The notes beneath the pieces are model-generated. The model was given only the letters and a program-made list of their open reading frames with translations, was not told where the DNA came from and did not search any database. Positions 1 through 41,204 of a stretch of DNA of 41,204 nt are shown piece by piece. A program made the position numbers and the translations under genes. Source of the stretch: Chloroflexota bacterium (lineage in GTDB: Bacteria > Chloroflexota > Anaerolineae > JAAEKA01); the NCBI GenBank assembly GCA_029558955.1, contig JAKQCW010000268.1, positions 1-41,204 on the forward strand, written 5' to 3'. Position 1 is the first letter of the stretch, and every line of letters starts with the position of its first letter.

Positions 1-183
1 GGGGGTCATGCACTCATGCACCTGGTCCATGTCGCTGTGCTGCTCCGCCAGCCATTCGGGCAGCGGCGGCAGGCTCTCGGCATACTCCAGCAACAGGTCC
101 AGCTTCTCGCGGCCTTCGGCATCCTGAAATTCTTCGACGATAGCCTGCAAGCGGGGGGGGAGAGGAGGGGTTGTGGTGGTCAT
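1..183 (-). CDS. sufE: SufE-family Fe-S cluster assembly protein (5' part; cut by window edge)
   Basis: Only the first 61 residues are present; the gene runs off the left edge. Reading from the ATG at 183, the protein shows the SufE N-terminal pattern: an LQAIVEEF helix, a conserved [18 protein letters not shown] stretch, then HECMTP. Cys58 sits where SufE proteins carry the cysteine that accepts sulfane sulfur from the desulfurase SufS. SufE passes persulfide sulfur to the cytosolic SufBCD scaffold. An AGGAG ribosome site lies 7 bases before the ATG, which supports the start. It is the first gene downstream of a heptamer repeat array. The partner sulfurtransferase or desulfurase would lie outside the window. 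Family call from motif; confidence limited by truncation. Confidence 0.8.
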
Positions 184-200
184 AGATGGCTCCTGGTTTG

Positions 201-601
201 TAACTCGTAACTCGTAACTCGTAACCCGGAATGGTGGGAGGTGTCTCTTGGGATGCGTAATGCGTGACGAGTAATGCGTAATTCGGAATGGTGGGAGGTG
301 TCTTTGGGGATGCGTAACTCGTAACTCGTAACTCGTAAGCCGGAATGGCGGGAGGTGTCTTTGGGGATGCGTAACGAGTGACGAGTAATGCGTAAGCCGG
401 AATGGCGGCTAGTGTCTCTGGGATGCGTAACGAGTGACGAGTAATGCGTAAGCCGGAATAGCGGCGAGTGTCTCTGGGATGCGTAACGAGTGACGAGTAA
501 TGCGTAACCCGGAATGGCGGTGGCTGACTCCGGGTTACGCATTACGCATTACGCATTACTCGTCACGCATTACGCATTACTCGTTACGCATCACGCATTA
601 C
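201..601. repeat. Heptanucleotide repeat array with 56-57 bp higher-order period
   Basis: The basic unit is a 7-mer starting TAA or TGA (TAACTCG, TAACCCG, TAATGCG, TGACGAG). Groups of four or five heptamers alternate with a ~25-bp spacer starting GAATGG. The spacer begins at 229, 286, 343, 400, 456 and 512, so the period is 57, 57, 57, 56, 56. At about 512-530 the orientation flips: a 16-base arm ending at 511/512 is the exact reverse complement of the arm starting at 530, and the heptamers at 540-601 are on the minus strand. The menA stop codon TAA is the first minus-strand heptamer. Because seven is not a multiple of three, stop codons fall in all frames on one strand. The open frame on the other strand is an artefact. 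Confidence 0.9.
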
Positions 602-1527
602 CCCCAAAGCGCCAGCCCAATGGCGAAGAGGACGCTGAAGTTCAGGCTGAGCCGGGCGGTTCCGGCCAGCGCTTGGTTCATGGTTGGCCCGTCGGCGGCG
701 GTGTAGATGATGCGCCGCAGCCGCAGGGCCGCAGGTAGGGTCAGCCAGGGGAGCAGCACCAGCAGGTCGGCGGGACTGAACGCCTCCGGCGTCAGCGTCA
801 ATGCGGCGAGCAGCAGGGCCAGCGGGACGGCATAGGCGCCGGCCAGCAGCAGGGTGTATTCGCGGCGCGCACCCGGCGCGCCCAGCCGCACGGCCAGGGT
901 GCGCTTGCCCACGGCCGCATCGGTCTCGATGTCGCGCAGGTTGTTGACCACCAGGATCGCGGTGATCAAGAAGCCGGGGGGCAGCGCGGCAACCCAAACC
1001 AGCGGCGTGACGGTCAACGCCTGCACGTAGTAGCTGCCCACCACCGCGGCCAGGCCGAAGAAGAGGAAAACGAACAGATCGCCCAGGCCGTTGACCGACA
1101 GCGGGAAGGGGCCGCCGCTGTAGGCCACCGACGCGATGATGGCAGCCACCCCCACGGCCAGAATCGGCCAGCCAGCCACGCTGATCAGATACAGCCCGAT
1201 GGCCGCGGTGAGCAACAGCACCGCCGCCAGCCCCAGCCGCAGCTCAGCCAGCGAGATCAGGCCGCTCAGCGCGACGCGCGTCGGTCCCTTGCGGTCAGGC
1301 CGGTCATAGCCTTTGACAAAATCGTAGTAGTCGTTGGCCAGGTTGCTGGCGATCTGCAAGAGCAGCGCGCCGGCCAGCGCGGCCAGCGCCGGCAGCAGGC
1401 TGAAAAGGTGATCGCCGATGGCCAGCCCAACGCCGACCAGCACCGGGCCTACGGCCGCGGGCAGCGTGCGGGGGCGGATGGCCAGCCACCAGGCCTGGCG
1501 TCGGGTGAGGGGTGGGGAAGGGGGCAT
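598..1527 (-). CDS. menA: 1,4-dihydroxy-2-naphthoate polyprenyltransferase
   Basis: 309 residues, normal for MenA, a UbiA-superfamily integral membrane enzyme that attaches the polyprenyl tail to 1,4-dihydroxy-2-naphthoate in menaquinone synthesis. Two aspartate-rich Mg-pyrophosphate motifs are visible: N65-D66-x-x-D69 in [15 protein letters not shown] and N195-N196-x-x-D199-x-x-x-D203 in [18 protein letters not shown]. Hydrophobic segments run throughout, about eight or nine. The start ATG at 1527 follows a TTGCTG-17-TACAAT promoter on the minus strand. No other men gene is nearby. The stop codon lies inside the heptamer array. Identification is firm at family level; strict substrate (DHNA rather than another quinone ring) is inferred from closest motif resemblance. 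Confidence 0.9.
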
Positions 1528-1572
1528 GGTGAATAGTGAATGAAGTTGGCGCGGGCGGAATTGCCTGGATTC

Positions 1573-1601
1573 ATTGTAGCATGGAGCACAGCGCCCAGCA
1601 A
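1573..1601 (-). promoter_or_regulatory. Putative sigma-70 promoter of menA
   Basis: On the minus strand: -35 TTGCTG (1596-1601), a 17-base spacer and -10 TACAAT (1573-1578), preceded by TGC so that the -10 is of the extended TGN type. It lies 46 bases upstream of the menA ATG. Confidence 0.6.
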
Positions 1602-1608
1602 GACTTTC

Positions 1609-1748
1609 GAAGGCCAGACAGCAATTCCAAATATGGCGCGGAGTCGAGGCTTTAGCCGGGTCTGGCCGATGCGAGTCGAGCGCGCTGACCCGCCTGAAGG
1701 CTCGACTCCGGTTTGGCAGCCATCATATTTGGAATTGCTGAAGGCCAG
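1609..1748. mobile_element. MITE-like palindromic element with apparent 9-bp target duplication
   Basis: Perfect 16-bp terminal inverted repeats, AGCAATTCCAAATATG at 1620-1635 and its complement at 1724-1739. A second, imperfect pair of arms (CGGAGTCGAGG... and ...GGCTCGACTCCG) lies inside. The element is flanked by a direct repeat GAAGGCCAG at 1609-1617 and 1740-1748, as expected from a 9-bp target-site duplication; on the left two extra bases (AC) separate duplication and arm. No coding capacity. It lies between recD2 and menA. It could instead be a large hairpin acting as a transcription boundary, with the direct repeat arising by chance. Confidence 0.55.
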
Positions 1749-1756
1749 GCGGCGCC

Positions 1757-3952
1757 TCAGCGCAGTCGCTCGGCCAGGGCGCTGTAGCGGTCGGCGATGC
1801 GGTTGTTGTTGACCGCGATGGCCACGGCGCGCGGGGAGCCGACCAGCACCACCAGCTTTCTGGCCCGGGTCACCGCGGTGTAGAGCAGGTTGCGCTGCAA
1901 CATCATGTAGTGCTGGGTGGTGATGGGCACGACCACGGCCGGGAACTCGCTCCCCTGGCTCTTGTGCACCGACACCGCGTAGGCATGCACCAGCTCGTCC
2001 AGCTCCAAAAAGTCGTAGGGCACGGCGCGCTCGTCCATGCGCACGGTGAGCGTCTGCTCCACCAGGTTCAGCGCGCTGATCTGGCCCATGTCGCCGTTGA
2101 AAATATCCTTGTCGTAGTTGTTGCGTATCTGCATCACCCGGTCGCCCAGGCGGAAGATGCGGCCGCCCATGCGGCGTTCCGGCTTGTCGGCGGCCGGCGG
2201 GTTGAGCGCGGCCTGCAGACGTTCGTTCAGCGCGCCCACCCCCACCGCGCCGCGGTGCATGGGGCTGAGCACCTGAATAGCGTGCGCGGCGATGCCGAAA
2301 CGGCGCGGGATGCGTTCCAGCACGATCTCGGCCACCAGCTCAGCCGCCCGCTCCGGGTCGTCGGTCTGAAACAGAAAGAAATCCTGCGACTGCTCCGGCC
2401 GCCATTCGGGCATCTGGCCGCGGTTGATGCGGTGGGCGTTTTCGATGATGAAGCTGCCCGCGGCCTGGCGAAAGATCACATCCAGCCGCACCACCGCGGC
2501 CGCGCCCGAGTCGATCACATCGCGCAGCACGTTGCCCGCGCCCACCGGCGGCAACTGGTCGATATCCCCCACCAGCAGCAGGTGCGCGCCGGGCGGGATC
2601 GCCTTGAGCAGGTGATTGGTCAACAGCAGATCGAGCATCGAGGCCTCGTCCACGATGACCATGTCCACATCCAGCGGATTCTCCTCGTTGCGTTGAAAGG
2701 TGAAGCCGCCGGCGCCGCCCGGGCTCCATTCCAGCAGGCGATGGATGGTCTTGGCCTCCCGGCCGGTGGCCTCACTCAGCCGTTTGGCCGCGCGGCCGGT
2801 GGGAGAGGCCAGCACGTAGGAGCGTCGGGCCGCGTCCAGCAGGCGGATGATGGCCAACGTACAGGTCGTCTTGCCCGTGCCCGGACCTCCGGTCATCACC
2901 GTCACCCGCTGGGTCAGCGCGGTGCGCACCGCGGCCTGCTGCTGGGTTGTCAGGCGCAGCCCGGTGTCCCGCTGCACCACGGCCAGCCCCTGCGGCCAGT
3001 CGAAGCTGCGGAAGACGAAGCAGCGGTCCTCGGTCGCATCCATCAGCCGGCGCAGCCGGCCGGCCACCCCCACCTCGCCGTAGTAAAAGGGGGTCAGGTA
3101 GACGGCGCGTTCCTCGGCGAGAGCGGTCGCGCCGGCCGCGCCCAGCAGCGGCTCGACGCGCACCTGCTCGTCCTGGCGCAGCGTATCGATGGCCGTAGCT
3201 GCCAACGGGGTCGGCACCTCCAGCAGCCTGGCCGCCTCCTCCACCAGCTCGGCCTGCGGCACGTAGACGTGGCCCTCGTCGGCCTTCTGGCTGAGGGTGT
3301 AGGCCACGCCGGCCGCCACCCGTTCCGGCGCGTCGGGGGCGATGCCCAGGTTGCGCGCGATCTTGTCGGCAGTGATGAAGCCGATGCCGTGGATGTCCCT
3401 GGCCAGCCGGTAGGGGTCGTTGCGCACCACGCCGGCCGCGCCGTCGCCGTAGTGCTTGTAGATGCGCACGGCCAGCGCCGGGCTGACCCCGTGGCTTTGC
3501 AGAAAGACCATCACCTCGCGGATCTGGCGCTGCTCGTGCCAGGCCGACTTGATCAGCGTCAACCGCTTCGGCCCGACGCCCAGCACCTCGTGCAGCCGTT
3601 CCGGCGTCTCGTCGATCACCGTCAGCGTCTCCGCGCCGAACTTGCGCACGATGCGCTTGGCCGTTACCGGCCCGATCCCCTTGACCAGCCCGCTGCCCAG
3701 GTATTTCTCGATGCCCGCGGCCGTGGCCGGCAGCACCGAGGCGTAGCGCTCGACCTTGAACTGCCGGCCATACTGGCCGTGGACCGTCCACTCCCCCTCC
3801 AGGCGCACATGCTCCCCCACCTGCACGCCGAGCATGTTGCCGATCACCGTCGCCTCGTAGTCCTTGCCATCAGGAACCAGCCGGGCGACGGTGTAGCCGT
3901 TCTCCTCGTTGTGAAAGGTGATGCGCTCGATCGCGCCTTCGAGGGTCTGCAT
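1757..3952 (-). CDS. recD2: RecD2-type ATP-dependent DNA helicase
   Basis: 731 residues, typical of RecD2 (RecD-like helicase of bacteria lacking RecBC), an SF1B 5'-3' helicase in DNA repair. The N-terminus has the RecD2 OB-like region and the tandem helix-hairpin-helix segment (LVKGIGPVTAKRIV, LGVGPKRLTLIK, IHGIGFITADKIA; about residues 85-205). Walker A TGGPGTGKTT is near residue 355, Walker B VDEASM near 437, and the C-terminal helicase motif YAVSVHKSQGSEFP near 660. ATG at 3952 gives a start (MQTLEGAIERITFHNEENGYTV) that matches the family closely. Gene neighbours are unrelated to repair. Firm identification. Confidence 0.95.
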   Translation of the reverse strand: MQTLEGAIERITFHNEENGYTVARLVPDGKDYEATVIGNMLGVQVGEHVRLEGEWTVHGQYGRQFKVERYASVLPATAAGIEKYLGSGLVKGIGPVTAKRIVRKFGAETLTVIDETPERLHEVLGVGPKRLTLIKSAWHEQRQIREVMVFLQSHGVSPALAVRIYKHYGDGAAGVVRNDPYRLARDIHGIGFITADKIARNLGIAPDAPERVAAGVAYTLSQKADEGHVYVPQAELVEEAARLLEVPTPLAATAIDTLRQDEQVRVEPLLGAAGATALAEERAVYLTPFYYGEVGVAGRLRRLMDATEDRCFVFRSFDWPQGLAVVQRDTGLRLTTQQQAAVRTALTQRVTVMTGGPGTGKTTCTLAIIRLLDAARRSYVLASPTGRAAKRLSEATGREAKTIHRLLEWSPGGAGGFTFQRNEENPLDVDMVIVDEASMLDLLLTNHLLKAIPPGAHLLLVGDIDQLPPVGAGNVLRDVIDSGAAAVVRLDVIFRQAAGSFIIENAHRINRGQMPEWRPEQSQDFFLFQTDDPERAAELVAEIVLERIPRRFGIAAHAIQVLSPMHRGAVGVGALNERLQAALNPPAADKPERRMGGRIFRLGDRVMQIRNNYDKDIFNGDMGQISALNLVEQTLTVRMDERAVPYDFLELDELVHAYAVSVHKSQGSEFPAVVVPITTQHYMMLQRNLLYTAVTRARKLVVLVGSPRAVAIAVNNNRIADRYSALAERLR

Positions 3953-3978
3953 GGGGTAGGACTCTACCGGATGCGAGT

Positions 3979-4908
3979 CTACTGCTCCCGCCAGCGCACA
4001 ATGAATGTCCTCGTCTCGCCAGCCACGCCCAGGTCCCAGGCCTCGGAAACTTGATTGCCGCCCGAATCTGCCACCCAGGCCCGGTAGGTGCCATCGCTGA
4101 GAGGCATTTCGATCTTGGCGTTGAAGAGGAATTCACTGGGATACCCTGCGTCGCCGCGCAGGAAAGCCGGCCCGAACTCCTCCTCCTGCTGCTGGCCTGA
4201 GGGCGCCTGGACGACCATCTTGTAGCCTGTGACCGGGTTGCTGAGGTCCAGCGCGGCGTTGTAGAGTCCACCGAAGACTGAGACGAGCGAGTTGCTGTTG
4301 GGCCGCGGCTCAATCGAATACTTCACGAAGCGAAAAGTCGGTGCGGGGGGCGCGGTCGGCGCCGGCGGCTGGGTGGGCTGCGCCGGCGCGGTCGGCTGCA
4401 CCACCACCGGCGGCCGCGTCGGCGCGATCGTGGCGACCGGCGGGGCCGGGATGTTCTGCGCCACCTGGATCAGCGCCGGGTCGCCGGTCACCTCCACCAG
4501 CCGGGCCACGATCCAGACGTTCTGCCCGTCCACGCAGCAGACCTCGTACCAGTCGCCGGCCGCGTTGCTGGCCAGAATGTCCAGCTCGGCGCCGGTGGCC
4601 ACCTGGCCGGCCTCGGCGTAGGCCGTGCCGGGGCCGGTGCGCACGTTGACCTGGCCATCGCCCCCCACGCGGGCCTTGGGCGCGGCCGGCGTCGGCGTGT
4701 CGGTGGGCGGCGGGGGCGGCGTGTCCGTCGGCTGCGGGGTGGGGGTGGGCTCGGGCGTGTCGGTGGGAACCACCGTCGGCGTGAAGGTGGGCCGTATGGG
4801 GCGGGTCGGCGTCGGTTCAGGGGTCGGCGTGGCGGCTGGGCCGCAGGCTGCCAGCAACAGAGCCAGCAGCAGGGTTAGGAGAAGCCAAAGGTGTCGTGTG
4901 CGAAACAT
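3979..4908 (-). CDS. SH3-domain lipoprotein
   Basis: 309 residues from ATG 4908. An AGGAGG ribosome site at 4917-4922 sets this start; the open frame continues upstream through repeats and should not be used. The N-terminus is a lipoprotein signal, MFRTRHLWLLLTLLLALLLA followed by a lipobox LAAC with Cys22. Next comes a Thr/Pro-rich linker (about 25-75) of the kind that holds a domain away from the membrane. Then a bacterial SH3 domain (about 80-150; GQVNVRTGPGTAYAEAGQV, WYEV, VWIVARLV), a second Pro-rich linker, and a C-terminal beta-rich domain of about 120 residues I do not recognise. Likely cell-envelope surface protein binding peptidoglycan or glycans; the ligand cannot be read from sequence. 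Confidence 0.8.
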   Translation of the reverse strand: MFRTRHLWLLLTLLLALLLAACGPAATPTPEPTPTRPIRPTFTPTVVPTDTPEPTPTPQPTDTPPPPPTDTPTPAAPKARVGGDGQVNVRTGPGTAYAEAGQVATGAELDILASNAAGDWYEVCCVDGQNVWIVARLVEVTGDPALIQVAQNIPAPPVATIAPTRPPVVVQPTAPAQPTQPPAPTAPPAPTFRFVKYSIEPRPNSNSLVSVFGGLYNAALDLSNPVTGYKMVVQAPSGQQQEEEFGPAFLRGDAGYPSEFLFNAKIEMPLSDGTYRAWVADSGGNQVSEAWDLGVAGETRTFIVRWREQ

Positions 4909-4955
4909 GCGAAATGCCTCCTGAGGCAAAGGAATGTCAAGAGTGAAGAGCGCCC

Positions 4956-4964
4956 ATTGTAGCA
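4956..4964 (-). promoter_or_regulatory. Extended -10 promoter element of the SH3 lipoprotein gene
   Basis: On the minus strand TGC immediately followed by TACAAT, 48 bases upstream of the ATG at 4908. No convincing -35 hexamer 17 bases further up, as expected for an extended -10 promoter. Confidence 0.4.
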
Positions 4965-4996
4965 CAGCGCGGGCGTCTGGGCTATTTTGCCAGCAT

Positions 4997-5080
4997 CCGT
5001 GGGTTGAGTAGCGGGTTTCGATACGGCGCAGACGCCTACTCAACCCACGGCCACCAACAGCGCATCCGTGGGTTGAGTAG
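4997..5080. repeat. 15-bp motif in three copies, two forming a hairpin
   Basis: CCGTGGGTTGAGTAG occurs at 4997-5011 and 5066-5080, and its exact complement at 5036-5050. The first two copies can form a 15-bp stem. The rest of the gene-free stretch 4970-5186 shows nothing else recognisable. Confidence 0.75.
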
Positions 5081-5186
5081 CGGGTTGAGGGCGCATACCT
5101 GGCATGAGGGCAACCAACTCCAGCGTACACCTGCACTGCGCGCAGGCGCAAGTGTCGAAACCCCAACGCCAACCCAATCCTCAAAG

Positions 5187-5231
5187 AAAAACCTGCTGAA
5201 ACCGCTCTCTTCAGCAGTCTCAGCAGGTTTT
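5187..5231 (-). terminator. Rho-independent terminator of the 5255-6589 gene
   Basis: Arms AAAACCTGCTGA (5187-5198) and TCAGCAGGTTTT (5220-5231) pair perfectly. On the minus strand the stem is followed by TTTTTCTTT. An alternative inner stem CTGCTGAA/TTCAGCAG (5193-5200/5210-5217) also exists. It lies 24 bases past the stop codon. Confidence 0.8.
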
Positions 5232-5254
5232 CACGCCGGCAGCCAACGTCAGGT

Positions 5255-6589
5255 TCAGCCTGCCAGCCACTCCCGCACGATGCCGGCCAGGTCAGGCTGG
5301 CCGATCTCTTGCAGCTCGTAGCGCACCCGCTGCGTCGGCCGGTGGATCTCCACCACCCGGCTCAGGTCGATGGGCGTGGCGATGAGCACCAGGTCACATG
5401 GGGTGTTGTTGATGGTCTCTTGCAGGTCAGCCCGCTGCTGGTCGCCGTAGCCCATGGCCGGCAACAGCGACCCGGTGGCCGGATACTTGGCGAAGGTCTC
5501 GGCGATGGAGCCCACCGCCCAGGGCCGCGGGTCGATGATGGTTCTGGCCCCGAAGCGCCGCGCCGCCACCACCCCCGCGCCGTAGGCCATCTCGCCGTGG
5601 GTCAGCGTCGGGCCATCCTCCACCACCAGCACATCCTTGCCCCGGATGGCCGCGGGATCGTCCACGAAGATGGGGCTGGCCGCCTCCACCACCACCGCGT
5701 TGGGGTTGACCCGCCGCAGGTTGTCGCGCACCGTGGCCACGCCGTTCAGATCGGCCGTGTCGATCTTGTTGATCACCACCACGTCGGCCATGCGCAGATT
5801 GGCCTCGCCCGGATGGTAGCTCAGCTCATGGCCCGGCCGGTGCGGGTCGGCCACGACTATGTGCAGGTCAGGTCGGTAGAAAGGCAGGTCATTGTTGCCG
5901 CCGTCCCAGACGATCACATCTGCCTCCTGCTCGGCCTGGCGCAGAATCGCCCCGTAGTCCACGCCGGCATAGACGATCACGCCGCGGTCGATGTGAGGCT
6001 CATACTCCTCGCGCTCCTCGATGGTGCAGTCATGGCGATCCAGGTCGGCATAGCTGGCGAAACGCTGCACCGCCTGGCTGGCCAGGTCGCCGTAGGGCAT
6101 GGGATGGCGGATGGCCACCACCTGCTTGCCCGCGCCGCGCAGGATATCGCACACCCGCCGTGTGGTCTGGCTCTTGCCGCTGCCGGTGCGCACCGCGCAG
6201 ATGGCCACCACCGGCTTGCTGGAGGTGAGCATGGTGGACTGGGGACCCATCAGGCGAAAATCCGCGCCCGCGGCCAGCACCTGCGACCCCTTGTGCATCA
6301 CCGTCTCGTGGCTGACATCGCTGTAGGCAAAGATCACCTGGTCCACCGCCAGCTCGCGCACCAGCCGGTCCAGCTCCGCCTCGGCGTAGATGGGGATGCC
6401 CTGGGGATAGAGCTCGCCGGCCAGCGCGGCCGGGTAGAGCCGTCCCTCGATGTCGGGAATCTGCGTCGCGGTGAAGGCCACCACCCGATAGCGGGGGTTA
6501 TCGCGGAAAAAGACGTTGAAGTTGTGGAAATCGCGCCCGGCCGCGCCCATGATCAGGACGTTTTGGGGCTGGGAGGAAGTGCTCGTCAT
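5255..6589 (-). CDS. P-loop protein of the cyclic 2,3-diphosphoglycerate synthetase family
   Basis: 444 residues from ATG 6589 (MTSTSSQPQNVLIMGAAGRDFHNFNVFFRDNP), with GGAG nine bases upstream. The N-terminal third looks like a Rossmann fold (VLIMGAAGRDFHNFN). The centre has a Walker A-type RTGSGKSQTTRRV after VVAICAV, then VIVWDGGNNDLPFYRPDL and VVINKIDTAD, a GTPase-like NKxD pattern. This architecture is the COG2403 family, named after the archaeal enzyme that makes cyclic 2,3-diphosphoglycerate. Bacterial members are mostly annotated only as GTPases, and I would not assume the archaeal activity. It is followed by its own terminator and preceded by a heptamer array, so it appears monocistronic. 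Confidence 0.7.
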   Translation of the reverse strand: MTSTSSQPQNVLIMGAAGRDFHNFNVFFRDNPRYRVVAFTATQIPDIEGRLYPAALAGELYPQGIPIYAEAELDRLVRELAVDQVIFAYSDVSHETVMHKGSQVLAAGADFRLMGPQSTMLTSSKPVVAICAVRTGSGKSQTTRRVCDILRGAGKQVVAIRHPMPYGDLASQAVQRFASYADLDRHDCTIEEREEYEPHIDRGVIVYAGVDYGAILRQAEQEADVIVWDGGNNDLPFYRPDLHIVVADPHRPGHELSYHPGEANLRMADVVVINKIDTADLNGVATVRDNLRRVNPNAVVVEAASPIFVDDPAAIRGKDVLVVEDGPTLTHGEMAYGAGVVAARRFGARTIIDPRPWAVGSIAETFAKYPATGSLLPAMGYGDQQRADLQETINNTPCDLVLIATPIDLSRVVEIHRPTQRVRYELQEIGQPDLAGIVREWLAG

Positions 6590-6644
6590 GGCAATGGAAC
6601 TCCTTTGTTCGGGGGAATGGGGATCGCGTCTTGGACGCAGTGCG

Positions 6645-6801
6645 TAACTCGTAACTCGTAACCCGGAGTGTGTGAGGATGGGCGGTGGGCTTGGGATGTG
6701 AAACGTGCGGCGTGAAAGGCGACTGGGAATGTGTGAGGATGGAAGGTGACTTTGGGGCGTAACCCGTAACCCGTAACCCGTCACTCGTTACTCGTCACGC
6801 C
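6645..6801. repeat. Second heptamer repeat region, running into the tatC stop codon
   Basis: Heptamers TAACTCG, TAACTCG, TAACCCG at 6645-6665 and TAACCCG x3 at 6760-6780, followed by three minus-oriented units (TCACTCG, TTACTCG, TCACGCC) at 6781-6801. The segment between repeats a TGTGAGGATGG motif and G-rich spacers similar in style to those of the array at 201-601. The last units encode the end of TatC. Confidence 0.85.
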
Positions 6802-7527
6802 CCGCAGGCGATACATCCAGGTGGCCAGCACGATGCTCAGCCCGTAGAGGAGCAGCAGCGGCAGCATCACAATCGCCATGTTGACCGGATCCACCGTGGG
6901 GGTGATGAGTGCGGCCAGGATCGCGATGCCGGCCACGGCCACGCGCCAGCCGCGGCGCAGAATCTGGGGCGTGACGATGCCCAGCCGCGCCAGCACGGCG
7001 ATGATCAGGGGCATCTCGAAGGCCACGCCCACCCACAGGATGAGGCGCGCGGTGAAACTGAGGTAGCTGCTGACGCGGAAATTGCCCTGGATGCCGCCGA
7101 AGTTGGCCAGGAAGGGCACCGCCACCGGCAGCATGACGTAGTAGGCGAAGGCCGCGCCGGCCAGGAAGGAGAGAAAGATGAAGGGCAGTGCGATGAACAG
7201 GCCGCGCCGTTCGTGAGGCAACAGCCCCGGCGTCACAAAGGCCATCACCTCGTAGACGATGACCGGCATGGCCAGTATCGCGCCCGCCAACAGCGACACC
7301 CGCATGTAGACGCTGATCGGCTCGGTCAGTTCGATGGCCTGCAGCTCCTCCAAACCGCCGATGGGCACGGTGAGAAAAGCCAGCAGCCGCGGCGCCAGCA
7401 TGAAGGCCAGCGCCGCACCGACCACCAGCGCCAGCACCGCCGCCATCAGCCGCCGGCGCAGCTCCTCCAGGTGCGGCAACAGCGACTGGACAGACTGGGG
7501 CAGCTCCCATTGCGGCTCACTGCTCAT
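6781..7527 (-). CDS. tatC: Sec-independent protein translocase TatC
   Basis: 248 residues, the usual TatC length, with six predicted membrane helices. The conserved cytoplasmic N-terminal motif LLPHLEELRRRL is present, as are the periplasmic FVTPGLLPHERR region and the PVAVPFLANFG segment. TatC binds twin-arginine signal peptides and with TatA/B exports folded proteins. The gene start overlaps the upstream tatA/B gene by 11 bases (ATG at 7527), so the two are translationally coupled. The final residues Val-Thr-Ser-Asn-Glu and the stop are encoded by heptamer repeat DNA, replacing whatever tail the ancestral gene had. Firm identification. Confidence 0.95.
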   Translation of the reverse strand: MSSEPQWELPQSVQSLLPHLEELRRRLMAAVLALVVGAALAFMLAPRLLAFLTVPIGGLEELQAIELTEPISVYMRVSLLAGAILAMPVIVYEVMAFVTPGLLPHERRGLFIALPFIFLSFLAGAAFAYYVMLPVAVPFLANFGGIQGNFRVSSYLSFTARLILWVGVAFEMPLIIAVLARLGIVTPQILRRGWRVAVAGIAILAALITPTVDPVNMAIVMLPLLLLYGLSIVLATWMYRLRGVTSNE

Positions 7528-8035
7528 GCGGGGCCTCTTCGGGCAGGGTTGTGGGTGCGGCGGCCGTGGGCGGCTCCACCGCGGCGGGTGCGCCGGCCAG
7601 CGTGCCCGCGGCCGTGCTCAGCGCGCCCGCCGCCACGTTCAACGCGCCGGCGGCCGCCGGCAGCGCGCCGGTGGTCAGCGCGGTTGCAGCCGCGTTCAGC
7701 GCGGCCGTGGCCGCGGTCAAGGAATCAGCCACGGACGTTAGACGCGCCAGCTCCGGCGGGGCAATGGTGTTGTTGACCAGGTCGGTTGGCGTCTCGGCCA
7801 GGGGCGGAGCAGGCGAGGGCGCGGGGCGCGGGGCGGCCCCGGTCGCCTCCTCCAGGGACAGTTGGCGGTTGAGCTCGGCGTTGAACTGTTGCCAGGTGCG
7901 GGTGAACTGCGAGAGGGTTTTGGTGAATTTGGCCCATTGGCGGGCCAATTGCGGCAGGCGTTCCGGCCCAACTGCCAGAAGGATGACCACCAGGACCAGC
8001 AACAGCTCGCCGGCGCCGATGCCCAGGAAGTTCAT
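7517..8035 (-). CDS. tatB: Twin-arginine translocase subunit TatA/TatB
   Basis: 172 residues from ATG 8035. The TatA/B signature is at the N-terminus: a short membrane helix (ELLLVLVVILLA, about residues 9-22) followed by VGPERLPQLARQWAKFTKT, the GPxxLP hinge and amphipathic helix. The C-terminal half is an Ala-rich, low-complexity region (roughly 90-160) with no recognisable fold. The length and long tail favour TatB, but TatA-versus-TatB is not decided by sequence alone and this may be the only such subunit in the cluster. The ATG overlaps the nusB stop by four bases (ATGA) and its own end overlaps tatC by 11, so nusB-tatB-tatC is a tight operon. Confidence 0.85.
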   Translation of the reverse strand: MNFLGIGAGELLLVLVVILLAVGPERLPQLARQWAKFTKTLSQFTRTWQQFNAELNRQLSLEEATGAAPRPAPSPAPPLAETPTDLVNNTIAPPELARLTSVADSLTAATAALNAAATALTTGALPAAAGALNVAAGALSTAAGTLAGAPAAVEPPTAAAPTTLPEEAPHEQ

Positions 8036-8529
8036 GCGGCCACAATCCCGACTGGCGTCGGCGCGGGGGCCGGCGTCAGATCGTGATAGCCTTCGGTCGG
8101 CAGCTCGTCGCCCAGGGTTGGCTGCGGCGTCTCGGCCAGCAGCGCCCCCAGCACGCCGTTGACAAAGCGTGGGCTGCTGTCGCTGCCGAAAACCTTGGCC
8201 ATCTCCACCGCTTCGTTGATGGCTACTTTGGCGGGGGTGTCCGTCTCGGCGTCGCTGAGCTCGTAGATGGCCATGCGCAGGATGTTGCGATCGACCACAG
8301 CCATCTGATCCAGCGGCCATTCGGGCGCGTGCCGGCTGATCAACGCGTTCAGTTGCTGGCGATAGCCCAACACGCCGGCCAGAAGCCGGCGGGCGAAGGC
8401 TTCCACGGCCGGCGGCAGTTGGGTCTCGCCCAGGCGCCGGTCCAGCGCCTCGCCCGGCGGATGATGCGCCACATCCACCTCGTAAAGCGCCTGAAGCACG
8501 GCGGTGCGGGCCTGGCGTCGCAGTTTCAT
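8032..8529 (-). CDS. nusB: Transcription antitermination factor NusB
   Basis: 165 residues from ATG 8529 (MKLRRQARTAVLQALYEVDVAHH), a canonical NusB opening. The all-helical NusB core follows, with the conserved VVDRNILRMAIYEL and PAKVAINEAVEMAKVFGSDSSPRFVNGVLGAL motifs. A non-conserved Pro-rich tail of about 25 residues ends the protein. NusB with NusE binds boxA RNA and supports rRNA antitermination. The gene sits between asp23 and tatB; the four-base overlap with tatB and a seven-base gap from asp23 mark an operon. The open frame extends further upstream but the family alignment begins at MKLRR. Confidence 0.95.
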   Translation of the reverse strand: MKLRRQARTAVLQALYEVDVAHHPPGEALDRRLGETQLPPAVEAFARRLLAGVLGYRQQLNALISRHAPEWPLDQMAVVDRNILRMAIYELSDAETDTPAKVAINEAVEMAKVFGSDSSPRFVNGVLGALLAETPQPTLGDELPTEGYHDLTPAPAPTPVGIVAA

Positions 8530-8536
8530 GGTGTTG

Positions 8537-8908
8537 TCAATTCTTAGGCGCGGCCGCGAACTCGATCTCGTCGATGAAGACGTTGACCGAGCGCACCTGC
8601 ATCCCGGCGATGTGCTCCAGCGCCCGGGCAATCTGCGTCTGCAAAACCTTGCCCAGGTCGGTCAGGCTGGCCCGGGGATCGGCGATCACGTGGATATCCA
8701 CCGTCACCGTGTCGTCCTCAGCCACCTCGACCCGCAGCCCCTCGGCCTGGGCGCTGCGGCTGCGCCGGCGCGTCAGGTTCGGCGGCATCACGCGCGGGGC
8801 CAGGCGCAGCACATCAGGATGGGCCAGCGTCGTCATGCGCACGATAGTGGTCAGCACGCCCGGTGCAATGGTCACTGTGCCGGGCGGCGTTTCGTAGTGC
8901 TCGTCCAT
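8537..8908 (-). CDS. Asp23/Gls24 family envelope stress-response protein (copy 1)
   Basis: 123 residues from ATG 8908 (MDEHYETPPGTVTIAPGVLTTIVRMTTLAHPDV). The Asp23 pattern is clear: the start GTVTIAPGVL, a basic middle, then VTVDIHVIADPRASLTDLGKVLQTQIARALEHIAGMQVRSVNVFIDEIEF. Family members associate with the cytoplasmic membrane in Firmicutes and respond to envelope or alkaline stress; the molecular job is not settled. It lies between fabG and nusB, the usual accC-asp23-nusB style neighbourhood. The ribosome site is weak. A second family member of exactly the same length is at 18398-18769. Confidence 0.85.
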   Translation of the reverse strand: MDEHYETPPGTVTIAPGVLTTIVRMTTLAHPDVLRLAPRVMPPNLTRRRSRSAQAEGLRVEVAEDDTVTVDIHVIADPRASLTDLGKVLQTQIARALEHIAGMQVRSVNVFIDEIEFAAAPKN

Positions 8909-8921
8909 TAGCTGTTGGCTA

Positions 8922-9677
8922 TCACTGCATGACCAGCCCGCCATCGACGCTCAACACCTGGCCGGTGATGAAGCTGGCTTCGTCTGAGGCCAGGAAGGCC
9001 ACGGCCGCAGCGACATCTTCGGCCGTGCCCAGACGGCCCAGCGGTGTGGCCTCGATGGCGCGTTGGGTGTTGTCGCCCTCGCTCAGGATGCTCTCGGTCA
9101 GCGCCGTGGGCACGAAACCGGGGGCCACCACGTTGACGGTGATGTTGCGGCTGCCCAGTTCCTTGGCCAGCGACTTGCTGAAGCCGATCACAGCCGACTT
9201 GCTGGCCGCGTAGTTGGTTTGGCCGGCCTGGCCAGCCAGGCCAGAGACGCTGCTGATGTTGACGATCCGGCCGCGCTTGCGCTTGACCATCGGCCGCGCC
9301 ACCGCCTTGCAGCAGTTGAAGACGCTCTTGAGGTTGGTGTCGATCACCGCGTCCCACTGCTCTTCCTTCATCATCATGATCAGCGTGTCGCGGGTGAGGC
9401 CGGCGTTGTTGACCAGCACGTCCACCTGGCCGAAGGCTGCCAGCGTCTCCTGCACCAGCCGCTGCGCCTCATCATACTGGCTGACATCGGCCTGGATCAC
9501 CAGGGCCGCGCCGCCGCGGGCGCTGATCTCCTCGGCCACGGCCGCGGCGCCGTCCGCGCTGCCGCGATGGTTGATCACCACTTTGGCGCCCTCGTCCGCC
9601 AGGCGCAGGGCAATCCCGCGGCCGATGCCGCGGCTGGCGCCGGTAACAATCGCTACTTTGCCTTCAAATCGTCGCAT
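8922..9677 (-). CDS. fabG: 3-oxoacyl-[acyl-carrier-protein] reductase
   Basis: 251 residues from ATG 9677. NADPH-dependent reduction of 3-oxoacyl-ACP in fatty-acid elongation. Classical SDR motifs are complete: cofactor loop TGASRGIG (12-19), NNAG (90-93), active-site Asn115, Ser143 in ISSVSG, Tyr156 and Lys160 in NYAASK, and the C-terminal ITGQVLSVDGG. An upstream GTG at 9692 is in frame but has no ribosome site; the ATG is preceded by GGGAT and starts the family alignment. It follows fabD in the same unit after 97 bases. Other SDR substrates are possible in isolation, but the fabD neighbour supports FabG. Confidence 0.93.
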   Translation of the reverse strand: MRRFEGKVAIVTGASRGIGRGIALRLADEGAKVVINHRGSADGAAAVAEEISARGGAALVIQADVSQYDEAQRLVQETLAAFGQVDVLVNNAGLTRDTLIMMMKEEQWDAVIDTNLKSVFNCCKAVARPMVKRKRGRIVNISSVSGLAGQAGQTNYAASKSAVIGFSKSLAKELGSRNITVNVVAPGFVPTALTESILSEGDNTQRAIEATPLGRLGTAEDVAAAVAFLASDEASFITGQVLSVDGGLVMQ

Positions 9678-9774
9678 AGTCTGGTATCCCACGGGCTATT
9701 CGATGGCTGGCCGATCTGTGCGCGGCACATTGGCCGGGGCCGACCGTCCCGCTGTTTTCATCCACGGGGCGCTG

Positions 9775-10734
9775 TCAGTCCTGCATCAGGGCGCGCAGTC
9801 GCTCGATGCCGTCGGGGTCGCCCACGGCCAGGCGGGCGACGCCGCGCTCGATGCGTTTCATCAGGTTGGTCAACACGTCGCCCGAGCCGACCTCCACCAC
9901 CAGGTCGATCCCCTGACCGGCCAGATAGCGCATGGACTCGGTCCAGCGCACCGATTCGGTCAACTGAGCGGCCAGGTCGGCGCGAATCGCCTCTGCCGTC
10001 AACAGCGGCTGGGCGTGCACGTTGCCGATCACCGGCATGGCCGGCGGCTGGATGAAGATGGCGTCGACGGCCTGGCGCAGACTGGCCGCGGCCGGCGCCA
10101 TCAGCGGCGAGTGGGCCGCGATGCTGACCGCCAGGCGCACGACCTTCTTGGCCCCGGCCTGGCGCGCCAGGTCCATGGCCAGCTCCAGCGACTGATCGTC
10201 GCCGGAGATCACGGTCTGGCCGGGGCAGTTGTCGTTGGCCATCTGCACCACGCCGCGGCTCAGGTCGGCCGCCTGGGTGCAGATAGCCACCACCTGCGCG
10301 ACCTCCAGGCCCAGGATCGCGACCATGCCGCCGGGGCTGCGCTGGCCCGCTTCCTTCATCAGCCGGCCGCGTTCATGCACCAGGCGCAGCGCGTCGGGGT
10401 AGCTCAACGAGCCGGCCGCCACCAGCGCCGAATATTCGCCCATGCTGTGGCCAGCCACGGCGACCGGCGCCGGCAGGCCAGGCAGCGCCTGATCCAGGGC
10501 GCGCAAAACCGCCACGCTGGCGGCCAGCAGGGCAGGTTGAGCGTTGATGGTGTCGGTCAGGGTCTCCTCTGGCCCCTCGAAGCAGAGGGTGGAGAGGCCA
10601 AAGCCCAGCACGTCGTCGGCCTCGGCCATGGCCTCAGCCGCCGCAGGGTAGCGTTCGACCAAGGCCCGGGCCATGCCGACGGCCTGGGAACCCTGTCCGG
10701 GGAAGAGATACGCGGCTTGGGTCACAGTCTGCAC
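9775..10734 (-). CDS. fabD: Malonyl-CoA:ACP transacylase
   Basis: 319 residues, normal FabD length. It loads malonyl groups onto acyl carrier protein. Visible: FPGQGSQAVGMA near the start, nucleophile Ser97 in GHSMGEYSAL, Arg122 in HERGRLM, and catalytic His208 in VSIAAHSPLM. The C-terminus has LTESVRWTESMRYLAGQGIDLVVEVGSGDVLTNLMKRI, the standard family ending. It stands between rpmF and fabG; plsX, fabH and acpP, which often sit in this cluster, are absent here. Reads in the yceD-rpmF transcription unit. Confidence 0.95.
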   Translation of the reverse strand: MQTVTQAAYLFPGQGSQAVGMARALVERYPAAAEAMAEADDVLGFGLSTLCFEGPEETLTDTINAQPALLAASVAVLRALDQALPGLPAPVAVAGHSMGEYSALVAAGSLSYPDALRLVHERGRLMKEAGQRSPGGMVAILGLEVAQVVAICTQAADLSRGVVQMANDNCPGQTVISGDDQSLELAMDLARQAGAKKVVRLAVSIAAHSPLMAPAAASLRQAVDAIFIQPPAMPVIGNVHAQPLLTAEAIRADLAAQLTESVRWTESMRYLAGQGIDLVVEVGSGDVLTNLMKRIERGVARLAVGDPDGIERLRALMQD

Positions 10735-10797
10735 CTGGTTTCAGCAAGGCAGACTACGCGCAGCGGCTGCTGTCCGAGTCTGCGGTCGCTGCTGGTC

Positions 10798-10986
10798 CTA
10801 CTTCTCTTCTTCAGCCATCAGGACTGCACGGCCGCGGTAGACGCCGCAGGAGGTGCAGACGCGGTGCGCCAGATGCTTGTTGTGGCACTGGGGGCACTCC
10901 ACCAGATTGGGCTTGCTGATCGCGTCGTGGGAACGGCGGCGGTCACGGCGGCCCTTGGAAACCTTGCGCTTTGGCAATGGGGGCAT
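10798..10986 (-). CDS. rpmF: 50S ribosomal protein L32
   Basis: 62 residues from ATG 10986 with GGAG nine bases upstream. The sequence MPPLPKRKVSKGRRDRRRSHDA is diagnostic of bacterial L32, and Cys31, Cys34, Cys44 and Cys47 form the zinc ribbon of the C+ form. It follows yceD and precedes fabD, the widely conserved arrangement that couples ribosome and lipid synthesis genes. A longer in-frame upstream extension is an artefact. Confidence 0.97.
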   Translation of the reverse strand: MPPLPKRKVSKGRRDRRRSHDAISKPNLVECPQCHNKHLAHRVCTSCGVYRGRAVLMAEEEK

Positions 10987-11084
10987 GGGTTTTTCTCCTT
11001 TTGTTCTGGAACTGTCCAAATCACGTTGGCGCCCCGGCTCGGTTTGGCGACCGGGCCAGCGCACCAGGTTGTTTTTGACGGTTG

Positions 11085-11630
11085 CTACAGGTTGTTGTCC
11101 TGCAACAGGGCGCTGAGCTGATCCCAGCGCGGGTCGGCGTCGGCAGGCGTGCAATCGCACGATCCTTCGTTGAGGTCCTGGCCGCAGCTCTGGCAGAAGC
11201 CGGCGCAATCGGGCCGGCAGAGGACCTGCATCGGCGTTTCGAGCAGAAGCGCCTGGCGCAGCACCTCGCCCAGATCCAGGATGTGATGCTCGTCGATCAG
11301 CAGCGCCGCATCCTCTTCATCCACGTGCAGGTAAGCGCCGCGCAGCACATCCACCGTAGGCTTGAACTCTTCTTCCAGCGCCACGGTGACTGGCACAGTG
11401 ACCGGCCGCAGGCAGCGGCTGCACTCGACCACCACCGCGCCGTCCAGGTTGCCCTCGACCAGCACGCCTTCGCTGGTGCGCAACATGACGATCCGGCCGA
11501 TCAGCGGCGTTCTCTGCTGGATGCCGGCCTCATCTTGCAGCACGGTGGCCCGCACGTCGAAGTTGCGGGTCGCGCCGATCGGCTCTTTGAGCAGTTGGGC
11601 GACGTTCCACTGAGTTCGTTCTTCGATCAT
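11085..11630 (-). CDS. yceD: YceD/DUF177 family protein, large-subunit assembly
   Basis: 181 residues from ATG 11630. DUF177 proteins are nearly always encoded just upstream of rpmF; in E. coli and plants members are linked to 23S rRNA accumulation and L32 function. The family hallmark ECSRCLRPV (Cys70, Cys73) is followed by the EEEF region, and a cysteine cluster CRPDCAGFCQSCGQDLN (Cys138, 142, 146, 149) and CDC lies near the end, the likely metal site. It is the first gene of the unit: a perfect consensus promoter lies 60-90 bases upstream with an attenuator-like hairpin between. Family call firm, exact role inferred. Confidence 0.88.
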   Translation of the reverse strand: MIEERTQWNVAQLLKEPIGATRNFDVRATVLQDEAGIQQRTPLIGRIVMLRTSEGVLVEGNLDGAVVVECSRCLRPVTVPVTVALEEEFKPTVDVLRGAYLHVDEEDAALLIDEHHILDLGEVLRQALLLETPMQVLCRPDCAGFCQSCGQDLNEGSCDCTPADADPRWDQLSALLQDNNL

Positions 11631-11659
11631 GGCACTCTACCGTGCGGCCAGGGCGCAAC

Positions 11660-11679
11660 AAAAAACGCGCTGACGCGCC
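11660..11679 (-). terminator. Attenuator-like hairpin in the yceD-rpmF leader
   Basis: On the minus strand GGCGCG-TCAG-CGCGTT forms a 6-bp stem (two G-U pairs), immediately followed by a run of six T. It lies about 10 bases after the expected transcription start and 30 bases before the yceD ATG, so it would act as a leader terminator rather than the end of a gene. Confidence 0.55.
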
Positions 11680-11688
11680 AGACAGTCG

Positions 11689-11717
11689 ATTATAGGGCAG
11701 CGCAGGGCGGATGTCAA
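11689..11717 (-). promoter_or_regulatory. Perfect consensus sigma-70 promoter of the yceD-rpmF-fab unit
   Basis: On the minus strand TTGACA (11712-11717), a 17-base spacer, and TATAAT (11689-11694). Both hexamers and the spacer match the consensus exactly. Expected start of transcription near 11682. Confidence 0.85.
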
Positions 11718-11779
11718 AAACGCGCGCCGCGTCACACAGGCCGGGACCATTCACCGAGCCTCTGGGCGACGGGCGGATG

Positions 11780-12232
11780 TCAACGACCCTGCAAGGCTGC
11801 GACGCCGTTCTTGACCTCGCGGTCGATCTTGGCCACCTGTTCGGCCAGGCTGGCCAGCGAGTTCAGCGCGTAGCGGTCAGCCTCGGCGCGCATCGCGGCC
11901 GCCTCACGCTCGGCTTCGGCGAGTACATCCTGGGCCCGGCGGCGGGCGTCCTCCACCAGTTCATGGTGTTCGATCATGTCGGTGGCCTGCTCGCGGCCCA
12001 TCTGGACGATGCGGCCGGCCTCTTCATTGGCCTGGGCGATGATGCGATCGCGCTCGCCCAGCGTTCGTTCGGCCTGTTTGATGATGTCAGGCACCGAGAC
12101 TCGCATCTGGTCGATGACGCGGCGCACGGATTCCTCGTCCACCATGATGTTCTGTGACAGCGGCACGCGCTTGCCGTGGCTGATCACATTCTCCAGTTGG
12201 TTGATAAGTTGTTGCAGTTCTATGACAATCAC
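11780..12232 (-). CDS. Coiled-coil protein, DivIVA/AtpF-like
   Basis: About 150 residues, almost entirely charged helix. From about residue 50 to 140 the pattern (AERTLGERDRIIAQANEEAGRIVQMGREQA, AQDVLAEAEREAAAMRAEADRYAL) predicts a long coiled coil, the composition that gives weak hits to DivIVA and to ATP synthase subunit b. Similar small genes stand beside coaD in Firmicutes and Chloroflexota; function unknown, possibly a membrane-proximal scaffold. The N-terminus is uncertain: the in-frame GTG at 12232 lies inside the strong Shine-Dalgarno sequence, so the true start may be a rare ATT/ATA codon just downstream. No membrane helix is visible. Confidence 0.7.
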   Translation of the reverse strand: MIVIELQQLINQLENVISHGKRVPLSQNIMVDEESVRRVIDQMRVSVPDIIKQAERTLGERDRIIAQANEEAGRIVQMGREQATDMIEHHELVEDARRRAQDVLAEAEREAAAMRAEADRYALNSLASLAEQVAKIDREVKNGVAALQGR

Positions 12233-12240
12233 CTCCTTTC
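12228..12240 (-). promoter_or_regulatory. Unusually complete Shine-Dalgarno sequence overlapping a GTG start
   Basis: Minus-strand GAAAGGAGGTGAT is an uninterrupted complement of the usual 3' end of 16S rRNA. The only in-frame standard start (GTG, 12230-12232) overlaps it, leaving no normal spacing. Candidates with proper spacing are non-canonical, for example ATA about eight bases after AGGAGG. Confidence 0.6.
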
Positions 12241-12264
12241 ATGCTTGTCGGGAATGAACTTGGC

Positions 12265-12342
12265 GCTCGGGCCGGCCTGGGCGCAGCCACCGAGCCCGCC
12301 ATTTTCATTGACGGTTGTGCGCCCAGCGCATGGATGTCTCAG
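12265..12342. repeat. 78-bp dispersed repeat, copy A
   Basis: Nearly identical in sequence, length and orientation to 39461-39538. It starts GCTCGGGCCGG, contains CAGCCACCGAGCC, and ends GCGCATGGATGTCTCAG. Internal inverted arms GCTCGG/CCGAGC and CTGGGCGCA/TGCGCCCAG suggest a folded RNA. The coaD stop codon lies at its right edge. Confidence 0.85.
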
Positions 12343-12824
12343 TCAGATCTGCGGCTGTTCAAAAGCGCCTCCACCACCAGCGGCGGCGCCCAGCGGCTGA
12401 TATCGCCGCCCAGCGCGGCCACTTCCTTCAGGATCGAGGCGCTGAGATAGGCATACTTGAGGCTGGTGATCAACATCACGGTGTCGATGTCCGGCGCCAA
12501 GGCCTTGTTGGTCAGCGCCAACTGAGCCTCGTATTCGTAGTCTGAGGTCGCGCGCAGGCCGCGCACCAACGCCGTCGCGCCGACCTGATGGGCGATCTCC
12601 ACGGTCAGCCCGCGATAGGGGATCACCTCCACGGTGGGCAGGTGCTGCAAGGTGGCGCGCGCCAGCTCGACGCGCTGCTCCGTGCTGAACAGCAGCCGCT
12701 TGCTGGAAGGGCTGTCGTAGACCGCCACCACCACCCGTTCGAAGAGGCGGGCGGCCCGTTCGGCGATGTCGATGTGGCCGCTGTGGATCGGGTCGAAAGA
12801 GCCAGGGTAGAGGGCAATGGGCAT
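12339..12824 (-). CDS. coaD: Phosphopantetheine adenylyltransferase
   Basis: 161 residues, normal for CoaD, which makes dephospho-CoA from 4'-phosphopantetheine and ATP. The nucleotidyltransferase signature reads [12 protein letters not shown] (residues 8-19), with His14 and His17 as the HxGH pair; the family's usual TNGH is IHSGH here. Further conserved parts are [37 protein letters not shown] and the C-terminal [17 protein letters not shown]. The gene starts one base after the recG stop on the same strand, so it is cotranscribed with recG. Confidence 0.95.
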
Positions 12825-12825
12825 G

Positions 12826-15543
12826 TCAGCTCACATCTCCGTCGCCGCGCCAGAACTGGCGGGCCTTGCGGGCCAGAGCCGTGTGCTCCGGCAGGCTCAG
12901 GTCAGGGTCGTCTTGCAACAGGCGGGTGGCCTCGGCGCGCGCCAGCTCCAGCGTGCGCAGGTCGCTGAGCTGCGCCATCTTCAGATCAGGCAGGCCGCTC
13001 TGGCGGGTGCCAAAGAAATCGCCCGGCCCGCGCAGTTGCAGGTCCTTCTCGGCCAGGGCGAAGCCATCCTGCGACTGCTCCAGCGCGTGCAGGCGCTCGG
13101 CCGCGTTGGGTGTGGTGGCCTCTGAGATCAAAATGCAGTAGGAGGCATGTTCGCCCCGGCCCACGCGGCCGCGGAACTGATGCAGTTGGGCCAGGCCAAA
13201 GCGCTGCGCGTCCTCGATCAGGATCACCGTGGCGTTGGGGATGTCGATGCCCACCTCTACCACCGAAGTGGCCACCAGAATGTCGATCTCGCCGCGCTGC
13301 ATGGCCTGCATCACCGCGTCCTTCTCCGCGCTCTTCATCCGCCCGTGCAACAGCCCCAGGCGTAGCTGCGGGAAGACCTCCCGGCTGAGCTGCTCGAACT
13401 CCGGCACGGCTGCTTTGGCCGCAAGACTCTCCGATTCTTCGACCAGCGGGTAGATGATGAAGGCTTGCCGGCCGGTCTCCACCTGGCGACGAATGAAGCT
13501 GTAGGCGCGCTCACGCTCGCGCGCCAGCATCCAGCGCGTCTTGATCGGCTGGCGGCCGGGGGGCATCTCGTCGATCACCGAGGCGTCCAGGTCGCCGAAG
13601 ATGGTCAGCGACAGGGTGCGCGGGATGGGGGTGGCGGTCATCACCAGCAGATGGGGCGCGGGCGGCCCCTGGCCTGCCTCCTCCTCCACCGAGGCCTTGC
13701 CGCGCAGCAGGGCCCGCTGGCGCACGCCGAAGCGGTGCTGTTCGTCGATGATCGCCAGACCCAGGTTGCGGAACTCGACCCCTTCCTGGATCAGGGCATG
13801 GGTGCCCACGGCGATGTCGATCTCGCCCGCCGCCAGGCCGCGCAGGGTGGCCGTTCGCTCTGCCCCCTTGACGCTGCCCGTCAGCAGGGCGACGCGCAGC
13901 GGGCGCTCCTGCACCGAGAGCGTCCCGAACAGCCGGCTGAGCCCGCGGAAATGCTGTTCTGCCAGGATCTCGGTGGGGGCCATCAGCGCGGCCTGCGCGC
14001 CGTTGACGGCCACGGCCCACATGGCATTGGCCGCCACGGCCGTCTTGCCCGATCCCACATCCCCTTGCAGCAGGCGGCTCATGGGCCGGTCGCCCGCCAG
14101 ATCGTCCAGGATGGCGGCCGTGGCGCGCGTCTGGGCGCCGGTGAACTGGAAGGGCAGCGCCTGGGCGAAGGCGGCCTGGTCGGCGGCATCCAGCGGGAAA
14201 TGCTGCGCGGGCAGGGAACGGTACTCCTGGCGCTGGCGCAACACGCCGATCTGGATCACGAACAGCTCGTCGAAAGCCAGCCGCTGGCGCGCCGCCTGCA
14301 GGCTGGCCGGGTCATCGGGAAAATGAATCTGCTCCAGCGCCTCTGCCAGGGTCATCAGGCCGGCCTGCTGACGCACGCTCTCCGGCAGATAGTCATGCAC
14401 CCGCCGGCCCCACTCGGCCACCACCTTTTTCTGGGTGTTGCGCATCCACTTGGCGCTGATGCCCTTGGTCAGTGGATAGACCGGCGCCAGACGCCCGGTG
14501 TGCAGCAGCTCGCTGTCCGGCTCCTCGAACTCCGGATTGCGCATGGTCAAACGGCCCAGATAGCTCTGCACCTTGCCGCTGAAGACGTAGGAATGGTTGG
14601 TCTTGAGCTGCTTCAACACGTAGGGCTGGAACCAACTGACCTGGAGGGTGGCGGTGGAATCGCTCAGCAGGCCGGTGATGATGGTCGCGCCGCGTCCCGG
14701 CAGCCGCTTGCTCTTCAGCTCCCAGAGGTTGGCCAGAATCGTCACCACGTCGCCGTCGCGCAGTTGGTGGATCGGCTTCATGGTGCGGTAGTCGTCGTAG
14801 CGCCGCGGCAAGAGCCAGAGCATGTCGCCGATGGTGCGAATGCCGATCTTGGCCAGCCGTTCGCTGAAGACAGGACCGACGCCTGGCAGGCGGCTGATGG
14901 ATGCGCTGAGGCTGGCCGTGCCCACCGGCGTGGGGCGCACGTTGGCGTAGGCCGGCCCCGCGGGCGGCGCGGCTTTGGCCGGCGGCCGGGCGGGCTGGAC
15001 AACGACGGGCGCGGGCCTGGCGGCCGGCGGCTTCGGAGGCGCCGGCGCGGGTCGTGGGCTGGCTGGCGGCGCGGGGACGGGCTGTGCAGCGGGCCGCGGG
15101 CTGGTCGGCGGCGCGGGGACGGGCTGTGCAGCGGGCCGCGGGCTGGCCGGCGGCGCGGGGACGGGCTGTGCAGCGGGCCGCGGGCTGGCCGGCGGCGCGG
15201 GGACGGGCTGTGCAGCGGGCCGCGGGCTGGCTGGCGGCGCGGGCATGGGCGGGGCTGCCTGCGGATCGGGCGCGGGCGGTCTGTCCCACAGCTCAGCCAG
15301 CGCCAGCATCTGCTCGATGGCCTCCTTGCGGCTGGCCTGGTTCGGCAGCAGGCCATAGCTGTTGAGACGGGCCACGATCTGGTCGATCAGCTCCCTCTGG
15401 CCGTCCAGGGTGATCTCCTTGGTCGCGTCGCTCTGCCAGCGTTCAGCCAGCCGCGCCACGCCGCCGAAGACCGCCTTGTTGCGGTAGCCTTGCTGTTGCT
15501 CCAGCTTGAGCACTTTCTTGAGTCGTTCGAGCGCGTTGTCCAC
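12826..15543 (-). CDS. recG: ATP-dependent DNA helicase RecG with Pro-rich N-terminal insert
   Basis: 905 residues, 100-200 more than most RecG. After an N-terminal helical region (1-90) comes a disordered Pro/Ala segment (about 90-200) with four complete and one partial 14-residue repeats ([14 protein letters not shown]). Then the wedge/OB domain ([44 protein letters not shown]), helicase motifs [12 protein letters not shown] (Walker A), [23 protein letters not shown] (DEQH), [10 protein letters not shown], and a C-terminal helicase domain ending with [15 protein letters not shown] and [15 protein letters not shown]. RecG remodels stalled replication forks and Holliday junctions. It lies between degV and coaD. 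Identity firm; role of the insert unknown. Confidence 0.95.
15046..15243. repeat. 42-bp in-frame tandem repeat inside recG
   Basis: Four full units and a partial fifth, exactly 42 bp apart (14 codons), nearly identical at DNA level. One unit carries Thr in place of Ala. The near identity at third positions suggests recent slippage or expansion. Confidence 0.9.
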
Positions 15544-15552
15544 AGTCGTCCT

Positions 15553-16404
15553 CTAGCTGACAGCTTCCAGCACGACCACGCCGATGGCCTCAGGCCCCAG
15601 GTGAACGGCCAGCGATGGGTTGCAGCTCAGCAGGGTGAAGGGGTGGCCGGGGTAGGCCAGCTCCAGCCGCTCCAGCAGCGATTGCTGTTCCTTGGCGAAG
15701 CCGTTTTGCAGCACGGCGGCCTTCTGCAGGCGGCCGAACTCCGAGACGTAGTCGAAAAGCTTGTCCACCCCCTGCTGCGCCGTGCGCACCTTCTCCAGAG
15801 GGATGATGTCGCCATCCTCGATCTGCAAGAGCGGCATGATGCCCAACATGCTGCCCAGAAAGGACTGCGCCGGGCTGATGCGGCCATCCCGCTCCAGATA
15901 GGGCAGGTGCCTGGTCAGGAAGAAAAGATAGATGTGCGGCATCAGGCCGCGCACCAGGCGGACGCAGTCCTCCAGGCTGTGGCCGGCCGCGGCTGCCACG
16001 GCCGCCGACTGCACCAGATAGCCCAGCCCGACGGTGGTGGAGAGGCTGTCCAGCACCTCGATGGTGCAGCGACCCAGGCAGGTGCGCCGCGCGGCGCGCG
16101 CGTTTTCCACCGTGTTGCTCAGATGGCTGGAGACGTGCAGCGACAGAATCTGATCGGTCTGCCTCAACAGGCGGCCATAGAGCTCGCTGAAGCTCTCCAT
16201 CGACGGCCCCGCGGCGCGCGGCATGAAATCGCCTTTGGCCTCCTTCAACAGCCGGCTGTAGTCGGCCGGCGTCAGGTCCACCCCTTCCTTGAAAGCGCCC
16301 TGCGGCAGGTGGATGGTGTGAGGCAGAACGTGCACGTTCAGGCGTTGGGCCAGGCGAGGCGAAAGATATGCGTTGCTGTCGGTAACTATGGCGACGCGAG
16401 CCAC
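15553..16404 (-). CDS. DegV-family fatty-acid-binding protein (FakB-type)
   Basis: 283 residues from GTG 16404, chosen because AGGAG lies six bases upstream and the DegV alignment begins there (VARVAIVTDSNAYLSPRL). DegV/FakB proteins hold a fatty acid in a buried pocket and present it to FakA for phosphorylation. Visible: IVTDSNAYL, VLPHTIHL, the FKEGVDLTPADYSRLL segment, RAAGPSMESFSELY, and LSLHVSSHLSNTVENARAA. It directly follows fakA (22-base gap), which strongly suggests they work as a pair. Binding specificity cannot be read. Confidence 0.88.
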   Translation of the reverse strand: MARVAIVTDSNAYLSPRLAQRLNVHVLPHTIHLPQGAFKEGVDLTPADYSRLLKEAKGDFMPRAAGPSMESFSELYGRLLRQTDQILSLHVSSHLSNTVENARAARRTCLGRCTIEVLDSLSTTVGLGYLVQSAAVAAAAGHSLEDCVRLVRGLMPHIYLFFLTRHLPYLERDGRISPAQSFLGSMLGIMPLLQIEDGDIIPLEKVRTAQQGVDKLFDYVSEFGRLQKAAVLQNGFAKEQQSLLERLELAYPGHPFTLLSCNPSLAVHLGPEAIGVVVLEAVS

Positions 16405-16426
16405 ACGATGCTCCTGGGGTGTAGAA

Positions 16427-18184
16427 TCATTCTGTCGACAGAATGTAATGGTAGTGCGGCTGGCCGCCAGCAATGATCTCGATCTCTTGAGCCGGATAGG
16501 CCTCGGCGATGCGTGCGCCCAAGGCCTCAGCCGCCGGCCCATCGATCCGGTCGCCGTAGTAGACGGTGATGATCTCCGCCTCGCCCGCCTTCATCTGGGC
16601 CAGCAGGTTGAAGGCAGCCTCGTCCGGCGAAGAGGCCACGGTGGTCAGCGTGTCGTTGAGCAGGCCGATCACGTCGCCCGTCTTGACTACGAGGCCGTCG
16701 ATCTCGGCGTCGCGCACAGCCACTGTGACCTCGCCGGTGTCGATGGCAGCCAGCGCGCCGGTCATGGCGGCCACGTTTTCCTCCAGGCTGGCCTGCAGGT
16801 TGAAGGCCAGCAACGCGCTGATGCCCTGCGGTGCGGTGCGACTGGGCACCACCTCGACGCGCTTGCCGCGCCGCGCCGCCTCGTCGGCCGCGCCGCGCGC
16901 TGCCATGATGATGTTGCTGTTGTTGGGCAGCAGGATCACCTCGTCGGTGGGCAGCGCGTCCACCGCGTCCCACAGCTCCTGGATGCTGGGGTTCATGGTC
17001 TGGCCGCCGGAAATAACTCGGCCCACGCCCAGGCTCTCGAACACATCGGCCAGGCCTGGTCCGGGCGCCACGGCCACCACGCCGATGGGCCCGATATGCT
17101 CGGCCAGCAGGGGAGGAAGGCCCGGCGCGGTGCTGAGCTCATCCTTCACGTCGTCGGGCGTTTGCCCGGCCGCGGCCATGGCGTCCATGTTCTCCACCAC
17201 CACGTCGGTGAGGAAGCCCTGGCGCACCCCGTAGGCCAGCGGCGCGCTGGGATCGAAGACGTGGACGTGGACCTTGACCAGGGTGGAACTGCCCTCCACC
17301 AGCGCGAAATCGCCGTTTTCGATCATCCAGCGGCGGATCGCGTCCACCTGAAGGTCAGCGCCCCAGAGCAGGAACTGCACGTCGAAGCCGTAGCGCACCG
17401 GGGGCAGGTTGTAGGGGTCCAGCGCGATGGCCTGCGGCGTCTCGGCGGCCGGCGCCTCGGCCTGCGGCGGCGCCGCTTCGCCGTTCAGGCCGCGCTGCAT
17501 GCCCTCCAGAATGTAGTAGAGCCCCTTGCCGCCCGAGTCGACCACGCCGGCCTTGGCCAGCACCGGCAGCAGGCGTGGGGTCTGCTCGACTGCCTCGCCG
17601 GCGGCCTGAACGGTGTGCGCCAGCACGAAGCTGATGCTGTCCTCCACCGCGGCCGCCTTCTGGGCCGCGTCGGCTGCGGCGCGAATCACCGTCAGGATGG
17701 TGCCCTCCACCGGCTTGACCACGCCCTTGTAGGCGGTGTCCGAGCCGCGGCGCAGGCCCAGGGCCAGATCGGCGCCGCTGATGGTCGGCTTGTGGCGGAA
17801 CGCGTGGGCGATGCCGCGCAGAATCTGCGAGAGAATGACGCCGGAGTTGCCACGTGCGCCCATCAGCGCGCCCTGGGCCACGGCCTGCGCCAGGCGACCG
17901 ACATCCGCTTCGTCGCTATGGTCGATCTCGCGCCAGGCGGCCCGCATGGTCAGAAACATGTTGGTGCCGGTGTCGCCGTCGGGCACAGGAAAGACGTTCA
18001 GGGCGTTGACCGTCTCTTTGTGCCGCTCCAGCCAGGCATAGGCGGCGGCAAGCATGGTCTTCAGATCGTGTCCGTCGATCCGAATAAACGGGCGGTGGCC
18101 GTCGCTGCCCGTTGGGGCATGATGCGTGACGGCATGGGCCAGCGCGCTGGCGCCGTCAAGTCGCAAAGAGGTGTCGCTGCTCAA
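16427..18184 (-). CDS. fakA: Fatty-acid kinase catalytic subunit FakA (DAK/YloV family)
   Basis: 585 residues. The DhaL-like kinase domain occupies the N-terminal third, with Mg-ATP residues in LNVFPVPDGDTGTNM (Asp69, Asp71) and GARGNSGVILSQILRG. A middle domain carries VVDSGGKGLYYILEGM, and the C-terminal DegV-like part ends EIIAGGQPHYHYILSTE. FakA phosphorylates fatty acids bound to FakB; the acyl-phosphate enters phospholipid synthesis through PlsX/PlsY. The neighbour order asp23-fakA-degV-recG is as in Firmicutes yloU-yloV-recG. The only start that keeps the whole N-terminus is TTG at 18184, with a poor ribosome site; the first ~33 residues have no family counterpart. Confidence 0.9.
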   Translation of the reverse strand: MSSDTSLRLDGASALAHAVTHHAPTGSDGHRPFIRIDGHDLKTMLAAAYAWLERHKETVNALNVFPVPDGDTGTNMFLTMRAAWREIDHSDEADVGRLAQAVAQGALMGARGNSGVILSQILRGIAHAFRHKPTISGADLALGLRRGSDTAYKGVVKPVEGTILTVIRAAADAAQKAAAVEDSISFVLAHTVQAAGEAVEQTPRLLPVLAKAGVVDSGGKGLYYILEGMQRGLNGEAAPPQAEAPAAETPQAIALDPYNLPPVRYGFDVQFLLWGADLQVDAIRRWMIENGDFALVEGSSTLVKVHVHVFDPSAPLAYGVRQGFLTDVVVENMDAMAAAGQTPDDVKDELSTAPGLPPLLAEHIGPIGVVAVAPGPGLADVFESLGVGRVISGGQTMNPSIQELWDAVDALPTDEVILLPNNSNIIMAARGAADEAARRGKRVEVVPSRTAPQGISALLAFNLQASLEENVAAMTGALAAIDTGEVTVAVRDAEIDGLVVKTGDVIGLLNDTLTTVASSPDEAAFNLLAQMKAGEAEIITVYYGDRIDGPAAEALGARIAEAYPAQEIEIIAGGQPHYHYILSTE

Positions 18185-18220
18185 AGCTGGGGTCTCATCG
18201 GTGAGGTAGGTACTTGTCCA

Positions 18221-18331
18221 AAATTCAGTAGTTCACGATTCTCACGCAAAGCCGCCAAGAACGCCAAGAAAATCTGCCCTTTGCGATCTTTGCATCTTTG
18301 CGTGAGACATAAACCGTGAAGTGCTGAAATT
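18221..18331. repeat. Nested palindromic repeat element between asp23(2) and fakA
   Basis: Outer arms 18221-18237 and 18315-18331 pair at about 14 of 17 positions. Inner arms TCTCACGCAAAG (18240-18251) and CTTTGCGTGAGA (18296-18307) pair perfectly. Between them are degenerate copies of a CGCAAAG/CGCCAAG word. The same TCTCACGCAAAG motif recurs three times at 28624-28834. No gene in 18185-18397. Confidence 0.75.
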
Positions 18332-18397
18332 AGCTTGGCGCTCGATGCCAGGCTGAAGCCTCGACTTCGAGCTGTCGGAGCTTTCCGCCGGCGTGTA

Positions 18398-18769
18398 CTA
18401 GCTGGGCTGGGCATTGCCGCCGTCGCTGACGCGCAACCCCTGCACGTGAACGTTGACCGCCTGCACAGGAATGCCGGCGCCCTCGGTCAGCGTGAAGTGA
18501 ACCCGGCGCATCACGCCGGCCGCCACTTCGCTGATGCGCATGCCGTACTCCACGACGATGTAGATATCGACCACGACGCCGCCCAAGCCTTCGTTGATCT
18601 CCACGCCTTTGCGGCCGCCGCGCTGCAAAGGGCCGGTCAGCTCGTCCAGCCGGCGACGGCTGCTCATGCCGACCACGCCATAGCATTCTTTGACGGCCTC
18701 AGCCACCAGCGAGGCAATAGCCGCCTGGGAGACCGCAATTCGACCGAATTTGTCGTCACGTACAGTCAT
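18398..18769 (-). CDS. Asp23/Gls24 family protein (YloU-like, copy 2)
   Basis: 123 residues from ATG 18769. Asp23 features: FGRIAVSQAAIASLVAEAVKECYGVVGM, then VEINEGLGGVVVDIYIVVEYGMRISEVAAGVMRRVHFTL and a C-terminal IPVQAVNVHVQGLRV. It lies upstream of fakA in the conserved yloU-yloV order, separated by a 213-base region that holds a palindromic repeat. Divergently transcribed from rpmB, with 125 bases between. It has the same length as the copy at 8537-8908 but is clearly a different paralogue. Confidence 0.88.
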   Translation of the reverse strand: MTVRDDKFGRIAVSQAAIASLVAEAVKECYGVVGMSSRRRLDELTGPLQRGGRKGVEINEGLGGVVVDIYIVVEYGMRISEVAAGVMRRVHFTLTEGAGIPVQAVNVHVQGLRVSDGGNAQPS

Positions 18770-18791
18770 CGCACGCAGTCCACGTGTCAGT

Positions 18792-18820
18792 TTGCAGATT
18801 GACAGGAGCTATGCTAAGAT
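18792..18820 (+). promoter_or_regulatory. Putative promoter of rpmB
   Basis: -35 TTGCAG (18792-18797), 17-base spacer, -10 TAAGAT (18815-18820) preceded by TGC (extended -10). Start of transcription expected near 18827, giving a 68-base leader. Confidence 0.6.
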
Positions 18821-18844
18821 AGCGCCTGTTCATGCCGGGATTGT

Positions 18845-18873
18845 ACCCCGTGGCGTTGCGCTTCGGGGTTTTC
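18845..18873 (+). terminator. Attenuator-like hairpin in the rpmB leader
   Basis: ACCCCG (18845-18850) pairs with CGGGGT (18864-18869), followed by TTTTCATTT. It lies between the promoter and the ribosome site of rpmB, so it could stop transcription before the gene in response to a signal such as free L28. Confidence 0.5.
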
Positions 18874-18894
18874 ATTTGCTAACGAGGTGTCACT

Positions 18895-19077
18895 ATGTCC
18901 AAGTGCAAGATCTGCGGTCGTGGGCCACAGTTCGGACACAATGTCAGCCACTCCATGCGTCATACCAAGCGCCGTTGGAACATCAACGTTCAGCGGGCCC
19001 ACCTGACGGTCGATGGTAAACAACAGAGCGTGGCAGTGTGTACCAAGTGTCTCAAGACCCTCAACAAAGCTCAGTAA
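18895..19077 (+). CDS. rpmB: 50S ribosomal protein L28
   Basis: 60 residues, the normal L28 length. MSKCKICGRGPQFGHNVSHSMRHTKRRW is diagnostic; Cys4, Cys7 and a C-terminal CTKC pair form the zinc site of the C+ type. GAGGTG ribosome site six bases upstream. It has its own promoter, a leader hairpin and a terminator, so it is transcribed as a single gene. Confidence 0.97.
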   Translation: MSKCKICGRGPQFGHNVSHSMRHTKRRWNINVQRAHLTVDGKQQSVAVCTKCLKTLNKAQ

Positions 19078-19080
19078 GCG

Positions 19081-19117
19081 GAGCCGGTAGCCAAGAGCTA
19101 TCGGCTCTTGCATTTTC
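19081..19117 (+). terminator. Terminator of rpmB
   Basis: GAGCCG (19081-19086) pairs with CGGCTC (19102-19107), with further pairing inside, followed by TTGCATTTTC. Three bases after the rpmB stop. Confidence 0.65.
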
Positions 19118-19300
19118 AGCGCATGTCAGAAATCGCCTTGGCGCTGTGGCCGTTCTTTGCCCAGCACCCCAGAGGGGCCGACCGACCCAATCCACGATGT
19201 CGTTTGCTGGCAACCACTCAGGCCTGATGCAGCGCTATTGTACTGTTGATCTTCTCTTTTGGCAAGGTCTTATTGTCAACAAACTGCGGAAGCCATCATC

Positions 19301-19329
19301 CTGACCAATTTTTCACGTTGTGCTAAGCT
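19301..19329 (+). promoter_or_regulatory. Putative promoter of htrA
   Basis: -35 CTGACC (19301-19306), 17-base spacer, -10 TAAGCT (19324-19329) preceded by TGC. Weak hexamers but the same extended -10 layout as rpmB. Predicted leader about 170 bases. Confidence 0.4.
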
Positions 19330-19440
19330 GGTGTTAATGTCGGTGGGATAGACTGGATGGGCAGCTTCATCAATCTGGCTGCCGTAATACTCTGCCCGTT
19401 GCATCGTTGCATGAGGCAAGGCGTGTGCGCTGAGCCTTGG

Positions 19441-19475
19441 GAAATCGCCCTCTGCGGGGTATCCGGGGCGATTTC
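19441..19475 (+). promoter_or_regulatory. Leader hairpin upstream of htrA
   Basis: GAAATCGCCC (19441-19450) and GGGCGATTTC (19466-19475) form a perfect 10-bp stem with a 15-base loop, ending 34 bases before the htrA start. No T-run follows, so it is not a simple terminator. Confidence 0.5.
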
Positions 19476-19508
19476 TCGAGTCTTGGCCTGAAGTTTCAGG
19501 AGTGAAAA

Positions 19509-20810
19509 GTGGATACAAGACAACGTGGACCGATCATCGTCTTTGCCGCGCTGCTGGGCGTGGCATTTCTTTGCCTCTGCCTGGTGGCGGCGGGCGTGGG
19601 CATGAACCGTCTGACCAGGGCCGTGGCCCGCTCAGACCAGGGCGGCCCGGCCATCGAGCTGGCCCTGCCGTTTGCCTCCTCGGCGCCGACCGCATCCGTT
19701 GCCCCTCAACTGCCGGCGGCAGCCAGCGGCGCGCAGGCGCCGGTGGTGATTCAAATCGACCCCAACAGCGACATCGAGCCGCAGATTCTGCGCGCGGTCT
19801 ATCAGAAAGCCAACCCATCGGTGGTGAAGATCGTCAGCCTGGGCGTGGTTCCTGTAGCCACCGAGAGCGAGGATCTGCTGCCGCAGGGCCAGGGTTCCGG
19901 CTTTGTCTGGGACAGCGCCGGCTACATCGTCACCAATGCCCACGTGGTGGAAGGCGCCGACACCGTCCAGGTGATCTTCGCCGACGACCGCTCGGTCACC
20001 GGCGAGGTGCTGGGGGCTGACGCCTTCAGCGATCTGGCCGTGATCAAGATCGATCCCACCGGGCTGGACCTGACGCCGGTGGAGCTGGGCAACATCGACG
20101 AGGTGCAGGTGGGCGACCGGGCCATCGCCATCGGCGCACCCTTTGACTTCGCCGGCTCCATGACGGTGGGCACGGTCAGCGGCCTGGGGCGCAGCATCCG
20201 GTCGCTGGATGCGCGCTACACGATCCCTGAGGTCATCCAAACCGACGCGCCCATCAACCCGGGCAACTCGGGCGGCCCGCTGCTGGACTCGCTGGGCCGG
20301 GTGATCGGCGTCAACGCCCAAATTCGCAGCGAGGGCGGCGTGCGCGCCAATTCCGGCGTCGGCTTCGCCATTCCGATCTACATCGCCCAGCGGGTCATCC
20401 CGGCGCTGATTGAGCAGGGCCAGTATACCCACCCCTTCCTCGGCGTTTCAGGTCAGACTTTCTCGCCCGAATGGGCGGAGGCGCTGGGCTTCCCGGTGGA
20501 TGCACGCGGCGCTTACGTCACCGAGACGGTCGCCGGTGGGCCGGCTGCCAGGGCCGGGCTGATCGGCTCCGACCGGGACACCAACGTCACCGTCGGCGTC
20601 AACGCCATCACCGGCGAGCCCATCTACCTGCGGGCTGGCGGCGATCTGATCATCGGCATCAACGATCAGCCGGTGGAGAAATTCGACGATCTGCTGGCCT
20701 ATCTCTTCCGCAACGCGACCGCGGGCGACCAGGTGCAGGTGACCGTGTTGCGCGCCGACGGCGGTCAGGAGGTCATCCCCGTTAAGCTGGGCGCCCGGCC
20801 GACGCAATAG
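19509..20810 (+). CDS. HtrA/DegP-type S1C serine protease
   Basis: 433 residues from GTG 19509; AGGAG lies seven bases upstream. A single N-terminal membrane anchor (about 9-30, FAALLGVAFLCLCLVAAGVG) places the protease outside the cytoplasm. The trypsin-like domain shows the triad: His145 in TNAHVV, Asp175 in SDLAVIKI, Ser254 in GNSGGPLL. A C-terminal PDZ domain follows (about 320-430; HPFLGVSGQ, GAYVTETVAGGPAARAGLIG, GGDLIIGINDQPVEKFDDLLAYL). These enzymes degrade or refold damaged envelope proteins. Own promoter, leader hairpin and strong terminator mark a single-gene unit. Confidence 0.93.
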   Translation: MDTRQRGPIIVFAALLGVAFLCLCLVAAGVGMNRLTRAVARSDQGGPAIELALPFASSAPTASVAPQLPAAASGAQAPVVIQIDPNSDIEPQILRAVYQKANPSVVKIVSLGVVPVATESEDLLPQGQGSGFVWDSAGYIVTNAHVVEGADTVQVIFADDRSVTGEVLGADAFSDLAVIKIDPTGLDLTPVELGNIDEVQVGDRAIAIGAPFDFAGSMTVGTVSGLGRSIRSLDARYTIPEVIQTDAPINPGNSGGPLLDSLGRVIGVNAQIRSEGGVRANSGVGFAIPIYIAQRVIPALIEQGQYTHPFLGVSGQTFSPEWAEALGFPVDARGAYVTETVAGGPAARAGLIGSDRDTNVTVGVNAITGEPIYLRAGGDLIIGINDQPVEKFDDLLAYLFRNATAGDQVQVTVLRADGGQEVIPVKLGARPTQ

Positions 20811-20830
20811 TTCGCTGTCTGGCAGGCAAC

Positions 20831-20887
20831 AAAAGAGCGAGAGGTGGACAGACGGTCGAGACCGCTGGCGCACCTCTCGCTCTTTTT
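20831..20887 (+). terminator. Strong Rho-independent terminator of htrA
   Basis: AAAAGAGCGAGAGGTG (20831-20846) and CACCTCTCGCTCTTTT (20871-20886) pair over 16 bp, ending in TTTTT. Being symmetric with A-run and T-run it may also work from the minus strand. Confidence 0.9.
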
Positions 20888-20987
20888 CATCCCCAGCTCG
20901 TCAAGGCATTCTGGAACCAAAGCCGGACAAAGATGCCCTTGAGATCCTGGCAATAGATGCGCTGGACACCTTGACGACTTAGGCGCT

Positions 20988-21347
20988 TCAGGCCGCTTTC
21001 TGGATCAAGTTCAGGTCCTGGTTGCGTCGTCCCTCGTCGATCAACATCACCGGGATGCCCTTGCGGATGGGATAGCGATAGCCATTGCGCGGGTTGACCA
21101 GCCATTTGCCGTCGCTGGACAGGGTCAACGGGCCGCGATCCTCCGGGCAGACCAGAATGCTGAGCAGATCGGGGCTGACCTGGCCGCCCAGCTCGCTCTC
21201 GTCGAAGGCCGGCAGGTCGAGGCCCTCAGTGCGCTCCGGCATGGCAGGAGGCCCGGCCTGCTTGCCCCGGCCGAGCAACTTGGCGATGAGCACGCCCACG
21301 GCTGCCACAGCCATGACCAGTACAACCAGCTTCAGAATTTTCTTCAT
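20988..21347 (-). CDS. Trm112-like protein with N-terminal membrane helix
   Basis: 119 residues from ATG 21347 (GGAG ten bases upstream). Residues 5-22 (ILKLVVLVMAVAAVGVLI) form a membrane anchor. The C-terminal part, LLSILVCPEDRGPLTLSSDGKWLVNPRNGYRYPIRKGIPVMLIDEGR, is the Trm112/YcaR-type small domain. Stand-alone bacterial Trm112-like proteins are usually about 60 residues; the added anchor and charged linker are typical of some Chloroflexota. Only one of the usual cysteines is seen, so zinc binding is doubtful. Function unknown; it might recruit an envelope enzyme. Longer upstream frames are repeat artefacts. Confidence 0.75.
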   Translation of the reverse strand: MKKILKLVVLVMAVAAVGVLIAKLLGRGKQAGPPAMPERTEGLDLPAFDESELGGQVSPDLLSILVCPEDRGPLTLSSDGKWLVNPRNGYRYPIRKGIPVMLIDEGRRNQDLNLIQKAA

Positions 21348-21559
21348 GGTGTTTCTCCTTTTTGACGCCGACCGCCGCAGTTCAGCATGGACGCTGATGC
21401 ACGGTTCGCCTGTCTTGGTGTAAAATCCAGTGGATGCTCTGACCGGTCTTTGCCTGGCTCCCCGGCAGGGGCCGACCAAGCCGGCGTTGTACCCCATGCT
21501 ACCACAAGCCGCTTGCCTTGTCCAGCAGACGGCCCCAACGCGAGGATTTCGCCCGCCAC

Positions 21560-21850
21560 ACCGCCGCGCTCTGGCCGGTCTCCTGACCGAGCCAGCCCGC
21601 CACACCGCCGCGCTCTGGCCGGTCTCCTGACCGTGCCAGCCCGCCGCGCGACTTCCTGACCGCCGCGCTCTGGCCGGTCTCCTGACCGTGCCAGCCCGCC
21701 ACACCGCCGCGCTCTGGCCGGTCTTCTGACCGTGCCAGCCCGCCGCACCGCCGCGCTCTGGCCGGTCTTCTGACCGTGCCAGCCCGCCGCACCGCCGCGC
21801 TCTGGCCGGTCTCCTGACCGAGCCAGCCCGCCGCGCGACTTCCTGACCAT
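21560..21850. repeat. Tandem array of 44-bp palindromic units (family GCTCTGGCCGGTC)
   Basis: Six cores start at 21568, 21612, 21667, 21711, 21755 and 21799 (spacing 44, 55, 44, 44, 44). Each holds CTGGCCGGTC then, after TCCT or TTCT, GACCG(A/T)GCCAG, a hairpin with a 4-base loop. The 55-base step carries an extra GCGACTTCCTGAC piece, which recurs at the end of the array. The same core appears at 28502-28863, 35041 and 35675. The array fills the gap before cinA. Confidence 0.92.
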
Positions 21851-21874
21851 TACCCAAATACCGAGGCGACAACC

Positions 21875-22393
21875 ATGATGCAAGCCAACAAATTAGCGCA
21901 ACAGGTCGGCGACAGGCTGCGGCGCCGGCAGATGACCCTGGCCGTGGCCGAATCCTGCACCGGCGGCCTGCTGGGCGACTTGATCACCGACATCCCCGGC
22001 AGCTCCGACTACTTCCTGGGCGGCGTGCTTTCCTACAGCAACCAGGTCAAACACCGGCTGTTGGGCGTGCAGGCCGAGACCCTGGCCGGCGAAGGCGCGG
22101 TGAGCGCCCAATGCGCGGCCGAGATGGCTCAGGGCGTGCGCCGTCTGGTGCAGAGCGACGTGGCCCTGAGCATCACCGGCATCGCCGGGCCGGGCGGCGG
22201 CAGCGACGGCAAGCCCAAGGGACTGACCTACCTCCACCTGTCCGCGCCCGGCTGCGAACGAGGCCAGCGCTTCATCTGGCCGGGCGACCGGCGGGCCAAC
22301 AAGCTGGACGCAGCCCGGGCCGCCCTGCATCTGCTGCTGGACTATCTGGAGTCGACTGAGCAGGCGCAGGAGACGCGTTTCCAGGAGGAATGA
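21875..22393 (+). CDS. pncC: CinA C-terminal domain / nicotinamide-nucleotide amidase
   Basis: 172 residues, the stand-alone CinA C-terminal domain. Members hydrolyse NMN to nicotinate mononucleotide in pyridine-nucleotide recycling. The catalytic loop AESCTGGLLG (Ser27, with nearby Cys28-Thr29) is intact, followed by DYFLGGVLSYSNQVKHRLLGV, GAVSAQCAAEMAQGVR and SITGIAGPGGGSDGKPKGLTYL, all family blocks. The N-terminal MoaB-like domain of full-length CinA is absent. The next gene starts one base after the stop. Confidence 0.9.
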   Translation: MMQANKLAQQVGDRLRRRQMTLAVAESCTGGLLGDLITDIPGSSDYFLGGVLSYSNQVKHRLLGVQAETLAGEGAVSAQCAAEMAQGVRRLVQSDVALSITGIAGPGGGSDGKPKGLTYLHLSAPGCERGQRFIWPGDRRANKLDAARAALHLLLDYLESTEQAQETRFQEE

Positions 22394-22394
22394 G

Positions 22395-22661
22395 ATGGCT
22401 GAGAGCACCATCGACCAACTGATCACCGTCCAGGTGCGTTTTTCACCCGGCGGAGGGGTGCAGCCGGTGGCTTTCGTCTGGGACCAGCGCACCCGCTATC
22501 TGGCCGGGCTGGGCCGGCAATGGACCGAGCAGGTGGATGGCAGCGAGTGGCGCTGTTTTCTGGCCCAGACCGTCGCCGGCGACACGGTGGAGCTGCGCTG
22601 GAACCGTCAGAGCAACCAGTGGCGGCTGCATCGGGCCTGGTGGCGGGCCATGCAGGTGTAA
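22395..22661 (+). CDS. Small conserved protein of unknown function
   Basis: 88 residues. AGGAGG ribosome site lies inside the end of pncC; the ATG is one base after its stop, so the two are translated together. Visible pattern: an N-terminal ITVQVRFSPGGGVQPVAFVWDQRTRYL, a Trp-rich middle, and a C-terminal VELRWNRQSNQWRLHRAWWR. This resembles small beta-sheet proteins of the DUF6504 type (PVAFxWxxRxY ... WRLxRxWW), but I would not press the call. No membrane segment or cysteine cluster. Confidence 0.65.
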   Translation: MAESTIDQLITVQVRFSPGGGVQPVAFVWDQRTRYLAGLGRQWTEQVDGSEWRCFLAQTVAGDTVELRWNRQSNQWRLHRAWWRAMQV

Positions 22662-22674
22662 AAGCCCGGCTGAC

Positions 22675-22703
22675 TTGATGATTTGGCGGCGCTCTGGTAT
22701 CAT
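22675..22703 (+). promoter_or_regulatory. Putative promoter of the Amt-type gene
   Basis: -35 TTGATG (22675-22680), 17-base spacer, -10 TATCAT (22698-22703) preceded by TGG (extended -10). It leaves a leader of about 95 bases. Confidence 0.6.
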
Positions 22704-22805
22704 GCCCGCGTCGGAAATGGAATCTCTCATCAAGGCGCAGCAAGCGGCGCTCTGACCGGCCCGAGCGGCTATTTTCGTCAGTGTTGCCTGGGAAGGCAGG
22801 AGAAC

Positions 22806-24317
22806 GTGCATCGAAAAGTGACAATTGCGGCCGGCGCGGCTCTGCTGGCGGCGGCCGCCCTGGCAGCGCCCGCTCTGGCCGCCCAAGCTGGCCCCGGCAA
22901 CGCTGCCCAGGAATTGGATCTGCCACGGCTGCTGGCGGCCTCGCTGGCCTGGCTGGTTCCAGCCGGCTTTGCGTTGCTGGCCGCGGCCGGCGCGCAGGAG
23001 AGTCGCGCCTGGCAGGCGGCGCTGGGCGGGGTGGCCGGGGCCGCGCTTGGCATTGTGCTCTTCTTTCTCGTCGGCTTTGCCCTGGCCTTCGGCGGCATCG
23101 GCCTGACCACGTCCAACGTGCCGGGCTACAGCGGGCTGGTCTGGGAATGGACGCTGTTGGCCGGGCAGTGGGGCTTTCGCTGGGGCATGGCCGGCCTGAG
23201 CGGCTGGGCGTTGACGGGGCCGGCCGCCACGTCGGCCGGGTACGAGCTCTTCTTTGCGCAACTGCCCTGGGTGGCCACGGCCGCCATGATCCCGCTGATG
23301 GCGCTGCGCGGCCGCACGCCGGTGCTGAGCTCACTGCTGGGCGGGCTGCTGGTGGGTGGATTGCTCTACCCGCTGGCCACCAACTGGGTGTGGGGCGGCG
23401 GCTGGCTGGCCAATCTGGGCGTCAACCTGAACCTGGGGCATGGCTTCGTGGATTTCGCCGGCGCGGGCACGGTACACCTGCTGGCCGCCGGCGTCGGCTG
23501 GGCCGGGCTGTTGACGCTGGTCGCCCGTCGCCCGCGGCGCAGCGACGATGCGGCCGGCCGGCCGCTGCCGCCGGTGCATCTGCCGCTGCTGGCCTCGCTG
23601 GGCGCGCTGTTGATCCTGGCCGGCAGCCTGGGCTGGGCCTGGGCCAACCCGCTGCTGAACCCGGCCACCCTGCTGCCTGGCCGCGGCCTGGCGACAGTGG
23701 CGCTGGCCGCCAGCGCCGGCGCGCTGGCGCCGCTGGCCTACACCTGGTTCGTCGCCGACCGCCCTGATCCGTTGATGGCCGCGCGCGGGCTGGCCGCGGG
23801 CGCGGTGGTGGCCGCCGCGGTCGGCTCCCTGATCCCCCCCTGGGCCGCGGTCGTGCTGGGCCTGACCGCCGGCCTGCTGACGCCGCTGCTGAGCTATCTG
23901 GTGTGCGAGGTGCTGCGCATCGACGACGACAGCGGGCTGACCCCTGTGCATCTGGCGGCCGGCCTGCTGGGGCTGCTGGCCATCGGCTTCTTCGCCGACG
24001 GACTGGCCGGCGCCGGCTGGAACGGCGTAGGTCGGGTCCAGTTCCTGGGCGTGCCCGGCCAGGGCGTCACCGGCCTGCTGGCTGCCCCCGGCATGCAGCC
24101 CGACTGGCCTGGGCAGATCCAGGCGCAGCTCATCGGCGTAGCTGCCCTTTTTGGCCTGGCCTTCGCGGCCGCGCTGGCGCTGTTTGGCCTGCTGGCGCTG
24201 ATGGCGCGCGGCCTGCGCATGGCGCGCGAGGCGCGTGAGGCGCGCCCGGCGCAGGAGCCGCAGCCGCCGGAGGCAGCAGTTGGCTTGGAGGAGGCCGGGT
24301 TGGAAGCGGAGGCGTAA
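22806..24317 (+). CDS. Amt/Rh-family ammonium transporter
   Basis: 503 residues from GTG 22806, set by AGGAG just upstream; the longer frame runs through the promoter. A signal-like N-terminus (TIAAGAALLAAAALAAPALAAQA) precedes about eleven membrane helices. Family landmarks: LNLGHGFVDFAGAGTVHLLAAGVGWAGLL with the first pore His, and SGLTPVHLAAGLLG with the second. An Ala/Glu-rich tail ends the protein. The sequence is divergent from AmtB (the usual TPGLALFYGG block near helix 1 is replaced by LVPAGFALLAAAGAQES), so the transported species could differ. No GlnK/PII gene beside it. Confidence 0.8.
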   Translation: MHRKVTIAAGAALLAAAALAAPALAAQAGPGNAAQELDLPRLLAASLAWLVPAGFALLAAAGAQESRAWQAALGGVAGAALGIVLFFLVGFALAFGGIGLTTSNVPGYSGLVWEWTLLAGQWGFRWGMAGLSGWALTGPAATSAGYELFFAQLPWVATAAMIPLMALRGRTPVLSSLLGGLLVGGLLYPLATNWVWGGGWLANLGVNLNLGHGFVDFAGAGTVHLLAAGVGWAGLLTLVARRPRRSDDAAGRPLPPVHLPLLASLGALLILAGSLGWAWANPLLNPATLLPGRGLATVALAASAGALAPLAYTWFVADRPDPLMAARGLAAGAVVAAAVGSLIPPWAAVVLGLTAGLLTPLLSYLVCEVLRIDDDSGLTPVHLAAGLLGLLAIGFFADGLAGAGWNGVGRVQFLGVPGQGVTGLLAAPGMQPDWPGQIQAQLIGVAALFGLAFAAALALFGLLALMARGLRMAREAREARPAQEPQPPEAAVGLEEAGLEAEA

Positions 24318-24367
24318 GCCGTTGGGGCATCTCCACCGGCGGCTGAGGCGCAAAAAAACCGGACCAG

Positions 24368-24396
24368 TTCGACAGCGATTGGGTTGTGGATATAAT
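24368..24396 (+). promoter_or_regulatory. Promoter placing the start of transcription at the next ATG
   Basis: -35 TTCGAC (24368-24373), 17-base spacer, -10 TATAAT (24391-24396). The expected transcription start is about seven bases on, at 24403/24404, which is the first base of an in-frame ATG. Confidence 0.7.
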
Positions 24397-24403
24397 GAAG
24401 GCT

Positions 24404-25162
24404 ATGAGACGCTGGATCAAGGTAGGACTGCTGGGTGTCGTATTGCTGGTGTTGGCCGCGTTGGCAGCGCGCTATGCCCGGCCGGTCTATGATTTCCTCA
24501 GCAACGAGCAACTGCTGCAGGCCTGGCTCGATCGCCTGGGACCGCTGGGGCCGTTGGGGGTGATCACCCTCAACGCCGCGCAGGTGGTGGTGGCCTTCAT
24601 CCCCGGCTATGCCATGTCCCTCGCGTCGGGCTTTCTCTACGGCTTTCCCGAGGGCGCGCTCTACGGCGCCGCAGGCATGGCTATCGGCGGGCTGGTCGCC
24701 ATGCTGCTGGCCCGCGTCTTTGGCCGCCCGCTGGTGGTGCGCATGGTCGGCGAAAAGCGTATGCAGCGCTGGGAGGAGGTGGCCCATCTCGACTCGCTGC
24801 CCATCTGGTTCATTTTGATGCTGGGCCCCTTCGGCGACGTGCCCTATTACATTGCCGGCCTGACTTCCATTGCCCTCTGGAAGATCATCGCCATCGCCGT
24901 GGCGCTGCGGACCCCCTCCGTTCTGGTGACGGCCGCGGTCGGCGCCGGCATGCTGGACTGGAATTCGCCGTGGGTCATCGGCGGGGCCGTGGTGCTCATG
25001 GGCGCGGCCGTGGCAGCCATGCGCTATCAATCCCAGATCGAGGCCTTCATCGATCAACGGGTGCTGCCCCAGGCCATGCGATTCGGCGTGCATTCCAAGA
25101 GGGCCGATCTGAGCGACGACGCGCCGCTGGAGGCGGCAGAATACGATGCAGCAGCCCCTTGA
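24404..25162 (+). CDS. VTT/TVP38-TMEM64 (DedA-like) membrane protein
   Basis: 252 residues from ATG 24404 (MRRWIKVGLLGVVLLVL). Upstream in-frame starts overlap the -10 box, so the gene is probably read from a leaderless mRNA. Membrane helix at 7-25, then the VTT domain: FIPGYAMSLASGFLYGFPEGALYGAAGMAIGGLVAMLLARVFGR, with the typical GF.YG and G-rich stretch, and a C-terminal GLTSIALWKIIAIAVALRTPSVL region. VTT proteins are lipid scramblases or transporters in the membrane. The substrate is not predictable. The following small gene overlaps its end by 17 bases. Confidence 0.82.
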   Translation: MRRWIKVGLLGVVLLVLAALAARYARPVYDFLSNEQLLQAWLDRLGPLGPLGVITLNAAQVVVAFIPGYAMSLASGFLYGFPEGALYGAAGMAIGGLVAMLLARVFGRPLVVRMVGEKRMQRWEEVAHLDSLPIWFILMLGPFGDVPYYIAGLTSIALWKIIAIAVALRTPSVLVTAAVGAGMLDWNSPWVIGGAVVLMGAAVAAMRYQSQIEAFIDQRVLPQAMRFGVHSKRADLSDDAPLEAAEYDAAAP

Positions 25163-25361
25163 CCATTCCTCTGCAGCCAAACGGGAGAACAAGATGTTGA
25201 TCGGCGTGGCCGTGGGACTGGGCTGTGCCATCGTCTTGTGTTTGGTCATCTCTGTGCTGGTGATCTTGCTGGCCCTCTATTGGACGCTGCTGGGCCAACT
25301 GGGGCCGGGCGGCGGCAGCGCGCTTCCGGCGCTGCTGGCGGCCGCCGGTCTGGCAGGATAG
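25146..25361 (+). CDS. Small single-pass membrane protein
   Basis: 71 residues from ATG 25146 (overlapping the previous gene), or 55 from ATG 25194, which has a better placed GGGAG. A short hydrophilic basic N-terminus (SSAAKRENK) precedes one long membrane helix (MLIGVAVGLGCAIVLCLVISVLVILLAL) and a Gly/Ala-rich tail. No family recognised; small proteins of this form are common in Chloroflexota. It stands in the same unit as the VTT and LysM genes, which suggests an envelope role. Confidence 0.6.
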   Translation: MQQPLDHSSAAKRENKMLIGVAVGLGCAIVLCLVISVLVILLALYWTLLGQLGPGGGSALPALLAAAGLAG

Positions 25362-25366
25362 GCGCC

Positions 25367-26926
25367 ATGTCCCGACCTCCTCTCTCCCGTGGGTGGCGGC
25401 TGTTGACCGCGCTGGCTCTGATCGTCGGGCTGAGCGCGCCGGTCGGCCCGGCCGCGGCGCAGGCCGCCTGCGATGGTCGCTGGTATCGGGTGCAGCAGGG
25501 CGATTCGTGGTCCAAGCTGGCCCAGCGCACAGGATTGACGGTGAGCGCGCTGAAGGCGGCCAACCCGGCCGCGGCCAACCATCCACAGGGGTGGCTGATC
25601 GTCGGCCAGTCGCTCTGCCTGCCGGAGGGCGCCGCGCCGCCAGCCGCGACTGCCCAGCCGGCCAACCCGGAGACTTTCGAAATCACCGTGCGGCGGGGCG
25701 ATTCGTGGGCAGTGTTGGCCGGACGGTTGGGCGTCAATGTGGCGGCCCTGCAGGCGGCCAATCCTGGCGCGCTGCGCGCCAGCCAGGTGTTGCGCCCCGG
25801 CGACCGCATCTTGGTGCCAATCATCCCGGCCATGACTGAGCGCTTCCCCTGTTCGGACGATCTGACCGAGGTCATCGACACGGCCGCTCAGGTGCTGACC
25901 GATTGGAACGGCGAGGTGGAACTTCTGCGCAGCTATCTGACCCGCTGCGGGGCGCTGGCCAACGACCGGGGGGCTGTGCAGCAGATGAATCTGCTGGGCG
26001 GCCCGGAAGCGGAGATCGTTCTGGCGTTGGTCAATCCCCAGGCGGCCAGCGGCGGCCCGTTGGGAGTCATGGCGGTGCTGGGCGTTGGCCCGCTGGGCTG
26101 GACGGTCCTGCACACCTCCGGGCTGGCGGCCGATGTGGACCTGCTGGCGCTGGAGGATGTCAACGACGATCAAAACCCTGACATCGTCTGGAGCGACACC
26201 ACCTGCGGCGCGCGCGTCTGCTTCGCCACCCTCCACGTGACATCGTATGTGGACGGCGGCTTCCGCTCCTGGATCAACGGCAACACCACCATGGCCTCGG
26301 CCGCGCTGCGGCTGGAGGATGTGATGGCGCAGGGCAGCGGCCAGGAGCTGCTGCTGCAAGGGGGTGTGATCGGCGCGGTGGCGGCCGGGCCGCAGCGCGC
26401 CATGACCCAGCAGTGGGCCTCCTTGGGCGGCGGCCCCTACGTCCTGGTGCAGGAAAGCCACGCGCCTTCCTTCTGCCTCTATCACCACATCCTGGATGCT
26501 GACGCCGCCATGCAGGCCGCGGCCGGCCAGGGCGACTACGGCGCGGCCATCGCCGCCTACCGGGCCGCGGCCGATGACCCGCGGCTGGTGGCCTGCTGGA
26601 CCCGCCCTGACGAGGTGAATGAGCTGCGGGCCTACGCGCTCTATCGCCTGGCCACGGCCTATGCCTTCGCCGGCGACCGGATCGCGGCCGACGCCACGGT
26701 GGAGGAGCTGGGAGAGCGCTACCCGGGCGATTCTCTGGCTGAGCTGGCCCGGCTGTGGTGGACAGCCTACCGCACGACGCGCGATGAGCCGGCCGCCTGC
26801 GCGGTGGCTCAGGCCTTTGGCCAGCGCCGGCCGAACAGTTGGCAGCGCCTGGCCGACTTCGGCTTCGCCAATCCAACCTTCACAGCCGAAGCGCTCTGCC
26901 GACCCGGGGCCGCGGCTGCGCCCTGA
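25367..26926 (+). CDS. Secreted LysM-domain protein
   Basis: 519 residues from ATG 25367. Cleavable signal peptide (WRLLTALALIVGLSAPVGPAAAQA, cut near 33). Two LysM domains follow: about 37-86 (WYRVQQGDSWSKLAQRTGLTV...VGQSLCLP) and 103-151 (FEITVRRGDSWAVLAGRLGVNV...PGDRILVP), which bind GlcNAc polymers such as peptidoglycan. The remaining 370 residues contain LALEDVNDDQNPDIVW, an acidic FG-GAP-like repeat, and a C-terminal helical, TPR-like region (YGAAIAAYRAAADDPRLVACW). No enzyme motif seen. Five bases after the small membrane gene, so cotranscribed. Confidence 0.75.
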   Translation: MSRPPLSRGWRLLTALALIVGLSAPVGPAAAQAACDGRWYRVQQGDSWSKLAQRTGLTVSALKAANPAAANHPQGWLIVGQSLCLPEGAAPPAATAQPANPETFEITVRRGDSWAVLAGRLGVNVAALQAANPGALRASQVLRPGDRILVPIIPAMTERFPCSDDLTEVIDTAAQVLTDWNGEVELLRSYLTRCGALANDRGAVQQMNLLGGPEAEIVLALVNPQAASGGPLGVMAVLGVGPLGWTVLHTSGLAADVDLLALEDVNDDQNPDIVWSDTTCGARVCFATLHVTSYVDGGFRSWINGNTTMASAALRLEDVMAQGSGQELLLQGGVIGAVAAGPQRAMTQQWASLGGGPYVLVQESHAPSFCLYHHILDADAAMQAAAGQGDYGAAIAAYRAAADDPRLVACWTRPDEVNELRAYALYRLATAYAFAGDRIAADATVEELGERYPGDSLAELARLWWTAYRTTRDEPAACAVAQAFGQRRPNSWQRLADFGFANPTFTAEALCRPGAAAAP

Positions 26927-26955
26927 AACCCTCACTCTGAAAGGAATCAAGCCTG

Positions 26956-27417
26956 ATGACCAATCCCCTGCAAGTGGGCGATCTTGCCCCTGACTTTGCC
27001 CTGACCAGCGACGCCGGCGCGACGGTGCGGCTGTCTGACCTGCGCGGCCGGCGCGTGGTGGTCTATTTCTACCCCAAGGATGACACCAGCGGCTGCACCA
27101 CCCAGGCCTGCGGCTTCCGCGATATCTACCCGCAGATCGAGGAGAAAAACGCCGTGGTGCTGGGCATCAGCCCCGACGGCGTCGCCTCGCATCAGAAGTT
27201 CAAGAGCAAGTACAACCTCCCCTTCACCCTGCTGGTGGACGAAGAGCACAGCGTGGCCGAGGCCTACGGCGTCTGGCAGGAGAAGTCGATGTACGGCAAG
27301 AAGTACATGGGCATCGTGCGCAGCCACTTCGTCGTCGACGAGGCCGGCCGGCTGGCCGACGTTCAGGTCAAGGTCAGCCCGACGGACAGCGTCGAGCTGG
27401 CGCTCAAGGCGCTGTAG
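26956..27417 (+). CDS. bcp: Peroxiredoxin Bcp/PrxQ
   Basis: 153 residues, thioredoxin-fold thiol peroxidase reducing hydrogen peroxide and organic hydroperoxides. Peroxidatic Cys47 and resolving Cys52 lie in SGCTTQACGFRD, the spacing of atypical two-cysteine PrxQ. Other family blocks: GDLAPDFALTSDAG, VVVYFYPKDDTSGCTTQ, VVLGISPDGVASHQKFKSKYNLPFTLLVDE. Start MTNPLQVGD with AAGGAA upstream. Its last 14 bases overlap the end of the convergent SDR gene. Confidence 0.95.
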   Translation: MTNPLQVGDLAPDFALTSDAGATVRLSDLRGRRVVVYFYPKDDTSGCTTQACGFRDIYPQIEEKNAVVLGISPDGVASHQKFKSKYNLPFTLLVDEEHSVAEAYGVWQEKSMYGKKYMGIVRSHFVVDEAGRLADVQVKVSPTDSVELALKAL

Positions 27418-28432
27418 ACTCCGGCGTCTGCCAGGGGGGCTGGCCGGGCCAACTGCGCTGATAGGCCGCCAGCACCCGCTCGATCAGGATCTCCACATAG
27501 CGATCGCTCACCTGGCGCGCCGGATCGGCCTCGTGCCAGGCGACGATCTCCCGGGCGCCCCAGGCAAAGGGGATGGTGCAGGCGAAGCCGGGGGCCAGCC
27601 GCTTGATCTTGCTGTTGTCGAAGATCATGCTGTGGCTTTTGTCCCCCAGCAACCCCTCGCCGTGCAGCGGATCGTAGGCGTTGATCAGCGCGCTGGGCGC
27701 ATGGACCAGCGTCGCCTCGACGCCCAGCGCCGCCGCCATGGTCTGGTAGATCTGATTCCAGGTCAGCCACTCGTCGGAGGTGATGTGTACCGCGTCGCCG
27801 ATGGCGTGGGGGTTGCCCAGCAGCGCCACGAAGCCCTTGGCGAAGTCGCGGCTGTGGGTCAGCGTCCAGAGCGAGGCGCCGTCGCCGTAGACCAGCACCG
27901 GCTTGCCCTCTTTCATGCGTTGCAAGGAGGTGTAGCCGCCCAGCAGCGGAACCTTGGTTGCGTCGTAGGTGTGCGAGGGGCGGACGATGGTCATGGGGAA
28001 CTTTTCGTCGCGATAGGCGCGCACCAGCAGCTCTTCGCAGGCGATCTTCTGCCGCGAATAGTCCCAGAAGGGATTGTCCAGCAGGGTGGATTCGGTGACC
28101 GGCAGGCTGGCCGGCGGCGTTTGATAGGCTGAGGCGGAGCTGATGAAGATGTATTGTCCCACACGTCCGCGGAAGAGGGCCAGGTCGGCCGCGACCTGCT
28201 GCGGCGTGTAGGCGATCCAGTTCACCACCACGTCGAACTCATGGCCATGCAGCGCGGCCTGGGCGCTGGCAGGGTCGCGCATGTCGCCGTGCAGCAGGGC
28301 CACGCCCTTGGGCGCGGGCCGGGTCGTGCTCTGCCCGCGGTTGAAGCAGGTCAGGTCGAAGCCCATCTGCACGGCCCGGTCCGTGCAGGCGGAGCTGATC
28401 ACGCCGGTGCCGCCGATGAAAAGCACTTTCAT
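27404..28432 (-). CDS. NAD-dependent epimerase/dehydratase (extended/atypical SDR)
   Basis: 342 residues from ATG 28432 (MKVLFIGGTGVISSACTDRA); GGTGVIS at 7-13 is the NAD-binding turn. Ser-rich ISSASAYQ at 97-104 and the Tyr125-x3-Lys129 pair (DYSRQK) give the catalytic centre. Further conserved: VRPSHTYDATKVPLLGG and SRDFAKGFVALL. It resembles sugar-nucleotide epimerases and the CSP41-like RNA-binding SDR group; I cannot choose a substrate. The ribosome site is weak. Its 3' end overlaps bcp, and a repeat array fills the region upstream. Confidence 0.8.
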   Translation of the reverse strand: MKVLFIGGTGVISSACTDRAVQMGFDLTCFNRGQSTTRPAPKGVALLHGDMRDPASAQAALHGHEFDVVVNWIAYTPQQVAADLALFRGRVGQYIFISSASAYQTPPASLPVTESTLLDNPFWDYSRQKIACEELLVRAYRDEKFPMTIVRPSHTYDATKVPLLGGYTSLQRMKEGKPVLVYGDGASLWTLTHSRDFAKGFVALLGNPHAIGDAVHITSDEWLTWNQIYQTMAAALGVEATLVHAPSALINAYDPLHGEGLLGDKSHSMIFDNSKIKRLAPGFACTIPFAWGAREIVAWHEADPARQVSDRYVEILIERVLAAYQRSWPGQPPWQTPESTAP

Positions 28433-28501
28433 GGGTGATCCAGTCCTTTCTGTCGAGTTCAAGACTTGCGCAGCGCTGGTCTCGATGCAGCCCGGCATCC
28501 C

Positions 28502-28863
28502 GCTCTGGCCGGTCTCCTATCCCGCTCTGGCCGGTCTCCGACCGAGCCTCTCCTGCTCTCCTGCTCTGGCCGGTCTCCGACCGAGCCAGCGTGCGACTTG
28601 ATATCAGCGTTGCACGGATTTTGTCTCACGCAAAGCCGCAAAGACCGCAAAGGGGAGATGCTCTGGCCGGTCTCCGACCGAGCCAACGTTGCACGGATTT
28701 CGTCTCACGCAAAGCCGCAAAGACCGCAAAGGGGAGATGCTCTGGCCGGTCTCCGACCGAGCCAGCGTGCGATTTGATGCCAGCGTTTCACGGATTTCGT
28801 CTCACGCAAAGCCGCAAAGACCGCAAAGGGGAGAAGCTCTGGCCGGTCTCTGACCGAGCCAGC
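28502..28863. repeat. Composite array alternating two repeat types
   Basis: Six copies of the GCTCTGGCCGGTC palindrome start at 28502, 28524, 28563, 28660, 28739 and 28836. From the third on they alternate with a 35-bp TCTCACGCAAAG...GGGGAGA unit at 28624-28658, 28703-28737 and 28800-28834. Composite steps are 97, 79 and 97 bp; the short step lacks a GTGCGA-TTGAT segment. No gene in 28433-28959. Confidence 0.9.
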
Positions 28864-28959
28864 GTGCGAGTATCGTGAGTTGCCTGGGTGCGTCGGTGAT
28901 GGCCAGTGTATCTCAGGCCATCCAGAAAGTCCAGCCGCGCCCCCTGTGCGCGCGTGATG

Positions 28960-29241
28960 AGGACTGACAGTGCTGGCCACCAGCGGCCATCGCGCGGCCG
29001 AGATCAGCACTGTCAGTCCTGTGCGCGCGTGATGAGGACTGACAGTGCTGGCCACCAGCGGCCATCGCGCGGCCGAGATCAGCACTGTCAGTCCTGCGCG
29101 CGTGATGAGGACTGACAGTGCTGGCCACCAGCGGCCATCGCGCGGCCGAGATCAGCACTGTCAGTCCTGCGCGCGTGATGAGGACTGACAGTGCTGGCCA
29201 CCAGCGGCCATCGCGCGGCCGAGGTCAGCACTGTCAGTCCT
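28960..29241. repeat. Four tandem copies of a 61-bp hairpin element
   Basis: Units at 28960-29020, 29035-29095, 29108-29168 and 29181-29241. Each begins AGGACTGACAGTGCTG and ends with its exact complement CAGCACTGTCAGTCCT, around a GC-rich 29-base middle. Units are separated by GTGCGCGCGTGATG or its 12-base form. They are nearly identical, with only one base change seen in the fourth. The array ends 26 bases before the yifB promoter. Confidence 0.95.
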
Positions 29242-29266
29242 GCGCGCGGCGCGCCGTCCGTGCCGG

Positions 29267-29295
29267 TTGTCAATCCCGCCCCCTTCTGGTACAAT
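29267..29295 (+). promoter_or_regulatory. Promoter of yifB/comM
   Basis: -35 TTGTCA (29267-29272), 17-base spacer, -10 TACAAT (29290-29295) with TGG before it. The ATG at 29348 is about 46 bases after the expected start. Confidence 0.75.
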
Positions 29296-29347
29296 GCCGC
29301 CAGTTGTTCGTCCGGTTCATCATCGCTGCACGAGAGGAACGGGGCCT

Positions 29348-30889
29348 ATGCTGGCAAAAGTCATCAGTTGTTCAGTGGTTGGTCTGGAAGGCACGGCGGT
29401 CGAGGTCGAGGTGGACATCTACGCCAACTCGCTGCCCTCGATCACCTTGGTCGGCCTGCCCGATGCCGCGGTCAAAGAATCGACCGAGCGGGTGCGCGCG
29501 GCGCTGTTCAACTCGGCGCTGTACTATCCGCGCGGGCGCGTGACGGTCAACCTGGCGCCGGCTGACCTGCGCAAGGTGGGGCCGGTCTACGATCTGCCGA
29601 TCGCGGTGGGACTGTTGGCGGCCAGCGAGCAGGTGCCGCTGGATCGACTGGAAAACACCCTCTTCATCGGCGAGCTGAGCCTGGACGGCAGCCTGCGCCA
29701 CATCGATGGGGTGCTGCCCATGGCCCACATGGCCCAGCAGCAGGGGGTCAAGACCGTCTATCTGCCGGAGATCGACGCGCCTGAGGCCGCGCTGATCCGC
29801 GGGCTGGAGGTGATCCCCGTGCCCTCCATGTCGGCCCTGGTCTCGCACCTGCGCGATTTCGATCCCATCCCCCCCTTCGAGCACAGCGAGCGTTTCGACC
29901 AGGTGGAAGACCTGCCCTACACGGTGGATTTCGCCGACATCAAGGGGCAGGAGCACATCAAGCGGGCGTTGGAGGTGGCCGCGGCCGGCGGGCACAACTG
30001 TCTGATGACCGGCAGCCCCGGCGCGGGCAAGACCTTGATGGCCCGCTCACTCCCCTCGATTCTGCCCAAACTGACCCTGGACGAGGCGCTGGACATCACC
30101 CGCATCTATTCGGTGACGGGACAGTTGCCCCCGGATACGCCGCTGGTCAATCAACGGCCCTTCCGCGCGCCGCATCACACCATCAGCAACGCTGGGCTGG
30201 TAGGGGGCGGCCGGCTGCCGCGGCCGGGAGAGATCAGCCTGGCCCATCGCGGCGTGCTCTTTCTGGACGAGCTGCCGGAGTTCGGGCCGCACAACCTGGA
30301 GACGCTGCGCCAGCCGCTGGAGGACAAGGTGGTGACCATCAGCCGCGCCCAGGGTTCGCTCAGCTTTCCCGCCAATTTCATGCTGGTCGGCGCCATGAAT
30401 CCCTGCCCCTGCGGCTGGTATGGCGACACCCAGCACGAGTGCACCTGCTCGCCGGCCGTGGTCAGCCGCTATCAGAAGCGCCTCTCTGGCCCGCTGCTGG
30501 ACCGCATCGACATCCACGTGGAGGTGCCGCGGGTCGATTTCGACAAGCTGAGCGACGCGCGGCGGGGTGAGACCTCCAAGACGATCCGTGAGCGGGTGGA
30601 GGCGGCCAGAGAGCGGCAGCGGCGGCGTTTTGCCAGCTATGCCGATGGCCACAGCCAGCTCCTGACCAACGCGGACATGGGACCGGGGGAGATTCGTGAG
30701 TTCTGTGCGGTGGACGAGGCTGGCCACAGCCTGCTGCGCGCGGCCATGCGTCAGCTGCACATGAGCGCCCGCGCCTATCATCGCACCCTGAAGCTGGCCC
30801 GCACCATCGCGGACCTGATCGGCGCCGAGCGCATCGAAACCGCGCATCTGGCCGAGGCGATCCAGTACCGGCCCAGGTGGCAGGTGTAA
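29348..30889 (+). CDS. comM: YifB/ComM family AAA+ ATPase (Mg-chelatase-like)
   Basis: 513 residues from ATG 29348 (MLAKVISCSVVGLEGTAVEVEVDI). N-terminal S5/Lon-like domain (1-170), then the AAA+ core with Walker A GSPGAGKT (222-229), Walker B VLFLDELPEF near 306, and the Cys-rich insert NPCPCGWYGDTQHECTCSP near 350. C-terminal part ends ARTIADLIGAERIETAHLAEAIQYRPRW. ComM is a branch-migration helicase that helps integrate DNA taken up by transformation. Own promoter just after the 61-bp array. Firm family call; role in transformation in this organism is inferred. Confidence 0.93.
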   Translation: MLAKVISCSVVGLEGTAVEVEVDIYANSLPSITLVGLPDAAVKESTERVRAALFNSALYYPRGRVTVNLAPADLRKVGPVYDLPIAVGLLAASEQVPLDRLENTLFIGELSLDGSLRHIDGVLPMAHMAQQQGVKTVYLPEIDAPEAALIRGLEVIPVPSMSALVSHLRDFDPIPPFEHSERFDQVEDLPYTVDFADIKGQEHIKRALEVAAAGGHNCLMTGSPGAGKTLMARSLPSILPKLTLDEALDITRIYSVTGQLPPDTPLVNQRPFRAPHHTISNAGLVGGGRLPRPGEISLAHRGVLFLDELPEFGPHNLETLRQPLEDKVVTISRAQGSLSFPANFMLVGAMNPCPCGWYGDTQHECTCSPAVVSRYQKRLSGPLLDRIDIHVEVPRVDFDKLSDARRGETSKTIRERVEAARERQRRRFASYADGHSQLLTNADMGPGEIREFCAVDEAGHSLLRAAMRQLHMSARAYHRTLKLARTIADLIGAERIETAHLAEAIQYRPRWQV

Positions 30890-30935
30890 ACAAGGACGGC
30901 TGCCGGAACAGGGTCAAGAGCCCGACTTGGCGCTG

Positions 30936-30944
30936 TGGTATAAT
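30936..30944 (+). promoter_or_regulatory. Extended -10 promoter of the class III ppk2 gene
   Basis: TGG followed by a perfect TATAAT (30939-30944). The -35 region 17 bases up (AAGAGC) is poor. Leader to the ATG at 31011 is about 60 bases. Confidence 0.6.
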
Positions 30945-31010
30945 CGGGCCGACACGTTTTTCTTGCCATGAAGCGTGGCATCGATCAAAGAGACTGGAGA
31001 ACACACCGCC

Positions 31011-31925
31011 ATGCACCTGCAACCCTCTGATTTCCAGACATTCGTCCGCCATTTCCTGGTCGAGCCGGGCCGCCCGGTCAACCTCAAGAAAGATTTCGAC
31101 CCGGCCGACACATATGGCTACGCCAAGTCCAAGAACGCGGATGACATCCTTCAGGATGGCGTGGAGCTGTTGGCTGAATACCAGGAGAAGCTCTATGCCG
31201 AAAACTCGCGTGCGCTGCTGGTGGTCTTGCAGGCGCTGGACGCGGCCGGCAAGGACAGCACCATCAAACATGTCATGAGCGGCGTCAACCCGGCCGGCTG
31301 CCAGGTGACCAGCTTCAAGGCGCCGTCGGTCGAGGAGCTGGAGCACGACTATCTGTGGCGCTGCGTCAAGGCGCTCCCGGCGCGCGGCAACATCGGCATC
31401 TTCAACCGCTCGCACTACGAGGAGGTGCTGGTGGTGCGCGTCCATCCCAGCTTCCTCGATGCCCAACGCCTTCCGCCGCAGACGCTGGGCCCGGAGCTGT
31501 GGCAGCAGCGCTTTCGCCAGATCAACGATTTCGAGCGCCATTTGACGGAGAACGGCACCGAGATCGTCAAGATCTACCTGAACGTCTCCAAAGACAAGCA
31601 GTTGGAGCGCCAGTTGGAGCGCATCGACAAGCCGGAGAAAAACTGGAAATTCAACCCCGGCGACATCGAGGAGCGCAAGCATTGGGACGAGTACCGGTCG
31701 GCCTATCAGCAGGTCTTCGAGCACACCAGCACTGCCTGGGCGCCCTGGTACGTGGTGCCGGCCGACCGCAAGTGGTTCACCCGCATCGCCGTGGCTGCCA
31801 TCATCGCGGCCAAACTGATGGAGATGGACCCGCAGTTCCCCACCGTCAGCCAGGCGCAGCGCGAGAAGATGTTGGCCTGCCGCGAGGTGTTGCTGGCTGA
31901 GCAAGCCGTCGAATCCAGCCGTTGA
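31011..31925 (+). CDS. ppk2: Polyphosphate kinase 2, class III-like
   Basis: 304 residues from ATG 31011 (GGAG upstream). PPK2 enzymes transfer phosphate between polyphosphate and nucleotides. Walker A ALDAAGKDST (75-84), the class-typical HVMSGVNPAGCQVTSFKAPSVEELEHDYLWR, Walker B/lid GNIGIFNRSHYEEVLVVRVHP, and the N-terminal NLKKDFDPADT match class III, whose studied members (for example from Meiothermus ruber) phosphorylate both AMP and ADP. The C-terminus has KNWKFNPGDIEERKHWDEY and WYVVPADRKWFTRIAVA. A second, class I PPK2 lies directly downstream. Class assigned by motif resemblance. Confidence 0.88.
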   Translation: MHLQPSDFQTFVRHFLVEPGRPVNLKKDFDPADTYGYAKSKNADDILQDGVELLAEYQEKLYAENSRALLVVLQALDAAGKDSTIKHVMSGVNPAGCQVTSFKAPSVEELEHDYLWRCVKALPARGNIGIFNRSHYEEVLVVRVHPSFLDAQRLPPQTLGPELWQQRFRQINDFERHLTENGTEIVKIYLNVSKDKQLERQLERIDKPEKNWKFNPGDIEERKHWDEYRSAYQQVFEHTSTAWAPWYVVPADRKWFTRIAVAAIIAAKLMEMDPQFPTVSQAQREKMLACREVLLAEQAVESSR

Positions 31926-31950
31926 CAAACGGGTCTCTGGGCGCGATAAT
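31922..31950 (+). promoter_or_regulatory. Promoter of the second ppk2 gene, overlapping the first gene's stop
   Basis: -35 TTGACA (31922-31927), whose TGA is the stop codon of the first ppk2; 17-base spacer; -10 GATAAT (31945-31950). It allows the second gene to be expressed alone. Confidence 0.75.
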
Positions 31951-31967
31951 CAACCAACGGTATCCTG

Positions 31968-31985
31968 CCGCCCGCGGGCGGTTTT
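31968..31985 (+). terminator. Palindrome plus T-run in the leader of the second ppk2
   Basis: CCGCCCGCGGGCGG (31968-31981) is a perfect palindrome followed by TTTT. It lies between promoter and ribosome site, so it may act as an attenuator or end part of the upstream transcript. Confidence 0.45.
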
Positions 31986-32008
31986 CCCTTCTCAACCAGG
32001 AGGACAAG

Positions 32009-32914
32009 ATGGCCAAAGAGAAGAAGAAGAGCAAGGAGAAGAAGCCGAAGGCAGCCGCGCCTGAGACCGACGTCGCGCCGGCTGACAACACGGCGTCGGA
32101 TATTCCTGAAGAAGCCTCGGTCGCCAAGCGCAAGATCTCCAACAAGGAGTATCTGACCGAGCTGGCCCAGCTCCAGATCGAGTTAGTGAAGCTGCAAGAG
32201 TGGATCAAGCACGAGAAGCTCAAGGTGGTGGTGATCTTCGAGGGTCGTGACGCGGCCGGCAAGGGCGGCGCCATCAAACGCATCACCGAGACGCTCAACC
32301 CCCGCGTTGCGCGCGTGGTGGCGCTGCCTGCCCCCACCGAACGCGAGAAGACCCAGTGGTACTTTCAGCGCTACGTCAACCACCTGCCGGCCGGCGGCGA
32401 GATGGTGCTGATGGATCGCAGTTGGTACAACCGGGCGGGCGTGGAACGGGTGATGGGCTTTTGCACGGAGGAGGAATACTGGGAGTTCCTGCGCTCCTGT
32501 CCCTCCTTCGAGCGCATGCTGGTGCGTTCAGGCATTATCATCCTCAAGTATTGGTTCTCGGTCAGCGACGAAGTGCAGGAGAAGCGTTTCCAGGATCGCA
32601 TCGACGACCCCACCCGCCGCTGGAAGCTCAGCCCCATGGATCTGACGGCGCGCTCCCGCTGGGTCGACTACTCGCGCGCCAAGGATGACATGTTCGCCTA
32701 CACCGACATCAAAGAGGCGCCCTGGTGGGTGGTAGACGCAGATGTCAAGAAGTTGGCCCGGCTGAACTGCATCCATCACCTGCTCAGCCAGATTCCTTAC
32801 CAGGACCTGACCCCCGATCCGCTGGTGCTGCCGGCGCGGCAAAGCGATGTGGGCTATGTCCGTCCACCCATCACCTCACAGACTTTCGTGCCGGCGGTGT
32901 ATCCGAAATCCTGA
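32009..32914 (+). CDS. ppk2: Polyphosphate kinase 2, class I-like
   Basis: 301 residues from ATG 32009 with AGGAGG six bases upstream. A Lys/Ala-rich, likely disordered N-terminus (1-45) precedes the PPK2 core: FEGRDAAGKGGAIKRITETLNPR (Walker A, 79-87), ALPAPTEREKTQWYFQRY, VLMDRSWYNRAGVERVMGFC (136-152), WKLSPMDLTARSRWVDYSRAKDDMF and APWWVVDADVKKLARLNCIHHLL. This matches class I, which acts mainly on nucleoside diphosphates (ADP or GDP to triphosphate, reversibly). Together with the class III gene it could take AMP to ATP. Own promoter; hairpin at its 3' end. Confidence 0.9.
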   Translation: MAKEKKKSKEKKPKAAAPETDVAPADNTASDIPEEASVAKRKISNKEYLTELAQLQIELVKLQEWIKHEKLKVVVIFEGRDAAGKGGAIKRITETLNPRVARVVALPAPTEREKTQWYFQRYVNHLPAGGEMVLMDRSWYNRAGVERVMGFCTEEEYWEFLRSCPSFERMLVRSGIIILKYWFSVSDEVQEKRFQDRIDDPTRRWKLSPMDLTARSRWVDYSRAKDDMFAYTDIKEAPWWVVDADVKKLARLNCIHHLLSQIPYQDLTPDPLVLPARQSDVGYVRPPITSQTFVPAVYPKS

Positions 32915-32940
32915 CCTCCCCACACCAGTTGTCAGGATTT
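32906..32940 (+). terminator. Hairpin at the stop codon of the class I ppk2
   Basis: AAATCCTGAC (32906-32915) and GTCAGGATTT (32931-32940) form a perfect 10-bp stem that includes the TGA stop. Only three T close it, so termination efficiency is doubtful. Its right end overlaps the next promoter's -35. Confidence 0.5.
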
Positions 32941-32967
32941 GGCAATCCTGAGACTCGGTGCTATACT
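32939..32967 (+). promoter_or_regulatory. Orphan plus-strand promoter facing osmC
   Basis: -35 TTGGCA (32939-32944), 17-base spacer, -10 TATACT (32962-32967) preceded by TGC. No plus-strand gene follows; the next gene, osmC, is on the opposite strand and converges on it. Confidence 0.65.
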
Positions 32968-32975
32968 GCCAGCGT

Positions 32976-33020
32976 CAATGCCTATCCTGGACCTCCTCCC
33001 CCAACCCAGGATGGGCATTG
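32976..33020 (+). ncRNA. Candidate small RNA beginning with a 15-bp hairpin
   Basis: CAATGCCTATCCTGG (32976-32990) pairs with CCAGGATGGGCATTG (33006-33020), one mismatch, loop 15 bases. It begins at about the predicted transcription start of the orphan promoter. 33021-33122 shows no gene. The RNA end is not visible, and the transcript could continue antisense into osmC. Confidence 0.35.
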
Positions 33021-33122
33021 CCGCGTCTGGCGACCGGCGCGCGGCCCTGGCCGGCCCCTCCGGGCGTTGTACCCCTCCAGGCTCCACGCTGGGGTGCTGC
33101 ACACGATGCAGATGGAATGGGC

Positions 33123-33542
33123 TCAGGGCTGGACGATGCGGTAGCTGCTGGTGATGACGGCGCCGGGGCGCAGCATGGCCTGGGCTGGGCAGTAGATGTT
33201 CTCCGACAGATCGATGGCGCGCTGCACCGCCTTCTCGCTGACGTCGCCGGTGATGATGTACTCGATGTGCAGGGCCGCAAAGACCCGGGGGTGACTCTCC
33301 ACCTGCTGGCCGGAGACGGTGACCTGAAAATCCTGCACCGGCTCACGCTTCTTCTGCAAGATGCTGAGCACGTCCATGGCTGTGCAGCCGGCCAGGCCCA
33401 TCAACAGCAGTTGCAACGGGCGCGCGCCGCGGTTCTTGCCGCCGACGCCCGCGCCAGAATCCAGCACGATGGTGTTGCCGGTGTCGTTTTCAGCTTGCAG
33501 CAGCAGATCCTCGTGCTGCCAGGTGACGCTTACCTGTGCCAT
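33123..33542 (-). CDS. OsmC/Ohr-family peroxide-resistance protein
   Basis: 139 residues from ATG 33542; an ATG six bases upstream is too close to the AGGAG site. OsmC/Ohr proteins reduce organic hydroperoxides with two cysteines: here Cys53 in MGLAGCTAMDVLSIL and Cys118 in ENIYCPAQAML. RGARPLQLLLMGLAGCTA and VFAALHIEYIITGDVSEKAVQRAIDLS are family blocks. The YhfA-like subgroup fits best. It lies 69 bases after the anti-sigma gene in the same direction, which suggests it is part of the regulon or operon. Confidence 0.9.
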   Translation of the reverse strand: MAQVSVTWQHEDLLLQAENDTGNTIVLDSGAGVGGKNRGARPLQLLLMGLAGCTAMDVLSILQKKREPVQDFQVTVSGQQVESHPRVFAALHIEYIITGDVSEKAVQRAIDLSENIYCPAQAMLRPGAVITSSYRIVQP

Positions 33543-33611
33543 GTTCATTCTCTCCTTCAGTAGATGGTTACTGCTCAGGCGCCGGGCGCTTTCATGTGGG
33601 GATGTGTCGAT

Positions 33612-33878
33612 CTAGCGCTCGGCGCCGACGAAGGCCTCCAGATCGAGACACCTGAACAGCCGCTCCTCGACCTCAGCCGGCATCGGCGTCGCCGGCAGAT
33701 CGTGATAGAGCGACACGGTTTTGCGCAGCGTGTCCACCACCACCCGGCAGTTATCGCAGTCGTTCATGTGGCGCTCGATCTCGACGCACAGCGTCTCGTC
33801 CAGGTCGCCATCGATGTAATCGCTGAGGTCTTTGAGCAGTTGCCGGCAGTCGCCGTGGTCGTGGTCGTGGGTGTTCAT
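33612..33878 (-). CDS. Zinc-finger (HCC) anti-sigma factor
   Basis: 88 residues from ATG 33878, overlapping the sigma stop by four bases (ATGA). The putative zinc-finger anti-sigma motif His37-x3-Cys41-x2-Cys44 (RHMNDCDNC) is complete, inside a helical context (CRQLLKDLSDYIDGDLDETLCVEIE). Small soluble anti-sigma factors of this ZAS type hold an ECF sigma until thiol oxidation releases zinc. No membrane helix, so it senses cytoplasmic conditions. His/Asp-rich start (MNTHDHDHGD) may bind metal. Confidence 0.87.
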   Translation of the reverse strand: MNTHDHDHGDCRQLLKDLSDYIDGDLDETLCVEIERHMNDCDNCRVVVDTLRKTVSLYHDLPATPMPAEVEERLFRCLDLEAFVGAER

Positions 33879-34498
33879 GGCGCCATCTCCTGCGGATGGC
33901 CGGTCAGATAGCCGGCCAGCCGCTCGCGCAGGGCTAACCTTGCCCGATGCAGCCGTACTTTCAGGGCAGTTTCACTGATATCCAATGCCTCGGCCGCTTC
34001 CTGGGTGCTCAAGCCCTGGATATCGCGCAGAACGAAGGCGGCCCGCAGCGCAGGAGGCAGGCTTTCCACCGCCTCCTCCATCACCTGGCGCAGTTCCGAC
34101 GACAGAGCCTGCCGGCCGGGATCGATCTCCCAGTCGCCCAGTTGACGGGGCAGCAGCTCGCCCTCTTCGCCGATCTGCGGCTCGTCCAGCGACACCGTGT
34201 CATCGCGGCGTTTGCGCAGGCGCATCAGCGCGGCGTTGGTGGTGATGCGGTAGAGCCAGGTGCTGAGCTTGCTGCGGCCCTCGAAGCTGGCCACCTTGCC
34301 GCAGGCGCTGATGAACGCGTCCTGCACCACATCTTCGGCCTCGTCCGGGTCGCCCATGATGCGCAGCGCCACGGCGTACATCTGGCTGCCGTGCTGCCTG
34401 ACCATGCAGGCGCAGGCGTGTTTGTCGCCGCTCAGCAGGGCGTCGATCAGCGTCGCTTCATCGGCGTAGAGGTTGAGGTCGATGGTCAATCCTGCCAT
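33875..34498 (-). CDS. ECF-family RNA polymerase sigma factor
   Basis: 207 residues from ATG 34498 (GGAG ten bases upstream). Region 2 (about 25-95; YAVALRIMGDPDEAEDVVQDAFISACGKVASFEGRSKLSTWLYRITTNAALMRLRKRR) and region 4 (about 135-190; LPPALRAAFVLRDIQGLSTQEAAEALDISETALKVRLHRARLALRERL) are both intact; regions 1 and 3 are absent as in ECF sigmas. The following anti-sigma and osmC suggest a redox-stress regulon. A cysteine pair in HACACM (29, 31) precedes region 2. Divergent from the DUF302 gene, so the 129-base gap may hold a shared regulated promoter, though I found no convincing ECF -35/-10 pair. Confidence 0.93.
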   Translation of the reverse strand: MAGLTIDLNLYADEATLIDALLSGDKHACACMVRQHGSQMYAVALRIMGDPDEAEDVVQDAFISACGKVASFEGRSKLSTWLYRITTNAALMRLRKRRDDTVSLDEPQIGEEGELLPRQLGDWEIDPGRQALSSELRQVMEEAVESLPPALRAAFVLRDIQGLSTQEAAEALDISETALKVRLHRARLALRERLAGYLTGHPQEMAP

Positions 34499-34627
34499 TA
34501 CGATGGCGCTCCTGGCAAAATAGTTACAGAACGGGCAGCCGGCGCGCGGCATGAAACCTCGCGGCCCCGCGGTGCATCACAGAGGCAGACAAAGGCGTGA
34601 CAACTGCCGCAACAAGGAGATTTCAAC

Positions 34628-35041
34628 ATGTCCATACCATCTTTGGGTATCACGACTGTGGTAAAGCTGGACTATGACCAGGCTGTCGAAGAGGCTAAGG
34701 CCGCGCTCAAGGAGCAGGGCTTCGGCGTGCTTACCGAGATCGATGTCAGAGCAACCTTGAAGACCAAGCTGGACCTCGATTTTCAGCGCTATGTGATCCT
34801 GGGGGCCTGCAATCCACCGCTGGCGCACCAGGCGCTCTCCACTGACAAGAGCGTTGGGCTGATGCTGCCCTGCAATGTGGTGGTCTATGACAACGGCGAC
34901 GGCGCCAGCACCATCTCGGCGCTCAACCCCATGGCCGCCATCGGCGTGGTTGGCAACCCCGGTCTGGACGCCATGGCCACGGCTGCCACGGCCAAGCTGA
35001 CCGCGGCCATCGACCGCCTCAGCGCATCGTTTGGAGCATAG
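34628..35041 (+). CDS. DUF302 family protein
   Basis: 137 residues from ATG 34628; AAGGAG lies ten bases upstream. The DUF302 fold is visible from the start: GITTVVKLDYDQAVEEAKAALKEQGFGVLTEIDVRATLKTKLDLDFQRYVILGACNPPLAHQAL, then VGLMLPCNVVVYDNGDGASTISALNPMAAIG. Function unknown; members are found near stress and heavy-metal genes and in sulfur bacteria. Divergent from the ECF sigma gene, so it may be a regulon member. The stop codon is immediately followed by a copy of the GGTC palindrome and then a long hairpin. Confidence 0.88.
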   Translation: MSIPSLGITTVVKLDYDQAVEEAKAALKEQGFGVLTEIDVRATLKTKLDLDFQRYVILGACNPPLAHQALSTDKSVGLMLPCNVVVYDNGDGASTISALNPMAAIGVVGNPGLDAMATAATAKLTAAIDRLSASFGA

Positions 35042-35065
35042 CTCAGGTCGGTCTCCGACCGAGCC
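35041..35065. repeat. Single GCTC-GGTC-TCC-GACC-GAGC palindrome
   Basis: A lone copy of the palindrome family that forms the arrays at 21560 and 28502. Its first base is the last base of the DUF302 stop codon. Confidence 0.8.
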
Positions 35066-35088
35066 TGTCCGTTGCCGTCACAAACACA

Positions 35089-35118
35089 ACAACGCCCGGC
35101 CAATCGGCCGGGCGTTGT
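35089..35118. terminator. Perfect 13-bp hairpin after the DUF302 gene
   Basis: ACAACGCCCGGCC (35089-35101) and GGCCGGGCGTTGT (35106-35118), loop AATC. No T-run on the plus side; on the minus strand it is followed by TGTTTGTG. Likely transcript end for both sides. Confidence 0.65.
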
Positions 35119-35166
35119 GCATTCTGCGTGGCCGCCGTCGATGTGCGAACGGCATTGTACCATCGG

Positions 35167-35268
35167 TCACGGGGGCGTGGCAAAGCGGGGATCGCTGGCG
35201 TCGCGCAGACTGTCGCCCGATACGAGCAGGGCCAGCATGGTCAGGGCGATGGCCAGCCCAGGAAAAAA
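35167..35268 (-). pseudogene. C-terminal remnant of a peptide-ABC transporter permease (DppC/OppC type)
   Basis: 33 codons and a stop on the minus strand read FFPGLAIALTMLALLVSG then DSLRDASDPRFATPP. This is the characteristic end of oligopeptide/dipeptide ABC permeases (PGLAI..T.LA.NLLGDGLRDALDPR). Nothing of the rest of the gene is present. In a different frame it is fused to the ATPase remnant next to it, so this is a deletion or recombination scar. Confidence 0.75.
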
Positions 35269-35469
35269 CGCGAGGTGTTGATTGCGCGACGCTCCTCTTC
35301 AAGATCGCAGTTCAGGTACCGAACCCGCCGGCCGTCACCCAAGAACCTGGATTCCATGCCGCGCAAAAGCGTTGTCTTGCCAACTTGCCGGGCGCCCAGG
35401 ATCAAGGTGACCTTGCGCAGGGATGTCAACTGCTCGAGAACGGCTTGTCCAAGTAATCCAGTACAAGTT
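35269..35469 (-). pseudogene. N-terminal remnant of an AAA ATPase (DUF4143-type)
   Basis: An open frame from 35534 to 35241 contains LEQLTSLRKVTLILGARQVGKTTLLRG, a perfect Walker A of the AAA_14/DUF4143 ATPases, and RVRYLNCDLEEERRAI; then similarity stops within the permease scar. Such proteins are normally about 380-450 residues and have a C-terminal nuclease-like domain, absent here. The upstream part reads into the 100-bp repeat in two frames (SYLRQLVLDYLDKPF is in another frame), so the true start is lost or frameshifted. Non-functional in my view. Confidence 0.7.
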
Positions 35470-35674
35470 GGCGTAAATAACTCTTCAGTTGACCTGCTCC
35501 CGGCGGATCTGTGATCCGCCGGGTTTGCGCCCACAACGCCGCCGGTTCACGGAACCGGCTTGAGCAGTGAGTGAGGCGTAAATAACTCTTCAGTTGACCT
35601 GCTCCCGGCGGATCTGTGATCCGCCGGGTTTGCGCCCACAACGCCGCCGGTTCACGGAACCGGCTTGAGCAGTG
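35470..35674. repeat. Two 100-bp repeats, each with two perfect hairpins
   Basis: Copies at 35470-35569 and 35575-35674, apparently identical, 105 bp apart. Each contains CCCGGCGGATC-TGT-GATCCGCCGGG (11-bp stem) and GCCGGTTC-ACG-GAACCGGC (8-bp stem). They abut the broken end of the ATPase remnant. Confidence 0.92.
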
Positions 35675-35699
35675 GCTCAGGCCGGTCTCCGACCGAGCC
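35675..35699. repeat. Single GCTCAGGCCGGTC palindrome
   Basis: Another lone copy of the palindrome family, 25 bases before the end of the 35725-37164 gene. Confidence 0.8.
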
Positions 35700-35724
35700 A
35701 CACCACGGCGCGGCGTTGTCTGGA

Positions 35725-37164
35725 CTACCGCCCGGCGAACTGCGGCCCCATCACCCGGCTGATCAGATCCACCAGCGCCTGATCGTCGCTGACGGCCAGC
35801 GCCAGCAGCCCGCCCTGACGCCAGAAATGCGGCGCGGCAGCCCAGACCAGCGGCACGCCATCGACGCTGCTGGCGTTGGGGGCCAGACCGGCCACGTCAG
35901 CCGCCAGCGCGGCCGCGTCGGCATACTCGAAAAGCTGCACGGGAAGGCCGTTGACCCGCGCGATCATCCCTGGCGCGCTCAGATAGGGCTTGGTGATGCG
36001 TCCCGGCGCAGCTTCGACCAGCGCGCCGGCGTTGGCCAGATCAGCCAGCAGGGCCAGCGCCGTGTAAGCCTGGTCAGCAGCCGGCGCCGCGGCCACAGGG
36101 GTCGCGCTTGCGGCTGACGGCGTGGGGGTGAGCACGGCGACAGTGTCCGTGATCGTTGCCGTGACCGTCGTCGCAACGCCAGGGGCCAGCGGGGTGGCCA
36201 GAGCGGCCGCCAGCTCCGCAGTGATGAACTGCTCCTCGAAGGCGCGGGCCACAGGTTGGAACCAGTCCGGCAGCGCGCCTTCCTCGCCTCGCACCGTGGC
36301 GCTGCTCAGCAGGTTGCGATAGGTCACGGCATAGGTCGCACAGGTGGGACAGGGCTGCGCGGGGGTGTAGTCGCCGGCGTGGGCGCGCAGGTCAGCGCTC
36401 TCCAGCAGCCGGGTCAGCGCCGCCATCTCCGCGCGCGTCAGCGTCCCTTCCACGACGCCGCCGGCGCCGGCCACGCTGTAGCCGCGATCGAGGTTGATCA
36501 ACACCCGCACGTCGGCGCCCGCCTGGCTGCGCACGAACTCCATAACCACGATGGATGGCGCGTCTGAGGGGGCCGCGACCGTCTCGGTTAGCGGCGCAGT
36601 GGCGGTGAGCACGGCCGTCGCGGGGGGCAACGGCTGAACCCGCGCCGGGTCAGGGTTCAGCAGCAGGTTGGTGAGCAGCGGCAGCAGAGGCTCCAGCCAG
36701 GCAGGCACAGCGCCGTCGTGGGTCTCCACCTGGCCCTGCAACAGCACGCCGCGCCGCTGAATGCGGTATTGAAAGGCATCAGGCACAACCGGCGGCGGCG
36801 GCGCGGTCTGGGCCGCGTTGCGGTAGAAGTCGGCCGCGTCCAGCGCCGCGTTGAGCTGCGTCTGCTCGGCCGGGCTCAGTTGGAAGGTCGCCGGATCCTG
36901 GCCGCGCCGCTCCAGCAGCACATGGCCATCCAGGAAAAGGCGGGCGCGCTCGGCCACGGCGGCGATGCCGCCGTGGCGCTCCAGATCGAGAACCACATAG
37001 GAGGCTGGATCGATGCCCAACGCCGCGGCTGGGTTTTCCTGGGCGCCCCCGGCCAGCGGTTGAAGCTGCAAGCCATCGGCGGTGGTAGTCACACAGCCCG
37101 TCAGCGCCAGGCTGGCGAGCAGCAAAATCACAACACTGAGCAGAGCAGCAGTGGTCGCACGCAT
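35725..37164 (-). CDS. Large lipoprotein of unknown function
   Basis: 479 residues from ATG 37164; GGAG ten bases upstream. Lipoprotein signal (LLSVVILLLASLALTGC, lipobox LTGC with Cys24). The body has two similar halves in which a SYVVLDLERHGGIAAVAERARLFLDG-type and an IVVMEFVRSQAGADVRVLINLDRGYSV-type beta segment precede helices, suggesting an internal duplication. A CPTCATY motif near 280 could form a disulphide. A Thr/Ala linker (about 345-385) precedes a C-terminal domain (ALALLADLANAGALVEAAPGRITKPYLSAPGMIARVNG) of the kind seen in Chloroflexota lipoproteins. No enzyme motif. Function unknown. Confidence 0.75.
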   Translation of the reverse strand: MRATTAALLSVVILLLASLALTGCVTTTADGLQLQPLAGGAQENPAAALGIDPASYVVLDLERHGGIAAVAERARLFLDGHVLLERRGQDPATFQLSPAEQTQLNAALDAADFYRNAAQTAPPPPVVPDAFQYRIQRRGVLLQGQVETHDGAVPAWLEPLLPLLTNLLLNPDPARVQPLPPATAVLTATAPLTETVAAPSDAPSIVVMEFVRSQAGADVRVLINLDRGYSVAGAGGVVEGTLTRAEMAALTRLLESADLRAHAGDYTPAQPCPTCATYAVTYRNLLSSATVRGEEGALPDWFQPVARAFEEQFITAELAAALATPLAPGVATTVTATITDTVAVLTPTPSAASATPVAAAPAADQAYTALALLADLANAGALVEAAPGRITKPYLSAPGMIARVNGLPVQLFEYADAAALAADVAGLAPNASSVDGVPLVWAAAPHFWRQGGLLALAVSDDQALVDLISRVMGPQFAGR

Positions 37165-37206
37165 TGCACTCAGTCTCCTTTTAACGGTGGGTTTGGAATG
37201 GCGCCC

Positions 37207-37215
37207 AGTATACCA
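37207..37215 (-). promoter_or_regulatory. Extended -10 promoter of the large lipoprotein gene
   Basis: Minus strand TGG followed by TATACT (37207-37212). No good -35 at 17 bases. ATG 43 bases downstream. Confidence 0.5.
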
Positions 37216-37270
37216 TGATGCAGGCCAGGCCGGCCAATAAGGGCGAACTTAGCAAACTCAACTCTCCCCC

Positions 37271-37990
37271 TCACTGCCCCTGCACCACGATCACATGCAG
37301 CTTGCCTGGCCCGTGGACGCCAAAGACCGGCGTGACCTCGATGTCGGCGCTGCGGCTGGGGCCGGTGAGCAGCGTGATGCATTGGGAGGTTGGCTGGCCG
37401 GCCCCGGCCGGCCGCTGCGCCAGCCAGCGTTCCATGGTGGGGTAGATCTGGCTGGCAGCCAGCAGAACGATGTGACGCCGGGGCAACTGGTGGACCAGCA
37501 GCGGCCGGCCGGGGCCGTGGCGCAGCGCCAGCGTGCCCGTGGCGGCAAAGGCCGCGTCGGCGCCGGTCAGACCGACGGGGATTCCCTCGATGCCCAGCAG
37601 ATAGCGCCGCCGCACCTCCAGATCCTGGGGGCGCAGCCGGATGTCAGCCAGCGGCGGGGTCGGCGTGATGATCTCGATGCCCAGCACCTCCAGCGCCTCC
37701 AGCACGCCGCCCACCGGCAGCTCGCCGGCCGCCCAGCTCAGCGCCTGTTTGATGCCCGCCTCCTGCAAGCCGGTTGCCAGCGTCAGCCGGGCGATCACCG
37801 GGCTGGCGGCGATCTGCCAGGTGACCTGCACCCGCTCCAGGGCCTGCACGAAACGCTCGATCAGCGCGGCCGGGTCCCCGTCGGGCACAGGCGCGACGAC
37901 ATCGGGCCTGGTCAGCCCGGCTGGCGGGGCCGCCTCAGGCAGGGCCGCCAGCCGGGCCAGGATCGTCTCACGCCCTTCCAGCGGCTTCAT
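37271..37990 (-). CDS. lutC: LUD-domain protein, LutC-like
   Basis: 239 residues from ATG 37990, overlapping lutB by four bases (ATGA). LUD fold landmarks are TGADAAFAATGTLALRHGPGRPLL and the C-terminal LLTGPSRSADIE. LutC works with LutA and LutB in L-lactate oxidation and is thought to be a structural or accessory subunit. Start MKPLEGRETILARL fits the family. No LutA gene in the window. Function as lactate utilisation is inferred from LutB pairing only. Confidence 0.85.
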   Translation of the reverse strand: MKPLEGRETILARLAALPEAAPPAGLTRPDVVAPVPDGDPAALIERFVQALERVQVTWQIAASPVIARLTLATGLQEAGIKQALSWAAGELPVGGVLEALEVLGIEIITPTPPLADIRLRPQDLEVRRRYLLGIEGIPVGLTGADAAFAATGTLALRHGPGRPLLVHQLPRRHIVLLAASQIYPTMERWLAQRPAGAGQPTSQCITLLTGPSRSADIEVTPVFGVHGPGKLHVIVVQGQ

Positions 37991-39411
37991 CGGTCGCGCC
38001 TCGCCTGCCAGCGCGCATGAAAGGTCTGGCTGGCCGGCTGGGGCCAATCGGACAGCAGCCGGGCGCTGCGCAGCAAGCGGTGCAGGCGGCGCAAACTGGC
38101 CGCATCCTGCATGCCCCAGCGGTATGCCCGGCGCCATAGGCGCGCGCGCGACCCCATCTCGCCGGCCGCGGCCAGGTCGCCGCGCAGTCGGATCAACAGC
38201 CGCGGAATGTCGATGCCCACCGGGCAGACCGCGCTGCATGCGCCGCACAGCGTGCTGGCGTGGGGCAGGGGCGCCAACGGCGCGCCGCGCAGCGGCGGCG
38301 CGAGGCGGGGCTCGCCGTCGGCCGATGACGCGGGCCGCGCGGCCGGCCGCCGGCCGCGCGGCGCTTCCGGCGCGGTCAGCGCCGGCAACAGCGGCAGCGT
38401 CACTGCGTCGATCGGCCCGCCGCCGCGCGCGCTGTAGGCCTGGCCGCCGATCTCACGATAGACCGGGCAGACGTTGTGGCAGGCGCCGCAGTGGATGCAG
38501 GTCAGCGCCTCGCCGTAGCCCCAGCGCAGGAGATCGCTGCGGCCATTGTCCAGGATCACCAGATGCAGCTCGCGTGGGCCATCGGCCACATCAGCCGGCG
38601 CCGGCCCCTCCAGCAGCAGGGCGTGGTCGGGCATGGGCTGGCCGCCGGCGCTGCGGGCATAGAGCGGCAGCAGCAACGCCAGGTCTGCCAGCGTGGCCGT
38701 CACCTGCTCGATGCCCATCACCGCCACATGGATCGGCGAGGCGGCCATGGCCAGGCGGTCGTCGCCGTCGATCAGCGCCAGCGCGCCGCTTTCGGCGACA
38801 GCCAGGGCCACGCCGCCCACGCTCAGCGTGGCCTCCAACGTTGGCCGGCGCAGCTTGAAGCGCACCACGTTGGCCAGCGACTGGATGTCCAGCGTCTGGG
38901 GCACGTCCAGATGTTCCTCGAAGAGCTGGGTTACCGCCTCCTTGCGCCAGTGCAGGGCGGAATGCACCGGATGCGACGGGGTGTCGTCCGCCAGGTGCAG
39001 GATGTAGTCGCCGATGTGGGTCCGGGTTACGCCGATGTTGGCCGCGGTCAGCGCCGCGTCCAGGCCGATCTCCTCCACGGCCGCGGCATGGCTGCACACC
39101 ACCTGGCGCACCCGCCGCGCCTCGGCCAACGCCAGGATGTAGCGATTGGCGGTCGCGGCATCCGGCGCCCAGAAGACCTCGACGCCGCGGGCGCGGGCCT
39201 CTGTTTCCAACTGCGTCAGGAGGGCGGGGAGCCGGATGAGCGCATCCTCCCGCAGGGCGCGCGCGGCGGCCTGCAGCTCGCTGAAGGGCGCGGCGTCGGC
39301 AAAGCCCGCCGTCCGCTGCTGCCTGAGGATGCCGGTGGAGCGCGTCAGTGTGGTGCGGAGGGAATCGTTGGCCAGCGCATCGGCGGCGCGATGGTTGAAG
39401 GTGGAGGACAT
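37987..39411 (-). CDS. lutB: LutB-like iron-sulfur LUD protein
   Basis: 474 residues from ATG 39411, which matches the family start (MSSTFNHRAADALANDSLRTTL). LUD domain first, then two 4Fe-4S cluster motifs: CIHCGACHNVCPVY (about 307-320) and CGACSAVCPVGIDIP (about 392). Between them is a Pro/Ala/Arg-rich insertion of about 50 residues with no counterpart in typical LutB. LutB probably accepts electrons from lactate oxidation. lutC overlaps it. The usual third partner, LutA (CCG-domain), is not here. Weak ribosome site. Confidence 0.88.
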   Translation of the reverse strand: MSSTFNHRAADALANDSLRTTLTRSTGILRQQRTAGFADAAPFSELQAAARALREDALIRLPALLTQLETEARARGVEVFWAPDAATANRYILALAEARRVRQVVCSHAAAVEEIGLDAALTAANIGVTRTHIGDYILHLADDTPSHPVHSALHWRKEAVTQLFEEHLDVPQTLDIQSLANVVRFKLRRPTLEATLSVGGVALAVAESGALALIDGDDRLAMAASPIHVAVMGIEQVTATLADLALLLPLYARSAGGQPMPDHALLLEGPAPADVADGPRELHLVILDNGRSDLLRWGYGEALTCIHCGACHNVCPVYREIGGQAYSARGGGPIDAVTLPLLPALTAPEAPRGRRPAARPASSADGEPRLAPPLRGAPLAPLPHASTLCGACSAVCPVGIDIPRLLIRLRGDLAAAGEMGSRARLWRRAYRWGMQDAASLRRLHRLLRSARLLSDWPQPASQTFHARWQARRDR

Positions 39412-39460
39412 GGTGCAGATGGGCAGGCAGGGCGCTGCGGGAACCGACTGGAAAACAGCC

Positions 39461-39538
39461 GCTCGGGCCGGTCTGTGCGCAGCCACCGAGCCCGCCAGTT
39501 TCAGCGACGGTTGTGCGCCCAGCGCATGGATGTCTCAG
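39461..39538. repeat. 78-bp dispersed repeat, copy B
   Basis: Matches 12265-12342 over its entire length with roughly six substitutions and no gap. It lies between lutB and argG. After the last base the flanks diverge. Related in its first half to the GCTC-GGCCGGTC palindrome family. Confidence 0.85.
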
Positions 39539-39593
39539 AAGAACCTGGCTGTGAGATGCGACCGCCAAGGCGCCGCCGCCAGGTTCCTCTGAG
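39534..39593 (-). terminator. Long hairpin downstream of argG
   Basis: CTCAGAAGAACCTGGC (39534-39549) and GCCAGGTTCCTCTGAG (39578-39593) pair at 15 of 16 positions. Twenty bases past the argG stop. No T-run; it overlaps the end of the 78-bp repeat. Confidence 0.5.
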
Positions 39594-39613
39594 TTCGGCC
39601 GGGGTCCTGGCCC

Positions 39614-40876
39614 TCAGTCCCGCTTGAAGCTCGAGTAGTCCGGCGTGCGGTACTTGCTGGCGCCGACGCCGGCGATATCCAGCATGGCCTCGACCTTGAG
39701 CGGCAGACCGAAGATCTTGATGAAGCCCTCGGCGTCCTTCTGGTCGTAGACATCTTCCTGGCCGAAGGTCGCATAGTCCTCGCGGTAGAGCGAGTGCGGC
39801 GAGCGCCGGCCCACCAGGATGACGTTGCCCTTGTAGAGCTTGAGGCGCACGCTGCCGGTGATGTTTTCCTGGGTAGCCCGCACGAAGGCATCCAGCGCCC
39901 GGCGCAGCGGGGTGAACCAGAGGCCGTTGTAGGTCAGCTCGGCGTACTTCAGCGCCACCTGCTGTTTGTATTGCAGCGTCTGCTTGTCCAGGCAGAGCTC
40001 CTCCAGCGCGTCATGGGCCGCGTAGAGGATCGTTCCGCCCGGCGTTTCGTAGACGCCGTGCGATTTCATGCCCACCAGGCGGTTCTCCACCAGGTCGATG
40101 CGGCCCACGCCATGCTTGGCGCCCAGGGCATTGAGGCTTTCCAGCAGGCTGATGGGCCCTTTGGCCACGCCGTTGATGCGCTTGGGGATGCCCCCCTGGA
40201 AGTCGATGACCACCTCCTCCGACTCGTCGGGCGCAGCTTCGGGGCTGACCGACCACTGGTACATGACCTCTTCCGGCTCGTTCCAGGGATCTTCCAGCAG
40301 CCCCCCTTCGTGGCTCAGGTGCCAGATGTTGCGGTCGCGGCTGTAGATCGATTTCTCGGTGGCGGTGACGGGCACGTTGTGCTCGGCGGCGTAGTCCAGG
40401 GCATCCTTGCGGCTGCGGATGGTCCACTCGCGCCAGGGCGCGATGGTGCGCAGGCGCGGGTTGAGCGCCATCACCGTCAACTCGAAGCGCACCTGGTCGT
40501 TGCCTTTGCCGGTGCAGCCGTGGGCAATCGCGTCGGCGCCTTCCAGCTCGGCGATTTCCACCATGCGCTTGGCGATCAGCGGGCGGGCGACGCTGGTGCC
40601 CAGCAGGTACTTGCGTTCGTAGACCGCGCCGGCCTGCAGCATGGGATAGAGGTAGTCGGTGATGAACTCCTCGCGCAGGTCCTCGACGTAGAGTTTGCTG
40701 GCGCCGGAGGCGATGGCCTTCTCCTCCAGGCCGCTCAGCTCCTCCCCCTGGCCCAGGTTGGCCGTGAAGCAAACTACCTCACAGCCGTAGTTGTTGCGCA
40801 GCCAGGGAACGATAACGGAGGTGTCCAGCCCGCCAGAATAGGCGAGCACGACTTTCTTGACAGGTTGTTGGAGCAT
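39614..40876 (-). CDS. argG: Argininosuccinate synthase
   Basis: 420 residues, normal length. It joins citrulline and aspartate using ATP in arginine synthesis. PP-loop [10 protein letters not shown] (12-21) starts the protein; [24 protein letters not shown], and the [10 protein letters not shown]-like [14 protein letters not shown] are all present, as are [26 protein letters not shown] and the C-terminal [38 protein letters not shown] ribosome site before the ATG. No argH in the window. Firm. Confidence 0.97.
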
Positions 40877-41038
40877 AAGGTTTCTTTCCTTGGTTTCTTT
40901 CCCTTGGGAAATGTTTGGGAGATATGTTTGTCTGTTAGATCACTCCCGCGGCGGGAGTCTGGCAGGTCAGCGCGAAGACCCGGTGGGGAACGCTGAGCGG
41001 ATCGGCGGGGAAGCGGCTGCTGAAATCGACTTGCGTGG
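40877..41038. other. argG leader region with a small palindrome
   Basis: No gene. ACTCCC (40942-40947) pairs with GGGAGT (40953-40958) around a GC-rich loop. A T-rich tract on the plus strand (40878-40914) is the purine-rich leader of argG on the minus strand. No clear promoter or ARG box seen. Confidence 0.5.
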
Positions 41039-41204
41039 CTACCAGTTCCGGTGCAGGTTCACCACGTCGCGCAGCATGGCCGCGGCCGTGCCTGTTGGGC
41101 CCCGCTCGTCGATGCTGATGAAGATCGACTCGAACAGGTCTGACTCGAAGTGGACGCCCATCTGCCAGCCATGCACGTGGGCCAGCCGGTGCGTGGCCGG
41201 CAGG
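41039..41204 (-). CDS. C-terminal fragment, probable homoserine dehydrogenase
   Basis: 54 codons before a TAG stop at 41039-41041; the rest lies beyond the window. The text LPATHRLAHVHGWQMGVHFE and SDLFESIFISIDERGPTGTAAAMLRDVVNL has the order LPxxHxLAxVxG, then xxDL, then GPxxTAxAxLRDxV, which is the end of many homoserine dehydrogenases. The usual GAG before TA is replaced by GPTG, so the match is not exact. It would be upstream of argG in the same direction. Moderate confidence. Confidence 0.45.
   Translation of the reverse strand, partial: LPATHRLAHVHGWQMGVHFESDLFESIFISIDERGPTGTAAAMLRDVVNLHRNW

Follow-up and report, generated by a model that had tools for sequence, protein, structure and literature searches.

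What are the four near-identical hairpin units that stand in tandem in front of a comM/yifB-family gene in the genome of this uncultured Chloroflexota bacterium, and how did they come to be there? In the window, i.e., the whole stretch of 41,204 nucleotides that was analysed, a sequence-only reading had described four 61-bp units at 28960–29241 with perfect 16-bp inverted ends, a description that coordinates and sequence bear out. We consider it very probable that these units form a tandem cluster of REPINs, in which a short palindrome repeated over the genome (REP) is paired in inverted orientation, and that they belong to a REP/RAYT system; their family was most likely spread by a REP-associated tyrosine transposase (RAYT) encoded elsewhere in the genome, on contig C270, because the same family brackets the RAYT gene in this genome and in a congener, and because RAYTs and palindromes are paired across the class.

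The array and its surroundings

The unit ends, AGGACTGACAGTGCTG and CAGCACTGTCAGTCCT, are perfect 16-bp inverted repeats flanking a 29-base core, and the sole difference between the units is an A to G change at 29224 (Table 1). The spacers measure 14, 12 and 12 bases, with start-to-start distances of 75, 73 and 73, and the array as a whole has a TRF score of 579 with 98% matches. The sequence CTGACAGTGCTG, allowing at most one mismatch, is found at 8 sites in the 41,204-nt window against 0.3 expected, and chance is therefore excluded. As single-stranded DNA, a single unit folds with –22.3 or –23.5 kcal/mol (either strand), with a z of about –6; an Rfam search of the window gave no match. A CRISPR array would have constant repeats and different spacers, whereas here the spacers copy one another, in agreement with the initial judgement that the array is not of this kind. 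The local amplification proposed in the same reading is likewise upheld, since units and spacers are near-identical within the locus and the cores are unlike those of other loci.

Table 1. Positions in the window of the array, its units and the neighbouring features.
Feature	Position	Strand	Description
REPIN unit 1	28960–29020	.	61 bp: REP arm 28960–28975, core 28976–29004, inverted REP arm 29005–29020
REPIN unit 2	29035–29095	.	61 bp, identical to unit 1
REPIN unit 3	29108–29168	.	61 bp, identical to unit 1
REPIN unit 4	29181–29241	.	61 bp, A to G at 29224
Whole tandem array with repeated spacers GCGCGTGATG	28947–29248	.	TRF: period 73–75 bp, 4.1 copies
comM/yifB-family AAA ATPase gene, right neighbour	29348–30889	+	TIGR00368, E 1.7e-178; PF01078, PF13541, PF13335
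NAD-dependent epimerase/dehydratase-family gene, left divergent neighbour	27404–28432	–	PF01370, E 2.9e-23
Promoter-like TTGTCA-17-TACAAT of comM	29267–29295	+	from sequence; TACAAT at 29290; downstream of the array

The gene downstream does encode a YifB/ComM-family AAA ATPase (TIGR00368), as first read, and the array ends about 20 bases before its promoter-like sequence, in a divergent intergenic region of 900 bp that is repeat-rich throughout. The same region holds 79- and 97-bp direct repeats with TCTCACGCAAAGCCGCAAAGACCGCAAAG (28608–28869). A second local palindrome-array family, GCTCTGGCCGGTCTCCTGACCG[A/T]GCCAG, lies at 21551–21848 and 28497–28869 of the window; CTGGCCGGTCTC recurs in further loci of the same genome (11 times in L018, four times in L074, three times each in L017 and L070), and a transposase matching this second family, if any, was not found. 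Elsewhere in the window there are a perfect 105-bp tandem duplication containing the palindrome CCCGGCGGATC-TGT-GATCCGCCGGG (35470–35674) and, at the start of the contig (200–601), heptamer-rich repeats (GTAACTC, TTACGCA) together with a repeat of 57-bp period.

In the orthologous region of the congener G001 the epimerase gene and comM are both kept and an array-type element is absent, while in G002 the array is absent before comM and an inverted pair of AGACCCTTCGGGTTT stands in its place; the search of G003 gave no comM match. Promoter-like sequences similar to TTGTCA-17-TACAAT precede comM in both G001 and G002; among the genomes compared the array is thus lineage-specific, and the promoter is kept without it. 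The special role at comM suggested in the sequence-only reading is not supported, given this absence and the presence of the family at many unrelated places, including within genes; comM is one of many positions that the REPIN family occupies.

A palindrome family of the genus

Genome-wide copy counts were obtained by pattern searches. A query with one unit matched 26 places in the same genome, at which the ends were common and the core and spacer locus-specific, and the ends were also recovered in congeners. The 12-mer AGGACTGACAGT has 151 copies in its own genome against 1 for a reversed control, so that a short palindrome is repeated genome-wide as in REP/REPIN families; with one mismatch the numbers are 264 and 21, and much of this increase should come from self-palindromic copies (AGGACTGTCAGT) that match on the opposite strand as well, which probably leaves few degenerate ones. 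Three congeners carry 46 (G002), 43 and 24 copies, and the other genomes of the phylum 0–2 (even sample, n = 399). The ends are those of a genome-wide and genus-wide family, and the chance expansion of a unit found only here, without relatives, does not hold. The 15-mer AGGACTGACAGTCCT was not found in a search of the open-access literature, and no description of this palindrome family was found in the literature searched, which was mostly without subscription papers.

The copies are gathered in about 35 local clusters in their own genome and about 80 in the four genomes of the genus, beside unrelated genes. By a simple gene caller (codon-score script), 69 clusters could be classified, of which 29 lie between co-directional genes, 15 between convergent and 9 between divergent ones, and 16 inside genes, although one of the latter, adjoining the RAYT gene, reflects an over-extended frame. 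Most of the family (53/69 clusters) is therefore extragenic, as is typical of REPs and REPINs; copies inside genes and in frame occur in ileS-like and alcohol-dehydrogenase-like genes (named by inspection). G034 belongs to a different family and consists of a single contig; it has one locus in common with G003, a 2.7-kb stretch with one REPIN that is 92% identical between the two (L168/L188), a likeness that may reflect horizontal transfer or a mis-binned contig. In L184, two near-identical 81-bp units lie 1.6 kb apart; this pair was considered as an autonomous transposon and rejected, the ORF between them being without transposase features by eye.

The REP of the family can be written AGGACTGACAGT[G/C]CTG. 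The units are inverted pairs of it, able to form a hairpin, often in tandem, and fall into length classes of 33–34, 38–52, 60–64 and 77–83. Taken singly, each end of a unit is also palindromic or nearly so. At its third-last position the 15-mer has either G or C, and a GCT end is never paired with a CCT end within a unit (53 GCT/GCT, 27 CCT/CCT and 11 other variants); of 31 short units, 28 have complementary bases at their centre. Conservation ends at the outer A and, inward, fades after a preferred G. Among 229 copies the flanking composition is near background and a GTAG/GT[AG]G or CGTC foot is absent, GTAG occurring within 8 nt on the 5′ side in 2 copies, GTGG in 5 and CGTC in 8.

Ten sets of orthologous sites were aligned, nine pairs of which gave a flank divergence of 12.9%. 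Within the REP ends, changes were counted by hand on the alignments at about 10 of 270 positions, 6 of these changes forming three matched pairs that affect both arms, at position 13 in L069/L167 and at the centres in L063/L161 and L070/L163. The loci were found through exact 12-mers, which biases end conservation upwards, but the partner ends, not selected by the same 12-mer criterion, are still mostly exact. The cores range from about 75–80% identity to unalignable and also shift in length (80 vs 47; 34 vs 82). A tentative and rather doubtful explanation is a continuous rewriting of REPINs at their sites, in which either the hairpin serves as template for correction or the RAYT exchanges one REPIN for another; if so, rewriting would leave just the ends that the enzyme reads.

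RAYT genes and the palindromes beside them

On contig C270 a RAYT gene of about 205 codons (L016:4999–5622) is bracketed by the same palindrome, with an array of 11 REPs on its 3′ side and a REP pair on its 5′ side. It was recognised only through the reading of a REP locus, and its product scores below the Pfam cut-off for Y1_Tnp (PF01797); against NCBIfam REP_Tyr_transpos it reaches E 2.7e-14 and 53 bits, below the equivalog cut-off of 80. The NCBIfam model is matched by all seven aligned homologs, and a seven-member RAYT profile matches E. coli TnpA_REP (4ER8, E 3.2e-5). H61-F62-H63 and Y101 are among the residues that do not vary, and Y101 is a candidate catalytic tyrosine. The ortholog in G001 (73%) is embedded in arrays as well, with the common palindrome on the 3′ side and its one-base variant AGGACTGACCGTCCT in the 5′ array (L174:2460–2900); a RAYT of this type was not found in the G002 bin (72% complete, 46 copies). 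The loci of the genus whose Y1_Tnp (PF01797) matches lie above the Pfam cut-off were considered as a source and rejected, being motif-free within about 1.5 kb, with the exception of a single 8-mer GGACTGAC in L195.

Homologs of the RAYT are present in 17 of 60 relatives. A 12-mer common to both sides was found in 15 of 24 RAYT loci compared with 12 of 260 control gaps at other loci; the shared 12-mers are nearly always palindromic (G003_C45a and G034_C1 are not convincing), and several of the nine negative loci have one incomplete flank. Where the flanks can be read, most of these homologs across the class thus stand between copies of a palindrome of their own. Each RAYT has its own REP type, and RAYTs that are sisters on the tree have similar palindromes. 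One such palindrome, AGACCCTWMGGGTTT, which adjoins the RAYT genes in G431 and G031, served to test the prediction of dispersal: it has 21 dispersed copies in G431 and 23 in G438, against 0 for the control, and is present in several other genomes too; in G031 all 6 copies are at the RAYT locus itself, and dispersal is therefore not general. The RAYT genes of G438, G431 and G031 (L198, L199 and L203) contain a pair of their own palindrome in frame between the HUH and Tyr motifs; the C270 gene is without such an insertion.

Origin of the array and related systems

The likely source of the comM hairpins is the RAYT gene of C270, amid the same palindromes, and by analogy with the E. coli enzyme its product probably uses single-stranded DNA as the substrate when it moves these REPINs. 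Two REPs would pair into a hairpin when the DNA is single-stranded, the RAYT, an HUH single-strand transposase, would read, cut and rejoin the hairpin ends, and a copy of the REPIN would insert at a new site. Once a REPIN had arrived before comM, slippage or recombination between copies probably brought unit and spacer to four, as the near-identity within the locus and the locus-specific cores suggest.

Three other explanations have to be weighed. Control of comM by the array, acting as a cis-regulatory or protein-binding cassette, would suit its end so close to the promoter-like sequence and a stem sequence nearly as fixed as a binding site would be, but we regard it as very improbable: G001 and G002 keep a similar promoter without the array, and the four genomes have some 80 clusters whose neighbouring genes are unrelated, about 15 of these clusters being intragenic. 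If the 16-mers were the terminal inverted repeats of MITEs that a DDE transposase mobilises, the family would likewise be dispersed over the genome and have short inverted ends and a non-coding interior; MITEs, however, share their interiors and carry target-site duplications, whereas here the interiors differ between loci, no target-site duplication was seen on inspection by eye, each end is palindromic or nearly so, and the motif brackets a RAYT gene, so that little credence can be given to this origin.

The units might also be RNA hairpins for transcription termination or mRNA stability, selected site by site. They fold strongly, the genes on either side are co-directional or convergent at 44 of the 69 classifiable clusters, and both arms change in matched fashion at orthologous sites. 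Nevertheless, the array of the window has divergent genes on its two sides and a promoter downstream of it, the sequence is nearly fixed beyond what mere pairing would need, and copies are found within the ileS-like, alcohol-dehydrogenase-like and RAYT genes; such selection is thus a most unlikely origin, and any action as RNA hairpins could have come secondarily to REPINs without being what defines them.

Taken as REPINs of a RAYT, the palindromes bear on how RAYTs choose their REPs and why their genes endure in single copy. These genomes provide about ten pairs of RAYT and palindrome, in which the GTAG foot is missing and related RAYTs have similar palindromes, and thereby a natural series for testing recognition rules outside the well-studied Proteobacteria; the orthologous sites also reveal what is conserved in a REPIN when its flanks have diverged by about 13%.

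One close likeness is to Pseudomonas fluorescens SBW25, in which REPINs form ordered clusters including their flanks (Bertels and Rainey, 2011; PMC3116915). Shared with it are REPs joined as inverted doublets, the ordered tandem clusters with their flanks, a REPIN cluster beside each RAYT and an own REP type per RAYT (PMC3116915); the present family differs in its phylum, its untagged REP of 15–16 nt, its four length classes and its cores, largely unrelated between loci. In vitro, E. coli TnpA_REP cleaves its cognate REP and joins it again (Corneloup et al., 2021; PMC8266576), and REPtrons and BIMEs have, as here, a REP-flanked HUH single-tyrosine enzyme and inverted REP pairs with a variable linker, often in tandem (PMC8266576); E. 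coli REPs, however, are longer and bulged and have a GTAG foot essential for activity (PMC8266576), which the Chloroflexota REPs do not have. In TnpA_Y1 subclass 2.4 (RAYT group 4) in-frame REP insertions separate the HUH and Tyr motifs of RAYT genes (PMC6006769), as in our three homologs, and both are scattered across phyla, a likeness in features; subclass 2.4 REPs as described bear GT[AG]G feet (PMC6006769). REP-like structures without GT[AG]G are reported for subclass 2.6 of Bacteroidetes (PMC6006769). GTAG repeats are known from Chloroflexi (PMC3733652), and the GTAG- and CGTC-tagged repeats resemble the present ones as short palindromes with dimers in opposite orientation, some of them intragenic (PMC3733652), but the family has neither tag. 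If the proposed model is right, integron attC sites would be similar in their conserved stem ends, variable centre and reading as a folded single strand; no integrase or cassettes were seen at these loci, and membership is not proposed. Two traits set the present family apart from the well-described ones, namely the missing GTAG or CGTC foot and the retention of its ends where orthologous cores diverge; we read it as a Chloroflexota variant, with untagged REPs, of the REP/RAYT systems already known.
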